Made by a program: the position numbers and the translations under genes | DNA from: Aurantiacibacter xanthus | GTDB lineage: Bacteria; Pseudomonadota; Alphaproteobacteria; Sphingomonadales; Sphingomonadaceae | Length of the DNA: 64,000 nt | NCBI RefSeq assembly: GCF_003584015.1 | Contig: NZ_QXFM01000073.1 | Span: 1-64,000, forward strand | Reading direction: 5' to 3' | Shown: positions 1 through 64,000 of the stretch, one piece after another | Numbering within the stretch: position 1 is the stretch's first letter | Layout: every line of letters begins with the position of its first letter | Notes under the pieces: model-generated | Seen by the model: only the letters and a program-made list of their open reading frames with translations | Databases searched by the model: none | What the model was told of the DNA's origin: nothing

Positions 1-2
1 TG

Positions 3-188
3 GCCGCACCGCCGCCCGCTCCAGAGGCGCCTCAGGCAGAGGCATGGCAACCCGATCCATCGGTGAGCGCAGCGATTGCGGCACGCGCGGCAGCGCTCAA
101 CGGATCGCCTGCGCCAGTCGCAGAGCCCGAAGCAGCGCCCGCCAAGCCAGACAGCCGCCTCGGCGCGGACTTTCTGGACGGTATCTAG
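3..188 (+). CDS. C-terminal fragment of an unidentified Ala/Pro-rich protein (5' end outside window)
   Basis: An open frame enters from the left edge and ends at TAG 186-188, giving 61 residues. The fragment is rich in Ala, Pro and Glu (low-complexity linker style) and ends in LGADFLDGI. No domain can be recognised. The reading frame has the strong third-position GC bias of real genes here, and the stop is followed directly by a dispersed repeat, as is common at gene ends in this window. The function cannot be stated without the upstream part. Confidence 0.55.
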   Translation, partial: AAPPPAPEAPQAEAWQPDPSVSAAIAARAAALNGSPAPVAEPEAAPAKPDSRLGADFLDGI

Positions 189-200
189 TGCCCTGAGCCA

Positions 201-321
201 CCTTGCTCCCCTCCCCTTGGGGAGGGGCTGGGGGTGGGGGCTCGACCTTGGCGTGGAACCCCCATCCCAACCCTTCCCCGACGGAAGGGCTTTGCGAGTC
301 GATGCTATGGCATCCCGCTCT
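201..321. repeat. Family A dispersed GC-rich palindromic repeat, copy 1
   Basis: Two hairpins (CCCCTCCCC TT GGGGAGGGG near 209-226 and a CCCTTCC...GGAAGGG pair near 271-289) flank a spacer. The whole stretch is close to the reverse complement of 31424-31544, including the sequence CTAGAGCGGGATG at its outer end, which supplies the TAG stop codon of the IclR gene. Other copies lie near 6340, 17925, 21737, 26813 and 31457. Confidence 0.8.
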
Positions 322-1093
322 AGCTCGCTTCGAGCAGGCTCGCCGTGCGTTCGAGCTGGTCGCATACACGTGCGGCCATGTCCTTGTCGAAGCGCACCTT
401 CGGCACCGCCACCGACAGTGACCCGACCGGCTCGCCGTCGATCGTGATCAGCCGGGCAATGCCCTCGATCCCTTGCGAGTATTCCTGATCGGTGGTGGCA
501 AAGCCGGTCTTGCGCGCCTCTTCCAGTTGCCCGCGCAGTTCGGCCTCGTCGATCACGGTTCTGGGGGTGAACTTCTCGCGCTCGACCTCGGCGAAATAGC
601 GGTCGAGCTCATCGGGCGAGAGCGCCGCCAGCATCACCTTGCCCGCCGCCAGCGCATGCATCGGCAGACGGCGGCCCTGCGGCACCGAATAGCGCAGCGC
701 CTGCTCCGAACTCTCGGTGACGATGGCCTCGATTTCCCAGTCGTAGCGGACGAAGAAGCTGGTGGTCTCGTTCAGCTGCACCCTCAGTGAGCGGACCAGC
801 GGCGCGGCCCGGTCGGCCAGCGAGAACCCGCCGCTCGACGATTGCAGCCGCGCCAGCCCCGGCCCTGCCAGATAGCGCCGCCCCTCACGGATCAGATAGC
901 CGCGCTCGACCAGCGTCGCCAGCAGGTACGACAGGCTCGACACCGGAATGCCGAGCGCCGTCGCGATTTCCTGCGCCACCAGCGGCCGGTTGTGCGCGAC
1001 GACATACTCGATGATGTCGAGCGTGCGCGTGGCCGATTTGACCTGGCTGTTCTGCGCCGGGCCAATCTGAGCTGGGGGCGAGGGTTCGGCCAT
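320..1093 (-). CDS. IclR-family transcriptional regulator
   Basis: The 257-residue protein has the IclR layout: an N-terminal winged helix-turn-helix (about residues 20-80, ATRTLDIIEYVV...PVSSLSYLLATL) and a C-terminal effector-binding domain (LPMHALAAGKVMLAAL, then FATTDQEYSQGIEGIARLI). IclR proteins often control aromatic catabolism by binding pathway intermediates. The ATG at 1091-1093 was chosen because the winged helix begins shortly after it and because it lies only 2 bp after the stop of the MetE-like gene, suggesting translational coupling. A longer reading frame extends upstream but overlaps that gene. The regulator may control its own operon through the inverted repeat at 2234-2266. 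Family assignment is firm; the ligand is unknown. Confidence 0.9.
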   Translation of the reverse strand: MAEPSPPAQIGPAQNSQVKSATRTLDIIEYVVAHNRPLVAQEIATALGIPVSSLSYLLATLVERGYLIREGRRYLAGPGLARLQSSSGGFSLADRAAPLVRSLRVQLNETTSFFVRYDWEIEAIVTESSEQALRYSVPQGRRLPMHALAAGKVMLAALSPDELDRYFAEVEREKFTPRTVIDEAELRGQLEEARKTGFATTDQEYSQGIEGIARLITIDGEPVGSLSVAVPKVRFDKDMAARVCDQLERTASLLEAS

Positions 1094-1095
1094 GG

Positions 1096-2223
1096 TCAGC
1101 CGATCCGCTTCTCGGCGAGGTCGGCCCCGGCGCGCAGCGCGGCGAGCTTGGCCCAGGCCACCTTGGGGTCGATCTTGCCATAGCCGGCGAAGGTGCCGAA
1201 GCCGCAGTCGGTGCTGGCGATCACCCGGTCCTTGCCGACGATATCGGCAAACCGCATGATCCGCTGCGCGATCAGCTCGGGCGTCTCGACATAGTTCGAA
1301 CAGGTGTCGACGAGACCGGGGGCGAGTACCTTCTCCTCCGGCAGGTCGGCCTGGGCCCAGACTTCCCACTCATGCTCGTGGCGCGGGTTGGCGGCCTCGA
1401 ACAGGATCGTGGCGGGGCGCGCCGAGAGCACGATGTCCATGATCTTTTCGAGCGGAATGTCGTGCGTGTGCGGGCCTTCGTAGTTGCCCCAGCACACGTG
1501 CATGCGCATCTTCTCGGGCGCGATGTTGGCGGTCGCGCTGTTGAGCGCTTCCACATTGGCGGTGATCGCCTTGAGGAATTCGGCTTCGCTCATATCCTGA
1601 TAGCCGGTGTGGCGGCTCATCGCGAGGTCGGGGCAGTCGAGCTGAAGCTGGAAGCCCGCATCGACGATCGCCTCGTATTCGGGCTGCATCGCCGTGGCGA
1701 GGTCGGCCAGATAGGCCTCGTGGCTGGGATAGAACTGGTTGGGCTGGAAGGCGGTGATCAGCCCCGGCGAGGCCGAGTTCATGAAGGCCTCCACGCCCTC
1801 TCCCGCCGCATCGAGCGCGGCGCGGAAGCGGCGGATATCGTCGTGCAGCGGCTCAAGGTTGACCAGCTCGACCTTGGCAATGGCGCTGGCGCGGGTGAAC
1901 TCCTGCGCGCCCATGATCGCGCTCAGTTTCTTCGTCAGCTCGGGCACTTCGGCGAGGTCCCGCGCAGGCTTGCGCGGGGTGTGCCCGCCGAAGCCCGAGA
2001 GCCGCTCGATAATGTAGGTCGAGTAGCCGACCTTGCCGATCTCGCCATCGGACACCACCGAGACCCCGGCGGCAACCTGCTGGCGCACGGCCTCGGTCAC
2101 GGCGGCGAGCACCAGCCGGTCGAATTCCTCGGCATCGTAGGGCTCGCCATGGTCGCGGGCGAGCAGCAGCGGGACAAGTTCAGGGCCGCGCGGAAGGCTG
2201 CCGACATGAGAGGTTTTGATCAT
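1096..2223 (-). CDS. Cobalamin-independent methionine synthase C-terminal-like (MetE/UROD superfamily) methyltransferase
   Basis: A 375-residue TIM-barrel protein beginning MIKTSHVGSLPR, the typical opening of stand-alone MetE C-terminal-domain proteins. The zinc ligands of this family are visible: His242 and Cys244 (MHVCWG), Glu276 (ILFEAANP) and Cys340 (STDCGFGTF). The MetE N-terminal half is missing, as in short homologues and in epoxyalkane:coenzyme M transferases, so de novo methionine synthesis is unlikely. It probably moves a methyl or other alkyl group to or from a thiol. Placed with an IclR regulator and phenolic-catabolism genes, methyl-group handling after aryl O-demethylation is an attractive but unproven role. 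It is followed after 2 bp by the IclR gene. Confidence 0.85.
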   Translation of the reverse strand: MIKTSHVGSLPRGPELVPLLLARDHGEPYDAEEFDRLVLAAVTEAVRQQVAAGVSVVSDGEIGKVGYSTYIIERLSGFGGHTPRKPARDLAEVPELTKKLSAIMGAQEFTRASAIAKVELVNLEPLHDDIRRFRAALDAAGEGVEAFMNSASPGLITAFQPNQFYPSHEAYLADLATAMQPEYEAIVDAGFQLQLDCPDLAMSRHTGYQDMSEAEFLKAITANVEALNSATANIAPEKMRMHVCWGNYEGPHTHDIPLEKIMDIVLSARPATILFEAANPRHEHEWEVWAQADLPEEKVLAPGLVDTCSNYVETPELIAQRIMRFADIVGKDRVIASTDCGFGTFAGYGKIDPKVAWAKLAALRAGADLAEKRIG

Positions 2224-2233
2224 GCAAGACGTA

Positions 2234-2266
2234 TTTCATATATGCGAAAAGGTCGCAAGTATGAAA
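2234..2266. promoter_or_regulatory. 14-bp inverted repeat, candidate IclR operator
   Basis: TTTCATATATGCGA at 2234-2247 and TCGCAAGTATGAAA at 2253-2266 are inverted copies matching at 12 of 14 positions, with a 5-bp spacer. It lies 11 bp upstream of the MetE-like start codon and is AT-rich against a very GC-rich background. Position and size fit an operator/promoter overlap; assignment to the IclR protein of the same operon is inference. Confidence 0.6.
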
Positions 2267-2357
2267 GAGCGCCTAGGTCAATAGCTTGGGCAGTTTCTGC
2301 CTCATGGCTCGGGGGCGGCGCGCAGGCAACAGCCAATCCGCCCCCTCAGCCCGAGAA

Positions 2358-2750
2358 TTACACCAGCGCGCAGCCCACGCTGGCGATCTTGCCGTGATCG
2401 AGATGATAGTGGATGTACTGCCGCATCTCCTGCACCTCGCCTGCCTTGATCGGGAAGAACTGCTCCATCCCGTTGGCGTCGAGATCTTCGCGGGTGAGGT
2501 CGCGGAAGCACTCGATGCGGATCAGGCCTTCCACCGCCGCCAGCTCGTCGCTGCTGGCGAACTTCTCGATGGCTATCGTCTCGCGCACGTAGGAGTGCAG
2601 GAAGCTGTAGAATGTGCGCAGCTGCTCGCGGGTGGTGATCGTGATCCCGAAGAAGGCCATCTTCGGGGTGTCGGTGTAGAAATCGAACACCGCATCGTAG
2701 TCGCGCGCGTTGAAGGCCGCGGCATATCTCTCGTAGTCTTCGCGTGTCAT
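2358..2750 (-). CDS. SnoaL-like / NTF2-fold protein
   Basis: A 130-residue protein beginning MTREDYERYAAAFNARDYDAVFDFY, the typical N-terminal helices of SnoaL/NTF2 proteins, ending in a beta-strand region (MRQYIHYHLDHGKIASVG). Such proteins form cone-shaped pockets that bind or isomerise small hydrophobic molecules. The ATG at 2750 follows GGGAGAG at good distance; an upstream in-frame start at 2774 has no such site. It is divergent from the GMC oxidoreductase and shares the TAAC-N4-GTTA palindrome at 2778. The reaction is unknown. It is one of six NTF2-like proteins in the island. Confidence 0.8.
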   Translation of the reverse strand: MTREDYERYAAAFNARDYDAVFDFYTDTPKMAFFGITITTREQLRTFYSFLHSYVRETIAIEKFASSDELAAVEGLIRIECFRDLTREDLDANGMEQFFPIKAGEVQEMRQYIHYHLDHGKIASVGCALV

Positions 2751-2777
2751 TCGCTCTCCCCTTCTTGCGTCCAACCG

Positions 2778-2789
2778 TAACGAACGTTA
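2778..2789. promoter_or_regulatory. Palindrome TAACG-AA-CGTTA, candidate operator (site 1)
   Basis: A perfect 5-bp-arm palindrome in the 63-bp gap between divergent genes, about 30 bp from each start codon. Related palindromes lie at 8571, 11900 and 16953, each also between divergent genes, and the pattern TAAC-N4-GTTA was not seen elsewhere in the window. Likely binding site of a shared repressor. Confidence 0.65.
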
Positions 2790-2813
2790 GCAAGTGAAGG
2801 CAAGGAGAGAGTG

Positions 2814-4463
2814 ATGCACGAAGCGGATACCGACTATATCGTCGTGGGCGGTGGCAGCGCGGGCTGCGTGATTGCCGCGCGGCTGAGCGAAGACCCGAAG
2901 ACCAGCGTCATGCTGCTGGAGGCGGGCGGCGAGGACAGCCATCCGTTCATCCAGATGCCGCTGGGCTTCCTGCGGGCGATGATCATGCCCAGCCTCAACT
3001 GGACTTATATGACCGAGCCCGAGCCGGGCCTCGACGGACGGCAGATGCCGCTGCCGCGCGGCAAGGTGATGGGCGGATCGGGCTCGATCAACGGGATGTT
3101 CGCGATGCGCGGCCACCCGGCGGACTATGACCAGTGGGCGCAGATGGGCGCGCGCGGATGGTCCTATGCCGATTGCCTGCCCTATTTCCGCAAGATGGAG
3201 AACTCGTGGCGCGGTGAGGACGACTATCACGGCGTCGGCGGCCCCGTGACGATCCGCCCGATCGATTCGCCGCACGTGCTGCACGAGGTGATGATGGAGA
3301 CCGCCGAGAACGCGGGCTTCTCCACCACCGAGGATCTCAGCGGGACCAGGCCCGAAGGCTTTGCGCGCGGCGAACAGTCGGTCGATGCGCGCGGGCGGCG
3401 GGTCTCGGGCGCGAGCGCCTATATCAAGCCCGCGCTCGGACGGCAGAACCTCGACGTGCGCACCGGTATGCAGGTGCGCCGCGTGGTGTTCGAGGGCAAG
3501 CGCGCGGTGGGCGTGGAAGTGCAGGCGGGTGAGGGCACCAGGGTGCTGCGCGCGCGGCGCGAGGTGATCCTGAGCGGCGGCACCTACAACTCGCCGCATC
3601 TGTTGATGCTCTCAGGGATCGGCCCCGCCGAGCATCTGCGCGAGCATGGCATCACCGTGCTGCACGACAGCCCCGGCGTGGGCCGCAACCTGCAGGAGCA
3701 CCCGACCACCAGCCTCGAATGGGCGGCCAGGCAGAAGGTCACCTTCCTCAGGCAGCTGCGCTGGGACCGGCTTGCCTTCAACGCGGTGAAATGGGCGCTG
3801 ACGGGCACCGGAACGATGGCCAGCCAGCTCAACAGCTGCAACGTGGTGGTGCGCACCGCCGACCACCTCGAACGGCCCGACATGCAGATCATGGTCAACC
3901 CGATCCGGTTCGATGCGCAGACCTGGTTCCCACTATTGAAGCCCGAGCAGGAGCACGTGTTCTGGGCCGGCGTGGTCCAGCTGCACCCCGAAAGCCGGGG
4001 TTGGGTCGAACTCAAGAGCGCCGACCCGATGGACAGCGCCGCCGTCACCCTCAACATCATGACCGAAGAGGCCGACCTCGCGCAGATGCGCCGCGCGATC
4101 CGCGCCGCGCGCCGGATCTACAATTCGGAGCCGATGGCGCAGCTGGTCGGGGCCGAACGCGCGCCCTCGGCAGGCGCGGAGACCGATGACGAGCTGAACG
4201 CGCTGATCCGCGCCACCTGCTATGTCGCGATGCACCCGACCAGCACCTGCGCGATGGGCATGGGTGAACGCAGCGTGGTAGATGCCGATTGCCGGGTGCT
4301 GGGCGTGGAAGGGCTGCGGGTGGTCGACTGCTCGGTCATGCCGACGGTGCCGGGCGGCAACACCAATATCCCGGTGATGATGCTGGCCGAAAAGGCCGCC
4401 GACCATATCAAGGGCAGCGTGCTGGCTCCGGCTGATCTGCCCAGGCAGGCCGAAGCGGCATGA
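2814..4463 (+). CDS. GMC-family FAD-dependent oxidoreductase (choline dehydrogenase-like)
   Basis: A 549-residue flavoprotein with the ADP-binding motif at residues 10-17 (VVGGGSAG), the first GMC signature (GKVMGGSGSINGM), the second (SGGTYNSPHLLMLSGIGP), and the C-terminal catalytic region with the conserved His (MHPTSTCAMG) and Asn (VPGGNTNIPVMM). GMC enzymes oxidise primary or secondary alcohols to aldehydes or ketones. No signal peptide is seen, so it is probably cytoplasmic or membrane-peripheral. ATG 2814 is preferred over GTG 2811 because AAGGAGA lies 6 bp ahead. It leads an operon with a SnoaL protein (4-bp overlap), an SDR and a DUF3237 protein. In Sphingobium SYK-6 GMC enzymes (PhcC/PhcD) oxidise a lignin-dimer side chain; an analogous role is possible. 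Confidence 0.92.
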   Translation: MHEADTDYIVVGGGSAGCVIAARLSEDPKTSVMLLEAGGEDSHPFIQMPLGFLRAMIMPSLNWTYMTEPEPGLDGRQMPLPRGKVMGGSGSINGMFAMRGHPADYDQWAQMGARGWSYADCLPYFRKMENSWRGEDDYHGVGGPVTIRPIDSPHVLHEVMMETAENAGFSTTEDLSGTRPEGFARGEQSVDARGRRVSGASAYIKPALGRQNLDVRTGMQVRRVVFEGKRAVGVEVQAGEGTRVLRARREVILSGGTYNSPHLLMLSGIGPAEHLREHGITVLHDSPGVGRNLQEHPTTSLEWAARQKVTFLRQLRWDRLAFNAVKWALTGTGTMASQLNSCNVVVRTADHLERPDMQIMVNPIRFDAQTWFPLLKPEQEHVFWAGVVQLHPESRGWVELKSADPMDSAAVTLNIMTEEADLAQMRRAIRAARRIYNSEPMAQLVGAERAPSAGAETDDELNALIRATCYVAMHPTSTCAMGMGERSVVDADCRVLGVEGLRVVDCSVMPTVPGGNTNIPVMMLAEKAADHIKGSVLAPADLPRQAEAA

Positions 4464-4849
4464 GCCGCACCCCGCAGGAGGAGGCCAACCTTGCGCTGGT
4501 GATGGGCCTGTTCGAGCATGTGCTGGGGCCGATGGATTCCGCCCGCGTCGATGAGTTCGTCGCGGCGGACTATATCCAGCACAGCCAGCTCGCCCCGCCG
4601 GGACGCGATGCGCTGAAGGCCTTTCTCGACATGATCCGTGAGCAGACGCCCGAGGCCGTGCACGACGTGAAGCGCGCCTTTGTCGATGGCGACCATGTGA
4701 CCGTGCACTACCACGTGCGGCGTTGGCCGGGTGATCTCGGCTGGGCGGTGATCGACATTTTCCGCGTGGAAGACGGCAAGATCGCCGAGCACTGGGACGT
4801 GTTGCAGGACGTGACCGAAGGCGGCCCCAATCCGAACGGGCCGTTCTAG
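4460..4849 (+). CDS. SnoaL-like polyketide cyclase family protein
   Basis: A 129-residue single-domain protein with the SnoaL pattern: helix EEANLALVMGLFEHVL, DYIQHSQLAPPGRDALKAFL, a beta-sheet with VHYHV, and the ending IFRVEDGKIAEHWDVLQDV, typical of the predicted SnoaL-like aldol condensation-catalysing group. It starts in the ATGA overlapping the GMC stop, so it is translationally coupled. The family contains cyclases, epoxide hydrolases, isomerases and binding proteins; the substrate cannot be read from sequence. The DGKIAEHWD ending is shared with the secreted homologue at 22624-23178. Confidence 0.85.
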   Translation: MSRTPQEEANLALVMGLFEHVLGPMDSARVDEFVAADYIQHSQLAPPGRDALKAFLDMIREQTPEAVHDVKRAFVDGDHVTVHYHVRRWPGDLGWAVIDIFRVEDGKIAEHWDVLQDVTEGGPNPNGPF

Positions 4850-4866
4850 GCCCAAACAACCAACCC

Positions 4867-4955
4867 CCGCTCGTCCTGAGCTTGTCGAAGGACTGCTTTC
4901 CTTAAGCGCGGGGCGGGAAGTAAAAACGATGCTTCGACAAGCTCAGCATGAGCGG
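4867..4955. repeat. Family B palindromic repeat, copy 1
   Basis: Inverted arms of about 24 bp (4867-4890 and 4932-4955) around the core CTGAGCTTGTCGAAG / CTTCGACAAGCTCAG, separated by about 41 bp. It lies between two codirectional genes and could form a large mRNA hairpin within the operon. A close copy is at 10902-10994. Confidence 0.85.
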
Positions 4956-4969
4956 AGGAGAGGTGAGTG

Positions 4970-5719
4970 ATGCGATTTAAGGACAAGGTCGTTCTGGTTC
5001 TCGGTGGCAATTCTGGCATGGGCCTCGCCTCGGCGCAGGCCTTTGCAGCCGAAGGCGCGCGGGTCCACCTCACAGGTCGCAACCAGCAGACCATCGACGC
5101 GGCCGTCGCTGCGATCCCCGGCAGCACGGGCTATGCCGCCGACATCGCCGACCCCGCCGCCACCGAACGCGTGGTACAGCAGGTCGAACAAACAGACGGC
5201 CGCATCGACGTGCTCTATATCAACGCGGGCGTGGGCGGGTTCGCCCCGCTCGAAGCGATCACCGAGCAGGACTGGGACTTCGTCCATGCGATCAACCTGC
5301 GCGGTTGTGTCTTCGCCTTGCAGAAGGCGGTGCGGATCATGGGCGAGGGCGGGGCGGTGGTGGTCACCGGCTCGATCGGCGCGCATGGTCCGCTGGAAGG
5401 CAACGGCACCTATGCCGCGGCCAAGGCGGGGCTTGCGATGGCGATGAAGGTCTTTGCGAAAGAGCTGCTGCCCCGCAAGATCCGCCTGAACATGGTCTCG
5501 CCCGGCCCGATCGACACTCCGCTGCTCCACCGCAACCCCGGCATGGGACCGGAGGATGTGGAGAAGCTCAAGGAGATGATGATCCAGAACATCCCGATGC
5601 ACCGCATGGGCACCAGCGACGAGGTCGCCAAGGCCGTGCTGTTCCTCGCCAGCGACGACGCAAGTTTCATCACCGGCGCCGACCTGCTGGTCGACGGCGG
5701 CCTTATCGAACTGGGGTGA
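4970..5719 (+). CDS. Short-chain dehydrogenase/reductase (classical SDR)
   Basis: A 249-residue Rossmann protein with a slightly altered nucleotide motif (LGGNSGMG in place of TGxxxGxG), NAG (INAGVGG), catalytic Ser in VTGSIGAHG and YAAAK for the Tyr-Lys pair, followed by SPGPIDTP. Asp/Arg context after beta2 (LTGRNQQ) suggests NADP(H), by inference. It probably oxidises a secondary alcohol or reduces a ketone in the pathway begun by the GMC oxidoreductase. ATG 4970 is chosen over GTG 4967 for spacing from GGAGGAGAGG. It follows a family B repeat and precedes a DUF3237 gene. Confidence 0.9.
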   Translation: MRFKDKVVLVLGGNSGMGLASAQAFAAEGARVHLTGRNQQTIDAAVAAIPGSTGYAADIADPAATERVVQQVEQTDGRIDVLYINAGVGGFAPLEAITEQDWDFVHAINLRGCVFALQKAVRIMGEGGAVVVTGSIGAHGPLEGNGTYAAAKAGLAMAMKVFAKELLPRKIRLNMVSPGPIDTPLLHRNPGMGPEDVEKLKEMMIQNIPMHRMGTSDEVAKAVLFLASDDASFITGADLLVDGGLIELG

Positions 5720-5730
5720 TCGCCCCCACC

Positions 5731-5768
5731 TTCCGTTCGTGTCTCGACTTCGCTCGACACGAACGGAA
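5731..5768. repeat. Short palindromic element with 13-bp perfect stem
   Basis: TTCCGTTCGTGTC (5731-5743) pairs with GACACGAACGGAA (5756-5768) around a 12-nt loop. It sits between the SDR stop and the DUF3237 start with no T-run, so it is more likely an intra-operon repeat hairpin than a terminator. The CGTTCGT core also occurs in the element at 15120-15253. Confidence 0.75.
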
Positions 5769-5782
5769 ACCGGAGTTTAACC

Positions 5783-6313
5783 ATGACCACCTTTTCCGAC
5801 ACCACCCCTTTCACCGCCCCCTTCAGCGAGCTGGACAACCCCCGGCTCGAATTCGTGATGGAGGTGCGGCTGACGTTCCCCGAGGTCTACACCATGGCCC
5901 CGCACCCCAACGGCGGGATGCGCAGCGCGGTGCTGGTCAAGGGCGGCACCTTCGAAGGCCCGCAGATCAAGGGCCGCGCCGTGCCCGGATCGGGCGGTGA
6001 CTATGCCTATTTCCGCCCCGACGATGTCGCCGTGTTCGATGCCCGCTATCTGCTGGAGGAGGACGACGGCACGATCATCCTGCTCAACAACAAGGGCTTC
6101 CTGTGGGGCCGCCAGCCCGACACGATGCAGCGCCTGCGCGACTGGGCCTTCAACGACGGCGCGCCGGTGCCACATCCCGAATACTACCTGCGCGGCAACC
6201 CCACGTTCGAATGCCCGGTCGGCAAGCACGACTGGCTGACCAAGCACGTCTTCATCGGCGTGGGCGAGCGCAAGAGCGACGGCAACTGCCTGCGCTACTA
6301 CGCGCTGACCTGA
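5783..6313 (+). CDS. DUF3237 family protein
   Basis: A 176-residue protein with DUF3237 features: LEFVMEVRLTF near the start, RSAVLVKGGTFEGPQIKGRAVPGSGGDY, DARYLLEEDDGTIILLNNKG and a C-terminal LTKHVFIGVGERK. DUF3237 proteins are small beta-barrel proteins of unknown activity, often found in aromatic or steroid catabolic clusters. It closes the GMC-SnoaL-SDR operon. Two further members lie at 61919-62374 and 62387-62821, again beside a GMC oxidoreductase, so a functional link between the two families is likely. Confidence 0.88.
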   Translation: MTTFSDTTPFTAPFSELDNPRLEFVMEVRLTFPEVYTMAPHPNGGMRSAVLVKGGTFEGPQIKGRAVPGSGGDYAYFRPDDVAVFDARYLLEEDDGTIILLNNKGFLWGRQPDTMQRLRDWAFNDGAPVPHPEYYLRGNPTFECPVGKHDWLTKHVFIGVGERKSDGNCLRYYALT

Positions 6314-6320
6314 GGCCGCC

Positions 6321-6440
6321 AGAACAGGATGACATAATGCCCTTCCCCTTGGGGAAGGGTTGGGATGGGGGGGCCACGCTAGCCAACCCCCACCCCCGGC
6401 CCCTCCCCGAGGGGAGGGGAGTATGGTGGATCAGCGTAGC
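6321..6440. repeat. Family A repeat, copy 2
   Basis: CCCTTCCCC TT GGGGAAGGG (about 6340-6359) and CCCCTCCCC GA GGGGAGGGG (about 6401-6420) surround a G-rich/C-rich spacer. Flanks AGGATGACATA and GGTGGATCAG match those of the copy at 31427-31560. It lies between convergent genes. Confidence 0.8.
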
Positions 6441-6470
6441 GTCGTCGAAATCCAGGCTTTCTGGCCCCGA

Positions 6471-6941
6471 TCAGTCCTGAATCCCGGCCCGGCTGGAAAA
6501 GTCGGGCCGCCCGTTCCACACCAGCAGCGGCCAGTAATAACGGCGCCAGGGCCACAGCAGGATCGCGTTGAACAGCAGCGTCAGCGCGCCGAAGGTATAT
6601 TCGACCATCCCCACTTCGAGCACGAAGTTCCAGTAGAGGATCACAAAGTTGATCGGCACGATGGCCGCTGCGGCCAGCGGCATCATCCGGTTGGCCAGGA
6701 TCAGCAGGCCGAACATGATCTCAGCGACCTTGATCCACGCCATCAGCCCTGAAGCGATCAGCGCCAGCGTGAAGTCGATCGCGGCCTGTTCCTGCCCCAG
6801 CGGCTGCCAGCCCGGATCGAGGAAGGGCATCAGGCCCGAATAGACCCACCACCCGCCAAAGATGATGCGGCTGAGGTGGTAGATCCACTTCATCGTCGGC
6901 CCCGGAAGCTCGTCGGGCAGGTCGTCGGGAACAGTCGTCAT
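6471..6941 (-). CDS. Small integral membrane protein, DoxX-like
   Basis: A 156-residue protein with four hydrophobic segments (around FGGWWVYSGLMPF, FTLALIASGLMAWIKVAEIMFGLLI, AAAAIVPINFVILYWNF and FGALTLLFNAILLW), the pattern of DoxX/DoxD-like inner-membrane proteins, including KVAEIMFGLLILANR. Family function is poorly defined (quinone-linked redox or stress roles have been suggested for some DoxX proteins). It lies about 100 bp downstream of the dioxygenase gene on the same strand and may be cotranscribed with it. Family call moderate. Confidence 0.7.
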   Translation of the reverse strand: MTTVPDDLPDELPGPTMKWIYHLSRIIFGGWWVYSGLMPFLDPGWQPLGQEQAAIDFTLALIASGLMAWIKVAEIMFGLLILANRMMPLAAAAIVPINFVILYWNFVLEVGMVEYTFGALTLLFNAILLWPWRRYYWPLLVWNGRPDFSSRAGIQD

Positions 6942-6967
6942 TGTATCGCTTTGTCCGCTTGTAGGGT

Positions 6968-6991
6968 GGGCTCGCAGGCCAGTGCGAGCCC
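6968..6991. other. 9-bp perfect hairpin between dioxygenase and DoxX-like gene
   Basis: GGGCTCGCA and TGCGAGCCC pair around a 6-nt loop. In the minus-strand transcript it lies just after the dioxygenase stop and before the DoxX-like start. There is no following U-run, so it may be a processing or stability element rather than a terminator. Confidence 0.5.
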
Positions 6992-7040
6992 TATGCGCAG
7001 CGGCTTATAGCCCGCATTGCGCCACCACAAAATGCGCGGC

Positions 7041-8525
7041 TTACCTGACCTTCGAAGCGTCAAGCTTCGCGCGGCTGACCCAGGTGCCGTGGACCTGGCT
7101 GCGCAGGGCCAGCCCGGTCTTCACCTTGGCCACGGGGCCCTTCTCGACCGCATCGGCCTCGACCACCCAGACCTCGCTTGCATAGTCCGCCGGGTTGCCG
7201 CCGGGAGGGCCGTTGGGAATGTCGATCACGGTCAGCAGCCAGCCGCCGTGGCCTTCCTCGCTTGACGGCACGTGCGCCGGCTCGCTGATCGCGCAGCCGG
7301 GGGGCACTTCCATCATCGACACCCGGCCATTGCCCACCTCGACGCGCAAGAGGGCGTTGAAGTTCGCGCCCACCGGTCCGCCGAGCATGGGCGGGCCTTT
7401 CGCCTCAGGGTTCATGCTCAGATACCAGGCGTGGTTATAGGGGCGGCCCTGATCCTTGTCGGCCAGACGGCACAGGTCGCCCGGAGGGCCGAGCGGGCGC
7501 TCCGACAGTTCGGGCTGGTCCTTGCTCATGTCGAGTGTCCAGCGGGTGAGCGCGCCCTTGATGTCCTGCTGGTCGCGCTGGATGCCGCCCGCCTCGCGCA
7601 TGAAGCTGAACGCATTGGTGTCGCTCAGGCACAGGTCGATATGGACCAGATCACCATCGTCATAGGCATTGACCTCGTGGAAGCACGAGACGCCGACCGG
7701 GCCTTCAACCCACACCATTTCCGACACGTCGCCATAGCGCGGCATGATCCCGATATAGCTCGGCTTCGACTGATCGTGCGCCCAGTGATGGCCGCCCGCC
7801 TTCAGCCGGTCGAGATCGGTCAGCGTGGGGAAGATCGGGAAGATCGCATATTTCTCGGTGATAACGAAATCGTGGATCGACGAGATATAGGGCTGCTCGA
7901 ACCACTGCTCCTTCACCAGGTTGCCGTCCTTGTCGGCGATGCAATAGGCGACGTTGGGGTCGCATAGGCCGCCCGCTTCGTAGCCGAAGAAGAACATTTC
8001 GCCCGTCACCGGGTCGATGCGCGGGTGGGCGGTGAAGGTCTGGCTGCGCAGCTTGCCCTCGTAGTCCCAGCGGCCGACGGTCTCCAGGCTGTGCGGGTTG
8101 ACCTCGTAGCCGCGCCCGTCCTCCTTGGTCATGAACAGGCGGCCCGCGTGCCACACCGGGGTGGTGTTGGCGACCGTACGGTCGGCGCCCTCGACGCTGG
8201 GATCGTCGGTGAACGGATTGCGATAGCGCCCGAACAGCGCGCGGCGGGCCTTCTTTTCCAGCTTGTAGCGCTCGGTCTCGACATAGCGGATGTCGAAATC
8301 CACCGCGCCGCCCTCAAAGTTGAAGCGCGCGATCATGCCATCGTGATTGAGGGCGATATCGTCTTCGAACATCGGGGCATGCGCATTGTCGGGCACCGCG
8401 CGGAAGAACGCACCTTCGATCTCGGCGGGGATGTCGCCCTCGACTTCGAGATTGCGCAGCGACATCTCTACCCGTCGCGGGGTGTTGGTGCCAATGAAAT
8501 GGATCGTTTGCGGATAGCTCGCCAC
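7041..8525 (-). CDS. Carotenoid oxygenase family dioxygenase (lignostilbene dioxygenase-like), 1
   Basis: A 494-residue RPE65/lignostilbene dioxygenase-type protein. The four iron-binding histidines are visible: His167 (FTAHPRID), His218 (SIHDFVIT), His283 (CFHEVNAY) and His479 (QVHGTWV). FEDDIALNHDGMIARF is the usual substrate-domain opening. These non-haem Fe(II) enzymes split a conjugated C=C bond with O2, in bacteria typically stilbenes such as lignostilbene, giving two aldehydes. The GTG at 8525 is preferred over TTG 8567 because GGGAG lies 7 bp ahead, whereas the TTG has no ribosome site and crowds the palindrome at 8571. The gene diverges from a MarR-type regulator. The substrate is inferred; a carotenoid or isoeugenol-like one is possible. 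Confidence 0.92.
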   Translation of the reverse strand: MASYPQTIHFIGTNTPRRVEMSLRNLEVEGDIPAEIEGAFFRAVPDNAHAPMFEDDIALNHDGMIARFNFEGGAVDFDIRYVETERYKLEKKARRALFGRYRNPFTDDPSVEGADRTVANTTPVWHAGRLFMTKEDGRGYEVNPHSLETVGRWDYEGKLRSQTFTAHPRIDPVTGEMFFFGYEAGGLCDPNVAYCIADKDGNLVKEQWFEQPYISSIHDFVITEKYAIFPIFPTLTDLDRLKAGGHHWAHDQSKPSYIGIMPRYGDVSEMVWVEGPVGVSCFHEVNAYDDGDLVHIDLCLSDTNAFSFMREAGGIQRDQQDIKGALTRWTLDMSKDQPELSERPLGPPGDLCRLADKDQGRPYNHAWYLSMNPEAKGPPMLGGPVGANFNALLRVEVGNGRVSMMEVPPGCAISEPAHVPSSEEGHGGWLLTVIDIPNGPPGGNPADYASEVWVVEADAVEKGPVAKVKTGLALRSQVHGTWVSRAKLDASKVR

Positions 8526-8570
8526 GTCGTTACTCCCAGGACTGATTGTGCTGATTCTTGGCGGCAACGC

Positions 8571-8582
8571 TAACGACTGTTA
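8571..8582. promoter_or_regulatory. Palindrome TAAC-GACT-GTTA, candidate operator (site 2)
   Basis: Four-base arms TAAC/GTTA around GACT, between the divergent dioxygenase and MarR-type genes. It shares the arm sequence and spacing with sites at 2778, 11900 and 16953. Proximity to the MarR gene suggests autoregulation. Confidence 0.6.
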
Positions 8583-8680
8583 CGGTGGAGGGAAAGGCCC
8601 CTCTGCCCGGCGGGCCAAGGAAAAATCGAGCCAAGAAGGGAAGCGCGTTGGTAATCTACAGGCAAGGGGCAGCAGACGAG

Positions 8681-9184
8681 ATGGAGCGCGGCTATGTCGC
8701 TGAAAGCGATGCTGCGGCGATGCTGCACCGGTTGCTCAAGCTCACCAACCGGCTGATGGCGCCGTTCAGCACGCATCTGTCGCACCGCTATCGCATCAGT
8801 CTCAACGAGTTCCGGGTGCTGATGACCATCGGCGCGCTCAAGCGTACCGCCAGCCACGAGGTTGCCGAACTCACCGGCGTGAACGCGATGAGCATCTCGC
8901 GCGCGGTGGCCACGCTGCAGCGGAACGGGCGTATCACCGTTCTCGTCGATGAGGCGAACCGGCGGCGCAAGTGGCTGAGCCTGACCGAAGAGGGCGAGCG
9001 GCTCTACAGGCTGATGAAGCCGCAGAGCGAACTGGTCGCGCACTATCTGTTCGATGCGATCAGCCCGTCAGAACTGGCAGCCTTCGGGGATATCGTCGAG
9101 AAGCTGATCGAACGGCTCGATGCGACCGATGAGCACGGCAACTCGGTGTTCCTCGAAAGCACCAAGCCGCCGGTGGAAAGCTAG
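8681..9184 (+). CDS. MarR-family transcriptional regulator
   Basis: A 167-residue protein (from ATG 8681) with a MarR winged-helix domain: LHRLLKLTNRLMAPF, YRISLNEFRVLMTIG, recognition helix NAMSISRAVATLQRNGRITV, wing DEANRRRKWLSLTEEGERLY and a C-terminal dimer helix. MarR proteins usually repress catabolic or efflux genes and release DNA on binding a phenolic ligand. An earlier TTG at 8648 with AAGGGAAG ahead is an alternative start. It diverges from the dioxygenase across palindrome site 2 and is the best candidate regulator of the four-site regulon. A SnoaL-like gene follows after 33 bp. Confidence 0.88.
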   Translation: MERGYVAESDAAAMLHRLLKLTNRLMAPFSTHLSHRYRISLNEFRVLMTIGALKRTASHEVAELTGVNAMSISRAVATLQRNGRITVLVDEANRRRKWLSLTEEGERLYRLMKPQSELVAHYLFDAISPSELAAFGDIVEKLIERLDATDEHGNSVFLESTKPPVES

Positions 9185-9217
9185 ACCCGGAGAGCCGGGG
9201 CGGATAAGCCGCTGCCT

Positions 9218-9667
9218 ATGACACACACACCCTATGGCATGGATGAAGGCAGCCGCCGCGCTGTCGAAGCGGACGTCACCCGGCTGATTCACGAATATAC
9301 CTGGGCCAACGACGCGCAGGACTGGGATGCCTGCGCCAGGCTTTACACCGAGGATGCGGTGTTCCGCCGCCCCAGCGGAGGCGATCCGGTGATCGGCCGC
9401 GCGGCGATTCTGGAGAGCTTTCTCGCCCGCAAGCCGCGAGCGCAGCGTCATGCGATCGCCAATGTGCTGGTCGATGTCGAAGGCCCCGCCACGGCGCGGG
9501 CGAAAAGCGTGATCGTGCTCTACATGGGCGACGAGGCCGACGATGGCGGCCTGCCGGTGCAGGCGGCCAACAGCCCCTTGATCGGAACCTATGACGATCT
9601 CTGCGTGCTCGGCGAAGACGGCTGGCGCTTTGCCGAGCGGGTCGGCGGGCTCGACTTCAGGCCGTAA
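9218..9667 (+). CDS. SnoaL-like / NTF2-fold protein
   Basis: A 149-residue protein with the SnoaL_4-type opening (VTRLIHEYTWANDAQDWDACARLYTEDAVF), the GRAAILESFLARKPRAQRHAIANVLVDVEG middle and a closing FAERVGGLDFRP. This subfamily resembles the small subunits of ring-hydroxylating oxygenases and steroid isomerase-like pockets; no oxygenase large subunit is nearby. It is the second gene of the MarR transcription unit, and its last 11 bp overlap the convergent MFS gene. Catalytic role unknown. Confidence 0.82.
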   Translation: MTHTPYGMDEGSRRAVEADVTRLIHEYTWANDAQDWDACARLYTEDAVFRRPSGGDPVIGRAAILESFLARKPRAQRHAIANVLVDVEGPATARAKSVIVLYMGDEADDGGLPVQAANSPLIGTYDDLCVLGEDGWRFAERVGGLDFRP

Positions 9668-10877
9668 CCGCCGCCGGCTCCACCCGCTGGCGCACCAGCA
9701 GCGCGCGGCTCACCAGCAGCGCCACCAGCACACAGACCAGTGCCGGGATCGCGGCTACGCCGAGGAAGGTCTGGGCGGGCACCTTGGCGGCGATCATCGC
9801 GCCGCCCAGCGGCGGCCCGGCAAAGGCCCCGAGCCGCGCCACCAGCACGCCCATGCCCACCGCGCTTGACAGCAGGCGGGCGGGGAACAGGTAGGCGCAC
9901 AGGCCCGGCAGCACCATGCCGCCGGCATTGGCCCCGCCCACGCCCACCATCAGCAACAGCGTCCAGCGGGTCTGGTCGGGCGCGGTCAGCGCGATCATGG
10001 CAAAGCTTGCGGCCATGGAGCCGAACAACAGCGCCAGCGTCAGCCCCTTGTGCCAGCGGTCGAGCAGCAGGCTCGCGCCGATGCCGATGCCGAGGCCCGC
10101 CAGATTGGCCACGCCCGCCACCCGCGCCGCATCGTCGAGGCTGAGGCCAGCGCCCGGCAGCACGGTCGGCAGCCACGAGTTGAGCAGATAGAGGTTGAGC
10201 GCGTTGAACGCGAGCATCGCGGCGAACACCGCGAAGGGGAACAGCCACGGCGCGCTGAACAGCACCAGCTGTGGCAGCTTCGCCTTGGGCGCGGCGGCGT
10301 CAGCGGGTTCGCGCGCGGGCGCGCCGCCTTCGAGCGCGAGGAACAGCGTTCCGGCCAGCACCACGGCAAAGCCGCCGGGCACGAGGAACAGCCCCTGCCA
10401 GCCGAGCACGGCGATCAGCTCGGGCGCGAGCAGTCCGGCCAGCGCAAGGCCCACCGGGATGCCCGCCGAGACCACCGCCATCAGCGTGGCGCGCATCTTC
10501 TCGGGCGCAAGTTCGGAGGAGAGCGCGCTGACGTTGGGCAGGCAGGCCCCCAGCGCGAGGCCGGTAACGGTGCGCCAGAACAGGAAGTGTTCGATATCGC
10601 TCGAACTCGCGGTGCCGAGCGTTGCCAGCCCGGTGCCGAGGCAGCCGAGCACGATCAGCGTGCGTCTGCCGAAGCGGTCACCCAAGGGCGCGATCAGGGC
10701 GCCGCCAAGCCCCAGCCCGACCAGCAACGCGGTGAAGACCCAGCCGAAGCCGGCGGGATCGAGCCCCAGCGAGACTTCGAGGCGCGGCACGGCAAGGCTC
10801 ATGGCGGCGATGTCGAAGCCTTCCATGATGAACACGCCTGCCAGCAAGACAAGGGCGATTATACGGCGGCTGGTCAT
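9657..10877 (-). CDS. MFS transporter, aromatic acid:H+ symporter-like
   Basis: A 406-residue protein with 12 hydrophobic segments in two sets of six, the MFS loop 2-3 motif APLGDRFGRRT and a start (ALVLLAGVFIMEGFDIAAMSLAVP) carrying the GFD signature seen in aromatic-acid symporters such as PcaK/BenK. It probably imports an aromatic acid or related phenolic across the inner membrane. The ATG follows GGAGAGAATAA. It overlaps the convergent SnoaL gene by 11 bp and probably follows the 11005-11856 gene, with a family B repeat between. The substrate is inferred from family and neighbours. Confidence 0.88.
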   Translation of the reverse strand: MTSRRIIALVLLAGVFIMEGFDIAAMSLAVPRLEVSLGLDPAGFGWVFTALLVGLGLGGALIAPLGDRFGRRTLIVLGCLGTGLATLGTASSSDIEHFLFWRTVTGLALGACLPNVSALSSELAPEKMRATLMAVVSAGIPVGLALAGLLAPELIAVLGWQGLFLVPGGFAVVLAGTLFLALEGGAPAREPADAAAPKAKLPQLVLFSAPWLFPFAVFAAMLAFNALNLYLLNSWLPTVLPGAGLSLDDAARVAGVANLAGLGIGIGASLLLDRWHKGLTLALLFGSMAASFAMIALTAPDQTRWTLLLMVGVGGANAGGMVLPGLCAYLFPARLLSSAVGMGVLVARLGAFAGPPLGGAMIAAKVPAQTFLGVAAIPALVCVLVALLVSRALLVRQRVEPAAVTA

Positions 10878-10901
10878 TTATTCTCTCTCCAAACGTCCCA
10901 C

Positions 10902-10994
10902 CCGCTCATCCTGAGCTTGTCGAAGGATCGTGCTGTCTTGTTGTGTGTGAAGCTTGATGGAAAGACGGCCCTTCGACAAGCTCAGGGCGAGCGG
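10902..10994. repeat. Family B palindromic repeat, copy 2
   Basis: 25-bp arms at 10902-10926 and 10970-10994 with core CTGAGCTTGTCGAAGG / CCTTCGACAAGCTCAG. The arms are better conserved than the loop. It fills the gap between two codirectional minus-strand genes, so it would be transcribed as an intercistronic hairpin. Confidence 0.88.
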
Positions 10995-11004
10995 AAATCG
11001 GGCT

Positions 11005-11856
11005 CTACCCGTTGTTGTCCCACGGGCTCGGCATCCGGTAGGGCACCGTCAGAAAATCGGCCTCGATCTGCCGGATCGCCCCGTCGACGATCTTGAACGC
11101 CTCGGCCAGATAATACGAATGCGGTCGCCGCACCGGGCTTCGCGCGGGCGTGCCGTCGGTGAGCGTGTAGTCGCCGATGCGGCCCGAATGGTCGATAAAG
11201 CCATAGGCCAGCACCAGCCCCTGCTCTTCATCGATCAGCGGAAAGCGCCGCGCGCGCAGGTCATCGTCATAGCGATACCAGCCGAGCGCGAACTGCTCCT
11301 CGCAGCCGAGCCGTGCGATGGGGAGCGGGAAATCGGCGTTGTTGGTGGTCTGCACCCCGTTCTCGACCCGGTTGCAATCGGGGTGGAAGCGGGTGCGGAT
11401 CGTCCCGTCGTTGCGCTCGATGGTCTCGAAATAGCCGTTGGCCAAAGCGATCAGTTCGGCGCGCGAGGCTGGCGAGGCGGGCAGGGCCATCTCGGGTTTG
11501 TCTTCGAAAAACTGTGGCCCGAAGGCAAAGCCCTCGTCCTTGTTGCGCGCGACCGCCGTTTCAACGCCGGTGATTCGGCCCCCGGCCACTTCCAGCCTGA
11601 TGCAACACGGGTTCAGCGCATCCGATTCCTCGACTGCGGTGAACACGGCGACCTGCCCAGCTGCCGGATCGGCCATGCGCAACTGATAGGGATTGCGCGC
11701 CGTGATCGTGTTCCACAGCCCGTCACCCACGGCGAGCGCCACGTTGTTTTCGGTGTTGAACACTTCGCTCGCAAACGGTGCACGCGCCGGGTCGCGCGCT
11801 TCGAGCGCGGTGAGATAGACATCGAGCACGGCGTAAAGGTCGGTTCTGTCGGTCAA
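11005..11856 (-). CDS. Tandem NTF2/SnoaL-like protein (DUF8021-like)
   Basis: A 283-residue protein beginning TDRTDLYAVLDVYLTALEARDPARAPFA and containing a second NTF2-like half from about residue 130 (SRAELIALANGYFETIERNDGTIRTRFHPDCNRVENG). The pattern VENGVQTT...GCEEQFALGWYRYDDDLRARRFPLIDEEQGLVLAYGFIDH resembles proteins grouped as DUF8021. The start is TTG at 11856 behind GGGAGAGG. It diverges from an SDR across palindrome site 3 and precedes the MFS gene. It likely binds or converts a pathway intermediate; activity unknown. Confidence 0.7.
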   Translation of the reverse strand: MTDRTDLYAVLDVYLTALEARDPARAPFASEVFNTENNVALAVGDGLWNTITARNPYQLRMADPAAGQVAVFTAVEESDALNPCCIRLEVAGGRITGVETAVARNKDEGFAFGPQFFEDKPEMALPASPASRAELIALANGYFETIERNDGTIRTRFHPDCNRVENGVQTTNNADFPLPIARLGCEEQFALGWYRYDDDLRARRFPLIDEEQGLVLAYGFIDHSGRIGDYTLTDGTPARSPVRRPHSYYLAEAFKIVDGAIRQIEADFLTVPYRMPSPWDNNG

Positions 11857-11899
11857 GTTCCTCTCCCTCTCTTGACTCGATGCCCCTCTAGAGGAAAAG

Positions 11900-11911
11900 T
11901 AACGCTCGTTA
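11900..11911. promoter_or_regulatory. Palindrome TAACG-CT-CGTTA, candidate operator (site 3)
   Basis: A perfect 5-bp-arm palindrome between divergent genes, about 49 bp from the TTG start at 11856 and 37 bp from the ATG at 11943. Same arms as site 1. Confidence 0.65.
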
Positions 11912-11942
11912 AAGTCGCGAACTGAGCGACGGGGAGAGAACT

Positions 11943-12710
11943 ATGGATCCGGCAGGTAAGGTGGCGCTTGTCACCGGCGGCAACTCAGGCCTTGGCGCGG
12001 GCGCGGCCGAGCGGCTGGTTGCGCTGGGCGCAACGGTGGTGAGCTGCGATGTGGCGGGCCAGGCGCCCGAAGGTGTGGAGTTCCTCTCCTGCGACGTGTC
12101 CGACGAAGCGAGCGTAAAGGCTGCCGTCGCCGCGGTGATGGCGCGGCATGGCCGGATCGACATCTGCTGCAACAATGCGGGCGTGGGCGGCCTTGGCCCC
12201 ATCGCCACGCCTGAGGGGCCGGGCAACATGGCCGATTTCGCCCGCGTGATCGGGATCAACCTGATGGGCGCGGCGCATGTGGCGGCGCACGTCGGCCACG
12301 CCATGATCGCCAACCAGCCGAGCGGCCCCGATGGCGAACGCGGGGTGATTGTGAACACCTGCTCCATCGCCAGCTTCGAGGGGCAGGAAGGCATGGGCGC
12401 CTACACCGCCGCCAAGGCCGCGCTGAAGGAGCTGACGCTGGTCTGGGCGCGCGACCTCGCGCGCCATGCGATTCGGGTGAACGCCGTCGCGCCGGGCTTC
12501 ATGGCGACCCCGCTGGTGGCCATGCTGCCGCCCGAGCTGGTCGACGAACTGCTGCGCGACGTCGAGTTCCCCAAGCGTGCCGGGACCGGCGAAGACTTCG
12601 CCGCCGCCGTCGAATTTCTCATCCGCACCCCGCTGGTCAACGGCGAGGTGCTGCGGCTCGATGGCGGTGCTCGTCCGCCTGCCCGCACTCAATGGGCCTC
12701 AGGCCAGTAA
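11943..12710 (+). CDS. Short-chain dehydrogenase/reductase
   Basis: A 255-residue classical SDR with VTGGNSGLG, Asp after beta2 (VSCDVAGQ, favouring NAD+), CNNAGVGG, catalytic Ser in TCSIASFEG, YTAAKAA and VAPGFMATPL. It likely oxidises a hydroxyl to a ketone or aldehyde. It is the first gene of a four-gene unit with the p-cresol methylhydroxylase-like flavoprotein, cytochrome and Tat protein (12 bp to the next gene), so its substrate is probably the alcohol made by that flavocytochrome; this is inference from gene order. Confidence 0.9.
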   Translation: MDPAGKVALVTGGNSGLGAGAAERLVALGATVVSCDVAGQAPEGVEFLSCDVSDEASVKAAVAAVMARHGRIDICCNNAGVGGLGPIATPEGPGNMADFARVIGINLMGAAHVAAHVGHAMIANQPSGPDGERGVIVNTCSIASFEGQEGMGAYTAAKAALKELTLVWARDLARHAIRVNAVAPGFMATPLVAMLPPELVDELLRDVEFPKRAGTGEDFAAAVEFLIRTPLVNGEVLRLDGGARPPARTQWASGQ

Positions 12711-12722
12711 GGACGCTTTAAC

Positions 12723-14285
12723 ATGGCAGACATACCCCTTCCGCCCGGCTTCACCGCCATGAAGATGGATCAGGCCCGCGCCGAGCTTGAAACGCTGCTT
12801 GGTTCGTCGAAGGTCTTCTTCGAGGATCTCGACCGGATCACCTACAAGGACAAGTTCGCGGTCAACGATGCGGGCCATCACGCCTCCGGCGCGGTCGCGC
12901 CCGAGAGCGTGGAGGAAATCCAGGCCGTGCTGCGGGTGGCGAACCAGTATCGCCTGCCGGTGTTCCCGATCGCGCGCGGCAAGAACCTCGGCTATGGCGG
13001 CACCGCCCCCACGCTCGCCGGCAGCGTGGTGATGGACCTGTCGCGGATGAAGAAGATCGAGTTCGATCCCGAACTCGGCACCGTGCTGCTCGAACCGGGC
13101 GTCGGCTTTTACGACCTTTACGACTACATCCGGCAGAACAACCTGCCCTACTGGCTTTCGACCCCCGGCAACTCGTGGGGCTCGGTCATGGGCAACGCGC
13201 TCGATCGCGGCGTCGGCTACACGCCCTATGGCGAGCACACCAAGAACATCTGCGGCCTCGAAGTGGTGCTGGCCAATGGCGAGGTGGTGCGCACCGGCAT
13301 GGGCGCGTTCTCCAACGCGCCCACATGGCAGGCCTATCCGTTCGGCTTCGGCCCCGGCTGGGACCAGATGTTCGTCCAGTCGAACTTCGGGATCGTCACC
13401 AAGATGGGCATGTGGCTGATGCCCGAGCCCGAAAGCCTGATGGGCATGGATGTCGAGTTCGACAAGAAGGAAGACCTGAAGGTGATGGTTGACACCATCG
13501 CCCCGCTGCGCCGCGAACGGCTGCTGACCCAGAGCCCCTCGATCGGCAACTGGATGCGCGCCGCCGCCATACTCACCACCCGCAACGAGTGGACCGACAA
13601 GCCCGGCGCGCTCGACGACAGCGTGATCGACGCGATCCGCAAGCGCTTCAACATCGGCTGGTGGGGCGTGAGCCTGCGCCTCTATGGCCGCGAGGACGTC
13701 AACAAGGCGGCCTACAAGGTGCTGGAAGAGGCGATGGGCAACGCCGGGCCGATGTCGATCAAGCCGACCAGCTGGGTCAAGGGCCAGCCGATGGAATATA
13801 CCGGCTGGACCGGCACTCCGATGACCTTCCCGATGCAGAACGTGAACTGGTATGGCGGGCGCGGCGGACATATCGGCTTCTCGCCGATCATCGAGCAGAA
13901 CGGCGATAAGGCGCTGGCGCAGTTCCGCCGCACCTATGCCCGCTATCAGGAATATGGCGTCGACTATCAGGGCAGCTTCGCCTTTGGCGAGCGCCACCTC
14001 ACCAACGTCAATGCGATGGTGTTCAACAAGGATGACCCGGCATTCATGGCCAAGATCGACCCGTTCTTCCGCTCGCTGGTGGCTGACGCGAAGGAGCAGG
14101 GTTATGGCGAATACCGGACCCACCTCGACTACATGGACCTGGTGGCCGACACATACGACTACAATAACAACGCCTTGCTGCGCATGAACGAGACGGTGAA
14201 GAACGCGCTCGACCCCAACGGGATCATCGCGCCGGGCAAGAGCGGCATCTGGCCCAAGGGCTTTGCACAGGAGCGCGGACAATGA
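12723..14285 (+). CDS. FAD-linked oxidoreductase of the p-cresol methylhydroxylase / vanillyl-alcohol oxidase family
   Basis: A 520-residue flavoprotein with a PCMH-type FAD domain in the N-terminal half (VFPIARGKNLGYGGTAP; SVMGNALDRGVGYTPYG) and a VAO-type C-terminal cap ending DPNGIIAPGKSGIWP, a hallmark of the family. These enzymes oxidise para-alkyl phenols through a quinone methide, giving hydroxylated or unsaturated side chains. The next gene is a cytochrome c overlapping by 4 bp, so electrons probably pass to cytochrome rather than O2, as in p-cresol methylhydroxylase, eugenol hydroxylase and pinoresinol hydroxylase. No signal peptide is seen; it may cross to the periplasm with a partner. 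The covalent flavin residue could not be assigned by eye. Confidence 0.92.
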   Translation: MADIPLPPGFTAMKMDQARAELETLLGSSKVFFEDLDRITYKDKFAVNDAGHHASGAVAPESVEEIQAVLRVANQYRLPVFPIARGKNLGYGGTAPTLAGSVVMDLSRMKKIEFDPELGTVLLEPGVGFYDLYDYIRQNNLPYWLSTPGNSWGSVMGNALDRGVGYTPYGEHTKNICGLEVVLANGEVVRTGMGAFSNAPTWQAYPFGFGPGWDQMFVQSNFGIVTKMGMWLMPEPESLMGMDVEFDKKEDLKVMVDTIAPLRRERLLTQSPSIGNWMRAAAILTTRNEWTDKPGALDDSVIDAIRKRFNIGWWGVSLRLYGREDVNKAAYKVLEEAMGNAGPMSIKPTSWVKGQPMEYTGWTGTPMTFPMQNVNWYGGRGGHIGFSPIIEQNGDKALAQFRRTYARYQEYGVDYQGSFAFGERHLTNVNAMVFNKDDPAFMAKIDPFFRSLVADAKEQGYGEYRTHLDYMDLVADTYDYNNNALLRMNETVKNALDPNGIIAPGKSGIWPKGFAQERGQ

Positions 14286-14734
14286 TCAGGCAGCCCGGAA
14301 AGACAACGCTGGCGATCACGCTGGCTGGTGCGCTGGCAGTGGCCGGATGCGTGGGTATGGCAGCGGCGCAGGAGCGTAGCGAGACGGCCGCGGCCATCGA
14401 CAGCGCCCCCGCGCAACCTGCCCCTCCGCCCGGAATGCCGCAGCCGATCACGCTGGCGGACCGCCCCGGTGCGACCGGCGGCGAGGCGCTCTATGTCGAC
14501 AAGTGCATCATGTGTCATGGCCCGGTGGGCATGGGTACGGGGCTGCTCGAACGCCGGGGCCGCTCGCATGCCGAGCTGGAGAAGCGCGGCGACCTCGCCG
14601 CCGCTTTCGTGGTGCTGGCCGCACGCAACGGCATCGGCAACATGCCCGCGATCCCGCGCGGCGAAGTCTCGGACGAACAGTTGCAGGAAATCGCCGACTA
14701 TCTCGCGGCGGGCCCGCATGGGGGTGACCGGTGA
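14282..14734 (+). CDS. Small c-type cytochrome, partner of the flavoprotein
   Basis: A 150-residue exported cytochrome. Its N-terminus (AITLAGALAVAGC) may be a lipoprotein signal with Cys23, followed by a Pro-rich linker. The haem site is C75-I-M-C78-H79, and a later Met in GNMPAIP is the probable sixth ligand. It starts in the ATGA overlapping the flavoprotein stop and its own stop overlaps the next gene (GTGA), so the three proteins are made together. It probably takes electrons from the flavoprotein as PchC does from PchF. It is somewhat longer than typical PchC because of the linker. Confidence 0.9.
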   Translation: MIRQPGKTTLAITLAGALAVAGCVGMAAAQERSETAAAIDSAPAQPAPPPGMPQPITLADRPGATGGEALYVDKCIMCHGPVGMGTGLLERRGRSHAELEKRGDLAAAFVVLAARNGIGNMPAIPRGEVSDEQLQEIADYLAAGPHGGDR

Positions 14735-15102
14735 AGCTGACCCGTCGCTCGTTCGTCGCTGCGGCTGCCGTCGCGCTGCCCACTGCCGCTTCCGCCGCCG
14801 AGATCGGCTGGAAGGACGGGCACGAGACCGTGCTGCTGTTCGACCCCGCGCTCGCCGAGGGGCGCGCCTTTGCCGATGCCGGTTCGGCCTGGAACCGCGC
14901 GGTGATCGCCATCGAGGGCGACCGCGTGCGCTTCGGGCGTGAGCTGTTCGCGCGCCGTCCGGCCATCGTACAGGGCGTGAGCCTGCACGCCGATGCGCTG
15001 ATGCTCGAAGAGGTCGCGCGCGAGGCGGGCTACGAACGCGTCTCGCTTGCCCGCGAGGGGCAGGCGATGAAGTGGGTGCTGATGCCGCAGCTGCGCCGCT
15101 AA
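14731..15102 (+). CDS. Tat-exported small protein of unknown function, third member of the flavocytochrome unit
   Basis: A 123-residue protein starting GTG at 14731 inside the GTGA overlap with the cytochrome stop. The N-terminus KLTRRSFVAAAAVALPTAASA is a clear twin-arginine signal peptide with an ASA cleavage region. The mature part (about 100 residues) has no motif that can be named; it ends FARRPAIVQGVSLHADALMLEEVAREAGYERVSL. Tat export implies folding in the cytoplasm or co-export with a folded partner. Translational coupling argues that it is needed by the flavocytochrome, for example as a subunit or chaperone; this is inference. Confidence 0.72.
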   Translation: MKLTRRSFVAAAAVALPTAASAAEIGWKDGHETVLLFDPALAEGRAFADAGSAWNRAVIAIEGDRVRFGRELFARRPAIVQGVSLHADALMLEEVAREAGYERVSLAREGQAMKWVLMPQLRR

Positions 15103-15119
15103 GTTACCCGCTCGCTTTC

Positions 15120-15253
15120 ATCCGTTCGTCCTGAGGAGGGCACGAAGCCGCAGGCTGAGCGCCCGTCTCGAAGGACGGGATTCGCGCCCTGCGGCTGTGG
15201 TTCGAGACGGGGACTCGGTCTTCGACCTCGCCCCCTCCTCACCACGAACGGAT
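15120..15253. repeat. Composite nested palindromic repeat
   Basis: Outer arms ATCCGTTCGT (15120-15129) and ACGAACGGAT (15244-15253), middle arms CTGAGGAGGG / CCCTCCTCA, and an inner pair CCCGTCTCGAA (15162-15172) / TTCGAGACGGG (15201-15211) make a nested stem-loop of about 134 bp between convergent genes. It shares CGTTCGT and CCTGAGG-type cores with the other short repeats. It may act as a bidirectional terminator-like structure. Confidence 0.75.
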
Positions 15254-15273
15254 TACCGGAAATTGCCTCCAGT

Positions 15274-16836
15274 CTACGGCATCGCGCAGGAGAAGCTCGC
15301 GGCGACATTCGGGTCGCCCGTGCCGTCATACTTCGCCACCCACGGCCAGGCGCAGAGCGGGCGCTGCATCGGCTCGCGCGGCGGGGCCGGGGGCTGTCCG
15401 GGGAAGGTGGGCGCTACCGTCGGGCGGTTGGCGAGAATGCGGTTGGGGGCCTCGCCGCCATTGGCCCATGCGTCGATAATGCCGAGGGTGTCGATCTCGC
15501 TCGGGCCGGAACCGCCCGAGCAGTGGTCCATCCCCGGCGCCATGAATAGCCTGAGCTGGCTGTCGCGCTGGGCGGCGGGCAGACTGTTGAACAGGCCATA
15601 GTGGAAGGCCAGCGTGTTGGTCGCCGGGATCAGCCCGTCGGACCAGCCGTGCGAAAGCAGCAGCTTGCCGCCGCGCTGGAAGAAGGCGCCAAGGCCGTCG
15701 CTTGGCACGTTGAGAATGTCGTTGCCGTAGGCGTAGCCATCGCGTTCATAGGTGCGGTAGTCGGTTGATTTCCAATCCCAATCGGACTTTCCGCCATAGA
15801 CGAGATCGCGGAAGTAGCTCATCGCGACGGGGAAGGGCTCCTCGCCCATCACCAGCATCGCCATCTGCATTTCCGAGCCATAGGGCCAGCCGGGCAGCAG
15901 CAGGCTGCCGTCATTGGCGCGGGTGCCGCTGAACAGGTTGCTCACCGCGTGATACTGGCCCGTTGATAGACAGCCGCCCTCCTGCCCCGCGCGGCATTGC
16001 AGCTTCGCAAGGTCGGGCCGGCATTGCAGCGGCGAGGACACGATCCCGTCGGTCACGCCGTCGATCCCGTCGCAGGCGCGCAGCACTTCCGAGTGGACCA
16101 GCCCAAGCACATCGGGCGTAAGCTCCACGCCGAAGCGCACCGGCTGGAAGCCCTGCCACATGCTCTGCGTCATCAGATCGGTCATCGGGTTGGCCGGGGC
16201 CATGGCGCTGATCGCGTCGAAATCCTCGGGATAGCGGTAGGCCGCCATCAGCCCCTGCCGACCGCCGGTGGAGCACGAGTTCCAGTAGGACTTGCGCGGG
16301 GCGCTGCCATAGAGCGCGGCCACGATGCGCTTGGCCGCCTCGGTCGTGACGTGCACCGCGCGATAGCCGAAATCGACCAGCTTCTCCGGGTGGCCCACGG
16401 CCCAGCGTGCGTCCATCCCGCTGCCGACATGGCCGGTGTCGGTGGCGGCGGTGGCGTAGCCGCGGGCCAGCGCGCGGCCCATCTCGGCATAGGAGATCGA
16501 GCCCGCCCAGATGCCGTTGCCGATGCCGACATATTTGCCGTTCCAGCCCGACAGCGGCAGCCAGACCTCGCTCCTGATGTCCGAATCGCTGCTCGGCGTG
16601 AGCGTCATCTCCACCCGGCAGAAGGCGGGCACATCGGCAAAGGGGCTGGCGGCGACACCCGGCGGCGGGCCCATGCCGTTGGCGGGGGGAGTGAAGGCGC
16701 CCTTGGCCACCTCGGTCGCGGCGGTCACTTCGCCCGCGCCCAGATCGAGCCCGACAAGATCGCCGCAGGCCGCATGCGCAGGCGCGGCAAAGGCAAAGGT
16801 CGCGCTGGCAAGCGCCAGCATGGTCTTGGTGTGCAT
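15274..16836 (-). CDS. Tannase / feruloyl esterase family protein
   Basis: A 520-residue secreted esterase. The signal peptide (TMLALASATFAFAAPAHA) ends before Ala23-Cys24. The tannase/feruloyl esterase nucleophile elbow is C188-S189-T190-G191-G192 (NSCSTGGRQG), followed by the Asp region (SHGWSDGLIPATNT) and the His region (GMDHCSGGSG); the paired Cys beside Ser and His are the family disulfide. It likely hydrolyses phenolic esters such as ferulates or gallates outside the inner membrane, feeding the pathway. The ATG at 16836 was chosen for the signal peptide; a much longer frame upstream runs antisense to another gene. Divergent from the NmrA gene across palindrome site 4. Confidence 0.9.
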   Translation of the reverse strand: MHTKTMLALASATFAFAAPAHAACGDLVGLDLGAGEVTAATEVAKGAFTPPANGMGPPPGVAASPFADVPAFCRVEMTLTPSSDSDIRSEVWLPLSGWNGKYVGIGNGIWAGSISYAEMGRALARGYATAATDTGHVGSGMDARWAVGHPEKLVDFGYRAVHVTTEAAKRIVAALYGSAPRKSYWNSCSTGGRQGLMAAYRYPEDFDAISAMAPANPMTDLMTQSMWQGFQPVRFGVELTPDVLGLVHSEVLRACDGIDGVTDGIVSSPLQCRPDLAKLQCRAGQEGGCLSTGQYHAVSNLFSGTRANDGSLLLPGWPYGSEMQMAMLVMGEEPFPVAMSYFRDLVYGGKSDWDWKSTDYRTYERDGYAYGNDILNVPSDGLGAFFQRGGKLLLSHGWSDGLIPATNTLAFHYGLFNSLPAAQRDSQLRLFMAPGMDHCSGGSGPSEIDTLGIIDAWANGGEAPNRILANRPTVAPTFPGQPPAPPREPMQRPLCAWPWVAKYDGTGDPNVAASFSCAMP

Positions 16837-16952
16837 CGTCAATCCCTCCCGTTTTGACGACCAGACTAGCGCAAGCGCGCCGCCTGAAAAGTCGCCATTT
16901 GTATCAGCCGACGCGATTCCTTCGCGGGCGCGTTCTCCTGTTGAACCAACAC

Positions 16953-16964
16953 TAACATCCGTTA
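16953..16964. promoter_or_regulatory. Palindrome TAAC-ATCC-GTTA, candidate operator (site 4)
   Basis: Four-base arms TAAC/GTTA in the divergent gap between the tannase-like gene and the NmrA-like gene, 34 bp ahead of the latter. Matches sites 1-3 in arms and spacing. Confidence 0.58.
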
Positions 16965-16992
16965 TGATCGTGTCCAACAAAGGAGAGGACAA

Positions 16993-17901
16993 TTGGGCAA
17001 GATCATCGTCTCGGGCGCGTCGGGTGGGTTCGGCCATGCGGCGGCCAGCAAGCTTCTGGACATGGGCTGCGAGGTTATCGCGCTCACCCGCTCCCCCGAT
17101 AAAGTGGCCGACCTCGCCGAACGCGGCGCGGAAGTGCGCGCGGCCGATTTCGACGATCTCGAAGGCCTGACCAGGGCGATGGCGGGCGGCGAGAAGCTGT
17201 TGCTCATCTCCACCCTGCGCGTGGGCACGCGAGTCGAACAGCACCGCAACGCGGTGAAGGCGGCCAAGGCCAACGGGGTGAAGCACATTGTCTATACCTC
17301 GATCGTCGGCGGCGGGATCAAGGATCATCCCGGCGTCGAGCAGACCGACCACTACGATACCGAGCGGCTGATCGAAGAATCCGGCCTCGCCTACACCCAC
17401 CTGCGCAACAGCCTCTACGCCGATGCCGTGGCGACCGCGATGGCGATCCCGGCGCTGGCCTCGGGCCACAAGCCCGAGAACGGCGGCGACGGCAAGGTGG
17501 CGATGGTCGCGCGCGACGACTGCGTGAACGTGGCTGTGGGCGTGCTCACGCAGGATGGCCATGCGAACAAGGCCTATGACGTGACCGGCCCCGAAGCGAT
17601 GACGATCCATCAGGCGGTCGGCATGATTGCCGAGATGGCGGGCAAGCCCATCGTGGTCGAGGATGTCGATGACGAGGGCATGTACCGGTATTTCGACTCG
17701 CTCGGCGTGACGCGCAAGGCGTCCGACATCAAGCCGGATGGACCGATTCCGTGGGCGAGCGAGGGCATGGTGACCTTCGGCCAGTCGATCCGCGAGGGGT
17801 TTATGGATGTGGTGTCCGATGTGGTCGAGAAGGTCACGGGCAGGAAGCCGCAGAGCCTCAAGTCGGTGCTGGAGGCGAACAAGGGAAGCTGGCCGCAATG
17901 A
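16993..17901 (+). CDS. NmrA-like atypical SDR, NAD(P)-binding protein
   Basis: A 302-residue protein with the GxxGxxG dinucleotide motif near the N-terminus (VSGASGGFGHAAA), TRSPDKV after beta2, and the QTDHYDTERLIEESGLAYTHLRNSLY segment typical of quinone oxidoreductase 2 (QorB)/NmrA-like proteins. It may reduce quinones or sense NADP(H). The start is TTG at 16993 behind a strong AGGAGAGG. It overlaps the PQQ dehydrogenase start by 4 bp (ATGA), so a quinone-reducing role next to a quinoprotein is plausible but unproven. Confidence 0.85.
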   Translation: MGKIIVSGASGGFGHAAASKLLDMGCEVIALTRSPDKVADLAERGAEVRAADFDDLEGLTRAMAGGEKLLLISTLRVGTRVEQHRNAVKAAKANGVKHIVYTSIVGGGIKDHPGVEQTDHYDTERLIEESGLAYTHLRNSLYADAVATAMAIPALASGHKPENGGDGKVAMVARDDCVNVAVGVLTQDGHANKAYDVTGPEAMTIHQAVGMIAEMAGKPIVVEDVDDEGMYRYFDSLGVTRKASDIKPDGPIPWASEGMVTFGQSIREGFMDVVSDVVEKVTGRKPQSLKSVLEANKGSWPQ

Positions 17902-20249
17902 TCGGGCTGCTCAAGGCCCTAATCTCCCCTCCCGCTCGCGGGAGGGGCAGTGAGACTTGGCGAACCGCAGGTGAGCCTAGTCGCAGCGGGGTGGGCCTCG
18001 GACGGTTCATTCAGCGTCGCAAGCCCACCCCCAACCCCTCCCGCCAGCGGGAGGGGAGTTTTGTGGCGCTATTCGCCGCCGCCCTCGCGCTCGCCGCCTG
18101 TTCCGACAGCGCGCCTGAGGTCGACACCTCGGTCTACGGCGCGGGCGACAACTGGGACAACCCCGGCGGCGACTGGGCCTCAAGCCACTTCTCGCGCCTC
18201 GGCGACATTACCCCGCAAAACGTCGGCGAACTGGGCCTCGCGTGGGAATATGACCTCGGCACCAAGCGCGTGCAGGAATCGACCCCCGTGGTGATCGACG
18301 GGGTCATGTATGCCTCGGGCAACCTTGGCCGCGTCTATGCGCTCGATGCGGCCACCGGCGCGCAGAAGTGGACCTTCACCCCCGAGATGGACATGCAGAT
18401 CGCCCGCTCGGCCTGCTGCGACTGGGCCAACCGCGGGCTCGCCGTGGCCGATGGAAAGGTGATCACCGCCGCGCTCGACGGCAAGCTCTACGCGCTCGAC
18501 GCCGCAACCGGTGCCGTGGTCTGGAGCGCCGACACCTTCGTCGACAAGGATCGCGGCTACACCATCACCGGTGCGCCCGAAGTGGCGGGCGATCTGGTGG
18601 TGATCGGCAATGCCGGGGCCGAGTTCGACACGCGCGGCTATGTCACCGCCTACAGGATTTCCGATGGCTCCGAGGCATGGCGCTTCTGGACCATCCCGCA
18701 CGACCCCGCCGAAGGCCCGCAGGAAAGCCCCGAGCTGGAAGCCGCGCTGAAAACCTGGAGCAAGGACACCCGCTGGGACATCGGCGGCGGCGGCACCGCA
18801 TGGGATGCGATCACCTACGATCCCGAGTTCGATCAGGTCATCGTCGGCACTGGCAACGGCGGCCCCTATCCGCAGGCGATCCGCTCGCCGGGCGGGGGCG
18901 ACAACCTGTACCTGAATTCGCTCGTCGCCATCGACCGCAAGACCGGCGCGATGAAGTGGCACTTTCAGGAGACCCCGCAGGACAACTGGGATCTCACCGC
19001 CACCCAGCCGATGGTGCTGGCGCAGATGGAGGTGAACGGCGCGAGCCGTCCGGTGATCCTGCACACGCCCAAAAACGGCTTCTTCTTCGTGGTCGACCGC
19101 GAGAACGGCAAGCCGCTTGCCGCCAATGCCATCGTGCGCACCAACTGGGCCGACGGCTGGAACCTCGACACCGGCAAGCCCAATATGCGGATGGATCTGG
19201 CCGACTACACCGAGGGCCCGAAAGTGGTGTTTCCCGGCTCCCCGGGCGCGCGCAACTGGTATCCGGCGGCCTTCGATCCCACGCGGAACACCTATTTCGC
19301 CCACGTGCTTGATATGGGCAACCTGATGTTCCTCACCGGTGATCCGGCTGCTGTGAAGCACGAGAAGAAGTTCATGAACGCCGATGCGGCGATCATCTTC
19401 ACCCCCGATCTCGAAGCTGCCGCGCCCACGCTGCCTGCCCCGATCCGGGAGCAGGTGGAGGCGAGCGAGGCATGGCAATGGGTGAAGGACGAGCCCTTTT
19501 CCAGCGAGCTGCGCGCGATGGACCCGCTCACCGGCAAGACCAAGTGGGCGGTGCCGAGCGCGGGCTGGCAGGACCGGCAGGGCGTGCTCGCCACGGCCAG
19601 CGGTCTGGTGTTCCACGGCAGCGTCACCGGCAAGCTGACCGCGCGCGACAGCGAGACGGGCAAGGAACTGTGGAGCGTCGACACCGGCTCCTCGATCATG
19701 GCCGCGCCAATGACCTACCGGGTGAACGGCGTGCAATATGTCGCGGTGCAGACCGGCTGGGGCGGCGGCGGCTGGGGCTTTATGCCCGGCTATGCCGCGG
19801 CCTACCGCAAGGGCAATGCCAACCGTCTGCTGGTCTACAAAGTCGGCGGCGGGCCGACCCCGCAACCGGCGGATCTGCCGCCGCTCGAACCCGCACCCGA
19901 ACCGCCCGCGCAGTATCCAGATGCCACGCCCGAGATGATCGCCATGGGCAATGCGCTGTTCACCGCCAACTGCGCGATGTGCCACTCGAACCAGCCGCGC
20001 GCGCCTCTGCCCGACCTGCGGCGGATCGCGCCCAATGTGCATGCCGGGTTCGAGCAGGTGGTGCTGGGCGGGCTGTTCAAGATGAACGGCATGCCCTCGT
20101 TTGCCGACCGGCTCGACGCTTCCCAGGTGAAGGCCATCCACGCCTGGCTTATCGATACCCAAGGCAAGCTGCGCGCGCGCGAGCTGCAATTGCAGGCTGA
20201 GGGCAAACCGCTCGACAGCCGCTCGCTGACCATTCTTTCCAGTTACTGA
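17898..20249 (+). CDS. PQQ-dependent quinohaemoprotein alcohol dehydrogenase, predicted lipoprotein, signal peptide interrupted by an in-frame repeat
   Basis: A 783-residue protein: a PQQ beta-propeller with the vicinal disulfide C173-C174 (SACCDWANRG), repeated W-type motifs (ALDAATGAQKWTF; AIDRKTGAMKWHF), the DNWDLTATQP catalytic-Asp region, and a C-terminal cytochrome c with C692-A-M-C-H696. It oxidises alcohols in the periplasm and passes electrons to a cytochrome. ATG 17898 overlaps the upstream stop (ATGA). Codons 1-7 plus codons 58-68 would read MIGLLKA-LFAAALALAAC, a perfect lipoprotein signal, but 50 codons derived from a family A repeat lie between. A restart at GTG 18063, with a repeat-derived GGGAGGGGAG ribosome site, is an alternative but lacks a charged N-region. 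Followed after 10 bp by an aldehyde dehydrogenase that could use its product. Confidence 0.92.
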   Translation: MIGLLKALISPPARGRGSETWRTAGEPSRSGVGLGRFIQRRKPTPNPSRQREGSFVALFAAALALAACSDSAPEVDTSVYGAGDNWDNPGGDWASSHFSRLGDITPQNVGELGLAWEYDLGTKRVQESTPVVIDGVMYASGNLGRVYALDAATGAQKWTFTPEMDMQIARSACCDWANRGLAVADGKVITAALDGKLYALDAATGAVVWSADTFVDKDRGYTITGAPEVAGDLVVIGNAGAEFDTRGYVTAYRISDGSEAWRFWTIPHDPAEGPQESPELEAALKTWSKDTRWDIGGGGTAWDAITYDPEFDQVIVGTGNGGPYPQAIRSPGGGDNLYLNSLVAIDRKTGAMKWHFQETPQDNWDLTATQPMVLAQMEVNGASRPVILHTPKNGFFFVVDRENGKPLAANAIVRTNWADGWNLDTGKPNMRMDLADYTEGPKVVFPGSPGARNWYPAAFDPTRNTYFAHVLDMGNLMFLTGDPAAVKHEKKFMNADAAIIFTPDLEAAAPTLPAPIREQVEASEAWQWVKDEPFSSELRAMDPLTGKTKWAVPSAGWQDRQGVLATASGLVFHGSVTGKLTARDSETGKELWSVDTGSSIMAAPMTYRVNGVQYVAVQTGWGGGGWGFMPGYAAAYRKGNANRLLVYKVGGGPTPQPADLPPLEPAPEPPAQYPDATPEMIAMGNALFTANCAMCHSNQPRAPLPDLRRIAPNVHAGFEQVVLGGLFKMNGMPSFADRLDASQVKAIHAWLIDTQGKLRARELQLQAEGKPLDSRSLTILSSY
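17922..18068. repeat. Family A repeat, copy 3, inserted in frame in a coding region
   Basis: CCCCTCCCG CTCG CGGGAGGGG near 17926-17948 and CCCTCCCG CCAG CGGGAGGG near 18037-18056 mark a family A element. The triplet CTA occurs at 17919-17921 and again at 18069-18071, exactly 150 bp apart, so the gain is 50 codons with no stop and no frame change. The bounds are approximate. Confidence 0.8.
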
Positions 20250-20259
20250 GGAGACTTTC

Positions 20260-21726
20260 ATGACCCCCGCAGGCGTAACCATCCAACATCCCGATAAGCT
20301 GTTCATCGGCGGCGCATGGGTCGCTGCGACCAGCGGCGCCGAGATCGAACTGATCAACCCGTTCAGCGAAGAGGTCGTGGGCCGCGTCGCCCATGCCAGC
20401 AACGCCGATATGGACAAGGCGGTCGATGCCGCCCGCGAGGCCTTCGACCACGGCCCCTGGCCGCGCCTCTCGCCCAAGGAACGCATGGCCAAGCTGATGC
20501 AGTTCTGCGACGAGCTGGAAAAGCGCGTGCCCGAACTCGCCACGGCCTGGACCGCGCAGATCGGCGGCCTCGCCACGGCGGCAGGCCCGATGCACGGCGG
20601 CGCTGTCGCTGGCCTGCGCGGGATTGCGGCGCTGGGCGAGAGCTTCGAATGGACCAGCCAGCGCAAGGGCCAGCTGGTCGATACCGTGGTCATGGCGCGC
20701 GAGCCGGTCGGCGTGGTCGCCGCCATTGCGCCGTGGAACGGGCCGTTTGCGATCATGGCCAACAAGGTGTTCTACGCGCTGATCGCGGGCTGCACCGTGA
20801 TCATGAAGCCATCGCCCGAAACCCCGCTCGAAGCCTATATCATCGCCGAATGCGCCGAGGCCTGCGGCATGCCGGCCGGCACCGTGAACCTCGTGCCGTC
20901 CGACCGCGAGGCGGCCGATCACCTGATCCACTCGACCAAGCTCGACAAGATCACCTTCACCGGCTCCTCGGCGGCGGGCAAGCACATCGCCAGCGTGGCG
21001 GGTGGCAACATGACCCGCGCCACCTTCGAACTGGGCGGCAAGTCGGCGGCGATCATTCGCGACGACTTCCCCACCGAAGCGGTCGCGCAGATCCTCGGCA
21101 ACACCATAACCGTGATGAGCGGGCAGGTCTGCGCGATGCTTTCGCGCGCCATCGTCCCCAAGGCGCGGCACGACGAGCTGGCCGAGGCGATTGCGGGCGT
21201 GATGAAAGGCGTGAAAATCGGCGATCCGAACGATCCCGAAACCCAGCTTGGCCCTGTGGCGATGAAGCGCCAGCTCGATCGGATCGAGATGTATATCGAG
21301 GAAGGCAGGAAGACCGCCGACCTCGTGACCGGCGGCAACCGCCCCTCGCACATGAACAAGGGCTATTTCATCGAGCCGACGCTGTTCGCCAATGTCGATA
21401 ATTCCTCGCGCATCGCGCAGGAGGAGATCTTCGGCCCCGTGCTGTGCCTGATCCCGGCGGAGGACGAGGAGGACATGATCCGCATCGCCAACGACAGCGA
21501 ATATGGCCTCAACGGCTCGGTCTTCACCAACGACGCGCAGGCCGCCTACGACATTGCGCGGCAGGTCCGCACCGGGGTGGTGGGCCAGAACGGCATGCGG
21601 ATGGAGTGGACCGCGCCGTTCGGCGGGTTCAAGTCCTCGGGCATTGGCCGCGAGGGCGGGGAAGAGGGCCTGTGGGGCTACCTCGAAACCAAGACCATCC
21701 TCACCGACGCCAGCGTAACGGTGTGA
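20260..21726 (+). CDS. Aldehyde dehydrogenase (ALDH superfamily), 1
   Basis: A 488-residue NAD(P)-dependent aldehyde dehydrogenase with IAPWN (Asn160), KPSPETP, FTGSSAAGK, catalytic Glu257 (FELGGKS) and catalytic Cys291 (GQVCAML), and EEIFGPVL. It oxidises aldehydes to acids in the cytoplasm. It lies 10 bp after the PQQ dehydrogenase and is likely cotranscribed with it, so it probably continues oxidation of an alcohol-derived aldehyde, with the caveat that the PQQ enzyme is periplasmic. The ATG follows GAGGAGAC. Confidence 0.93.
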   Translation: MTPAGVTIQHPDKLFIGGAWVAATSGAEIELINPFSEEVVGRVAHASNADMDKAVDAAREAFDHGPWPRLSPKERMAKLMQFCDELEKRVPELATAWTAQIGGLATAAGPMHGGAVAGLRGIAALGESFEWTSQRKGQLVDTVVMAREPVGVVAAIAPWNGPFAIMANKVFYALIAGCTVIMKPSPETPLEAYIIAECAEACGMPAGTVNLVPSDREAADHLIHSTKLDKITFTGSSAAGKHIASVAGGNMTRATFELGGKSAAIIRDDFPTEAVAQILGNTITVMSGQVCAMLSRAIVPKARHDELAEAIAGVMKGVKIGDPNDPETQLGPVAMKRQLDRIEMYIEEGRKTADLVTGGNRPSHMNKGYFIEPTLFANVDNSSRIAQEEIFGPVLCLIPAEDEEDMIRIANDSEYGLNGSVFTNDAQAAYDIARQVRTGVVGQNGMRMEWTAPFGGFKSSGIGREGGEEGLWGYLETKTILTDASVTV

Positions 21727-21736
21727 TCCCCCAAAA

Positions 21737-21816
21737 GCCCTTCCCCTCGGGGAAGGGTCGGGATGGGGGATCGGGCGTCAAACCCGCACCCCCGGCCCCT
21801 CCCCAAGGGGAGGGGC
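21737..21816. repeat. Family A repeat, copy 4
   Basis: CCCTTCCCC TC GGGGAAGGG (about 21738-21757) and CCCCTCCCC AA GGGGAGGGG (about 21797-21816), starting about 10 bp after the aldehyde dehydrogenase stop. With the hairpin at 21838 it fills most of the 308-bp gap before infA. Confidence 0.8.
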
Positions 21817-21837
21817 GTTGGACGGAATAATATTATT

Positions 21838-21871
21838 TCAAGCGCTCGCATTGTAAAATGCGGGCGCTTGA
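21838..21871. terminator. 15-bp stem-loop with GTAA loop upstream of infA
   Basis: TCAAGCGCTCGCATT pairs with AATGCGGGCGCTTGA (one T-G wobble) around a GTAA tetraloop. The flanks are AT-rich (AATAATATTATT before, TCTATATAGG after). It may end the aldehyde dehydrogenase transcript or lie in the infA leader; there is no clean T-run on either side. The rest of the gap to infA (21872-22034) shows nothing clear. Confidence 0.55.
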
Positions 21872-22034
21872 TCTATATAGGCCTCGTTCAAACGTCGCCT
21901 GTCTTTCATCGGGTGGCCGGAAATGGCTTGCGAACCTTTATCGCGCCATCATTTCCATTTTGCACATCACCGCCTGTTTTTTGCGTCATAGTGGCGTGCG
22001 GCAGGCCCATATTTTATCGAAAGCGAGGCTCGAT

Positions 22035-22301
22035 TTGGCGAAGGAAGAACTGCTCACCTTTGAAGGGGAAATCGAAGAGGTTTTGCCCGACGGTAGGTTC
22101 CGTGTTCTCCTCGACAACGATCATCGCCTCATCGCTTACACTGCAGGCAAGATGCGCCGTTACCGTATCCGTACGGTGGCAGGGGACCGGGTTCACGTCG
22201 AAATGACGCCCTATGACCTCTCCAAGGGTCGCATCACCTTCCGCGAACGCACGCCGGGGCAAGGCCCGGGCGGACCGCGCGGCAGGCAGTTCCGCAGGTA
22301 G
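22035..22301 (+). CDS. infA: Translation initiation factor IF-1
   Basis: An 88-residue S1/OB-fold protein: (L/M)[29 protein letters not shown], then [39 protein letters not shown], which is clearly IF-1. IF-1 binds the ribosomal A site and helps IF-2 and IF-3. The start is TTG at 22035 because MAKEE is the family opening and upstream in-frame residues do not belong to IF-1. A C-terminal extension of about 15 residues ([16 protein letters not shown]) is not present in most IF-1 proteins, so this may be a second, divergent copy; the rest of the genome would decide. Confidence 0.93.
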
Positions 22302-22310
22302 GCGGCAATC

Positions 22311-22338
22311 GGGCAGGCGCCATGGTGGCGCCGCCCGC
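22311..22338. other. Hairpin after infA
   Basis: CGGGC-A-GGCGCC and GGCGCC-GCCCG pair around ATGGT with one bulged A. No T-run follows, so it could be a stability hairpin, or a leader structure ahead of the small reading frame at 22351. Confidence 0.5.
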
Positions 22339-22350
22339 ACAAGGATTTTA

Positions 22351-22497
22351 ATGCATATTACGAATACCCGCGTGGCCCCTTGGTCGCGCTTTGATTTCCT
22401 GCCTGCCGATCTGTCGCAGGCCGTTATTCCCTTCACCCGCTCCGCCCAGCTGACTTCGCGCGAACTGCGCCGACTGGTGGCGGAGATGATCGACTAG
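22351..22497 (+). CDS. Possible 48-residue small protein
   Basis: ATG 22351 follows AAGG by 6-7 bp and opens a 48-residue frame beginning MHITNTRVAPWSRFDFLP and ending RELRRLVAEMID. It has no recognised domain, no membrane segment and no signal peptide; the C-terminal half may form an amphipathic helix. It lies 49 bp after infA behind a hairpin, and is followed by a stem-loop at 22512. Translation is plausible but not shown. Confidence 0.42.
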   Translation: MHITNTRVAPWSRFDFLPADLSQAVIPFTRSAQLTSRELRRLVAEMID

Positions 22498-22511
22498 GCG
22501 GATTTCCACGA

Positions 22512-22537
22512 GCAGTCGAAAGAGACCTTTCGGCTGC
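22512..22537. terminator. Stem-loop, possible terminator of the infA region
   Basis: GCAGTCGAAAG pairs with CTTTCGGCTGC (one wobble) around AGAC, 14 bp after the small reading frame. No T-run follows. A small CCGCTCA-GGC-TGAGCGG palindrome at 22564-22580, a remnant of repeat family B, lies just beyond. Confidence 0.5.
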
Positions 22538-22623
22538 CGCCTCCCTTACAAACAGCCCCAAGTCCGCTCAGGCTGAGCGGAGGGGGCGAAGGGCGACGAT
22601 GTCGCCGCTCATCACCTCACGCG

Positions 22624-23178
22624 TCAGTCGGCAATCCGCTGCGAGTTGGGATCGATCTTTGCGTCGTTGCGGGTCATCGGATCCCAGTGCTCGGCGATCT
22701 TGCCATCCTCGATGCGGAACATGTCGAACCATGTCGTGTAATAGGTCTGCCCCTCGGCATCGACTTCGCTGCGCACGAACGAGGTGATGACATAGTCACC
22801 CTCGGCCACGAGGTTGATCAGCGGCAGCTCGATACGGTCTTCGAGTGGGCGCTCGGGCCGGGTTGCACGCACATAGTCCATGATCCCCGCCAGCCCCTGC
22901 GCGGCATTGGGGTTGTGCTGGATATAGTCCTCGCGGATGAACTCGCCCGCGCGGCCCGCATAGCCGCCTTGCAGCACGATCCGGTACATGTCGTAAACCA
23001 GCCGCTTGTTCGCTGCCAGCCGCGGATCGTCGCTGGCGAGCAGCTTTGCGTGGTCTTCGGCGACGGCCGGAACGATGGTGGTCACAGAGGTCTCCGCTTG
23101 TTCGGTGGGCTCTTGCGCATGGGCCGTGGCACTGACAGCCACCAGCGCGGCGGTGCTGGCGATAAGCACGTTTCGCAT
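22624..23178 (-). CDS. Exported SnoaL-like protein
   Basis: A 184-residue protein with a signal peptide (NVLIASTAALVAVSATAHAQ) and a SnoaL domain (about residues 55-175: NKRLVYDMYRIVLQGGYAGRAGEFIREDYIQHNP... MFRIEDGKIAEHWD). The ending is almost the same as in the cytoplasmic SnoaL protein at 4460-4849, so the two look like differently located relatives. A periplasmic place suggests action on substrate entering through the divergent TonB receptor (105 bp away). ATG 23178 follows GGGAGAGAATA. Confidence 0.85.
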   Translation of the reverse strand: MRNVLIASTAALVAVSATAHAQEPTEQAETSVTTIVPAVAEDHAKLLASDDPRLAANKRLVYDMYRIVLQGGYAGRAGEFIREDYIQHNPNAAQGLAGIMDYVRATRPERPLEDRIELPLINLVAEGDYVITSFVRSEVDAEGQTYYTTWFDMFRIEDGKIAEHWDPMTRNDAKIDPNSQRIAD

Positions 23179-23282
23179 TATTCTCTCCCTTGCCCGCTAT
23201 CCTGCCATTGACGGGGTGACGCGGCAAGTCCGAGAGGCTAAGGGGCGTTTCGGACAAAATCAATCTGACGAGTTTCTGCCCC

Positions 23283-25286
23283 ATGAAAACCTTGCTCCGC
23301 GCCAGCGCTGCTCTCCTCGCCGTTGTCGCCACCTCCGCCGCCGCGCAGGAGGCCGATGACGACGTGATCCTCGTGCTTGGCAAGGGCCTGCCCGATACCC
23401 CGGCTACGCCTGCCTATTCGACCATCACGCTCGACCGCGAGGCGATCACCACCACCGGTTCGGGCCGGCTGGAGGATGCGCTGGGCAATGTGGCGGGGTT
23501 CCAGCAGTTCCGCCGCTCGGACAGCCGCTCGTCGAACCCCACCGCGCAGGGGGCGACCCTGCGCGCGCTCGGCGGCAATGCGTCGAGCCGCGCGCTGGTG
23601 GTGCTCGACGGGGTGCCGATGGTCGATCCGTTCTTCGGCTATGTACCGTTCAGCGCCGTTGCGCCCGAAACGCTGTCGCGCATTCAGGTGACGCGCGGCG
23701 GCGGCTCCGGCCCGTTCGGCGCGGGCGCGCTGGCGGGCACGATTGCGCTCGAAAGCGCCTCGGCGCGCGAACTGGGGCTGGTCAACGCCGCCGCCTTTGT
23801 AAACGACCGCGAGGAGACCAGCCTCTCGGCCACGCTCGCGCCCGAGTTCGGCAGCGGTTACGCGGTGATCTCGGGCCGGTGGGACCGGGGCGACGGCTTC
23901 GACACCACGCCGGAAAGCCAGCGCGTCGCGGCCAGCGTGCCCGCGGCCTACGACAGCTGGACCGCCGGCGGCCGCGTGGTGCAGAAGCTCGGCGATGTCG
24001 AGGTGCAGCTGCGCGCGCTCGCCTTCGAGGACAACCGCACCTTGCGCTTTGCCGGGGCCGACAGCGCGATCGAGGGGCAGGACGTGTCGCTGCGTCTGGT
24101 CAGTCGGGGGCCGTGGCAGGTCGATGCGGTGGCCTATGGCCAGTGGCGCAACTTCTCCAACAAGGTGATGTCGTCGAACACGTTCAACCTCACGCTCGAC
24201 CAGCGCGATACTCCCGCTGAGGGGCAGGGCGGCAAGATCGAGGTGCGCCCCCCGGTGGGCGGCGGACACACGCTGCGGCTGGGCGTCGATGCGCGCCGTT
24301 CGGCGGGCGACCTGGTGGAAGACGCCTATAACGCGGGCACCGGCGCGCTCACGCAGACCCGCCGCGCGGGCGGCGAGAACCGCCAGTTCGGAGCCTATGT
24401 CGAGGACGACTGGGAGCTGGGCGCGCTGACCCTTACCGGCGGCCTGCGTGCCGACCGCTATACGATCACCGATGGCTACTTCCAGCGTTACAGCCCGGCG
24501 GGCGCGCTCACTGAAGACACCAATTACGCCAGCCGGTCGGACTGGGAAGTGACCTGGCGCGCGGGCGCGCTGTTCGACGTGGCCGAAGGCGCGCGCCTGC
24601 GTGCTGCCGTCTACACCGGCTTCCGCCTGCCGACGCTGAACGAGCTTTACCGCCCCTTCGTGGTCTTCCTCGTCACCACCAACGCCAATGCCGCGCTGCT
24701 GCCCGAGCGGCTCGAAGGGCTGGAAGCGGGGATCGACCTGATGCCCGCACCGGGTGTGACCTTGCAGGCAACCTGGTTCGAGAACACGGTCAAGGACGCC
24801 ATCGCCAACGTCACCGTGGGCACCAACACCCGCCAGCGCCGCAACCTCGATTCGCTCGAGGCGCGCGGGCTGGAGTTCGCCGCGCGCGCCGAAACCGGCG
24901 CGTTCAGCTTCGACGGCACGCTGGTGCTGACCGACGCCAAGGTTGTGGGCACCGGCGCGGCGCTGGAACTCGATGGCAACCGCCCGGCACAGGTGCCCGA
25001 ATTCGCCGCCAGCGCCACGCTTGGCTGGCGTCCGGTGGAAGGCGCACTGCTCTCGGCCACGCTGCGCCATGTCGGCAACCAGTACGAGGACGATCAGGAA
25101 GGCGACGTGCTGCCCGCCGCGACCACGGTCGACCTCTATGCCCGAATGCCGGTAACGCGCGGTCTGTCCGCCGTGGCCCGCGTGGAAAACCTGTTCGACG
25201 AGACCATCATCACCCGCAATCAGGGCGGCTCGATGGACCTTGGAACACCGCTGACCGTGTGGCTCGGAATTAATTTCGCAATGTAA
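23283..25286 (+). CDS. TonB-dependent outer-membrane receptor, 1
   Basis: A 667-residue receptor with a signal peptide (LLAVVATSAAAQ), a plug domain (about residues 45-155: TGSGRLEDALGNVAGFQQFRR, SSRALVVLDGVPMVDPFFGYVP, VTRGGGSGPFGAGALAGTIALES) and a 22-strand type barrel ending in VENLFDETIITRNQG...WLGINFAM. The final residue is Met rather than the usual Phe. It likely imports a plant-derived aromatic or a chelate. It diverges from the exported SnoaL gene and precedes the aldehyde dehydrogenase by 71 bp. No ribosome site stands out before ATG 23283. Confidence 0.9.
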   Translation: MKTLLRASAALLAVVATSAAAQEADDDVILVLGKGLPDTPATPAYSTITLDREAITTTGSGRLEDALGNVAGFQQFRRSDSRSSNPTAQGATLRALGGNASSRALVVLDGVPMVDPFFGYVPFSAVAPETLSRIQVTRGGGSGPFGAGALAGTIALESASARELGLVNAAAFVNDREETSLSATLAPEFGSGYAVISGRWDRGDGFDTTPESQRVAASVPAAYDSWTAGGRVVQKLGDVEVQLRALAFEDNRTLRFAGADSAIEGQDVSLRLVSRGPWQVDAVAYGQWRNFSNKVMSSNTFNLTLDQRDTPAEGQGGKIEVRPPVGGGHTLRLGVDARRSAGDLVEDAYNAGTGALTQTRRAGGENRQFGAYVEDDWELGALTLTGGLRADRYTITDGYFQRYSPAGALTEDTNYASRSDWEVTWRAGALFDVAEGARLRAAVYTGFRLPTLNELYRPFVVFLVTTNANAALLPERLEGLEAGIDLMPAPGVTLQATWFENTVKDAIANVTVGTNTRQRRNLDSLEARGLEFAARAETGAFSFDGTLVLTDAKVVGTGAALELDGNRPAQVPEFAASATLGWRPVEGALLSATLRHVGNQYEDDQEGDVLPAATTVDLYARMPVTRGLSAVARVENLFDETIITRNQGGSMDLGTPLTVWLGINFAM

Positions 25287-25357
25287 TTTTTAGCATGCGA
25301 TTGCTGTTGTGATCCTGTGCGGCGGCGCTAGCTTGGCGGCGCCAATGGGAGAGACAG

Positions 25358-26812
25358 ATGGCAACAACTCAGCAGATGCTTGCCGTGCGCAATCCGCGCA
25401 GCGGCAAGGTCGATCACAAGATCGCAGTATCTTCGCGCGCGGAGGTGGCCGAGAAAGCCGCCACGCTGCGCGCGAACCAGCCCGCATGGGAGGCATTGGG
25501 CGTCGAAGGGCGCTGCGCGGTCATGGCACGCTGGCTCGGCGCGGTGAAGGCGCAGGCCATGGCCATCGGCGAGGCCGATGCGCAGGACACCGGCGGATGC
25601 CACACCAGCTACCTGCAAGGCTTTATCACCATGGGCAATATCGGCGGCTGGCTGGAGGATGCCCCGCGTGCCTTCGCCGCGCTCGACTATGACGCGATGA
25701 GCACCGCCATGCCCAGCGTGCGGGTGCAGTCGCAGGTGGTGGCCTATCCGCTTACGGGCGTGATCTCGCCGTGGAACGCGCCGCTGATGCTGGCCTTGCT
25801 CGATGCGGTGCCCGCGCTGTTTGCCGGTTCCGCCGTGCTGCTCAAGCCGAGCGAAGTGACCCCGCGCGTGATCGAGGCGCTGTTCGAAACCGTGCGGCAG
25901 GTGCCCGAGCTGGCCGGGGTGTTCGCCTACGTGACCGGTCCGGGCGAGGTCGGGCAGGCGGTGATCGAGGAGGCCGACACGATCTGCTTCACCGGCTCGG
26001 TGCCGACGGGGCGCAAGGTCGCGGTCGCCTGCGCCGAGCGACTGATCCCGTGCAACCTCGAATTGGGCGGGAAAGACCCCTGCGTGGTCACCGCCAGCGC
26101 CGATCTCGAACGCGCGGCGACGGCGGTGCTGCGCGGGGCGGTCTATGCCACGGGGCAGGTCTGCTATTCGGTCGAGCGCGTCTATGTCCACCGCTCGGTG
26201 CACGACGATTTCGTTGCGCTGCTGGTGGAGAAGGCGGCCGAGGTGCGGCTCAATGCCGACAACCCCCGCGCCGGGCATATCGGGCCGTTCACCCACCCGC
26301 CGCAGGGGGCGATTGTAGCACGTCATATCAACGATGCCGTGCGCAAGGGCGCCGTGCTGCGCAGTGGCGGCACGGTGGAGGATATTGGCGGCGGGCTCTA
26401 CCTGCGCCCGACCATCCTCACCAATGTCGATCACACGATGCTGATCATGCAGGAAGAGACCTTCGGCCCCTGCCTGCCGGTGATGGCCTACGACGAGGAG
26501 GACGAGGCGGTGCGTCTCGCCAACGATACGCGCTTTGGGCTGACGGCGAGCGTGATCGCCGGGACTGCCGAGGAGGCCGAGCGCATCGGGCGGCGGCTGA
26601 ACGCCGGAGGGATCTTCCTGCAGGATACCTTCCTCACCTTCGCCAAGATGCGGACCTTCGGCACCGACAGTTTCGGCTGGTCGGGCTATGGTGCACCGCG
26701 GATAGGGCCGGAAAGCCTGCGCCGGTTTCTGCGCCGCAAAAGCCTGCTGACGCAGACCGGCGAGGTGGCCGATATTCGCAACGATCATCACTTGGGGGAA
26801 GGCGCGCCATGA
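25358..26812 (+). CDS. Aldehyde dehydrogenase (ALDH superfamily), 2
   Basis: A 484-residue enzyme with ISPWN (Asn140), KPSEVTP, FTGSVPTGRK, catalytic Glu235 (NLELGGKDP), catalytic Cys269 (GQVCYSV) and EETFGPCLPV. The N-terminal part is compact and the C-terminal region (IFLQDTFLTFAKMRTFGTDSFGWSGYG) is unlike the first aldehyde dehydrogenase, so the substrate differs. The ATG follows GGGAGAGACAG. The stop lies directly against a family A repeat. Confidence 0.92.
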   Translation: MATTQQMLAVRNPRSGKVDHKIAVSSRAEVAEKAATLRANQPAWEALGVEGRCAVMARWLGAVKAQAMAIGEADAQDTGGCHTSYLQGFITMGNIGGWLEDAPRAFAALDYDAMSTAMPSVRVQSQVVAYPLTGVISPWNAPLMLALLDAVPALFAGSAVLLKPSEVTPRVIEALFETVRQVPELAGVFAYVTGPGEVGQAVIEEADTICFTGSVPTGRKVAVACAERLIPCNLELGGKDPCVVTASADLERAATAVLRGAVYATGQVCYSVERVYVHRSVHDDFVALLVEKAAEVRLNADNPRAGHIGPFTHPPQGAIVARHINDAVRKGAVLRSGGTVEDIGGGLYLRPTILTNVDHTMLIMQEETFGPCLPVMAYDEEDEAVRLANDTRFGLTASVIAGTAEEAERIGRRLNAGGIFLQDTFLTFAKMRTFGTDSFGWSGYGAPRIGPESLRRFLRRKSLLTQTGEVADIRNDHHLGEGAP

Positions 26813-26908
26813 CTCCCCTCCCCCTGGGGAGGGGCTGGGGGTGGGGGCTGGAACGTCCGCGAGGGCGGAGCACCCCCACCCAACCCTCCCCCTCAAGGGG
26901 CAGGGCTT
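26813..26908. repeat. Family A repeat, copy 5
   Basis: CCCCTCCCC CT GGGGAGGGG near 26814-26834 and a CCCTCCCC...GGGGCAGGG pair near 26884-26905; it begins at the aldehyde dehydrogenase stop codon. The remaining 140 bp to the next gene hold a tandem 9-mer and no gene. Confidence 0.8.
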
Positions 26909-27005
26909 ATGGCGACGATGGGAGTTTCCTACGCCGCCCCTCATGCGCCATGCCGTGCTTATGACTCCGCCCCGATCACCCCACAGAATTTCCCCCTCAG
27001 GACAG

Positions 27006-27023
27006 TGTCACACCTGTCACACC
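27006..27023. repeat. Tandem 9-bp direct repeat
   Basis: TGTCACACC occurs twice in direct tandem, 27 bp ahead of the alcohol dehydrogenase start. It may be a regulator site (direct half-sites at 9 bp, nearly one helix turn) or chance. Confidence 0.5.
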
Positions 27024-27049
27024 TTGGCCCCTAACCCGAAGGTAGCCCC

Positions 27050-28150
27050 ATGAAGATCACCGCCGCCCTGTCCGGCCACGGAGGCGAAGCGCCCCGGCTG
27101 GTCCAGCTCGATCAGGAGGCCCCGCGCGCTGGCGAGATGCGCATCCGCCTCGTCGCGACCGGCATCTGCCACACCGACCTGCACGAGCATCCCGGCAGGC
27201 ACTCGCCGCAGCCGATCGTGCTCGGCCACGAGGGCGCGGGCGTGGTCGAGGAACTGGGCGAGGGCGTGAGCGGCTTCGCGGTGGGCGACCACGTGGTCCT
27301 CTCGGGCAGCTCCTGCGGCAAGTGCCCGAGTTGCCTCGCGGGCAGGCCGACCTATTGCGATCTCGCCATGCCGCTGTGCTTCGGCGGCAAGCGGCTCGAC
27401 GGCAGCACGGCCCTATGCGGCGACGAGGGGGCGATCCACTCGCACTTCTTCGGTCAATCGAGCTTCGCCAGCCACGCGATCGTACCGCAACGAACAGCGG
27501 TGAAGATGCCCAAGGACTTGCCGCTGGAGATGCTCGGCCCGCTCGGCTGCGGGGTTGTGACCGGCGCGGGCGGGGTGATCGAGGCGCTGAAGGTGGGCTT
27601 TGGCGATAGCATCGCCGTGCTCGGCACCGGGGCGGTGGGCCTCTCCGCCGTGATGGCGGCAAAGCTGGTAGGCGCACGGCGGATCGTGGCGGTCGACCTC
27701 TCCGACGAGCGGCTCGAACTGGCGCGCGCGTTCGGCGCGACCGACACCCTGCGCGGCGACGAACCTGACCTTGCCGCCAGGCTGCGCGCGATCACCGGGC
27801 GGGGCATGGACTTCACCTTCAACACCACCAACGCCGTGGCGATCCACCGGCTCGCGCTGGAGGTGCTGGCGATGAACGGCACGGCTGGCTTCGTTGCCGC
27901 GCCGCTCGGGGGCTTCGATCCCGGCATGTTCGGCATGCTGGCGGGCGGCAAACAGCTGCGCGGTGTGCTCGGCGGCGATGCCAACCCGCAGACCTTCTTG
28001 CCCTTGCTGGCCGACTACTGGCAGCAGGGCCGCCTGCCGTTCGACCGGATGATCACCTTCTACCCCTTCGCCGAGATTGACCGCGCCTTCGCCGATGCCC
28101 ATGCGGGCACGGTGATCAAGCCGGTCCTGTTGATGGAGAATGCCGCATGA
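27050..28150 (+). CDS. Zinc-dependent alcohol dehydrogenase (MDR superfamily, aryl/benzyl-alcohol type)
   Basis: A 366-residue medium-chain dehydrogenase. Catalytic zinc ligands are Cys40 (GICHTD), His60-Glu61 (LGHEGAG) and a later Cys ([12 protein letters not shown]); structural zinc ligands are Cys89, Cys92, Cys95 and Cys103. The NAD site is [14 protein letters not shown] with Asp in [10 protein letters not shown]. The layout matches aryl-alcohol and class III-like enzymes. It likely interconverts an aromatic alcohol and aldehyde. The next gene overlaps by 4 bp. Confidence 0.92.
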
Positions 28151-29010
28151 CCCCCGCAATCCGCGCCAGGCTGGCCGCGCTCGGCAACGACCTCTCGCCC
28201 GAGATGCTGGGCGGTTCGCTTGAACTGCTCAAGGGCATGAACCGGGGGCTGTCGCCTGACACGCAGGTCCAGCGCGACATCGCCTATGGCCCCGATCCGC
28301 GCCACCGGCTGGACCTGTTCCGGGAGAGCGCCGCCGAGGGCGCACCGGTCTTCGTGTTCGTCCACGGCGGCGGCTTCCTGATGGGTGACAAGCACACCGA
28401 AGGTTCGCCGTTCTACTCGAACATGGGCGACTTCGCCGCGCGGCACGGTATGATCGGCGTCACGCTGACCTACCGCCTCGCGCCCGAGCATCGCTTCCCC
28501 TCCGGTCCCGACGACATGGCCATGGCAGTCGACTGGCTGCGCGCGAACGTGGCAGAGCACGGCGGCGATCCGGCGAAGATCGTGCTCTCGGGCCAGTCTG
28601 CCGGGGCGGTTCACGTGGCGGGCTATCTCGCGCACCGCGCCGACCGTGCCGAGGGAATCGCCGGGGCCTGCCTGATGAGCGGCATCTACGACACCCACAC
28701 CTGCGCGCCCAACGCCTCGGCCGAGGCCTACTACGGCACCGACCGGCGGCAATGGGGGGCGGCGTCGTGCATGCCGGGCCTGCTCAAGACGCCGGTGCCG
28801 GTGCAATTCTCGGTCGCCGAGTTCGATCCCGACGACTTCCAGCAGCAGGCCGCCCAGTTGGTCGAGCAATGGTATGGAGCGCGCGGGCGCTATCCCGAGA
28901 TTCACTACCTCGCCGGGCACAACCACCTCAGCCCGGCGCTATCGGTCGGCAGCGACCAGACCGAGGTCGAGCGGATGCTGGCGGCGTTCGTGGCGCGGGT
29001 GACGGGCTGA
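28147..29010 (+). CDS. Alpha/beta hydrolase, HSL/BD-FAE-like esterase
   Basis: A 287-residue cytoplasmic hydrolase with oxyanion motif H73-G-G-G76 ([10 protein letters not shown]), nucleophile Ser151 (SGQSAGAVH), and a C-terminal His in LAGHNHLSP. The fold and motifs match hormone-sensitive-lipase-like esterases and kynurenine-formamidase relatives. It starts in the ATGA at the end of the alcohol dehydrogenase gene. It may hydrolyse a phenolic ester or lactone made in the pathway. Confidence 0.88.
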
Positions 29011-29020
29011 CACGGCTTTG

Positions 29021-29046
29021 GGAACCATTCGGGGCTTGGCCTTGTT
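29021..29046 (+). promoter_or_regulatory. Possible EcfG-type (general stress) promoter
   Basis: GGAAC at 29021-29025 and TGTT at 29043-29046 with a 17-bp spacer resemble the alphaproteobacterial EcfG consensus GGAAC-N16/17-CGTT (one mismatch). It stands 27 bp before the small lipoprotein start. An inverted repeat TTGTTA...TAACAA (29042-29061) overlaps its -10 region. Confidence 0.4.
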
Positions 29047-29072
29047 AATGCACGATAACAAAGGAGTGATCG

Positions 29073-29312
29073 ATGCGTAAACTGATGAGCTTCGCCCTGG
29101 TGGGCACCGCGGCCATGGGCCTTGCCGCCTGCGACGTTGAACAGACCAAGGAAGGCGACATGCCCGAGGTGGATGTCGACGTGAAGGAAGGCAGCCTGCC
29201 TGAATACGACGTCGATACGCCCGATGTGGACGTGAAGATGGAAGAAAAGACCGTCGAAGTACCGACGGTCGAGGTCGATGAGGCCGACGCGGGCGCCCCC
29301 GGCCCGAACTGA
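29073..29312 (+). CDS. Small acidic lipoprotein
   Basis: A 79-residue protein with a lipoprotein signal (MRKLMSFALVGTAAMGLAAC, lipobox LAAC at Cys20). The mature 60 residues are very acidic and repetitive in Val-Asp/Glu pairs (PEVDVDVKEG, PDVDVKMEEK, VEVPTVEVDE). Function unknown; an anionic surface lipoprotein could bind cations or act as a spacer in the envelope. ATG 29073 follows AAGGAG. A hairpin terminator follows. Confidence 0.8.
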   Translation: MRKLMSFALVGTAAMGLAACDVEQTKEGDMPEVDVDVKEGSLPEYDVDTPDVDVKMEEKTVEVPTVEVDEADAGAPGPN

Positions 29313-29324
29313 CGCCGATCGCGA

Positions 29325-29352
29325 TCCCGCTCGCCTCAAGGGGTGAGCGGGA
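29325..29352. terminator. Hairpin between convergent genes
   Basis: TCCCGCTC (29325-29332) pairs with GAGCGGGA (29345-29352), with inner CC/GG pairing around TCAA. It lies between the lipoprotein stop and the convergent dioxygenase stop; no T-run. Confidence 0.55.
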
Positions 29353-29373
29353 GTTGCGGTATTGGCCTTCGGC

Positions 29374-30780
29374 TCAAGCCGGAATCCAGCTCCCGTGGAA
29401 GGCCATCGGCAGCCCGAACGGCAGCTTCACGGTGGCCAGCGGCGGACGGCTGACATCGCGTGCGTCGAGGATCAACAGCTCGGCACGGCGTTCCTCGAAG
29501 CGGTCGACCACGGTGAGGATGAAGCCGTCGCCTTCCGCGCTGTCGGCGCTGCGGGGCACGAACAGCGGCTCCTGCGCGGCAGCGCCGGTGAGCGAGTGGA
29601 CTGTGAGGTCGCCGGTGTCCCAGTCGATCTGGCCCACACCCATCTCGGGGAAGGCGCGCAGAGAGAAATAGCCGGTCCGATACTTGCTCATGGCAAAGCG
29701 GTCGTCGATCCGGGGCATGTCGCCGAGCGCCCCGGTCACCGGCTCCAGCGTCACCGCTTCGTCAGCGGACTTGGAAAGATCGAAGGTGATGCGGGTGAGC
29801 TGGGTGATGGTCTCCGGCATGGTCGGCTGGTTGCCGTGCTTGTCCTTGAAGAAGCTGAAGCAGTTGCCCGGCGAACAGGGGGTGTCGACCACCACCTTGT
29901 CGCCATCGGTATAGGCATTCATGATGTGGCCGAGCACGAGGCCTGGCACGTGGAACCAACGCATGTCTGTCGCAGGATCGCCATTGCGCGGCATGATCCC
30001 CCAGGCCGAAGGGAGATCGGGGTCGTACTGGTAGTACTGCCCGCCTTCGCGCAGCCGCGCCTCGCTGGCGGTGAGCGGCATGATCGGGAACACGAGGTGT
30101 TCGCGGGTCACGCCCCAGTCGTGGCTGAGGCCGGGGAAGGGGGTGTGGAACCACTGCTCGCGCACCAGCTTACCGTGCTTGTCGAACACATGGAGCGAGG
30201 CATCGGTGGTCGGCTCGCCGCCGGCGAAGACGCCGTAGCTCCACCATTCGCCCGTGACCGGATCGATCTTCGGGTGCGCTGTGAGCGCCGTGCTCCTGAG
30301 GTCGCCCCACTGGCCCTCGCCAAGCGTTTCGAGCGTTTCGGGATCGACCCGGTAGGGCCGCGAATCCTCGCGCAGCATGAACAGCTCGCCATGGTGCGCG
30401 AAGGCATAGGTGTTGCCGGTGTTGTCGCGCTGGGGGAGGTTCGAGACGGTCGGATCGTCGGTGTGGGGGTTGCGATAGTGACCATAGAGCCGCCGCCGCG
30501 CCGCGCGCTCGGCCTGCAACCGCTCGGTCTGGACATAGCGGCTGCGGAAGCTGACGTGGCCGTTCTCGAACCGGAAGCTCGACACCAGCCCGTCGCCGTT
30601 GAGGATGATGTCGTCCTCCAGGCTCGGATACTGCCGGTCGCCCCCGGTGCGGACATAGCTGCCCTCCAGCTCCGCCGGGATTTCCCCCTCGACCTCGCAT
30701 TCGAACACGTCGGCTTCGAACCGCATGGTCGGCCGCTTCTGAAGTCCGAAGCTGTCGTAGAGATGGAATATTTCCGGCAC
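29374..30780 (-). CDS. Carotenoid oxygenase family dioxygenase (lignostilbene dioxygenase-like), 2
   Basis: A 468-residue Fe(II) dioxygenase with the four ligand histidines His169 (LTAHPKID), His220 (LSHDWGVT), His285 (LGHIMNAY) and His462 (AFHGSWIP). LEDDIILNGDGLVSSF and RYRNPHTDD-like segments resemble the first dioxygenase (7041-8525), so they are paralogues, but identity appears moderate. GTG 30780 behind GGGAGACG is preferred to the GTG at 30795. It diverges from a SnoaL-like gene. It likely cleaves a C=C bond in a stilbene-like or carotenoid-like molecule; having two suggests two substrates or stereoisomers. Confidence 0.92.
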   Translation of the reverse strand: MPEIFHLYDSFGLQKRPTMRFEADVFECEVEGEIPAELEGSYVRTGGDRQYPSLEDDIILNGDGLVSSFRFENGHVSFRSRYVQTERLQAERAARRRLYGHYRNPHTDDPTVSNLPQRDNTGNTYAFAHHGELFMLREDSRPYRVDPETLETLGEGQWGDLRSTALTAHPKIDPVTGEWWSYGVFAGGEPTTDASLHVFDKHGKLVREQWFHTPFPGLSHDWGVTREHLVFPIMPLTASEARLREGGQYYQYDPDLPSAWGIMPRNGDPATDMRWFHVPGLVLGHIMNAYTDGDKVVVDTPCSPGNCFSFFKDKHGNQPTMPETITQLTRITFDLSKSADEAVTLEPVTGALGDMPRIDDRFAMSKYRTGYFSLRAFPEMGVGQIDWDTGDLTVHSLTGAAAQEPLFVPRSADSAEGDGFILTVVDRFEERRAELLILDARDVSRPPLATVKLPFGLPMAFHGSWIPA

Positions 30781-30871
30781 CGTATCGTCTCCCACTTGGG
30801 CTTTTCGCTGTTCCCGCTACAATTACCCTGCAGAAGCATTTTTCAAGCATTGAATGACGGGAGACGAACGA

Positions 30872-31426
30872 ATGACCGAGACCTGCTGGCCCGATGGGGT
30901 GCCGGAAATCATGCCGGTGGCCGACCGCGCCGAGATCGAGGAACTGTTCGCCCGCTATGCCTGGGGGATCGACCTGGCCGACGAGGAACAGGCCATCGCC
31001 ACCTTCGCCGAGGATGCCGAGTTCGACCACCTGTGGCAGGGCAAGGTGCAGGGCCACGAGGCGATCCGCGCCAACCTGCGCAGCCTGTGGAACGACCGCC
31101 AGCACTGGTGGTTCGGGCGCCAGCACCTGATGAACCACTTCATCATGGACCCGAAGCCCGAAGGCGCGCGGGTGCGGTGCTTCTTCCAGATCATCCAGTG
31201 GAACGCCGACTATCGCACCAACTTCGTGTTCGGCATCGGCACGCGCGACGACCGGCTGGTGAAGCGCAATGGGCGCTGGAAGTTCTATCGCCTGCACGTC
31301 AACGCCTGGACCGAGGTCGATCAGGTGCCGTGGAAGGGCGACCTCTCCATGCGCCAGCGCCCGCCCTATCGCAGCCCGCCGGCTGACACGCGCCCGTTCG
31401 ACGAGCAGACCGGCGATCCGTTCTAG
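30872..31426 (+). CDS. SnoaL-like / NTF2-fold protein
   Basis: A 184-residue protein from ATG 30872 (CGGGAGACG ahead; ATG 30854 is possible but poorly placed). It has the SnoaL_4-type opening DRAEIEELFARYAWGIDLADEEQAIATFAEDAEFDHLWQGKVQG and a HHLMNHFI-like strand (RQHLMNHFIMDP), then WKFYRLHVNAWTEV. Divergent from the second dioxygenase. No catalytic role can be assigned. The stop codon TAG belongs to the end of a family A repeat. Confidence 0.82.
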   Translation: MTETCWPDGVPEIMPVADRAEIEELFARYAWGIDLADEEQAIATFAEDAEFDHLWQGKVQGHEAIRANLRSLWNDRQHWWFGRQHLMNHFIMDPKPEGARVRCFFQIIQWNADYRTNFVFGIGTRDDRLVKRNGRWKFYRLHVNAWTEVDQVPWKGDLSMRQRPPYRSPPADTRPFDEQTGDPF

Positions 31427-31560
31427 AGCGGGATGACATAGCATCCACTCGCAAAGCCCTTCCCCTGCGGGGAAGGGTTGGGATGAGGGCACCCAGCCAG
31501 CGTCGAGCCCCCACCCCCAGCCCCTCCCCAAGGGGAGGGGAGCAAGGTGGATCAGGGTAA
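31427..31560. repeat. Family A repeat, copy 6
   Basis: CCCTTCCCC TG CGGGGAAGGG near 31457-31477 and CCCCTCCCC AA GGGGAGGGG near 31522-31541, flanked by AGCGGGATGACATAGCAT and GGTGGATCAGGG. It is an inverted near-copy of 201-321, and in both places the adjacent gene ends in the TAG of CTAGAGCGGG. Confidence 0.82.
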
Positions 31561-31583
31561 TGTCATCAGAGTCCAGTGAGCGG

Positions 31584-31877
31584 CTACTTCTTCTGGCCGG
31601 GGATCTTGGCCAGTTTGCGCTTCTTCTTCTTGCCGCCCTTCTTGGGCGACTTGCTGCTGCTCGCCTTGGCTGACTTGCTGCCGGCCTTCTTCAGTTCGGC
31701 GACATCGCCGTGCAGCGCCAGAACCGCCTCGGCCAGCCGCCGTACGGTTGATACCCGCGGGCGGAAGTCGCGCGCCAGCACGCCTTCGGCCAGCGCCGTC
31801 AATCCAAGCGCATCCTGATCGACAGTGCCGTTTTCGTTTGCCGCTTCCTGCGCGGCCAGTGCTTGCTTCGCGACCAT
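31584..31877 (-). CDS. Small protein with Lys-rich C-terminus
   Basis: A 97-residue protein from ATG 31877 (GGAGG ahead). The N-terminal two thirds (ALGLTALAEGVLARDFRPRVSTVRRLAEAVLALHGDVAEL) look helical; the last 35 residues are almost all Lys, Ser, Gly and Ala (KKGGKKKKRKLAKIPGQKK), a nucleic-acid-binding type tail. No family is recognised. It may be a small DNA- or RNA-associated protein. It lies downstream of the Ppx gene on the same strand (98 bp). Confidence 0.6.
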   Translation of the reverse strand: MVAKQALAAQEAANENGTVDQDALGLTALAEGVLARDFRPRVSTVRRLAEAVLALHGDVAELKKAGSKSAKASSSKSPKKGGKKKKRKLAKIPGQKK

Positions 31878-31975
31878 GGTCGGGCTCGCCTCCAATCTCT
31901 TGCGCGCACCGTGCACCGGGCGCAGCGATCAGGGCAAGCCTAGCCGTCCGATTGTCACTAAAGTGTCAAGAACGG

Positions 31976-33460
31976 CTATTCCATGTGCCATTCGAGATCG
32001 AGCCAGCGCGCCAGCGCCTTGAGGTCGCTCTCGACGGTGCCCGAGCGCAGCTGCTCGCGCGCCGGGTCGATCCACAGCGTCAGCGCATCGTTTTCGCGGG
32101 TGAGCTTGCTGGTAAGCAGCGACAGCCGCGAGCCAGCGCCCAGGCGGCGGCACAGCCGGATCGCGAGGCCCCACCCGGCGGCGCGGCGCAGGTCTTCGCT
32201 GCTGGCCAGCTCCTTCAGCAGCGCGGTCGGCTCGGGCTTGCCGCAGGCTCCGCGCAGCGCGGAGGCGATCAGCGCCCGCCCGCGATGGTCGAGCCCGAGC
32301 CAGCGCTTGTGCAAGGCCCAGTCGGTGCAGTGGGCGAGCCGCATGTTCGGCTCGATCTGCGCGGCGGCCAGCGCCAGCATGGTGGCCGCCATGCGCAGGC
32401 GTTCGTCGTCGTTGACGCCGCCGCGAGCCACGGCGGCGGTCCAGCCCGCGATCAGTGTTGCCTGCGTGGCGGTGACGCCGCGCGGGCGGGTGAAGTGTTC
32501 CACCCCCGACAGCAGCGGGTCTTTCGCGCGTTCGAGTTCGTCGAGCTGGTTGTAGACCAGGCCCTCGCGCAGGCCCCAGGACGAGAACACCAGCGCCTGC
32601 GGCTTCAATTGCGCGGTCAGCGAGCGCAGCATGGCGCAGGCATCGGCCAGCCCTGCCGCGCGCGACGACGACACGCCGGGAATGGCGGCCAGCTCTTCGG
32701 CGCTCATCTGCGCGGCCTGCTTGGCGAAATGCTCGGCCTCTTCCGGCGAGAGCGTATAGGCGTGGGGGTCGGACAGCGGATAGTCCTGCGCGTTCATCGC
32801 GAATTTGGCGAGCGCGCGCCAGGTGCCGCCGACGAGATAGAGCGGGCCCCTGTGCTCTTCGGCCCAATGGGCCTTGGCCAGTTCCTCTTCCACGGCCTTG
32901 CGGAAGGCCGCCCCGCCTTGCTCGCGCAGGGCTGGCAGGCGCAGCGTCCCCAGCGGCAGCGAGACGCCGTGCGAACACTCGCCATCGGCAATGGCGATCA
33001 GTTCAAGGCTGCCGCCGCCCAGATCGGCGACCACGCCCCTGGCCTGCGGGAAGGCTCCGATCACGCCCATGGCGGCGGTGCGGGCCTCTTCCTCGCCCGA
33101 AATTACCCGCACATCGAGCCCCAGCGCACGCACCTGTTCTACGAATTCCGGCCCGTTCGCCGCATCGCGCACGGCGGCGGTGGCCACGGCATCGACCTTG
33201 GTCACGCCGATGTCTTCGAGGATGGCGGCAAAGCGGGCCAGCCCGCCTAGCGCAAGGTCGACCGCCTTATCGGGCATGCGGCCCGTTTCGGCGAGATCGC
33301 GGCCGAGCCGGGCGGTCACCTTCTCGTTCAGCCAGATCATCGGCGCCCGTCGCGGTCCGCCGTAAATCACCAGTCGCACCGTGTTCGAGCCGATATCGAT
33401 CACGGCGCGTTCCGGCCCCGGTGCGGTGGCACCCGAGCCGCGCTTCGTAGCAGAAATCAT
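31976..33460 (-). CDS. ppx: Ppx/GppA family phosphatase (exopolyphosphatase)
   Basis: A 494-residue ASKHA-fold protein: phosphate-1 motif IDIGSNTVRLVIY, SGEEEARTAAMGV, phosphate-2 motif VADLGGGSLEL and a helical C-terminal HD-like region (LAHCTDWALHKRWLGLDHRGRALIA). Ppx removes phosphate from polyphosphate ends; GppA hydrolyses pppGpp, and the two cannot be fully separated by eye. The start overlaps the ppk1 stop by 4 bp, which supports a polyphosphate role. The name ppx rests on this context. Confidence 0.88.
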   Translation of the reverse strand: MISATKRGSGATAPGPERAVIDIGSNTVRLVIYGGPRRAPMIWLNEKVTARLGRDLAETGRMPDKAVDLALGGLARFAAILEDIGVTKVDAVATAAVRDAANGPEFVEQVRALGLDVRVISGEEEARTAAMGVIGAFPQARGVVADLGGGSLELIAIADGECSHGVSLPLGTLRLPALREQGGAAFRKAVEEELAKAHWAEEHRGPLYLVGGTWRALAKFAMNAQDYPLSDPHAYTLSPEEAEHFAKQAAQMSAEELAAIPGVSSSRAAGLADACAMLRSLTAQLKPQALVFSSWGLREGLVYNQLDELERAKDPLLSGVEHFTRPRGVTATQATLIAGWTAAVARGGVNDDERLRMAATMLALAAAQIEPNMRLAHCTDWALHKRWLGLDHRGRALIASALRGACGKPEPTALLKELASSEDLRRAAGWGLAIRLCRRLGAGSRLSLLTSKLTRENDALTLWIDPAREQLRSGTVESDLKALARWLDLEWHME

Positions 33461-35658
33461 AAGGCTCCCTTGCGCAGGGTCAGCTTGGGCACGAGGCTTT
33501 CCTTCAATGCTCCCCCACGGCCCGACAGCGAGGGGTTGGTCATGAAATAGGCGTGGCAGTTGAAGCCGGGCACACCGTTTCCGTCGGTATCCTCGGTGTC
33601 CGCGTCAATCTGCACGCGCTCGTATTCCCCGGTTTCGCCATCGAGCAGCCAGCTTTGTTCGGTGTCGAGCAGGTTGGCGAGCAGCACCTGATCGAGCACC
33701 TGATCGTGCACCGTGGGGTTCGCAATCGGCACCAGCGTTTCGACCCGGCGGTTGAGGTTGCGGTCCATCGCATCGGCGCTGGAGATGTACACCAGCGCCT
33801 TGTTCGAGGGCAGCGGCTCGCCGTTGCCGAAGGCCCAGATGCGGCTGTGTTCGAGGAACCGGCCGATGATCGACTTGACCGTGATATTGTCCGACAGGCC
33901 CGGAACGCCGGGACGCAGGCAGCAGATGCCGCGCACCACCAGCACGATCTGCACGCCCGCCTGGCTCGCCTCGTAAAGCCGGTCGATGATGCCCTGCTCG
34001 GTGATCGAGTTCATCTTGGCCCAGATCGTGGCGGGCTTGCCAGCCTGGGCAAATTCGATCTCGCGGTCGATGCACTGGTTGAGCTTCTCGCGCAGGTTCA
34101 GCGGCGAGATTGCCAGCTTCTCCATCGCCTGCGGCTCGACATAGCCGGTGATGAAGTTGAACAGCTTGGCCGCATCGCGCCCCAGCGCCGGGTCGGCGGT
34201 GAAGTAGGAGAGGTCGGTGTAGATCTTGGTCGTGATCGGGTGATAGTTGCCGGTGCCGAAGTGGCAGTAGGTGCGGTAGCCGTTGTCTTCCGCGCGCACG
34301 ACCATCGAGATCTTGGCGTGGGTCTTCCAGTCGACGAAGCCGTAGATCACCTGCACGCCCGCGCGTTCCAGCTCGTTCGCCCACTTGAGGTTCTGCTCCT
34401 CGTCGAAGCGTGCCTTCAACTCGACCACGGCGGTGACCGACTTGCCGTTCTCCGCCGCCTCGATCAGCGCGTTGATCACGGGCGACTGCTGGCCTGCGCG
34501 GTAAAGCGCCTGTTTGATCGAGATGACCTTGGGGTCGCGCGCCGCCTGCCGCAGGAAATCGACCACCACCTCGAAGCTCTCGTAGGGGTGGTGGATGATG
34601 ATGTCCTTCTCGCCGATGGCGGTGAAGACGTCGCCGTCGTGCTCCATCACGCGTTCGGGATAGCGCGGCGAATAGGGGGTGAACTTGAGGTCGGGCCGGT
34701 CCTCGCCCACCACGTTCGACAGCCCCGAAATGCCGAGCATCCCGAGGGTCTTGGTGACGAAGGCCTGCTTGAGGCCGAGCTTGTCGCGCAGCATCTCCTC
34801 GGCCTCGCGGTCGAAGTTCTCGTCCAGCTCGATGGCAATGACCTGCCCGCGCCGCCGCCGCTGGATCGCGCTGCGGTAGTAGCGCACTAGGTCTTCGGCC
34901 TCTTCCTCGATCTCGATGTCGCTGTCGCGCAGCAGGCGAAACGCGCCTTGGCCCTTGATGGTGAAGCCGGGGAACAGGAGGTGGGCAAAGCGCAGCACCA
35001 GACGCTCGATGGCGACGTAGACCGCTTCGCCATCCGCCGCCTCGTCGTCCACGCGGACGAAGCGCGGCAGCGCGGCGGGGATCAGCACCATCTCGATCAG
35101 CTGGCTGCCGTCGATGGTGCGTTCGAGGTTGAACAGTGCGCCGATGCCGAGGTTTGAAACGAAGGGGAACGGGTGCGCCGGGTCAATCGCCTGCGGGGTA
35201 AGCACGGGGATGATGTGCTCGATGAAATAGCGTTCGAGCCATTGCTCGGCCTTGTCGCTGGCGAGGTCGCCGCCGCGGATGTGGATGCCCTGCGCGGCGA
35301 GCAGCGGACGCAGTTCCCGCAGCGCGACCTGCTGGCGGCCTTCGATGGCGCGCATCTTTTCGGTGATGGCGGCAAGCTGCTGGCTGGCGGTCCGCCCGTC
35401 GATCGAGGTTTCCGAAATGCCCGTGCGCACCTGCCCCACAAGGCCGGCGAGGCGGATCATCGTGAACTCGTCGAGGTTGCTGCCGCAGATCGAGAGGAAG
35501 CGCAGCCGTTCGAGCAGCGGATAGGCCGGGTTGGTCGCCTCGGCCAGCACCCGCTCGTTGAATTCGAGCCACGACAGCTCGCGGTTGAAATAGCGCTCCT
35601 CTGCGGTGAGCAACGAGGGGTCGGGGGCGGCGTCGGGACTGGTAGGCGCGGTGCTCAT
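33457..35658 (-). CDS. ppk1: Polyphosphate kinase 1
   Basis: A 733-residue PPK1: N domain (YFNRELSWLEFNERVLAEA), head domain, and the two C-terminal phospholipase-D-like domains with HFGTGNYHPITTKIYTDLSYFTAD containing the autophosphorylated His, and the later GRFLEHSRIWAFGNGE. It reversibly polymerises ATP gamma-phosphate into polyphosphate. Length is normal. ppx overlaps its end by 4 bp, so polymer synthesis and breakdown are encoded in one unit. The virB operon ends 114 bp upstream with no clear terminator seen. Confidence 0.95.
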   Translation of the reverse strand: MSTAPTSPDAAPDPSLLTAEERYFNRELSWLEFNERVLAEATNPAYPLLERLRFLSICGSNLDEFTMIRLAGLVGQVRTGISETSIDGRTASQQLAAITEKMRAIEGRQQVALRELRPLLAAQGIHIRGGDLASDKAEQWLERYFIEHIIPVLTPQAIDPAHPFPFVSNLGIGALFNLERTIDGSQLIEMVLIPAALPRFVRVDDEAADGEAVYVAIERLVLRFAHLLFPGFTIKGQGAFRLLRDSDIEIEEEAEDLVRYYRSAIQRRRRGQVIAIELDENFDREAEEMLRDKLGLKQAFVTKTLGMLGISGLSNVVGEDRPDLKFTPYSPRYPERVMEHDGDVFTAIGEKDIIIHHPYESFEVVVDFLRQAARDPKVISIKQALYRAGQQSPVINALIEAAENGKSVTAVVELKARFDEEQNLKWANELERAGVQVIYGFVDWKTHAKISMVVRAEDNGYRTYCHFGTGNYHPITTKIYTDLSYFTADPALGRDAAKLFNFITGYVEPQAMEKLAISPLNLREKLNQCIDREIEFAQAGKPATIWAKMNSITEQGIIDRLYEASQAGVQIVLVVRGICCLRPGVPGLSDNITVKSIIGRFLEHSRIWAFGNGEPLPSNKALVYISSADAMDRNLNRRVETLVPIANPTVHDQVLDQVLLANLLDTEQSWLLDGETGEYERVQIDADTEDTDGNGVPGFNCHAYFMTNPSLSGRGGALKESLVPKLTLRKGAL

Positions 35659-35772
35659 CTGTGCTCGCTCTCATGCAAGGCCTGAGGGGTGGCCGGACAG
35701 GTTGGCGGGGTCTTAGGCAAAGCTATCATGCCTGAAAACAGTGCACAGGCCCATGTCACGAAATAGGGAAAA

Positions 35773-36813
35773 TCACGCGATATCGGCGGCCCTCGCGATG
35801 GCCGTGATGCCGCGCTTGCCCTCCGAGCGGCCCAGCTGGACGATCACGTCGATCACGCCCGCGGCATAGGCGAGGGTGTCCGAACGGGTGAGGCCGATGC
35901 CGGTCTGCATCACCATCAGCGAAAGCTGTTCGAGCGCGCCGCGCAGGGAGTTCGCGTGGATGGTCGAGAACGAGCCGGGGTGCCCGGTGTTGATTGCGCG
36001 CAGGAACGAGACGCTCTCCGCCCCGCGCAATTCGCCCAGCACGATCCGGTCGGGCCTGAGGCGCAGGGCCGATTGCAGCAGCTCGTTGGCGGTGACTTTC
36101 GCTTCGCCCAGCTCGCCCTTCACCGCCACCAGCCCGACGGCATTGGCGCCGGGGAACTTCAGTTCGGGGGTGTCTTCCACCAGCACGACGCGCTCCTCGC
36201 GCGGGATTTCGCCGAGCATGGCGTTGAGGAAGGTGGTCTTGCCGGTCGAGGTGCCGCCCGAGACGAGGATGGTTTTGCGCGCCTTGATCGCGGCGCGCAG
36301 GAAGGCAATCGGCTCCTCGGCCGGATCGGGCATGTCCTCTTCGGCGGGAGCGCGCAGCGGGCCGTGGTCGTAGGCGTCGAGCGGGAGATCGAGCTGGCGG
36401 TGACGGCGGATCGACAGCGCCCAGTGCTTGCGCGTGGCGGGAGGGCCGCAGAACTGCACGCGCGCACCGCCATAGCCCTCGGCGGGCAGCGTCGCGCCGA
36501 GCAGCGGGTGCTCGCGGTTGATGCCCTGATGGCTGATGCGGGCGACCTGCTCGGCGAGGCGCTGCACCAGCTTGTCGGTCACTTCGGGTACTTCGATGCG
36601 CTGCATGCCGGGATGCGCTGCGTCCTCGATCCAGACCTCGCCGGGACGGTTGACGAGGATCTCGGTCACGGTGTCGCGGTCAAGCCACTGGCGCAGCGGC
36701 GCGAGATAGGCGTCGAGATAGACCGAGCCGCCGGGGATCACCGGGGCCTCGGGCGCAGGGCCTGCCAGCGAGGGCAGAGGCTCGCCGCCGAGCTGGTGGA
36801 TTTCGGCGCTCAT
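35773..36813 (-). CDS. virB11: Type IV secretion ATPase VirB11
   Basis: A 346-residue traffic ATPase with Walker A at residues 186-193 (GGTSTGKT), the Asp box/Walker B region (LVEDTPELKF; RIVLGELRGAES) and the His box (TGHPGSFSTIHANS). It forms a hexamer at the inner membrane and powers pilus assembly or transport. It is the last gene of the virB operon and follows virB10 by 6 bp. An N-terminal Pro-rich stretch is longer than in Agrobacterium VirB11. Confidence 0.93.
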   Translation of the reverse strand: MSAEIHQLGGEPLPSLAGPAPEAPVIPGGSVYLDAYLAPLRQWLDRDTVTEILVNRPGEVWIEDAAHPGMQRIEVPEVTDKLVQRLAEQVARISHQGINREHPLLGATLPAEGYGGARVQFCGPPATRKHWALSIRRHRQLDLPLDAYDHGPLRAPAEEDMPDPAEEPIAFLRAAIKARKTILVSGGTSTGKTTFLNAMLGEIPREERVVLVEDTPELKFPGANAVGLVAVKGELGEAKVTANELLQSALRLRPDRIVLGELRGAESVSFLRAINTGHPGSFSTIHANSLRGALEQLSLMVMQTGIGLTRSDTLAYAAGVIDVIVQLGRSEGKRGITAIARAADIA

Positions 36814-36819
36814 CGCGGC

Positions 36820-37938
36820 TTAGTTCACCTGACCGAAGTCGAGATCGCGTGCGGTGTAGACGCGCACCGGCTCGCCCATGCGCACGCGCACGGTGGGCGG
36901 GCGCTGGCCGTCCTGCTGCAAGGCGGTGGAAGCCGCGCTCTGCCCGCCGCCAAGGATCACCGAGGTGCCGCCGCTGGCGATGGTGGTCAGCCCGCCGATC
37001 ACGGAAAGCAGCATGGCCGAGCCGAACCGGCTGAAGAAGTGCGAGTTGACCTTGCCTTCGAGGCCAGTGGTGCCGTCGAAGGTGGTGCTCGGCGATTGCA
37101 GCGCGACCGACACGCCGTCGGGGCGGATCAGCCGGGTCCAGACCACATAGGCGCGGGTCTGCCCGGCTTGCAGGCCCGACTGGTACTGACCGACGAGGCG
37201 GCTCGAGCGCGGGACCAGCACGCGGCTGCCGTCGTAGCTCTTCACGTCCTGGCTCACCACGGCGCGGACATAGCCGGGCACATCGGTGTTGATGGCGGTT
37301 TCCAGGATCGCCGGGATCATCGTGCCCTGCGCCACGGTGGTGGCGGGGTTGATATCCTGCCGCGCGGTGGCCGGGCCGCCCCCCACGCCGCCGATGCGGG
37401 AGGCAAAGTCGTTCGCCGCGCCGCCGCCCGCACCCGGCACCACCGAACCATCGGGCGAAGCGGTGGTGATTGCACCGGCGCTCACCGCCGCATTGGCCGC
37501 CGGGCTGCTGTCGAACACCATGGCGGGCGAGTTGTAGCGGTTGACCGCAGGCTCTTGCTGCACCTGCTGCGACATCACCGGAGCGGGGGCCGGGTCCGCC
37601 TGCGGAGCGGGCGCGACCATCGCGGCCTCGGCAGGCTCGGGCTGAAGCACGACCGGCGGTTGTGCAGGTTGCGGCGCGGGCGCGACATCCTGCGGGGCCT
37701 GCGCGCTGTCATCCATGCGGCTGGCGTTGAGGCCCCACAGCGTGGCCCCGCCGATCAGCGCGACAAAGCCGATCCCGGCGATCAGGCCGAGCGCGTCGGA
37801 GCCGCCATTGCGCGCCGCCACGGCGGGATAGGCGGTGCGGCTGGCGAGGTCGATCACCTCGGCGGACGCGGTCTCGCGCGGGTCGGCGTCGTTGGCGACA
37901 CCCTTGGTCTTTTCGGGAAGGCGCATGGCAAGTTTCAT
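36820..37938 (-). CDS. virB10: Type IV secretion protein VirB10
   Basis: A 372-residue protein: short cytoplasmic N-terminus, one membrane segment (LGLIAGIGFVALIGGATLWGL), a long Pro/Ala-rich periplasmic linker (QDVAPAPQPAQPP...), and the conserved C-terminal TrbI/VirB10 domain (GTMIPAILETAINTDVPGYVRAVVSQDV; LVPRSSRLVGQYQSG; HFFSRFGSAMLLS). It spans both membranes and forms the outer-membrane core channel with VirB9. ATG 37938 is chosen for its GGAGCGACG site; an upstream start at 37986 lacks one. Confidence 0.93.
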   Translation of the reverse strand: MKLAMRLPEKTKGVANDADPRETASAEVIDLASRTAYPAVAARNGGSDALGLIAGIGFVALIGGATLWGLNASRMDDSAQAPQDVAPAPQPAQPPVVLQPEPAEAAMVAPAPQADPAPAPVMSQQVQQEPAVNRYNSPAMVFDSSPAANAAVSAGAITTASPDGSVVPGAGGGAANDFASRIGGVGGGPATARQDINPATTVAQGTMIPAILETAINTDVPGYVRAVVSQDVKSYDGSRVLVPRSSRLVGQYQSGLQAGQTRAYVVWTRLIRPDGVSVALQSPSTTFDGTTGLEGKVNSHFFSRFGSAMLLSVIGGLTTIASGGTSVILGGGQSAASTALQQDGQRPPTVRVRMGEPVRVYTARDLDFGQVN

Positions 37939-37963
37939 TGAACGTCGCTCCGCTGCAAAGGTA

Positions 37964-38734
37964 TCAGGCGCCGGGCGCCGGGGCATTGCTGCCCGTGTTG
38001 ATCAAGGTGGCCACATCGTCACCCGAACGCAGGATGATCTCGCGCGGCACCCCGTCGAGCACCACCGTATCGCCGCGCACGGCGAAGTTCACCGGGCCTT
38101 CCATGCCATCGCGGTCTTTCACGAGGATCGCAGGCATCGGTGCGCCCGAGGGCCAGGCGAGGAAGGTCGCCGTGCCGTCGTCGTAAACCTGTTCGGGCAA
38201 CAATCGCTCGACCCCGTCGCTGGTCCAGTCGAAATTGAGCGCGGCGGGGTCGACCACGGCGAGCTGGTCATGCGCGGCGGCGACTTCGAGCGCATTGGGC
38301 ATCCGCGACGGGTCGCGCGGCGCGCCGTCGGCCAGCTGCGTCTGCTCAGGTGTTTCCTCCACCGGGTAGGTAAACTTGAGGACATAGACCGGCGTGCGCG
38401 TGGTGGGGCTCGCCACGAGGTCGAATAGATAGGTGCGCTTGTTGGTGACCACCGTCATGTTGGTCGCCGCGCGCGGTTCGAGCGGTTTGACGAACAGCAG
38501 GTTCGCGCGCCGGTTGGGGGTGACCTGCCAGCTCTGCGAATTGCCGATGGCGACGTTCTCGATCGCCTCGTCATCACCGAACTGGATGGTCGACTGCACG
38601 TTTACGCGACCATTGATCGTGACGACTTCGCTCTCGTTGTAAAAGCGCTCCACGAGGCGCGGATCGGCCTGCGCGGGCAGGGCGACGAGACTGGAGGCCA
38701 ACAGGGCCGCGGCGATCGTCGCGCGGGGCATCAT
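37964..38734 (-). CDS. virB9: Type IV secretion protein VirB9
   Basis: A 256-residue periplasmic protein with a signal peptide (TIAAALLASSLVALPAQA) and a VirB9/CagX domain (LLFVKPLEPRAATNMTVVTNKRTYLFDL; PEQVYDDGTATFLAWPSG; GDTVVLDGVPREIILRSGDDVATLIN). It forms the outer layer of the core complex with VirB10. The start lies in the TGATG at the end of virB6, directly where virB7 and virB8 would be expected; neither is present. Confidence 0.92.
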   Translation of the reverse strand: MMPRATIAAALLASSLVALPAQADPRLVERFYNESEVVTINGRVNVQSTIQFGDDEAIENVAIGNSQSWQVTPNRRANLLFVKPLEPRAATNMTVVTNKRTYLFDLVASPTTRTPVYVLKFTYPVEETPEQTQLADGAPRDPSRMPNALEVAAAHDQLAVVDPAALNFDWTSDGVERLLPEQVYDDGTATFLAWPSGAPMPAILVKDRDGMEGPVNFAVRGDTVVLDGVPREIILRSGDDVATLINTGSNAPAPGA

Positions 38735-39957
38735 CACTTATTCTCCGTTGAGCGAATGGGGGCAGACTTGAAGCGGCTGCCGATACCGCGCGCACGGTTG
38801 CTCGTGCCTGACTGACCCGCGGCAAAAGGCGAGACCTGCGCGCCTTGCGTCACCACGCGGGTCTCGCGGGTATGGGTGGAACTGGTGCCGGTGTCGTTGG
38901 CGGCAAGCGGCATGGCCGCGGCTGTGCTGACCCGGATATCGCGCGCCTGCGCGGTGGTGGCGGCAGTGGCCGCAGCCCGGTCGGCGGCAGAGGTGGCGAG
39001 CGCCGGGTTAAGCGGGCTTTGCGCGGGGGCGGATGTGCCGCGCGCACCTTCGTCGGCCTTGTCGCTGGTGGCGAAGCCGAACACGGTCCAGCCTGCCACC
39101 ATGGTCGAGGTGACCTTGAGGATCATCGCCATCAGCGCCAGATGCACCGCGCCGATCATGAAGAAGGCCATGGCCGGACGCACGTCGATCTTGCCCGGTG
39201 TCTGTTGCAACGCGGAGAGCACCGGCACCGCCAGCTCCAGCATCAGCGAGCCGCCGAGCACGGCGAACAGCGGGGCCAGCGCCATCAGCACCACGCCCTT
39301 GAGCCAGCCCACGAACAGCCCGCGCGTGCCGGTGAACAGCGCCATCACGATGAAGATCGGCCCCAGCCCCATCAGGATCGCCAGCGCGATCTTGCAGGTG
39401 GCGAGCACGCCCACCGTGCCGAGCAGCAGCATGGTGCCGCCGCTCCACAACAGCCCCGGCGGCGAGAAGATCGAGGTGTCGTTCGCCATCGCATCGCCGC
39501 CCGAGATGTCCATCAGCGCGAGCATGACCGAGTCGAGCTTGTCGGCGAAGATGGTGCTGGCCGAGCCGTGGGTGCCCATCAGCAGCGTGGCGATCTCGTC
39601 GGGCGCGCCGACCGCGAGGTTCCAGAACACGCTCTGGAACGCGACCCAGCTGGTGGCGAAGGTGATCACCAGCACCAGCGTCACCATGCGCGGGGTCAGC
39701 GAGGACAGGCCAAGCCGCGTGCGCCCGGTAATCAGCGCGAAGCCGAGGAAGGCGATCCAGATCGTCAGCATCGCCGTCAGCACCGGGCCGAGCGTGCCCT
39801 CGGCGCTGAACAGGCGGTTGAAGGCGGCCTGCGCCATGCTCGATGCCGCGCAGTCGACGCCCCGCAGGCTCGCGCCGATGCCTGCACCCACGCCGTCCAT
39901 GGCGCGCATGCATTCGGTGCTCACGCTGGCGGCGGAGATGGCGAAGGCGGCGCTCAT
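38734..39957 (-). CDS. virB6: Type IV secretion protein VirB6 (TrbL/VirB6 family)
   Basis: A 407-residue polytopic membrane protein with about six or seven hydrophobic segments (for example MLTIWIAFLGFALITGR, LVLVITFATSWVAF, GTVGVLATCKIALAILMGLGPIFIVMALF, GVVLMALAPLFAVLGG, FFMIGAVHLALMAMIL) and a Ser/Thr/Ala-rich cytoplasmic tail. VirB6 forms part of the inner-membrane channel. It overlaps virB4 by 4 bp; no virB5 separates them. Confidence 0.88.
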   Translation of the reverse strand: MSAAFAISAASVSTECMRAMDGVGAGIGASLRGVDCAASSMAQAAFNRLFSAEGTLGPVLTAMLTIWIAFLGFALITGRTRLGLSSLTPRMVTLVLVITFATSWVAFQSVFWNLAVGAPDEIATLLMGTHGSASTIFADKLDSVMLALMDISGGDAMANDTSIFSPPGLLWSGGTMLLLGTVGVLATCKIALAILMGLGPIFIVMALFTGTRGLFVGWLKGVVLMALAPLFAVLGGSLMLELAVPVLSALQQTPGKIDVRPAMAFFMIGAVHLALMAMILKVTSTMVAGWTVFGFATSDKADEGARGTSAPAQSPLNPALATSAADRAAATAATTAQARDIRVSTAAAMPLAANDTGTSSTHTRETRVVTQGAQVSPFAAGQSGTSNRARGIGSRFKSAPIRSTENK

Positions 39958-42389
39958 TCGGCGGCTTCCCAGCTCAGGCTTTCGGCCTCGCTCGCCTCGG
40001 CGCGGTAGTCAGCCGAGCCGGGCCACGGGCGGTTGGTGAGCGCCGGATACCACTGCGCCGGATCGTTGCCGACCGCCTCGCGCAGCAGATCGAGCCGCCG
40101 CACGGTGCTTTCGCGGCCCGACAGCATGGCGATGACCTCGGGCGCACCCGACAGATCGAGCCGCACCACCACGCTGGCATCGGGCTGGCGCACGAGGAAG
40201 CAGCGCGAGTGCGCGGGCAGGCTGCGGATCAGCGCCAGCTCGTGCTCGGTGAGGCCGAAGCCCTCGCAATAGTCCTCGGGCCGCGCGCGGCTGTTGGGCA
40301 TGAACACCATGGTCGCGGTCTGCTCGACCAGCGCGGTGCTGATCTTGCTGTCGAGCGCATCGCGCGCCGACTGCGTGGCGAAACCGACCAGCGCGTTGCG
40401 TTTGCGCAGCGTCTTCAGCCAGTCGCGGATGCGCGCGGCGAAGATCTCGTCGTCGAGCGCCTTCCAGCCCTCGTCGATCAGGATCATCGTTGGCTTGCCG
40501 TCGAGCCGCTCGTCGATGCGCTGGAACAGGTACATCATCGTGGGCGTGCGCAGGCGCGGGTTGTCGAGCAGCGCGGTCATGTCGAAGCCCATCACCCGCG
40601 TGGAAAGGTCGAGCTTGTCGGCGGCGTTGTCGAACAGCCAGGCGAATTCGCCGTCCTCGATCCAGGCCGAGAGGCGGTCGGCCAGATCGCCCGGCTGCGG
40701 ACGGCGGCTGCCGCTCAGCAGCTCGCGGAAATAGCGCAGACGGCGTAGGCTCGGGGCATTGCCATAGGCGGCATCGACGGCGGCGGCGATCAGGCCGTTT
40801 TCCTCCGGCCCGTCGGCCTTGAGCAGCACTGCAAGCCAGTCGCGCAGGAAGGCGCGGTTTGCCGGCGTGTCGGGCATGGCCAGCGGATTGAAGCCCGTGG
40901 GTTCGCCCGCGTGGATGCGCTCGTAAGAGCCGCCGATGCCGCGAATGAACAGCTCGGCACCGCGATCCTTGTCGAACAGGATCGTGCGCGGGGCGAACTT
41001 CTGCGCCTGTGCAGCGAGGAAGTTCATCACCACGGTCTTGCCCGAACCCGACGGCCCGATGACCGAGAAATTGCCGAGGTCGCCGTGATGGAAGTTGAAG
41101 AAGAACGGCGTGGCGCTGGTGGTTTGCAGCAGCGTGACCGCCTCGCCCCAGTGGTTGCCCTCGGCCTGCCCGAGCGCGAAGCCGTGGAACGAGCCGAAGC
41201 CCGCCATATTGGCGGTGGAGATCAGCGCGCGGCGCACGAGGTATCCTTCGTTGCCGGGGAACTGGCCCCAGAAGGCGGGTTCGAGATTGGTATCCTCGCG
41301 CACGGCAATCGCGCCAGTGTCGGCCAGCGCGGCGGCGACCGAGGCACTGGCGTCGTCGAGCCGGGCGAGGTCGCGTTCGCGCACCAGCACGGTGAGGTGA
41401 TGATCGCCGAACCCGACCGAGCCTGCGCCCAGTTCGTCGCGCGCGGCCATCATGTCCAGGCGTTCTGCCTGCGCCTCCTCGTCCGCCGAGCGCAGACGGC
41501 GGATCGCAAGGTCGATCTTCTCGCGCGCGGTCTGCCGCTCCTGCGGGGCGAAGCTTTCGGTCACGACCATCTCGAACGGCAGTCGCAACATGGCGTCGAG
41601 CAGGCCGGGGCTGGTCGCCTCGGGATAGTCCTTGAGGCTGAGGATCGACGAGAAATCGGCCCCCTGCGCGCCGCGCAGTTCCATCGCGTCGAGCCCGAAG
41701 GAGGCGCGGCGATAGGGCAGCATATTGCCCACATCGGTGTCGTCCTCGGGGCGGCGCACCGGGCGCATCTCGCCATTGTAAAGCGCTGAGAGAAGTTCGA
41801 GCAGTTCGTTGTTGGTGGCCCCGCTGTGGCCGACATAGTCGCCGAGCGGCTGCGCGCCGTAATCACCCAGCGAGGCGGCCAGCGCCTGCACCGCCGCGCG
41901 CAAGCTGCGCAGGTCTTTCGGATCGACCGCCTCGGCTTCGCCCTTACGGCCCTTGAGCATTTTGCTGACCCGCTCGGCGAGACCCGCCTTGCCGCGCGCG
42001 GGACGACGCACGAGGGTGATGAACTGGTCGTTCACGAACAGCGAGCCGGACGACAGCTTCTCGCGCCACGCCTTGTCGATATGCGCCGAGAGCGGATCGG
42101 GGAACCGCGCCTCCAGCTCCACGCTCACCCTCCGGCGGATCACGTGGTGATAGAGCACAAACCGCGCATCGAGGTTCGAGCGCAGCATCACCTCGCGCGT
42201 GGCGGAATGGGCGTTAAGCGCGTCTGTGTCCTCGGTCTCGAACAGCAGGCCGGGCACCTGCAGCGCGGCCATCAGCGAACCGTCGCGCAGCAGCAGTGTG
42301 CCCGCGTCGACGAGGCGCGCATAGGGCAGGCGGTCTCCCGCCTGCGCTTCCTTCGCGCTCCATGCCGCGGCTCCCAGCCATTTGCTCAT
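39954..42389 (-). CDS. virB4: Type IV secretion ATPase VirB4
   Basis: An 811-residue VirB4/CagE ATPase with an N-terminal membrane-associated region and a C-terminal ATPase domain: Walker A GPSGSGKTVVMNF and Walker B TMILIDEGWKAL. It energises pilus assembly and substrate transfer. ATG 42389 is used because GGAGCGACG precedes it, the same site as at virB10; an in-frame ATG at 42404 is less likely. It follows virB3 by 45 bp. Confidence 0.94.
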   Translation of the reverse strand: MSKWLGAAAWSAKEAQAGDRLPYARLVDAGTLLLRDGSLMAALQVPGLLFETEDTDALNAHSATREVMLRSNLDARFVLYHHVIRRRVSVELEARFPDPLSAHIDKAWREKLSSGSLFVNDQFITLVRRPARGKAGLAERVSKMLKGRKGEAEAVDPKDLRSLRAAVQALAASLGDYGAQPLGDYVGHSGATNNELLELLSALYNGEMRPVRRPEDDTDVGNMLPYRRASFGLDAMELRGAQGADFSSILSLKDYPEATSPGLLDAMLRLPFEMVVTESFAPQERQTAREKIDLAIRRLRSADEEAQAERLDMMAARDELGAGSVGFGDHHLTVLVRERDLARLDDASASVAAALADTGAIAVREDTNLEPAFWGQFPGNEGYLVRRALISTANMAGFGSFHGFALGQAEGNHWGEAVTLLQTTSATPFFFNFHHGDLGNFSVIGPSGSGKTVVMNFLAAQAQKFAPRTILFDKDRGAELFIRGIGGSYERIHAGEPTGFNPLAMPDTPANRAFLRDWLAVLLKADGPEENGLIAAAVDAAYGNAPSLRRLRYFRELLSGSRRPQPGDLADRLSAWIEDGEFAWLFDNAADKLDLSTRVMGFDMTALLDNPRLRTPTMMYLFQRIDERLDGKPTMILIDEGWKALDDEIFAARIRDWLKTLRKRNALVGFATQSARDALDSKISTALVEQTATMVFMPNSRARPEDYCEGFGLTEHELALIRSLPAHSRCFLVRQPDASVVVRLDLSGAPEVIAMLSGRESTVRRLDLLREAVGNDPAQWYPALTNRPWPGSADYRAEASEAESLSWEAAE

Positions 42390-42434
42390 TCGTCGTCGCT
42401 CCATGCCGCCACTTGCTGGCGGGCTAAGGCGCGC

Positions 42435-42716
42435 TCAGGCTGCGTAGGAATTGCAGCCCCAGCGCTTGTAGTTCTTGACCCGCGGACACTTCGAAACCTT
42501 GGTCAGCCAGAGGTCGAAAATGCGCGGCTCGCGCAGGCACGCGAAATAGCCGATTGCGTGCATGATCAGCGGGATCGGCAGGATCCAGAAGCTCTTGAGG
42601 ATCAGGAACGCCTCGGTGGTAACCAGCGCGTTGATCACGAAGAAGTTCAGCGTCACGCCCGCAAACATCTGCGGCCGGGTCAGCGCGCGGTGAACGCGGG
42701 AGCGGGCGAGCTGCAT
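42435..42716 (-). CDS. virB3: Type IV secretion protein VirB3
   Basis: A 93-residue protein with two close hydrophobic segments (MFAGVTLNFFVINALVTTEAFLIL and FWILPIPLIMHAIGYFACL) preceded by VHRALTRPQMFAGV and followed by REPRIFDLW, the VirB3 pattern. It is an inner-membrane pilus assembly protein. The start overlaps the virB2 stop in TGATG. The Cys at PRVKNYKRWGCNSY is an unusual tail. Confidence 0.9.
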   Translation of the reverse strand: MQLARSRVHRALTRPQMFAGVTLNFFVINALVTTEAFLILKSFWILPIPLIMHAIGYFACLREPRIFDLWLTKVSKCPRVKNYKRWGCNSYAA

Positions 42717-43006
42717 CAGCCTGCCGCGCCCTGAATACCGGCCACGATCGAGCCCGCGCCGAAGATGATGAACACGCCGATGATCACGGTCGCGCCGAAG
42801 CGCCAGTTCATCCGGCCCGTCAGCATCATGAAGCCGACTGCCGCCACGGCCATCACCGCCACCGTGGTCGCGACCGTGCCGAGCATGGTCTGCTGCATCC
42901 AAGAAAACGCGTTGTTGATCGGCGAGGAGCCGGCCGGGTCCTGCGCAAAGGCAGCCGAAGGAACAAGCAGGGTGGCAAGCGCGGCGATACGGGCAATGAA
43001 CGACAT
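42716..43006 (-). CDS. virB2: Type IV secretion major pilin VirB2
   Basis: A 96-residue prepilin with a signal peptide (IARIAALATLLVPSAAFAQ) and two hydrophobic helices (MLGTVATTVAVMAVAAVGFMMLTG and FGATVIIGVFIIFGAGSIVAGI) joined by a short RMNWR loop. This is the VirB2/TrbC pilin architecture. It lies 2 bp after virB1 and overlaps virB3. Confidence 0.92.
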   Translation of the reverse strand: MSFIARIAALATLLVPSAAFAQDPAGSSPINNAFSWMQQTMLGTVATTVAVMAVAAVGFMMLTGRMNWRFGATVIIGVFIIFGAGSIVAGIQGAAG

Positions 43007-43008
43007 GG

Positions 43009-43662
43009 TTACTCAGAACTCCGGGAATGGTTGGCGAGGCGGCCCATGATGGCGGCCACATATTGCTGCGTTTCGCGAATGCGCGGAATGCCGCCCGCGC
43101 GCATCACACGCCCCGGTCCGGCATTGTAAGCGGCGAGCGCCTTTTCGAGATTGCCGTCGAAGCGGTCGAGCTGTTCGCGCAGATAGCGCGCGCCGCCTTC
43201 GAGGTTGGCAAAGGGATCGCCCGCATCGACGCCGAGATAGCGCGCGGTGCCGGGCATCAACTGGGCAAGGCCCTGCGCGCCGACGGGGCTGCGGGCATTG
43301 GCGCGCCAGCGGCTCTCCTGCCACACCAGCGCCTCGATGAGGGCTGGGGAAAGGTCGAAACGGGCGGCCAGTTCGGCGACCTTGGCGGCATAGGCCAGCG
43401 GCACGTCATCGTCGTGCAGCGCCGGGTCTGCGACCGCGCTTTCGGGCACGAGGGCGGAAATCTCTGCAGGAACCTGCACGGGGGCGGGAACCATCGCGTA
43501 GCTCGCGGATAGATCCTGCGAAGCGGCCACGGCCATGGCAGGCCCGGCAACCCAACGCGCTTCGCCCGCTGCGCCCACTTCGAGGACGTCGGCATGGGCC
43601 GGCGCTGCACCGACCGCGATCACCAAGGCAGTTGCCGACAAAGTCAGCGCGCGCAGAATCAT
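43009..43662 (-). CDS. virB1: Lytic transglycosylase (VirB1-like, SLT domain)
   Basis: A 217-residue exported protein: signal peptide (LTLSATALVIAVGAAPAHA), a linker rich in Ala, Val and Pro, then an SLT domain from about residue 95 with catalytic Glu116 (VWQESRW), the SPVGAQGLAQLMPGTA motif and ALAAYNAGPGRV. It opens the peptidoglycan for the secretion channel. ATG 43662 follows GGAGGG. It is the first gene of the virB operon. Confidence 0.9.
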   Translation of the reverse strand: MILRALTLSATALVIAVGAAPAHADVLEVGAAGEARWVAGPAMAVAASQDLSASYAMVPAPVQVPAEISALVPESAVADPALHDDDVPLAYAAKVAELAARFDLSPALIEALVWQESRWRANARSPVGAQGLAQLMPGTARYLGVDAGDPFANLEGGARYLREQLDRFDGNLEKALAAYNAGPGRVMRAGGIPRIRETQQYVAAIMGRLANHSRSSE

Positions 43663-43744
43663 CCGTACCCTCCGAAGCGCCCCCAATGCTTACAATAGAT
43701 GACAACCGCGTGACACAGTAAAGGCCCCTGCGGTAAATGCATCG

Positions 43745-43782
43745 AAAAGCCCCGCCGGGCACCATGGCACGGCGGGGCTTTT
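43745..43782 (-). terminator. Rho-independent terminator after the TPR gene
   Basis: AAAAGCCCCGCCG (43745-43757) and CGGCGGGGCTTTT (43770-43782) form a 13-bp stem. In the minus transcript it lies just after the TPR gene and ends in a TTTT, upstream of virB1, so it insulates the virB operon. Confidence 0.85.
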
Positions 43783-43841
43783 GAAGTCCGGCCGACAACT
43801 CCGCCAGGGCGGGCGTCGATACGGTATTATACAATAGCGGC

Positions 43842-44216
43842 TTAGTTCATCGCCACGGCGGACTGTTCGAGCGTACGCAGCGCGAGGCGTGCGGCAGCGC
43901 GCGAATCGATCCACTCGCCGTCGGCCAGTTCGAGCTGGTAACGCACATCGGAGCGGGCGGCGGCGCGATAGTAGCCGGCGGCCTTGTCCTTGTCGCCGCG
44001 CACGGCCCAGGCCGAGCCGAGGTTGATCAGTAGAGCCGGGTCTTCCGGGTTCTGCGCGAGGTTCGCTTCGAGGCGGGCGATGGCGGCATCGGTCTCGCCC
44101 TGCGTCAGCTCCTCGTAGGCGGCGTCGCGGTGTTGGTCGGTGTTCATACCGGCCATCATGGCGGCGGGGGCGGCCTGTGCCATCATCAGCGCGACGGCTG
44201 CTTGCAATACGATCAT
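43842..44216 (-). CDS. Exported TPR-repeat protein
   Basis: A 124-residue protein with a hydrophobic N-terminus (MIVLQAAVALMMAQAAPAAMM) that may be a signal peptide, followed by about two TPR-like helical pairs (EELTQGETDAAIARLEANLAQNPEDPALLINLGSAWAVRGDKDKAAGYYRAAARSD). TPR repeats mediate protein binding. ATG 44216 follows GGGAG. It is terminated before the virB operon and diverges from the beta-helix lipoprotein. Role unknown. Confidence 0.75.
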   Translation of the reverse strand: MIVLQAAVALMMAQAAPAAMMAGMNTDQHRDAAYEELTQGETDAAIARLEANLAQNPEDPALLINLGSAWAVRGDKDKAAGYYRAAARSDVRYQLELADGEWIDSRAAARLALRTLEQSAVAMN

Positions 44217-44365
44217 TCTCAATCTCCCAAACTGTGAATGACCGAAGAATGCGATTCGCCCGGCAGAAATGCAATGAAACTGTCATTTTGTCACAAATAT
44301 GAAACCTTCGGTTTTGCGGCGGCATTTCTGGCGCATTTCTGCGGTTCGCCGGCTGCATGACGGGC

Positions 44366-44383
44366 CTGTCACCTGGCTGTCGT
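44366..44383 (+). promoter_or_regulatory. Candidate Pho box
   Basis: CTGTCAC-CTGG-CTGTCGT: two CTGTCAY-like heptamers with 11 bp between starts, the PhoB-box arrangement. Another CTGTCAC lies at 44422 and CTGTCAT at 44280 in the same 286-bp intergenic stretch, which otherwise holds the promoters of the TPR gene and the lipoprotein. It stands 120 bp before the lipoprotein start. Confidence 0.6.
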
Positions 44384-44502
44384 CTGACGATCACAATTTA
44401 ATCGAGCCCTTTGCAAACAAACTGTCACGCGACGCTCCTAGCGAGCGAGCCGCGACTTAATTCGCACTCCTGATTCTCGGTTTTTTGAGGGGACCGTTCG
44501 CT

Positions 44503-46131
44503 GTGACTAACCTTTCTCGCTCGCTCATCATCGGCACCAGCGTGCTGGCTCTGGCCGCTTGCGGTCCTGAACAAATTGCTTCGCCGGGCACCGGCTCCGT
44601 CAATATCGACTATACCGACAACTCGGTGACCAACCCGACGCCGACCCCGAGCTCCTCGCCCGTCGTTGCCGCAGGCGATTGCCCGACCCTGACTGCCGAC
44701 GGTTCGGTTGCCCTAACCAACGACGGTACCGTATCCGGCCCGACCGGCTCCTACCGTGTCTGCACCCTGCCGGGCCTGATCACCAAGTCGGTGACCCTGC
44801 CGAAGCTCTCGGGCGTGCTCTATCGCATGAACGGTCGCGTAAATGTCGGCTGCGACGGTGGCCCGGTCGCTCCGACCAATTACACCTCGACGACTGTCGG
44901 ATGTAGCACTCCGCTGAACGCCGATACCAACGTCACGCTCACGATCGAACCCGGCGTGATTCTCTATGGTGAGAAGGGTGCGTCCTGGCTCGCCGTAAAC
45001 CGCGGTAACAAGATCCACGCCGTGGGTACGCCGAGCAAGCCGATCATCTTCACCAGCTTCGAAAACGTAGCTGGTGTGAACAACGAAAACACGGGCGGCA
45101 GTCAGTGGGGTGGTGTTGTGCTGCTCGGCCGTGCGACCATTACCGATTGCGAACTCGGTACGGTCGGCGGAACCGGCGCTGGTGCATGCCAGCGCAGCAC
45201 GGAAGGCTCGACAGACCCAGCGCAGTTCGGCGGCAATGACGACACCTACAATGCTGGCAGCATGGAATATGTGCAGCTCCGCTATTCGGGCTTCGCGCTT
45301 TCCACCAATAAGGAACTGCAGGCGCTGACCCCCTCGGGCGTCGGCACCGGCACCACGCTCAGCCACATTCAGTCGCACCGTTCGTCGGACGATGGTGCCG
45401 AATTCTTCGGCGGCAAGGTCAACATGAGCTACTACATCGCCACCGGCGCTGATGACGATAGCCTCGACGTCGACACCGGAGCCCGTCTGAACGTGCAGTA
45501 CGCGCTGCTGCTGCCGGTCCCGGGCCAAGGCGATGCGCTGATGGAAATCGACTCCAACGGCAACGAAGGTAACACTCCGCGCACCAACCTCCAGGTCGTG
45601 AACTTCCTCGCGTATCAGCCGCAGACCAGTTCGAACAACGAAGGCAACGACAAGGCCGCAGTGCTGTTCCGCGGCAACGCGGATGTGACGCTCTACAACG
45701 GTGCGATCATCGCACCGCAGAACGAGTGCATCCGCATGACGGCGAACACCACCGCTGCCAACCGTGCCACGCTGACCGCGCGCTCGGTTGCCCTGCAGTG
45801 CTCGGGCACCGGCGATGCCAAGTACATCGGCGACGGTTCGGGCGATGCCTTCACCGCCGCTCAGGTGCGCGGCTTCATCACCGGCGATGCTTCGAACAAG
45901 GAAGACTTCACCAACACGCTGACCGGCACCTTCTTCAACGGTTCTAACGAAGATGGCGTCGCAGTCACCAGCGCAACGGGCCTGTCGTCCTTCTTCGTGG
46001 AGCTCAGCCCCAACCACATCGGTGCGGCCTGGACCGGCAATGCCGACTGGTACAAGGGCTGGACCTGCAACAGCAGCATCGCGAACTTCGGGGCTTCCTC
46101 GACGGCTTGCACCTCGCTGCCGACGACCTGA
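44503..46131 (+). CDS. Predicted surface lipoprotein with beta-helix-like repeats
   Basis: A 542-residue protein from GTG 44503 with a lipoprotein signal (SRSLIIGTSVLALAAC, lipobox LAAC). A Thr/Pro/Ser-rich spacer (TNPTPTPSSSPVV) follows. The body has right-handed beta-helix-like phrases (LTIEPGVILYGEKGASWLAVNRGNKIHAVGTPSKPIIFTSF; SQWGGVVLLGRATI) and several Cys pairs. Function not known. It is followed after a hairpin by a TonB receptor, forming a lipoprotein/receptor pair, and a Pho box upstream suggests induction by phosphate limitation. Codon use is slightly less extreme in GC than in neighbours. Confidence 0.78.
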   Translation: MTNLSRSLIIGTSVLALAACGPEQIASPGTGSVNIDYTDNSVTNPTPTPSSSPVVAAGDCPTLTADGSVALTNDGTVSGPTGSYRVCTLPGLITKSVTLPKLSGVLYRMNGRVNVGCDGGPVAPTNYTSTTVGCSTPLNADTNVTLTIEPGVILYGEKGASWLAVNRGNKIHAVGTPSKPIIFTSFENVAGVNNENTGGSQWGGVVLLGRATITDCELGTVGGTGAGACQRSTEGSTDPAQFGGNDDTYNAGSMEYVQLRYSGFALSTNKELQALTPSGVGTGTTLSHIQSHRSSDDGAEFFGGKVNMSYYIATGADDDSLDVDTGARLNVQYALLLPVPGQGDALMEIDSNGNEGNTPRTNLQVVNFLAYQPQTSSNNEGNDKAAVLFRGNADVTLYNGAIIAPQNECIRMTANTTAANRATLTARSVALQCSGTGDAKYIGDGSGDAFTAAQVRGFITGDASNKEDFTNTLTGTFFNGSNEDGVAVTSATGLSSFFVELSPNHIGAAWTGNADWYKGWTCNSSIANFGASSTACTSLPTT

Positions 46132-46154
46132 GCGGCTGCCTGACGTGAATACTG

Positions 46155-46184
46155 CGGGGGCAGCCGCTCTGCCGGCTGCCCCCG
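46155..46184 (+). other. Intercistronic 12-bp hairpin
   Basis: CGGGGGCAGCCG (46155-46166) pairs with CGGCTGCCCCCG (46173-46184) around a 6-nt loop between the lipoprotein and the TonB receptor. There is no T-run, so it probably stabilises the upstream mRNA or partly attenuates transcription. Confidence 0.75.
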
Positions 46185-46224
46185 TTCATGCATCCAATGC
46201 ACTATTGATTTCAGGAGACCTCGG

Positions 46225-48876
46225 ATGTCCATCTCTTCGCGGCTGGTCGGTGCGCTCATCGTCACCACAGCTCTGACCCTTCCATCGCTCGCCTCTGCGC
46301 AGGAAAGCCCCGTGCCGGGCACCTCCACCACCGACGAGAGCGACCCGGTCGACGTTTCGGTTCCGGGCGGCAGCTCGGTCATCGTCGTGACCGGCCGCGT
46401 GAACCGCGATCCGGCCCAGACCTCGGCCCAGGTGACGAGCGTCCTGTCCACCGAAGACATCGCCCGTACCGGCGAAGGTGACATCGCCGGCGCCCTGTCG
46501 CGCGTGACTGGCCTGAGCGTGGTCGGCAACGGCTTCGTCTATGTGCGCGGCCTTGGCGATCGCTACTCGCTGGCGCTGCTCAACGGCTCGCCATTGCCGA
46601 GCCCGGAGCCGCTCAAGCGCGTGGTCCCGCTCGACCTGTTCCCGACCAGCGTGGTCTCCTCCTCGCTGGTGCAGAAGAGCTACTCGGTCAACTTCCCCGG
46701 CGAGTTCGGCGGCGGTGTGATCAACCTCACCACCCGCACCACGCCCGACGAGCCTTTCCTCACCATCGGCGGCAGCATCGGCGGCGATGTCGAGACGACG
46801 TTCCAGAACGGCCTGAGCTACTACGGCAGCTCGCGCGACTGGCTCGGCTACGACAACGGCGCGCGCCAGCCCGGCGGTAACGCGCTGCAATATGTCTCGA
46901 CCCCTGCGACGTTGCCGGTCGGTGCAGAGACGACGCCGATCGCGGCCCAACTGGTGACATCGCAGCAGGCGGTGATCCAGCAGATCGGCGATGTGCAACC
47001 CAACCTCGGCCTGTCGCTGAGCGGCGGGACTGCGATCCAGATGCCCGATGGTCAGCTCGGCATCGTCGCCGCGGCCAGCTATTCGAACAACTGGTCGACC
47101 CGCGACACCATCCAGCAGTCGGCCTCTTCGGGCAGCCTGAACTCGATCGAAAACGACTTCCGCCAGGTCGCGACCAACCAGAACGTGCTGGTCAACGGCA
47201 TGCTCGGGTTCGGTCTGGAACTGGGCGAGCACGTGATCCGCTGGACCAACGTCTACATCCACGACACGCTCAAGCGCGCCAGTTTGTCGGAAGGCACGAA
47301 GCCCGCGCAGAACGGCGACACCCGTTTCGTCAACCAGCGCACCGGCTTCTACGCGCGTCAGCTGATCGACACCCAGCTGGTGGGCGAATTCAAGTTCGGC
47401 GATCTCAGCCTCGACCTGCGTGGCAGCTATGCCAACACCAAGCGCGACGCGCCGGGCGAACTGATGTTCCCTTACCGGGAGACGCTGCTGCAGGGCGAGA
47501 CGATCTACACCATGTTCTCGAACAGCGGTGACCGTCCGTCGTACACCTACTCGAAGCTGAATGAGGATCTCTACTCGGCGGGTCTCGACCTCACCTATCC
47601 GATCACCGACACCTTCAACCTGACGGTGGGCGGTGCCTGGTCGGATTCGAAGCGCTTCAGCCTGCGCCGCGAGTTCCTGTTTTCGATTCCCGCGACCGGC
47701 ACGATCACCAAGGACGGCGTGACCGTGAGCAATCCGGATTTCGCTTTCGCACTGGCGACCCTGCGGCCCGACCTCTATTTCTCGCCCGAAATGGTCAACG
47801 CGCTGGGTATCACCCTGATCGACTCCGATCCGGGCACCAACGCCTTCAATGCCGGGCTCGAAAACTGGGCAGGCTATGCCAAGGCCGATCTGCTGCTGAA
47901 CGACATGATCACCATCGACGCGGGCGTGCGCTACGAGAAGGCCGACCTGTCGGTCTCTCCGGCGGTCGCCAATTCGACGGTCGATCCGACCAATCTCAGC
48001 AACGACTACTTCCTGCCGGCGCTTACGGTCACCTTCGACCTCGACGACGGGATGCAGATCCGCCTCAACGGTTCGAAGACCATCGCCCGCCCGCAGTTCC
48101 GCGAACTGATCGCGCAGCCCTTCTACGATCCCGACAGCAACCGTGCCTTCCGCGGCAACCCCTATCTGCAGGACAGCGAGCTGTACAACGCCGAGGCCCG
48201 CTTCGAGTGGTACTTCGCGCGTGGACAGCGCATCTCGCTGGCCGGGTTCTACAAGAAGATCGACAAGCCGATCGAGACCTTCGTGGTCGGCAGCACCGAC
48301 CTGCTGACCTCGTTCGCCAATGCGCCCGAAGCCTCGCTGTACGGTGCCGAGTTCGACGTTACCAAATACTTCGATCTCGAAAGCATGGGCGGCCTGTTCT
48401 CCAGCCGTCAGGCCGTGGTGCTCGCCAACTACACCTACACCAAGTCCGAACTGAAGGTGTCGGACGACGATCTGGTGAACGTGTTCGGCGCGCTCGGCAG
48501 CCCGGCTTCGATCTACTTCCGCGACGGCGCGCCGCTCACCGGGCAGTCGGACCATCTGGTCAACCTGCAGTTCGGGCTTGAGGATCTCGACCGCCTGTCG
48601 CAGCAGACCATTCTGGTGTCCTATGCCAGCAACCGCGTGGTCAGCCGCGGCCTCGTGGGCCAGCCCGACATCGTCGAGAAGCCGGGTGTGCGGATCGACT
48701 TCGTCTGGCGTGAAGGTTTCCGGATCGGCGGCACCGATGCTGAACTCAAGCTGGAAGCGCGCAACCTGCTCGGCACGCGCCATCAGGAGTTCCAGGACAA
48801 CGGCACCGACTACATCAACGTCAACACCTATGACGTTGGCCAGTCGTTCTCGGCCGGTCTGTCGGTGACCTTCTAA
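46225..48876 (+). CDS. TonB-dependent outer-membrane receptor, 2
   Basis: An 883-residue receptor: signal peptide (LTLPSLASAQ), TonB-box-like SSVIVVTGRVN, plug domain (about residues 70-170: RTGEGDIAGALSRVTGLSVVGNGFVYVRGLGDRYSLALLNGSPLP, NFPGEFGGGVINL) and a full barrel ending GLSVTF with the terminal Phe needed for assembly. The plug VRGLGDRYSLALLNG type is common in sphingomonads. The substrate is unknown; the Pho-box context suggests a phosphorus compound. A strong terminator follows. Confidence 0.93.
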   Translation: MSISSRLVGALIVTTALTLPSLASAQESPVPGTSTTDESDPVDVSVPGGSSVIVVTGRVNRDPAQTSAQVTSVLSTEDIARTGEGDIAGALSRVTGLSVVGNGFVYVRGLGDRYSLALLNGSPLPSPEPLKRVVPLDLFPTSVVSSSLVQKSYSVNFPGEFGGGVINLTTRTTPDEPFLTIGGSIGGDVETTFQNGLSYYGSSRDWLGYDNGARQPGGNALQYVSTPATLPVGAETTPIAAQLVTSQQAVIQQIGDVQPNLGLSLSGGTAIQMPDGQLGIVAAASYSNNWSTRDTIQQSASSGSLNSIENDFRQVATNQNVLVNGMLGFGLELGEHVIRWTNVYIHDTLKRASLSEGTKPAQNGDTRFVNQRTGFYARQLIDTQLVGEFKFGDLSLDLRGSYANTKRDAPGELMFPYRETLLQGETIYTMFSNSGDRPSYTYSKLNEDLYSAGLDLTYPITDTFNLTVGGAWSDSKRFSLRREFLFSIPATGTITKDGVTVSNPDFAFALATLRPDLYFSPEMVNALGITLIDSDPGTNAFNAGLENWAGYAKADLLLNDMITIDAGVRYEKADLSVSPAVANSTVDPTNLSNDYFLPALTVTFDLDDGMQIRLNGSKTIARPQFRELIAQPFYDPDSNRAFRGNPYLQDSELYNAEARFEWYFARGQRISLAGFYKKIDKPIETFVVGSTDLLTSFANAPEASLYGAEFDVTKYFDLESMGGLFSSRQAVVLANYTYTKSELKVSDDDLVNVFGALGSPASIYFRDGAPLTGQSDHLVNLQFGLEDLDRLSQQTILVSYASNRVVSRGLVGQPDIVEKPGVRIDFVWREGFRIGGTDAELKLEARNLLGTRHQEFQDNGTDYINVNTYDVGQSFSAGLSVTF

Positions 48877-48904
48877 CCGCCCGCCACACTGGCGACGACA
48901 AAGA

Positions 48905-48935
48905 AGGCCTCCCGTGCGAACGGGAGGCCTTTTTC
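48905..48935 (+). terminator. Rho-independent terminator
   Basis: AAGGCCTCCCGT (48905-48916), loop GCGA, ACGGGAGGCCTT (48921-48932), then TTT: a textbook 12-bp terminator 29 bp after the TonB receptor stop, between convergent genes. Confidence 0.93.
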
Positions 48936-48982
48936 GTTATGGTGTTGGGAAGGGGGGGAGAGCGCTGGTGCTTGCCCCCGCG

Positions 48983-49657
48983 TCAGGGCAGGTCGAGCAC
49001 GTAGCCTTTGGAATGGACGGTGCGCAGCAGGTGCCCTGCGCCTGCGCTGCGCAGCCCGAAGCGCAGCCGCTTGATCCACACGTCGACCGTGCGCAGGTAG
49101 CCCGGATCGCCAGCCTTGCCGAGCGCATCGACCAGCTCCTGCCGGCTCAGCACCCGGTTGGGGTTTTCGGCCAGAAAGCGCAGCACGCGGAACTCGTTCG
49201 GGCGCAGCGTGATCTGCTGGCCCTTCCAGCGCGCCTGCTCGCCCGCGACGTTGATTTGCAGCGCGCCCAGATCGAGCACCTGCGGCACGCTCTGCCGCCC
49301 TTCGGTGGCATAGAGCGCCAGCACCCGGTCGAGCATCGCCTTGCGGTCGAGCGGGCCGATCGCATAGTCGTCAGCCCCGGCCTTGATCGCCCGGCGGCGG
49401 TCTTCGGGGTCGTCCTCATCGAGCACCATCGTGATATGGGCATCGCGGGTGCGCGGATCGGCGCGCAGGCGGCGGCACATTTCGAGGCCCGACAAATCGT
49501 CGAGCACCCAGTCGACAAAGGCCCAGACGCTGCCTTCGACAAGCTTGTTCGGCCCGGCGGCTGCCAGTCGCTCGAACACGAATTGTGCATCGCCGTGATC
49601 GAACCGGTCATAGCCGGCCGCTTCCTCGCTGGTGGCGAAGATGGTGACGTGTTCCAT
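48983..49657 (-). CDS. PhoB-like winged-helix regulator with degenerate receiver domain
   Basis: A 224-residue OmpR/PhoB-type protein from ATG 49657 (GGGGA ahead). The receiver (1-115) keeps an Asp at the phosphorylation position (Asp49, VDWVLDDLSG) but lacks the N-terminal acidic pair (ATS at residues 7-9) and the conserved Lys (AIGPLD: Gly101), and the Pro after Asp49+3 is lost. The DNA-binding domain is intact (ITLRPNEFRVLRFLAENPNRVLSRQELVDAL; VDVWIKRLR; RTVHSKGYVL). Phosphorylation is therefore doubtful. No kinase is adjacent; the metacaspase gene lies 101 bp upstream on the same strand. Confidence 0.87.
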   Translation of the reverse strand: MEHVTIFATSEEAAGYDRFDHGDAQFVFERLAAAGPNKLVEGSVWAFVDWVLDDLSGLEMCRRLRADPRTRDAHITMVLDEDDPEDRRRAIKAGADDYAIGPLDRKAMLDRVLALYATEGRQSVPQVLDLGALQINVAGEQARWKGQQITLRPNEFRVLRFLAENPNRVLSRQELVDALGKAGDPGYLRTVDVWIKRLRFGLRSAGAGHLLRTVHSKGYVLDLP

Positions 49658-49758
49658 CCAGTCATTCCCCAATTGGATGGGGAACTCCTGCAAGCTGGAA
49701 ATGACCGTGCTATGACAAAACTGCACGCCGCGTTTGGCGCGGTCGCGATCAGGGAAAA

Positions 49759-52404
49759 CTACCGTGAGGCGAGCGTCACCAGCACCTCGTCATAGGGCAT
49801 ACCGTCGCCGCCACGATTGACGACGATGTGCTGATAGCCCTGCGAACGTGAGCCGCTCGCACCATAGGCGTCGGTCTGCAACGGCTCGTCGAGCGCGATG
49901 CGATAGAAGGTGGTGCGCATGAACTCCGACAGTTCGCCCGCCGTGATCGCGCCATCGCCGTTGGCATCGGCGCTGCCTTCCATCGCCTGCTGGAGAATGT
50001 GCGAGATATAGCCGCCCGCCGCGAACTTCTGCGCCACCAGACTGGTGAGGTCGCTGTCGGAGCTGAACACGCCCATCCGCCCGGTCTGGCGGTTGACCAC
50101 ATCGTCGAACCCGCCCGAGAAGCACGAATCGAGCACCAGCAGCGTGCGCGCGTGAATCGGTTCGAGCATTTGCCCCAGTTCGTAGTCGGTCACGGCGGCA
50201 TCGAACAGTTCGATGGTTTCGCTGGTGCCGTCGCGCTCCATGAAGCTCTCCACCGGCTGCTTGGAGCCATGGCCCGAGTAGAACAGCAGGAACAGATCGT
50301 CCGGCCCGATCGTCCCGGCGATATCGGCGATCGCTTCGATGAAGTTCGCCCGCGTCGCCTGCCGGTTGATCAGCGTGGCGCTTTGCGGGGCGAGCATGCC
50401 GGTGTGTTGCAGCGTCTGGGTGAGCTTGGTGGCGTCCTGATCGGTCATCGAGAGGTTGCTGGCACGCCCGCCGTAATCGGCCACGCCCACGCTCAGTGCG
50501 AAGATGCGGCCCCCGCTGCGTCCGGCCACCACCGGCGCAGCGCCGCCGCCCGCGCTGACGGTGGAGCTGATGGTATAACGGCCGGTCTCGCCGCCCTGAT
50601 AGCTGGTCGCCACCAGCGTGTAGGCGCCGGTTTCGGGCAGGGTGACGGTGAGGCGCGAGTTGGTCTCGCCATCGCCGCCGGCGCGGTCATCGTTTGCCTC
50701 GCTGCCGCCACCGGGCATCAGCAGCGAGAGGTAGGTGTCGAACTCGGAGGAGGTCATGTCGAAGGTCACGCGCTGGCCGCGCTGGCCGTCGAAGGTGTAG
50801 GCGTCGACATATTCGCCCGAGGAGATCGTCTCGTCACCGCTGGCGAGCGAACCGTTGACCGTGCGGCCAAGCGTAAGCCGGGTGAAGCCGCCGCTCGCTG
50901 AGCTGGCCGCGCCGCTGCTGTCGAGCCGGTAGCTGCCGAGCCCGCTTTCGGAATAGCTGGCCACCACCACCCGGTAGGTGCCCGCCTGCGGCAGCGTCGT
51001 CTCGACCAGACTGTTGAGCGTGCTGCCCGCAGGGTCGTCGTCGTTTTCGACCGAGAAGCCGCCCGGTCCTTCCACGCGCAGCAGGGTGTCGAACTCGTCG
51101 GAAGCGAGGGCAAGGCGCAGGCTCTGCCCGGCATCGGCCTCGATCAGGTAGATGTCCTCGACCGAGTGCTCACCGCGCGGGTCGGATGAGGTGAGCGTGC
51201 CGGTGACGCTGCGCCCCAGTTCGAGCCGCTCGCCGCTGGCCGCGCGCGCGGAGGCGCCCGACAGGTCGGCGCGGATCGTGTAGCTGCCGGTTTCCGCCGC
51301 GGCATAGCTGGTGGCGGCGATGGTAAGCGTGCCGTCGGAAGGGATTGTCACGTCGAGCCGGCTGTTGGTGCCGCCCCCGCTCGGATCGTCGTCGTTCTCG
51401 ACCGAGTAATTGTCACTACCCACCGCGGCGAGATAGGCGTCGAAGTCCGGGCTTTGCATGGTCACGGCCATCCGCGCGCCGGGATTGCCGCGCAGCGTGT
51501 AGGTATCGTAATACTCGCCGGAATCGAGCCTCGCGTCGCCTGCTGCGAGCTGGCCGCGTGTGGGGGTGCCAGGCGTGAGCGCAGTGGTCGAGCCGCTTGT
51601 TCCGCCCGAACTGCCCGAGCCCGAAGCCCTGCCGCCCGAGGTGCCACCGGCACCGAACCGCGCGCCGTTTATGCTCAGCAGGTAGCTGCCCGTCTCCCCC
51701 TGGGCGAGGCTGTTGGCGGTGATCCGGTACTGGCCGTTCTCGGTGAGGTCGAGGTCGAGGCGCGAATTGGTCGAGCCCTCCTGGCCGTCATCGTCGCTGA
51801 ACATTTCCCCGCTCGGACTTTCGACGCGCAGGTAGGTGTCGAAATCGGTCGAGTTCATCAGGATGGTGACATGCTGCCCGCTGCGCCCGTCGAACGTATA
51901 GCTGTCGTAGTAGGAGCCATCGTCGAGGGTGGCATCGCTCGTCGAAAGCGTGCCCGCAGTGCTGTCGGCCAGTCCGCTGTTGCCACCTGTGCTGCGGCCT
52001 GCGGAGCTGCCGCTTCGCGTGCCCTGCAACCGGTAGGCGCCGGTTTCTCCTGCGGCATAGCTGGTGATGACGAAGCGATAGCGGCCATCTTCGGGCAGCG
52101 TGGTGATGATGCGCGAATGGGTGCCATTGCCTTCATCGGCGTCGTCGTTCTCGACCGAGAAATCGCCCTCGCTGCGGAGCATCAGATAGGGGTCGAAGTC
52201 GTTGCTGGTCAGCGTGACATCGATCTCTTCGCCCGCGCGTCCGTCGAAAGAGAAGAGGTCGTAGAATTCGCCCGAGGGCAGCTCTTCATCGCCTGAGCGC
52301 AGCTCGCCGGTCGAGTTGATCGTGCTTTGTGCCGCAGCCGGCGCGGCAAGCCCCGCGCACAGGATGGCGGCCATCGCCGTCCTGGTGAGAATTCCCGACT
52401 TCAT
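49759..52404 (-). CDS. Exported caspase-like protease (metacaspase/orthocaspase) with five PPC-like repeats and an EF-hand
   Basis: An 881-residue protein: signal peptide (ILCAGLAAPAAAQ, cleavage near 26); five pre-peptidase-C-terminal-like domains at about 31-127, 148-245, 282-380, 398-495 and 514-613, each with a YDxYxFDGRxG, FDxYLxxxxP, SRLxxxLP, YxxxxxSYxxGETGxY pattern and Ser/Gly linkers; a C14 caspase domain from about 632 (RIFALSVGVADY) with catalytic His712 (YSGHGSK) and Cys761 (VLDSCFSGG); and an EF-hand loop at 813-824 (DANGDGAITAGE). It should be a Ca2+-responsive, Arg/Lys-type protease acting outside the cytoplasm; the specificity is inferred from metacaspases. It diverges from the two-component regulator gene at 52695. 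Confidence 0.92.
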   Translation of the reverse strand: MKSGILTRTAMAAILCAGLAAPAAAQSTINSTGELRSGDEELPSGEFYDLFSFDGRAGEEIDVTLTSNDFDPYLMLRSEGDFSVENDDADEGNGTHSRIITTLPEDGRYRFVITSYAAGETGAYRLQGTRSGSSAGRSTGGNSGLADSTAGTLSTSDATLDDGSYYDSYTFDGRSGQHVTILMNSTDFDTYLRVESPSGEMFSDDDGQEGSTNSRLDLDLTENGQYRITANSLAQGETGSYLLSINGARFGAGGTSGGRASGSGSSGGTSGSTTALTPGTPTRGQLAAGDARLDSGEYYDTYTLRGNPGARMAVTMQSPDFDAYLAAVGSDNYSVENDDDPSGGGTNSRLDVTIPSDGTLTIAATSYAAAETGSYTIRADLSGASARAASGERLELGRSVTGTLTSSDPRGEHSVEDIYLIEADAGQSLRLALASDEFDTLLRVEGPGGFSVENDDDPAGSTLNSLVETTLPQAGTYRVVVASYSESGLGSYRLDSSGAASSASGGFTRLTLGRTVNGSLASGDETISSGEYVDAYTFDGQRGQRVTFDMTSSEFDTYLSLLMPGGGSEANDDRAGGDGETNSRLTVTLPETGAYTLVATSYQGGETGRYTISSTVSAGGGAAPVVAGRSGGRIFALSVGVADYGGRASNLSMTDQDATKLTQTLQHTGMLAPQSATLINRQATRANFIEAIADIAGTIGPDDLFLLFYSGHGSKQPVESFMERDGTSETIELFDAAVTDYELGQMLEPIHARTLLVLDSCFSGGFDDVVNRQTGRMGVFSSDSDLTSLVAQKFAAGGYISHILQQAMEGSADANGDGAITAGELSEFMRTTFYRIALDEPLQTDAYGASGSRSQGYQHIVVNRGGDGMPYDEVLVTLASR

Positions 52405-52694
52405 TCGACGCCCCCGTCTGCAAAGAGATTCGCCGGACTAGTGGCATAATCCGACGTGAAAATCAGTACCGATATTACTGAATAATCCTTACCATTGAAT
52501 GGGTCATTTATGGCATCATCGTTCGGACAAGGCTCGGTTGGCGGCAACGCGATTCCGCTGGTTTGCACCGGACGCATGAGCGCTATCGGCGCGGGCATGG
52601 TCGCAGGCCGTTCCTCGGCAAGAGCGCCAGCCAATGCGACAGGGCGCGAACTCGGACTATCAACCGGCGGGCGCTTCCTTTATGGCGCGCTCTC
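52405..52694. other. Intergenic region between divergent genes
   Basis: A 290-bp gap holding the promoters of the metacaspase gene (left, minus) and the response regulator (right, plus). Around 52440-52500 it is unusually AT-rich (for example ATTACTGAATAATCCTTACC), fitting promoter DNA. No palindrome or RNA gene could be recognised. Confidence 0.5.
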
Positions 52695-53426
52695 ATGGAA
52701 CTTCCCGCCCGCGGCCAAAGACTGGCGTTAATCGAGGACGATGGTCCACTTCGGATGCTGCTGGCCAGGTGCATCCGGGAAAATGGCTTTGAAGTGGCAA
52801 GCTTTTGCAGCGCTGCCGAGTTTGCCGCTTCAAGCCTTGCCGATCTCACTCATCTCGACCTCATCATTCTCGACATCATGCTGCCCGGCTCGAACGGGAT
52901 CGATGTGTGCCGCAAGATCCGCCAGACCAGCAAGATCCCGATTATCTTCATCAGCGCGCGCGCATCGCAGACCGATCGCATCGTGGGGCTGGAAATCGGC
53001 GCCGACGACTATCTGGTCAAACCGGTCGATCCCGATGAACTCATCGCCAGAATACGCGCCGTGCTGCGCCGGGCCGATGGCCATGCCGGGCAAGACAGCG
53101 AACCGGCCGGGGCCATGCTCTATTTCGATGGCTGGCGGCTCGATCCGCGGCGGCGCGAACTGTTCGCGCCTGAGGGAGAGCGTATCTCGGTTTCGGAAGC
53201 CGAATTCGATCTGCTGGTGACCCTCGCCAGCATGCCGCAGCGCGTGGTCAGCCGGGCCTTGTTGCTCGAAAACTCGCGCGGTCGGCAATCGGGGCAGGGG
53301 GATCGCAGCGTCGATGTGCTGATCAGCCGTCTGCGCCAGAAGCTCGGCAGCGCATCCAATGGCGCGGACATGATCCGCACCGTGCGCGGCCTCGGATATG
53401 TCTTTGTGCCCGAAGTCACGCGGTGA
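52695..53426 (+). CDS. OmpR-family response regulator
   Basis: A 243-residue regulator with a complete receiver: acidic pocket E14-D15-D16, phosphoacceptor Asp60 (IILDIMLPGSNG), Ser87 (IFISARA) and Lys109 (YLVKPVD), then a winged helix (ISVSEAEFDLLVTLASMPQRVVSRALLLE; RSVDVLISRLRQKL; RTVRGLGYVF). ATG 52695 has only a weak ribosome site. The sensor kinase overlaps its stop by 4 bp. The carbonic anhydrase operon begins about 1.4 kb downstream, after the kinase gene, so that operon is a possible target. Confidence 0.9.
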   Translation: MELPARGQRLALIEDDGPLRMLLARCIRENGFEVASFCSAAEFAASSLADLTHLDLIILDIMLPGSNGIDVCRKIRQTSKIPIIFISARASQTDRIVGLEIGADDYLVKPVDPDELIARIRAVLRRADGHAGQDSEPAGAMLYFDGWRLDPRRRELFAPEGERISVSEAEFDLLVTLASMPQRVVSRALLLENSRGRQSGQGDRSVDVLISRLRQKLGSASNGADMIRTVRGLGYVFVPEVTR

Positions 53427-54769
53427 GCCTTGGCTGGTCGGTATGGCCGCAGGGGCTGACCAGCCGGCTCGTGCTGGTTCTGGTGCTGGTGATGACCGCA
53501 CAGTTTCTCGTGGCCGGGCTGCTGATCAGTGGCGACGAATCCAAAATTCAGCGCGAAGACATCGGGCGGCGGATTGCCGAGCAGGTAACCGTGGCCGAAC
53601 GTCTGATCGAAAGTGTCCCCTCCGGCCAGCGACGCGAACTGGCGCAGGCGCTGTCGACGCAGCATCTTGAATTCAGGCTGGTCGATGAGCCGGTATCGCG
53701 CGCGGCGGGACGCCAATCGGAGATGCTCCGGTACCTCGAAGCGGATATCTTCGCCTGGGAACCGTCCTTGCAGGAGGCCGGGCTGTGGATCGCTCTCGAA
53801 GACCGCAAGGAGCTGAGTCTCGACAGCTATCTCACCGGATCGGTCGAGATCGGCGATGGCAGCTGGCTCGCCTTTCGGACGCGGGAGCCGGTGACGAACT
53901 GGCGCTGGGCGGCCTTTACCTTGCTGCGGGTCGGGCTGGTTGCGATCGTGATCTTCGGCACGGCGGCGGTGCTGGTGCGCACGCTTAACCGGCCTCTCGT
54001 GCGGCTGGCCGAAAGCGCCAGCCTGATCGGCACCGACGCCCGCATTCACTTCGACGAGAAAACCGGCCCGCGCGAACTGCGGCGGGTGTCGGAGGCTCTC
54101 AATGCGATGCAGGACCGGGTCGATGACGTGCTGCTACAACGCACGCGCGCCCTCGCAGCGGTGGGGCACGATATGCGCACCCCGCTGGCGCGGATCCGGC
54201 TGCGGATCGCGCGCATCGAGGACAGGGTCGAGCGCGAGGCGGCCGAGCACGATGTCGAGATCATGGGGCACATGCTGCAGGAGCTGCTCGAATATTTCGA
54301 CACCGATGATCCGGCCCCGCGGACCCGAACCGACCTTGCCAGCCTGTGCCGGACGATCTGCGACGGGTTCGAGGATCTGGGCAATCCGGTCGGCTACTCC
54401 GGGCCGGACCGATTGATCGCGCAGGTTCACCACGTCGGCTTGCGCCGGGCGATCGAGAATCTGGTCGATAACGCCGTCGACCATGGCACCAGCCGGGGGA
54501 TCGTCTTGCGGGCGGATGACGACATGATCCGCATCACGGTCGCCGATAACGGTCCTGGCATACCCGAGGAGGAATTCCAGCGACTGATGCGTCCGTTCGA
54601 GCGGATGGACAAGGCGCGCGGCGAAGCCAATGGCGGGATCGGTCTCGGCCTTGCCATTACGGCGCGCGTTGCCGAGCTGCACGGTGGCCGGCTGGTGCTC
54701 CGCAACCGCGAGCCGAATGGCCTTGCCGCCACCATCGAACTGCCGGTTTGCGACGAGCCGAGTGCCTAG
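53423..54769 (+). CDS. Sensor histidine kinase
   Basis: A 448-residue kinase: two membrane segments (LVLVLVLVMTAQFLVAGLLI at 16-35 and FTLLRVGLVAIVIFGTAAVLV at 165-185) around a periplasmic sensor of about 130 residues, a HAMP domain (RTLNRPLVRLAESASLI), H-box with His249 (VGHDMRTPLARIR), N-box (ENLVDNAVDHG), G1 (ADNGPGIP) and G2 (GGIGLGLAIT). GTG 53423 overlaps the regulator stop (GTGA). The periplasmic domain resembles EnvZ-type sensors in size; its signal is unknown. Confidence 0.9.
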   Translation: MSLGWSVWPQGLTSRLVLVLVLVMTAQFLVAGLLISGDESKIQREDIGRRIAEQVTVAERLIESVPSGQRRELAQALSTQHLEFRLVDEPVSRAAGRQSEMLRYLEADIFAWEPSLQEAGLWIALEDRKELSLDSYLTGSVEIGDGSWLAFRTREPVTNWRWAAFTLLRVGLVAIVIFGTAAVLVRTLNRPLVRLAESASLIGTDARIHFDEKTGPRELRRVSEALNAMQDRVDDVLLQRTRALAAVGHDMRTPLARIRLRIARIEDRVEREAAEHDVEIMGHMLQELLEYFDTDDPAPRTRTDLASLCRTICDGFEDLGNPVGYSGPDRLIAQVHHVGLRRAIENLVDNAVDHGTSRGIVLRADDDMIRITVADNGPGIPEEEFQRLMRPFERMDKARGEANGGIGLGLAITARVAELHGGRLVLRNREPNGLAATIELPVCDEPSA

Positions 54770-54859
54770 AAACACTTTGTTACATTTCTCGGCCTGCGGG
54801 GAAACATTGGCTCGCTAGCTCCTGCATTCCAATTGACTGGATTTGCGAAGGAGCATGTC

Positions 54860-55534
54860 ATGAACACTCTGATCGACGGCGTTGACCGCTTTATCGGAAA
54901 CGTTTTCCCCACCAAGAGTGAGCGCTTCCGCGAACTGGCCCGCGAAGGCCAGAGCCCCACTACTCTGATGATCAGCTGCTCGGACAGCCGCGTGGTGCCC
55001 GAACTGATTACCCAGTCGGAGCCGGGCGAACTGTTCGTGATCCGCAATGCGGGCAACATCGTGCCGCCGTGGCAGCGCACCAATGGCGGTGTCACCAGCA
55101 CGATCGAATATGCCGTGGTTGCGCTGGGCGTCACCGATATCGTGATCTGCGGCCATGCCGATTGCGGCGCGATGAAGGCCTTCTCCGCCGCTCCCGGCGC
55201 GCTCGACAAGATGCCCAGCGTCAAGGAATGGCTGAGCCATGCCGAAGCCGCCAACGCGACGGTCGAGGCCTGCTGCGGCGCGATGGAAGCCGGCGAGCGG
55301 CTGGAAAGCCTGATCGAGGAGAACGTCAAGATCCAGCTGACGCACCTGCGCTCGCACCCTTGCGTGGCCTCGGGTCTGGCGGCGGGCAAGCTGCGTCTGC
55401 ACGGCTGGGTGTTCGATATCGAAACCGGTGTCATCCGCGCGCTCGATGGCGCTTCGGGCACGTACATTCCGCTGGGCGCCGATGGTGCCTACGCGGTGGC
55501 CGATTTCGGCCGCGAAACCTTGCGAGTGGGCTGA
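54860..55534 (+). CDS. Beta-carbonic anhydrase, 1
   Basis: A 224-residue beta-CA. Zinc ligands Cys40, His99 and Cys102 (SCSDSR; CGHADCG) and the Asp42-Arg44 dyad are present, with the family phrase ELFVIRNAGNIVP and LRLHGWVFDIETG. It interconverts CO2 and bicarbonate in the cytoplasm. ATG 54860 is chosen for AAGGAG 6 bp before it. It is the first gene of a CA/SulP/CA set, with a hairpin before the transporter. Confidence 0.93.
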   Translation: MNTLIDGVDRFIGNVFPTKSERFRELAREGQSPTTLMISCSDSRVVPELITQSEPGELFVIRNAGNIVPPWQRTNGGVTSTIEYAVVALGVTDIVICGHADCGAMKAFSAAPGALDKMPSVKEWLSHAEAANATVEACCGAMEAGERLESLIEENVKIQLTHLRSHPCVASGLAAGKLRLHGWVFDIETGVIRALDGASGTYIPLGADGAYAVADFGRETLRVG

Positions 55535-55578
55535 GCCCCACCCCTGGGCCCTCCATTTCCCCTCCCACTCACAAGTCA

Positions 55579-55625
55579 GGCGGCTCCTGCCGGGATTCCT
55601 CGATTGCCCCGCTGCAGGAGCCGCC
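55579..55625 (+). other. Intercistronic 12-bp hairpin with 23-nt loop
   Basis: GGCGGCTCCTGC (55579-55590) and GCAGGAGCCGCC (55614-55625) pair perfectly. It lies between the first carbonic anhydrase and the SulP gene, 18 bp before the SulP start, and has no T-run. It could alter the ratio of CA to transporter or act on SulP initiation. Confidence 0.7.
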
Positions 55626-55643
55626 ACCCATGGAAGGTGGCTT

Positions 55644-57224
55644 ATGACTGACAACGAATCTCTCTTTGCCAATCTCGGGCGCGATGTTCCCGCCTCGGTT
55701 GTCGTGGCGCTGGTTGCGCTGCCACTCTGCCTTGGCATCGCGCTCGCTTCGGGCGCGCCGCTGTTTTCGGGCCTGATTTCCGGCATCGTCGGTGGCGTCG
55801 TCGTTGGCGTGCTGTCGAAGTCGCAGCTCTCGGTCAGCGGTCCGGCCGCCGGCCTTACCGTGATCGTGCTCGGCGCGCTGGCCACCTTGCCCAGCTGGGA
55901 GGCCTTTCTGCTGGCGACCATGCTGGCCGGCCTGATGCAGATTGCGCTCTATTTCACCCGCTCGGGCACGCTGTCCGAATTCGTGCCCAGTTCGGTCATC
56001 ACCGGCATGCTGGCGGCGATCGGCCTGATCCTCATCCTCAAGCAGATCCCGCATGCGCTTGGCTATGACGGCGATTTCGAGGGCAGCCTCAGCTTCCTGC
56101 AGCCCGATGGTCTGAACACGATCACCACGCTGTTCTATTCGTTCTGGGACTACCTGCTGTTCGGCCCGATGGTGATTGCGGCGGTCTCGATCGCGTTTCT
56201 GTTCTGGTGGGATGTGAAGCGGCCCAAGGAGGGGCCCATCCGTCTGCTGCCCGGACCGCTGGTGGTGGTGCTGTTCGGCGTGCTTGCCAACGAAGGCTTC
56301 AAGCTGTTCGCGCCCTCGCTCGCCATCGATACCACGCACCTCGTGCAGGTGCCCGTGGCCGAAACGCTGGATGGCTTCTTCTCCAACTTTTCCACTCCGG
56401 ACTTCTCGCTGATCGGTCTGCCCGACGTGTGGATCGTGGCGGTGACGCTGGCCATCGTGGCGAGCCTTGAATCGCTGCTGTGCGTGAAGGCCGTGGACGA
56501 GATCGACCCGCGCCGCCGCACCTCTGACAAGAACCACGAACTGCTGGCGCAGGGTGGCGGCAACTTCGTCTCGGGCCTGATCGGCGGCCTGCCGCTGACC
56601 TCGGTGATCGTGCGTTCGAGCGCCAACGTCTCGGCCGGTGCCGTGACCAAGATGTCGGCGATCCTGCACGGCTTCTGGCTGCTGGCCAGTGTCGTCCTGA
56701 TCCCGACCCTGCTGAACCTGATCCCGCTTGCCGCTCTGGCCGCGATCCTGATCCACACCGGATACAAGCTCACCACCCCGCAGATGTTCGTGCGGCGCTG
56801 GAAGCAGGGCTGGCACCAGTTCGTGCCGTTCTTCGCCACGGTGGCGGCAATCCTGCTGACGGACCTGTTGATGGGCATCGTGATCGGTCTCGCCATCGGT
56901 TTCGTCTTCGTGGTGGCGCGCAACTTCCGCAAGGCCATCACCGTGGCCAACGAAGGCGCGTTCTACCTCGTGAAGAGCCGCCGCAACCTCTACTTCATTC
57001 ACAAGTACGAGTTGCAGCAGTCGCTGCAGTCGATCCCCTCCGGCTCGCAGGTGGTGATCGACCTCGACCGCTCCGAATTCGTCGATCCCGACAATATCGA
57101 GATCATCAACGCCTTCGTCAGGAATGCCGAGTTCAAGGACATCGAGGTGAGCGTTCGCCACGATCTCGAACATCTGGAAGGCAGCGGGCTGCGCGCGCCG
57201 CTGAGAAAGGTTGCCTACTCATGA
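55644..57224 (+). CDS. SulP family anion transporter, likely bicarbonate
   Basis: A 526-residue transporter with the SulP opening DVPASVVVALVALPLCLGIALASGAPLFSGLISGIVGG, conserved VSGPAAGLTVIVLGAL, about 12-14 membrane segments, ASLESLLCVKAVDEIDPRRRTSDKNHELLAQGGGN and SVIVRSSANVSAGAVTK, and a C-terminal STAS-like domain (about 440-526: VVIDLDRSEFVDPDNIEIINAFV). SulP proteins carry sulfate, bicarbonate or dicarboxylates. Flanking carbonic anhydrases argue for bicarbonate, as in BicA-type and SulP-CA pairs. It overlaps the second CA by 4 bp. Confidence 0.92.
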   Translation: MTDNESLFANLGRDVPASVVVALVALPLCLGIALASGAPLFSGLISGIVGGVVVGVLSKSQLSVSGPAAGLTVIVLGALATLPSWEAFLLATMLAGLMQIALYFTRSGTLSEFVPSSVITGMLAAIGLILILKQIPHALGYDGDFEGSLSFLQPDGLNTITTLFYSFWDYLLFGPMVIAAVSIAFLFWWDVKRPKEGPIRLLPGPLVVVLFGVLANEGFKLFAPSLAIDTTHLVQVPVAETLDGFFSNFSTPDFSLIGLPDVWIVAVTLAIVASLESLLCVKAVDEIDPRRRTSDKNHELLAQGGGNFVSGLIGGLPLTSVIVRSSANVSAGAVTKMSAILHGFWLLASVVLIPTLLNLIPLAALAAILIHTGYKLTTPQMFVRRWKQGWHQFVPFFATVAAILLTDLLMGIVIGLAIGFVFVVARNFRKAITVANEGAFYLVKSRRNLYFIHKYELQQSLQSIPSGSQVVIDLDRSEFVDPDNIEIINAFVRNAEFKDIEVSVRHDLEHLEGSGLRAPLRKVAYS

Positions 57225-57826
57225 AGAAGTTTCGCGAACTCCTGCTCGCCAACAAGGCCTGGTCGCACGAAATGCGCGAGCGCAAACCGGATTTCTTCGG
57301 CCAGCAGATGCGGGGGCAGAACCCCGATATCCTGTGGATCGGGTGTTCGGACAGCCGCGTCAGCCCCGAGCAGATCACCCAGACCCGGCCGGGCGAGCTG
57401 TTCATCCACCGCAACGTCGCCAACGTGGTGAGCGAGGATGACGACAACTTCGGATCGGTGCTGCAGTTCGCGGTCGAGGAACTGAAGGTCAGCCACATCG
57501 TGATCTGCGGCCACCGCGGCTGCGGCGTGGTGGAAGCGTCGGTTTCGGGCGAGACCACTGGCGCAATCGACCGCTGGCTCGGTTCGGTGCGCGAAGTCAG
57601 CCTGCGGCACGCGGAGGAGTTGGCTGCCATCTCCGATCAGGAGGAGCGGCTGGATCGTCTGGTGGAGCTCAATGTCCGGCATCAGGTGCGGCAGCTTGCC
57701 CGGATGCGCATCCTGCGTGCCGCCTTCGAGCGCGGCGAAGACATTGCGCTGCATGGTCTGGTCTATGATCTGCACACCGGCCTGGCGCGAGAGCTGGACA
57801 TCGAGAGCGACCTTATCCCGGCATAG
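57221..57826 (+). CDS. Beta-carbonic anhydrase, 2
   Basis: A 201-residue beta-CA of the Can type: ANKAWSHEMRERKPDFF, zinc ligands Cys42, His98, Cys101 with Asp44-Arg46 (GCSDSRVSPEQI; CGHRGCG), and HRNVANVV. It differs clearly from the first CA in the same operon, so the two are of separate subtypes. The start overlaps the SulP stop (ATGA); tight coupling suggests coupling of transport and hydration. A terminator follows. Confidence 0.94.
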   Translation: MKKFRELLLANKAWSHEMRERKPDFFGQQMRGQNPDILWIGCSDSRVSPEQITQTRPGELFIHRNVANVVSEDDDNFGSVLQFAVEELKVSHIVICGHRGCGVVEASVSGETTGAIDRWLGSVREVSLRHAEELAAISDQEERLDRLVELNVRHQVRQLARMRILRAAFERGEDIALHGLVYDLHTGLARELDIESDLIPA

Positions 57827-57862
57827 GTAACTGCCTCGCCGACCTGTCATCGGGACGGAAAT

Positions 57863-57896
57863 GAAACGGAGCCGCCAGATGCTGGGGCTCCGTTTC
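57863..57896. terminator. Bidirectional terminator hairpin
   Basis: GAAACGGAGCC (57863-57873) pairs with GGCTCCGTTTC (57886-57896) around a 12-nt loop, followed by TGTTATC. It lies between the convergent second CA and sulfatase genes and can serve both. Confidence 0.8.
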
Positions 57897-57917
57897 TGTT
57901 ATCGCGACTTGTTGCAA

Positions 57918-60215
57918 TCAGTTGGTGAAGGTCACGGGGCCGACCGTGCAGTCGCAGCGCCGGGGGCCGTTGCGGTCGTCAACCTGCGGGCGACCGATCA
58001 GCGCTTCGCCGGCCAGACTGCCGACCACCCGATCGATGACCACTTCATCGACCTGTTCACCATCGACCGTCATCGACAGCAACACGCCTTGGGCCTGCGG
58101 GGTAAAGCCGACCGCGATGCGGTGCGTCCCGGCAGGTAGGGCAACCGGGCTACGCAGGATACGCCGTTCCTGGGCGCGGCCGCTGGGGTTGTAGATGAAC
58201 TGCGGGAAGCCGTCCTCAAGCGACAACGCCCAGCCGGAGAACTTGCCCCCCTGAACCGCAATCGGCCCGCTGTCACCTTGGCCGCCGACCGTGATTTCGG
58301 CATCGGCCTGCCAGGTGTTGGTCATGATGGGGAATGCTCGTGCGGGGTAGCGGAAGTCGCTTGGGTAATAGGTGTGCGACGCGCCCTGCTGCACCCCTGT
58401 GGGACGGTACTTGGGATCGATGCGTCCGAAGAAGTCCGCCGACAGCGGGTAGATGTTGTACCGCTCCGCGGCACTGTCGAAGTCGAGCTGCAACTCTTCG
58501 AGCTTTTCCGGATACTGGCTCGAAACGTCGCGCACCTGGGTGTAGTCCTCATTGAGGTTATAAAGCTCCCAGGGTGTCTGGTACGGGTCGGTCTTGTTGG
58601 CCTCCCACGGCTTCCAGTTGACGCTTGTCGAAGCGAGCCAGCCGTCCTTGTAGTAGGCACGGCTGCCGAGCATCTCGAAATACTGCTCGCGATGCCGGGC
58701 CGGAGCATCTGCATCGTCAAAGGTATAGGCGAACGAAATGCCGTCAATCGGCTGTTGGGCAACACCGTCCACCTCTTCCGGCGGGGTGATGCCGATGGCT
58801 TCGTAGATGGTGGGCGCGATGTCGATAACATGGGTGAACTGGGTGCGCAGCGTGCCGCCATCCGTGATCCGGTCGGGCCAGGAAACCACCATGCCATCAA
58901 GCTGACCGCCGAGCTTCGAGGCCACTGTCTTGCCCCACGGGAACGGGGTGTTGAGCGCCAGGCCCCAGCCCACTGGATAGTCGCCGAACGTGTCTTCCCC
59001 GCCCAGCTCATCGAACTGGGCGAGCATCTCCTCTTCCGTCATGACAACACCGGCAAACTGGGAATAGGTGTTGGTGCTGCCATGCAGATCGTGCAGCGCC
59101 GCGCCGTTGTCGCCCTGCACATAGATAATCAGAGTGTTATCGAGTTCGCCGATTTCCTTCAGCCGGTCGAGCACGCGTCCGAACTGATAGTCCATGAAGG
59201 CGAGCTGGCCGGCGGCCACTTCCATCATCCGCGCGTAAAGGCGCTTCTGGTCGCTGGTGAGTGTGTTCCAGCGCGGAACGTCCTCGGTCATTTCGGGCAT
59301 TTGCGCCGTCTGCGGGATCAGCCCCATTTCCTTTTGCCGGGCGAATATCTGCCGTTGCAGTTCATCCCAGCCCATGTCGAACTGGCCTGCAAACTTGTCG
59401 ATCCATTCGCGCGGGGCCTGCTGCGGGCCGTGCACCGTGCCGGGCGCGTAGTACATGAAGAACGGCTTGTCGGGCGCGGTCCCGTGCTGGGCACTGAGCC
59501 AGCCGAGCATGTGATCGACCAGATCGCGGTCGAAGATATAGTCCTCATCGTTGGGATCGCGCCGCACGAAATTGATGTTTTCGAGCAGCGGCGGATTGAA
59601 CTGGTCGGTCCCGGCGGCGTTGAAGCCATAGAAGTAGTTGAAGCCCCACCCGATCGGCCAGTTTTCGAACGACCCCATCGGCCCCAGGTCCCAGTCGGGT
59701 GTGTTGTGGTTCTTGCCGAAGAAGCCGGTGTCATAGCCATTGTCGCGCAAGACCCGCCCCAGCGTGGCTGCGCTCTTCGGAATGACCGAGGTATAGCCGG
59801 GGGCATCGATCGAGACATTGCTGATTGAGCCGTTCCCGACCGCGTGATGGTTGCGCCCGGTGAGCAGCGCTGCGCGGCTGGGCGAGCACATCGCCGTGGT
59901 GTGCAACTGGGTGTACTGGAGACCTTCTCGCGCCAGCCGGTCAAAGTTCGGCATGGCCACCGGTCCGCCAAAGGATGCTGCCGCCGAATAGCCCACGTCG
60001 TCGGTCATCACCACCAGGATGTTGGGCGCACCTTCCGGTGCTTCCGGGCGTGCCGGATAGTGTTGCCACTGTCCGTTCTCGGCGACAGGCGGCTCCTGCG
60101 CAGACTGGTTCTGAGCATAGGATGCTGGACTGGCCAGTGCCGCCGCGGCAACCGCGATTGCGGTCATCGCCGTTCCTCTTAGGCCTTTCTTGCCATATTT
60201 GCCAGATCTACCCAT
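57918..60215 (-). CDS. Arylsulfatase (Cys-type sulfatase), exported
   Basis: A 765-residue sulfatase: signal peptide (TAIAVAAAALASPASYAQ), metal-binding Asp72-Asp73 (VVMTDDVG), the formylglycine site C110-S-P-S-R114 followed by AALLTG, GKNHNTPDWDLGP, and the later YVQGDNGA region. The Cys-type site needs FGE activation. It hydrolyses sulfate esters, probably in the periplasm, and is much longer than many (C-terminal beta-rich extension from about 600). ATG 60215 follows AGGAGGATGTA. It shares the strand with the GMC oxidoreductase upstream but is about 93 bp away. Confidence 0.93.
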   Translation of the reverse strand: MGRSGKYGKKGLRGTAMTAIAVAAAALASPASYAQNQSAQEPPVAENGQWQHYPARPEAPEGAPNILVVMTDDVGYSAAASFGGPVAMPNFDRLAREGLQYTQLHTTAMCSPSRAALLTGRNHHAVGNGSISNVSIDAPGYTSVIPKSAATLGRVLRDNGYDTGFFGKNHNTPDWDLGPMGSFENWPIGWGFNYFYGFNAAGTDQFNPPLLENINFVRRDPNDEDYIFDRDLVDHMLGWLSAQHGTAPDKPFFMYYAPGTVHGPQQAPREWIDKFAGQFDMGWDELQRQIFARQKEMGLIPQTAQMPEMTEDVPRWNTLTSDQKRLYARMMEVAAGQLAFMDYQFGRVLDRLKEIGELDNTLIIYVQGDNGAALHDLHGSTNTYSQFAGVVMTEEEMLAQFDELGGEDTFGDYPVGWGLALNTPFPWGKTVASKLGGQLDGMVVSWPDRITDGGTLRTQFTHVIDIAPTIYEAIGITPPEEVDGVAQQPIDGISFAYTFDDADAPARHREQYFEMLGSRAYYKDGWLASTSVNWKPWEANKTDPYQTPWELYNLNEDYTQVRDVSSQYPEKLEELQLDFDSAAERYNIYPLSADFFGRIDPKYRPTGVQQGASHTYYPSDFRYPARAFPIMTNTWQADAEITVGGQGDSGPIAVQGGKFSGWALSLEDGFPQFIYNPSGRAQERRILRSPVALPAGTHRIAVGFTPQAQGVLLSMTVDGEQVDEVVIDRVVGSLAGEALIGRPQVDDRNGPRRCDCTVGPVTFTN

Positions 60216-60308
60216 TACATCCTCCTGTGTTCTGTCGACTGCATTGTTCTGGCTGACTCCGCCTTTTTGCGGTTGGCCAGCGATATCGGTGCGATCCCCG
60301 CGTTGTCG

Positions 60309-61922
60309 TCACGTTCTCTTGCGAATGAGGTCCGCCGCCTTTTCCGCCACCATCATGACGGGCAAGTTCGTATTTCCGCCGGGAAGCAGCGGAAAGACCG
60401 AGGCATCGATGACTCTGAGGCCGCGCACGCCCCGGACCTTCAGCGCACCATCCACAACCGCCTGGCTGTCGCTCCCCATCCGGCAGGTGCCCGATGGGTG
60501 ATAGGCGGTGGCCCCGGTGTTGCGCACGTGGTCGAGAATGGCCTCGTCGCTTTCGGGCTCCTCAGGCCGCGTCATCGCGCCGGTGACCTCGGCCAGAGCC
60601 GGCTGGCGGACCAGCTCGCGCAAGGTGCGATACCCGTGGATCATCTCGGCCCGGTCATGCGGATCGGACAGCAGGTTGAACGCGATGGCCGGGTGGTCGG
60701 CGGCATGCGGCGTCTTGAGGCTCAGCTTCCCCCGGCTGCGCGGATAATTCAGCGACCACATCGCGCCGAGCCGCGCGCCAAAACGCTTCTTCACGCCCGG
60801 AAACCACACCTGCGTTTCCATCGCCAGCGGCACCAGCAGGAAGTGCAGGTTCACTTCCGGGTTGCCCGCATGGCTGGCGACATTGGCGGAAATGGCCAGC
60901 GGCGGAGCGCCGACAATGCCCTTTCCGCGCACGCTCCAGTTCAGCAGCGAACGCGCGAGACGGTCAGCCCGGACCTCTTCCTCGAAGGCCCAGCGCCGGT
61001 CGAGGGCGAATTCCATCGCCGCACCGGGATGGTCTTGTAGATTGGCGCCGACCTGCGGACTGTCCACCAGCGTTTCGATGCCGAGCGCCTGCAAATCCCG
61101 CCCCGCGCCGACCCCTGACAGCATCAGCAACTGGGGTGAATTGATCGCTCCGCTCGACAGGATCACCTCACCATCGGCATAGCAGCGCCGCTCCTGCCCA
61201 TCGTGCCGATAGACGACGCCTTTGGCCTCTCCCCCTTCGATAAGGACTTTCTGCACTTCAGCCCGGATTCTCACCGTCAGGTTGGTGCGATTCATGGCCG
61301 GCTTCAGATAGGCGAGCGCTGCGCTTGCCCGGCGACCACGGCGGGTGATCGTGAAATCGGGCATGCCGAAGCCATCGGGCTGCTCGCCATTGAAGTCGTC
61401 AGTGATGGGAAAGCCCATCGACCGGGCTGCCGCCGTGGCTCTGGCAAACAGTGGGCTGGGCGCCGGGTGCGGTTGTACCGAGACCGGCCCATTGCCTCCA
61501 TGCAGCGCGCTCTCGCCGCGCCAGTGGCTTTCCAGCTTGCGGAAAAACGGCAACACATCGTCGTAGCCCCAGCCTGGCAGCCCCTGATCGCGCCACCGGT
61601 CATAGTCGCTGGGCTGGCCGCGAATGGCCATCATGCCGTTGAGCGAGGAGGTTCCGCCAAGCATCTTGCCACGCGCAACCTGCAACTGCCGCCCATTAAG
61701 CTCCGGCTCAGGCTCGGACAGGAAGCCCCAGGTTATCTCGGGATTTGGCCACAGCTTCGAAACGGCCAGCGGCATCGCCACGTCGACCCGCTCGCCATCG
61801 CCGCCCGCTTCTAGCAGCAGCACGCGCGACGTGCCGTCTTCGCTCAGCCGGTTGGCCAGCACACAGCCCGCCGAACCCGCGCCGACCACGATAAAATCGA
61901 AATGTTCGCTATCCATGCTCAT
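60309..61922 (-). CDS. GMC-family FAD-dependent oxidoreductase (choline dehydrogenase-like), 2
   Basis: A 537-residue flavoprotein with VVGAGSAGCVLA, the first GMC signature GKMLGGTSSLNGM, the second SSGAINSPQLLMLSGVG, and the C-terminal catalytic His region (YHPSGTCRMG) and Asn (PGGNTNLPVMM). It oxidises alcohols, as does the related gene at 2814. It starts in the ATGA overlapping the DUF3237 gene stop (an ATG at 61916 is an alternative). Part of a tight unit with two DUF3237 genes and an aldehyde dehydrogenase. Confidence 0.92.
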   Translation of the reverse strand: MSMDSEHFDFIVVGAGSAGCVLANRLSEDGTSRVLLLEAGGDGERVDVAMPLAVSKLWPNPEITWGFLSEPEPELNGRQLQVARGKMLGGTSSLNGMMAIRGQPSDYDRWRDQGLPGWGYDDVLPFFRKLESHWRGESALHGGNGPVSVQPHPAPSPLFARATAAARSMGFPITDDFNGEQPDGFGMPDFTITRRGRRASAALAYLKPAMNRTNLTVRIRAEVQKVLIEGGEAKGVVYRHDGQERRCYADGEVILSSGAINSPQLLMLSGVGAGRDLQALGIETLVDSPQVGANLQDHPGAAMEFALDRRWAFEEEVRADRLARSLLNWSVRGKGIVGAPPLAISANVASHAGNPEVNLHFLLVPLAMETQVWFPGVKKRFGARLGAMWSLNYPRSRGKLSLKTPHAADHPAIAFNLLSDPHDRAEMIHGYRTLRELVRQPALAEVTGAMTRPEEPESDEAILDHVRNTGATAYHPSGTCRMGSDSQAVVDGALKVRGVRGLRVIDASVFPLLPGGNTNLPVMMVAEKAADLIRKRT

Positions 61923-62374
61923 ACGACTTTCCAGTAGCGGAAGACGGACCCGGTGGGATTGCGTCGCCCGACCCCGACGAAGATCGTCCGGTTGAGCCAG
62001 TCATAGGGGCCCTCGGGCGCTTCGAAGCGGGGCGTCATGCGCATGTAGTAGCTGTGCGGATCGACCTGTTCTCCTGCCAGCAATTGCCGCACCACTTCGG
62101 GCGGGGCATGGCGCACGCCTGCGCTGCGCTTGAGGATTGTAGTGCCGTCATCGGTCTGCAGCAGATATTGCGATTCGAACCGGCCCCCGCCATCGGCGCG
62201 CACCAGCGGGAAATCGCCACCGCTCTTGGGCACGATGATGCCCGACAGGCCATCGATCCCGGCAAAGGTGCCGCCTTCGATAAGCACCGCACCGCGGGTA
62301 TAGTCCTCGGCGATATGCATATGCATGCGCGCACCGAGCGAGACACGGATTTCCAGAGCAAATTCGAGTTTCAT
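61919..62374 (-). CDS. DUF3237 family protein
   Basis: A 151-residue protein with the DUF3237 layout: KLEFALEIRVSLG, TRGAVLIEGGTFAGIDGLSGIIVPKSGGDFPLV, SQYLLQTDDGTTILKRSAGVR, YMRMTPRFEAPEGPYDWLNRTIFVGVGRR. It closely resembles the protein at 5783-6313. Coupled to the GMC gene by a 4-bp overlap and 12 bp from the next DUF3237 gene. Activity unknown. Confidence 0.88.
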   Translation of the reverse strand: MKLEFALEIRVSLGARMHMHIAEDYTRGAVLIEGGTFAGIDGLSGIIVPKSGGDFPLVRADGGGRFESQYLLQTDDGTTILKRSAGVRHAPPEVVRQLLAGEQVDPHSYYMRMTPRFEAPEGPYDWLNRTIFVGVGRRNPTGSVFRYWKVV

Positions 62375-62386
62375 AACTAAAGGCCC

Positions 62387-62821
62387 TCAAACGATCTGGG
62401 CAATGGACAAGACATCAGAGCCACGCTCGCGCTCGGCGACAAAGGCTCGGGTCGCAAGCCAGGCATGAGGGCTGGCCTCATCCGCTTCGAACACGAGAGT
62501 GAGGCGAATGCCGTCGAAGGCGTTCTTTGCGCAGGCATTGCCGGTGCCGATGATGCGGATGATCGCACCGTCATCGCTGCGGATCACATAGACCGTCTCG
62601 ATCGTGGTCACCTGATCCATGCGGGTGAGGCAGGTCTCGCTGCCGGAAACGACGCGCCCGTTGAGGCGCGCGCCGGAGATGGTGCCTCCCGTTACAGTGC
62701 GCATCGAACGCAGCCCGCCGGTTGCCAGCCGCCCCAGTTCCATCGGCTCGCCAAACTGTTGCTCGAGGTGAAAAGCGAGCTCCAGACCGGGCGAGGGCAT
62801 GTCTTCGTGATCGTGTTGCAT
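62387..62821 (-). CDS. DUF3237-like protein
   Basis: A 144-residue protein with a divergent DUF3237 pattern: GLELAFHLEQQFGEPMELGRLATGGLRSMRTVTGGTISGARLNGRVVSGSETCL, VYVIRSDDGAIIRIIGTGN, and SPHAWLATRAFVAERERG. The His-rich start (MQHDHED) could bind metal, by inference. It lies 15 bp after the aldehyde dehydrogenase stop and 12 bp before the second DUF3237 gene. Tandem, unequal DUF3237 genes suggest a heteromer or two steps. Confidence 0.8.
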   Translation of the reverse strand: MQHDHEDMPSPGLELAFHLEQQFGEPMELGRLATGGLRSMRTVTGGTISGARLNGRVVSGSETCLTRMDQVTTIETVYVIRSDDGAIIRIIGTGNACAKNAFDGIRLTLVFEADEASPHAWLATRAFVAERERGSDVLSIAQIV

Positions 62822-62836
62822 GATGGTGCCCTTGTC

Positions 62837-64000
62837 CTAGATCGCCACGGTCACGGCTTTGAGCTCGGTATAGGCTTCGATACCGGCCCGGCCATTCTCG
62901 CGCCCGCTGCCCGACTGACCCACGCCGCCCGAGGGCAGGACAAAGTCGTTCCCGCCCGCCGTATTCACCCTGACGGTGCCCGCCCGCAGGCGCTTGGTCA
63001 GGCCCAGCGCATCGCTGACATTGCGGGTCCAGACATAGGCGGCGAGCCCATAGTCGCTGTCGTTGGCGAGATCGGCGATTTCGTCGAGATCGAGCGTGTC
63101 GAAGGGCATGGTGACCAGCACCGGCCCGAAAATCTCCTCGCGCACCGCCTGCGCACTCGGGTCGAGGCCGGTCAGCACGGTTGGCGGCACGAAGTAGCCC
63201 TTGCCGCCCGGGCGCTCGCCGCCGATGGCGCAGCGGGCGCCATCGGCACGGGCCTGATCGATGTAGCCGAAGATCTTGTCGCGCTGCGCCTCGCTGATGA
63301 CCGGGCCGAGCGTGGTTGCCGGATCGCTCGGTTGCCCCATGGCAAGGCCGCGCGCGAGGTCTGCGACCTTCGCGGTCACCTCGTCGATCACGGCGCTGTG
63401 CACCAGCAGCCGCGAACCGGCCGAGCAGGTCTGGCCGGAATTGAAGAAAATCCCCATGGCAATGCCGCGCGCAGCTGCATCGAGATCGGCGTCGGGCAGC
63501 ACAATCACCGGCGATTTGCCGCCAAGTTCGACGGTTACGCGCTTCACATGGGCCGCTGCATCGCGCAGCACGGTCCGGCCGGTGGCAGTGGAGCCGGTGA
63601 AAGATATCTTCGCTACATCGCGGTGCGCGACGAGAGCCGCGCCCGCTTCGGCACCAAGCCCCGGAACGATGTTGATCATCCCTGCGGGAAAGCCGCATTC
63701 GTCGATCAGTTCGGCAAGGCGCAAGGCTGACACCGAAGTTTGCTCCGCTGGCTTGAGCACCACCGCGCACCCGGCTGCCAGCGCCGGTCCGATCTTCATC
63801 GCTGCCCCCATCAGCGGGTAGTTCCAGGGGATAATCTGCCCCACTACGCCGACCGGTTCGCGCAGGGTGGCGGCATACCAGTCGCCGGGGACCGACAGTT
63901 CCATCGTTTCGCCGGCAAGCTTGGTGGCCCAGCCGGCAAAGTAGCGCAAACCCGCCGCCGACTGGCGCACGTCGAGATTGCGCACATTGGTGATCGGCTT
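62837..64000 (-). CDS. Aldehyde dehydrogenase (ALDH superfamily), 3, N-terminus outside window
   Basis: The 387 residues in the window run from KPITNVRNLDV (the frame is open to the right edge; GTG 63985 is not taken as a start) to the stop. They carry IPWNYPLMG (catalytic Asn), KPAEQTS, FTGSTATGRT, catalytic Glu in VTVELGGKSP, catalytic Cys in SGQTCSAGSR and EEIFGPVLVT. About 100 N-terminal residues are missing. It resembles betaine or phenylacetaldehyde dehydrogenases and would oxidise an aldehyde made by the GMC enzyme 0.9 kb downstream in the same unit. Confidence 0.93.
   Translation of the reverse strand, partial: KPITNVRNLDVRQSAAGLRYFAGWATKLAGETMELSVPGDWYAATLREPVGVVGQIIPWNYPLMGAAMKIGPALAAGCAVVLKPAEQTSVSALRLAELIDECGFPAGMINIVPGLGAEAGAALVAHRDVAKISFTGSTATGRTVLRDAAAHVKRVTVELGGKSPVIVLPDADLDAAARGIAMGIFFNSGQTCSAGSRLLVHSAVIDEVTAKVADLARGLAMGQPSDPATTLGPVISEAQRDKIFGYIDQARADGARCAIGGERPGGKGYFVPPTVLTGLDPSAQAVREEIFGPVLVTMPFDTLDLDEIADLANDSDYGLAAYVWTRNVSDALGLTKRLRAGTVRVNTAGGNDFVLPSGGVGQSGSGRENGRAGIEAYTELKAVTVAI

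Follow-up and report, generated by a model that had tools for sequence, protein, structure and literature searches.

A palindromic repeat in frame in the signal-peptide region of a PQQ-dependent alcohol dehydrogenase gene of Aurantiacibacter xanthus

The window considered here is a 64,000-nucleotide stretch of Aurantiacibacter xanthus DNA, in which two overlapping forward-strand genes make up the locus of interest. The upstream gene (16993-17901), taken from the list of open reading frames, encodes an NmrA/NAD(P)-binding protein (Pfam PF13460, E 1e-20; PF05368, E 1.1e-17). The second gene (17898-20249, 783 codons including the insert described below) encodes a PQQ-dependent alcohol dehydrogenase with a C-terminal cytochrome c domain (TIGR03075, PF01011, PF13442), and its TIGR03075 match scores 509.5 bits against a cutoff of 480.05. 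As the first-pass annotation had stated, the ATG of the dehydrogenase (17898-17900) overlaps the TGA of its neighbour (17899-17901). Shortly 5' of this start, an AAGGG stretch is found in all three genes that carry the insert. Read from the sequence alone, the N-terminus is that of a lipoprotein signal peptide, with a charged n-region, a hydrophobic core and a lipobox cysteine. Codons 1-7 (MIGLLKA, 17898-17918) represent the ancestral n-region, while codons 58-68 (LFAAALALAAC, 18069-18101), recognised also from orthologues, provide the core and the lipobox. By the same reading, the LAAC lipobox is present in all three carriers, and the n-regions have net charges of +8, +8 and +10.

Between these two parts lies a stop-free insert of 150 bp (50 codons, codons 8-57, 17919-18068, forward strand), delimited by the sequence and by the empty site of an orthologue. 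CTA stands at codon 8 and again at codon 58, so that the earlier description of CTA at both edges and no stop holds in the sequence. Openness by chance is common, however, in DNA as rich in GC as this: of simulated inserts, 45-68% have no stop. The palindromic element proper, termed family A, spans 135 bp (17924-18058, forward strand) from CTCCCC to GGGGAG, or CTCCCCTCCC...GGGAGGGGAG, as defined by copy alignment, genome copies and folding. Its terminal inverted repeats, each a hairpin, are CTCCCCTCCCGCTCGCGGGAGGGG at 17924-17947 on the forward strand and its counterpart at 18035-18058 on the reverse strand, both pattern matches with 0 mismatches. A central stem is predicted to form between GGGGTGGGC (17988-17996), conserved among aligned copies, and GCCCACCCC (18023-18031), seen in the aligned copies as well. 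The forward-strand flanks GCCCTAATC (17916-17924) and GCGCTATTC (18066-18074) may constitute an imperfect 9-bp target-site duplication; the left flank in orthologue L011 reads GCACTATTC, which resembles the right flank.

Family A matches 12 places in the host genome at E <= 1e-14, including the element itself and one match of just 70 nt, and a further copy, split in two pieces, is located on C45, giving about 13 genome copies. The family has features of a miniature inverted-repeat transposable element (MITE): it is short, bears the terminal inverted repeats noted above and contains no transposase gene, since 135 bp is too short for one. An Rfam scan of the element returned chance-level matches only. 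Open frames among the family A copies, judged by eye, seem no more frequent than GC-rich DNA would give. A search of the host genome for a CGTCATTCCCGCG palindrome gave no match.

Comparison with orthologues lacking the repeat, a check named beforehand, reveals an empty site in a close relative. In L012/L063, an orthologue with 93% identity, the signal peptide is MILRSLICGIGALALAAC; its 18 codons match the combined length of codons 1-7 and 58-68 here, and the same length occurs in at least eight other dehydrogenase orthologues. The same insert, diverged and still in frame, is present in two further orthologues (L010/L062 and L011/L086). The first-pass annotation is thus upheld in its main points, namely a 150-bp palindromic repeat in frame within a signal peptide and an ancestral lipoprotein signal formed by the joined outer codons. 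Insert lengths in the three carriers are 147, 147 and 171 nt, all multiples of three and stop-free. The nearest named relatives are Aurantiacibacter suaedae and Erythrobacter sp. MAGs; A. suaedae GH3-15 is a carrier of the PQQ insert, with GTG as its old start codon. In the protein tree the three carriers form one clade with L012 as sister (SH-aLRT 94). This grouping comes from the protein tree only, as a DNA tree of the eight nearest genes leaves the carriers unresolved.

A second secreted-protein gene, C54 (G000), shows a comparable pattern. More than 110 nt separates the upstream stop from the mature part in 14 of 64 measurable orthologues (L158, masked with N, was not measurable), and these long inserts comprise at least five kinds of repeat. 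With L166 set aside from the frame count owing to an N run, 13 inserts can be resolved, and 12 of these keep an open frame running from a start codon next to the upstream stop (at +11/+12 in 11 cases). Over all 16 in-frame rows measured, inserts begin 15-31 nt past the start codon, with element starts set by eye. Among 31 dehydrogenase and 24 C54 orthologues, no insertion of at least eight columns in the mature part looked repeat-like by eye. An identification of C54 as DUF4139 was dropped for want of a Pfam-A match, and the L046 gene, which is without a nearby start codon, was not counted as a further case.

A third gene encodes a PF01497 binding lipoprotein. Among 30 orthologues, 9 have a hydrophobic stretch ahead of the lipobox that is made up by a repeat. 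The signal-peptide regions of these nine match copies of a repeat in genome G007; those of the other 21 give no match. The G007 repeat found in the C54 and PF01497 genes is the palindrome CGTCATTCCCG...CGGGAATGACG, which may resemble the Neisseria-type dRS3 repeats (ATTCCC..GGGAAT).

The reading that best accommodates these observations, to which we assign a probability of about 0.78, is that the in-frame repeat is translated from the old start and removed with the signal peptide, leaving the mature enzyme unchanged. A MITE-like palindromic repeat would have inserted in frame 26 nt past the dehydrogenase start codon, separating the n-region of the lipoprotein signal peptide from its hydrophobic core. 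A single insertion, in an ancestor shared by the three species, is the simplest account. The ribosome would begin at the old start and read through the repeat, and the n-region of the resulting signal peptide would have about 55 residues and a net charge of +8. The repeat-coded peptide would then be cut off with the signal at the lipobox cysteine, and the mature enzyme would therefore be unaltered. What would make such a site tolerable is its position, downstream of the initiation region, upstream of the hydrophobic core and within a portion that the mature protein does not retain. The idea of a ribosome footprint gains no support from the predicted accessibility of the start region, an uncontrolled 0.28-0.54 in the in-frame rows. 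The repeated arrival of unrelated repeats at the same position in the second secreted protein would follow from this reasoning, as would the third gene's use of a repeat as the hydrophobic stretch of its signal. Export and cleavage of repeat-bearing signal peptides are what we infer from these arrangements.

Alternatively, the repeat could be an untranslated leader, with translation starting instead at one of two internal GTG codons (17991, 18063) or, in the other genes, at an ATG at the 3' end of the repeat; this is an unlikely explanation, and the start codons themselves bear on it. A possible alternative start is the in-frame GTG of codon 32 (17991-17993), which lies inside the element and is conserved in all three carriers. 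The proposed start at codon 56 (GTG, 18063-18065) is preceded by the ribosome-binding-site-like GGGAGGGGAG (18049-18058), supplied by the repeat as previously noted. A working start there is nevertheless unsupported, because the other two carriers have GTC (L010) and GTT (L011) at this codon, which rules it out as their main start. Neither L010 nor L011 has a start codon downstream of the equivalent of GTG 17991, so at least the second half of the repeat is translated there if the protein is made at all. Given the conserved GTG 17991, coding status is certain for the second half of the repeat only, and translation of the whole insert is likely as a prediction. Among the C54 orthologues, several inserts end with an ATG just before the hydrophobic core, and in L238 the repeat does not keep the frame and is followed by a new start, both of which fit a displaced start. 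However, a leader need not keep the old frame, yet the frame is kept in all but one of the resolvable C54 cases and in all four insert-bearing dehydrogenase genes. Furthermore, no in-frame ATG, GTG or TTG is present behind the family A element of L159, nor within or behind the insert of L160 (whose origin is unconfirmed) past the old start.

Rather less probable still is selection of the hairpin as a regulatory element in operons whose genes overlap or adjoin, for instance by slowing translation of the second gene or uncoupling it from that of the first. All three genes start beside or overlap the stop of the preceding gene, and the fold is very stable: 17917-18070 as RNA reaches -97.9 kcal/mol (z -6.9), a value equalled by none of 200 shuffles. 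Insert gains on several branches of the C54 tree also point in this direction. On the other hand, several unrelated sequences are involved, family A occurs in both orientations (one in the PQQ gene, the other in the C54 gene), and the insert label is no more clustered on the trees than shuffled labels. The idea of a ribosome footprint gains no support from the predicted accessibility of the start region, an uncontrolled 0.28-0.54 in the in-frame rows.

Decay of the carrier genes, with the inserts as neutral debris in pseudogenes, is very improbable: the inserted peptide does evolve nearly neutrally (dN/dS 0.57-1.08 among carriers), but the mature dehydrogenase stands at 0.08-0.11 and the frame is intact in three species. 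Purifying selection on the inserted peptide is likewise unsupported, given these values and the scatter of the two other frames from 0.36 to 2.55. Assembly error in the window contig has a negligible chance of being right, since, although the assembly comprises 146 contigs and repeats are a source of mis-joins, two orthologues in other assemblies, one a named isolate in about 8 contigs, hold the same insert in diverged form.

In-frame palindromes as such are already known. Rickettsia palindromic elements (RPEs) are palindromes of 100-150 bp with terminal inverted repeats, found between genes and in frame inside conserved genes; their different groups may neighbour each other in orthologues, and the pieces they encode are placed in solvent-exposed protein parts (PMC3767692, PMC2229807, PMC10969869). 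The earlier comparison with these elements is apt as an analogy. Like RPEs, and also Wolbachia palindromic elements, family A is a multi-copy 135-bp palindrome (about 13 copies, fold z -6.9) inserted in frame in conserved protein genes, with empty sites elsewhere. In contrast, the hosts are Erythrobacteraceae, which are free-living and belong to neither Rickettsia nor Wolbachia, and insertion affects the signal peptide 15-31 nt past the start, recurrently in three secreted-protein genes. RPEs in signal peptides are not described in the portions of the RPE literature covered (PMC3767692, PMC2229807, PMC10969869). The closest precedent is the Yersinia palindromic sequence (YPAL/RU-2) at YPO1552, where, according to a review, an in-frame MITE forms part of a predicted signal peptide (PMC2229807). 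That case concerns a putative new exported protein, whereas here long-conserved secreted proteins with empty sites repeatedly receive unrelated repeats. Neisseria Correia/NEMIS and enterobacterial ERIC/IRU are likewise small elements with inverted repeats, and their open frames are fused to other ORFs; they are likened here by description, and the covered text does not describe a concentration in signal peptides for them (PMC2229807). Compared with REP/BIME elements with RAYT, which are extragenic palindromes of 20-40 bp, family A is longer than REP and occurs inside genes. Within this limited literature, a clustering of such repeats in signal peptides, close to the start codon, appears to be new.

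A broader proposal, held tentatively and at somewhat less than even odds, is that in Erythrobacteraceae mobile palindromes repeatedly find a harbour in the signal-peptide coding regions of genes packed closely into operons, some of these palindromes having been recruited as ready-made signals. An in-frame repeat between the initiation region and the hydrophobic core would be invisible to the mature protein, and some repeats, which code for both a basic stretch and a WIPAFAGMT-like hydrophobic segment, may have been recruited more than once, as in the PF01497 lipoprotein. In-frame selfish palindromes are best known from Rickettsia and relatives, where protein surfaces accommodate them. Should signal peptides that are cleaved off prove to be a favoured refuge, a simple rule would follow for where coding DNA absorbs mobile DNA, odd long N-termini would be explained, and automatic start calling may misplace such starts. 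Natural pairs of empty and filled sites would also be available for testing the limits of signal-peptide length and oddness. On this view selfish palindromes would provide a lasting supply of new export signals, and a repeat that itself acts as a signal peptide would directly exemplify the conversion of mobile DNA into a targeting signal.

Signal peptides in general are not flooded with repeats, as indicated by two observations: no recognisable repeat was found on inspection in the signal peptides of 60 PQQ-dehydrogenase paralogues (L206 and L219, with SPARGEG just before the apparent start, were not counted as having one), and none of the seven host-genome copies of the CGTCATTGCGAG repeat was recognised in a signal peptide. 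Nor are in-frame copies confined to signal peptides, as the GlyS beta gene of G007 contains two repeats in frame in mid-gene.

The gene at 17898-20249 encodes a PQQ-dependent alcohol dehydrogenase with a cytochrome c domain at the C-terminus, and its ATG is overlapped by the stop codon of the preceding gene. The first-pass annotation had placed a stop-free repeat of 150 bp in frame within its signal peptide. This is what is seen at codons 8-57: the insert is exactly 150 bp long, has no stop codon and contains a palindromic element of 135 bp (17924-18058, family A) with the ends CTCCCCTCCC / GGGAGGGGAG and terminal hairpins on both sides of a central stem. In RNA folding against shuffled sequence, the element reaches a z of -6.9, with 0 of 200 shuffles equally good. 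The neighbouring genes at 12723-21726, for a FAD-binding oxidase, a c-type cytochrome, an NmrA-like protein and an aldehyde dehydrogenase, would seem suited to the oxidation of some alcohol.

Each of the 40 genomes in the genus set has some match to the dehydrogenase. Orthologues were read at 22 loci besides the window, one of which (L029) ends short of the signal peptide, and at 29 named loci that partly coincide with these. The nearest orthologue (L012 = L063, Erythrobacter sp. UBA1916; 93% identical) has the signal peptide MILRSLICGIGALALAAC of 18 codons. This is the length of window codons 1-7 plus 58-68, so that the empty site agrees with the joined signal peptide proposed earlier. A signal peptide of 18 codons is also found in at least eight further orthologues (L015-L020, L022, L030). 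The same element occupies the same place in L010 (= L062, Erythrobacter sp. MAG clean1750) and L011 (= L086, Aurantiacibacter suaedae GH3-15). A protein tree of 31 mature parts groups the three carriers (the window gene, L010 and L011), with L012 as their sister (SH-aLRT 94); in a DNA tree built from eight rows, the carriers and L012 form an unresolved four. The simplest reading is a single insertion after divergence from L012; loss of the insert in L012 is a possible alternative. In L080 (Altererythrobacter sp. MAG), a distant orthologue, this position holds a separate in-frame insert with a single hairpin (18 + 15 codons).

Counted from CTA, the insert measures 147, 147 and 171 nt in the three carriers, with no stop codons, and the difference of 24 nt keeps the frame. 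Its dN/dS is 0.57, 0.68 and 1.08 in the three carrier pairs, compared with 0.09, 0.11 and 0.08 for the mature gene; read in its two other frames, the insert gives values scattered from 0.36 to 2.55, which makes these estimates noisy. In simulations with 20-45 changes, 45-68% of such inserts stay open by chance. Consequently, the frame evidence in the dehydrogenase gene is supportive but by itself inconclusive. Downstream of the equivalent of the GTG at 17991, L010 and L011 have no in-frame ATG, GTG or TTG; translation there therefore includes the element's second half, whichever of these starts is used, if the protein is made.

A second in-frame copy of family A (C54:99176-99297) lies on contig C54 of the same genome, where it interrupts a secreted protein's signal peptide; the protein matches nothing in Pfam-A. 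Orthologues of this C54 gene were fetched from the genus (38: 24 loci and 14 stretches) and from other genera (27, with 74 of 149 genomes matched), and 64 were measured, masked L158 being left out. More than 110 nt separate the upstream stop from the mature part in 14 of the 64, including the discovery case L129; this limit was chosen after the data were seen, the other orthologues lying at 55-95. Twelve of these 14 inserts are in frame and open from the old start, the original start codon beside the upstream stop. L166 was left out of the frame count because of an N run, and L238 (G056:C135) has the repeat out of frame behind the old start, with a new start behind the repeat, coupled via TAATG. 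If the frame were free at 1/3 each, our arithmetic gives a P of about 2e-5 for at least 12 of 13 in frame, and about 2e-4 when the count is restricted to the 11 that start at +11/+12.

The C54 inserts carry family A in L129, L159 and L166, and a CGTCATTGCGAG...CAATGACG repeat in L130, L133, L152 and L242 (by eye also in L237 and, out of frame, in L238). L131 and L161 share a TCCTCCCC...GGGGAGGA repeat, L162 has one of the kind CGTCATTCCCG...CGGGAATGACG and L144 a CCCCTCCCC hairpin repeat, while the insert of L160 is assigned to none of these. Copies at other places were found for the inserts of L129, L130, L131, L144, L152, L159, L161, L162 and L166, and the L133 insert matches that of L242. 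The L144 insert matches a related hairpin family of the window (CCCCTCCCCTTGGGGAGGGG..), seen at 208-251, 6340-6419, 21738-21815, 26813-26852 and 31414-31557. Two repeat kinds, among L130, L133, L152, L162, L237 and L242, have CGTCATT...AATGACG-like ends. Nine changes are required on the C54 tree, built from 37 rows of the genus with 13 fragments among them; starred branches force at least four of these changes, and over these 37 rows the insert label clusters no more than shuffled labels. In the three genomes that carry the PQQ insert, the C54 gene has three different repeats, so these gains are independent. No in-frame start codon lies behind the element in L159 or behind the old start in L160; the whole insert must thus be read if these genes are expressed from ATG, GTG or TTG.

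In genome G007, nine other places of the L162 repeat were examined, among them the signal peptide of a PF01497 periplasmic-binding-protein gene (L276, at the gene's start; the gene overlaps the preceding one) and a glycyl-tRNA synthetase beta gene. That the PF01497 protein binds B12 is a guess. Of 38 genomes matched, 30 genus orthologues were read, and nine of them, including the discovery case L292, have this repeat in the signal-peptide region, matching G007 copies at best E values of 7e-14 to 6.5e-8; the other 21 have no match to the G007 copies. In these genes, a WIPAFAGM-like stretch of the repeat replaces the hydrophobic core and leads directly into the lipobox (e.g. WIPACAGMTVSGC). The best 10-residue hydropathy mean is 1.3-2.1 in the repeat-bearing proteins versus 1.9-3.2 in the others, and given this lower hydropathy the stretch is only a candidate export signal. 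Eight changes are required on the PF01497 tree, and starred branches force four of them; for part of the cases, one old gain with later losses is possible.

In the window's genome, family A matches at 12 places at E <= 1e-14, itself included, one match being only 70 nt; a thirteenth copy, on C45, is split in two pieces, and the count leaves out shorter or weaker matches. Inspection of ORFs and codon composition puts the dehydrogenase and C54 copies, two of the 13, in frame inside signal peptides; the remaining 11 lie apparently outside the coding part or ahead of the apparent start. In at least three of these 11 (L002, L004, L040) the frame is open across the element, yet a plausible start comes after it. 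None of the seven CGTCATTGCGAG copies in this genome was recognised within a signal peptide, and inspection of 60 PQQ-dehydrogenase paralogues (picked before looking, as the first suitable rows of the dehydrogenase search) showed no recognisable repeat there. Among mature parts, those of 31 dehydrogenase orthologues lack minority-row insertions of at least 8 columns, and those of 24 C54 orthologues have a few of 6-14 residues, by eye none repeat-like. These controls and the other copies point to a low base rate, against which the C54 gene and the PF01497 gene stand out. In-frame repeats are not confined to signal peptides, since the glycyl-tRNA synthetase beta gene (PF02092; L283, G007:C1:1940702, ORF 2-1885) has two different ones in mid-gene, AHVELVEAS..SPSTGSGRAE (the first, recognised by eye) and LVTPAQAGVQLDSRLRGNDEV. 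A family A copy also lies ahead of one gene, by eye phosphoglycerate kinase, in three species (L094 in G022, L095 in G014, L040 in G000), so this position is also old.

The earlier comparison with Rickettsia palindromic elements (RPEs) holds for behaviour, as the signal-peptide repeats work in the RPE manner; identity as RPEs goes beyond this likeness. Passages of PMC3767692, PMC2229807 and PMC10969869 establish in-frame palindromes in Rickettsia. For Rickettsia japonica, parts of PMC3767692 describe RPEs of different groups lying close together in orthologues and RPE-encoded pieces in solvent-exposed areas, and a passage of the review PMC2229807 describes a Yersinia repeat as part of a predicted signal peptide. 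A search of the open-licence literature, with subscription papers mostly outside it, returned no matching report on palindromic or MITE insertions and signal peptides, which is weak evidence for novelty.

In 16 in-frame rows, the distance from the start codon's first base to the insert is 15-31 nt (element starts by eye). This range would be explained if the initiating ribosome's edge lay close to the lower limit and the hydrophobic core set the upper one; a calculation of start-region accessibility, run without a control, gave no support for the ribosome-edge limit. In two species, a secreted-protein gene (..TALAALTLITTPAAAQ) lies directly 3' of a hairpin repeat (L046, G000:C133:56166; L098, G037:C1:455148) and lacks ATG, GTG and TTG in frame near its start, where a rare start codon or a lost start is possible. 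The window also has inverted repeats at 4864-4958 and 10870-10995 (CTTCGACAAGCTCAG / CTGAGCTTGTCGAAG).
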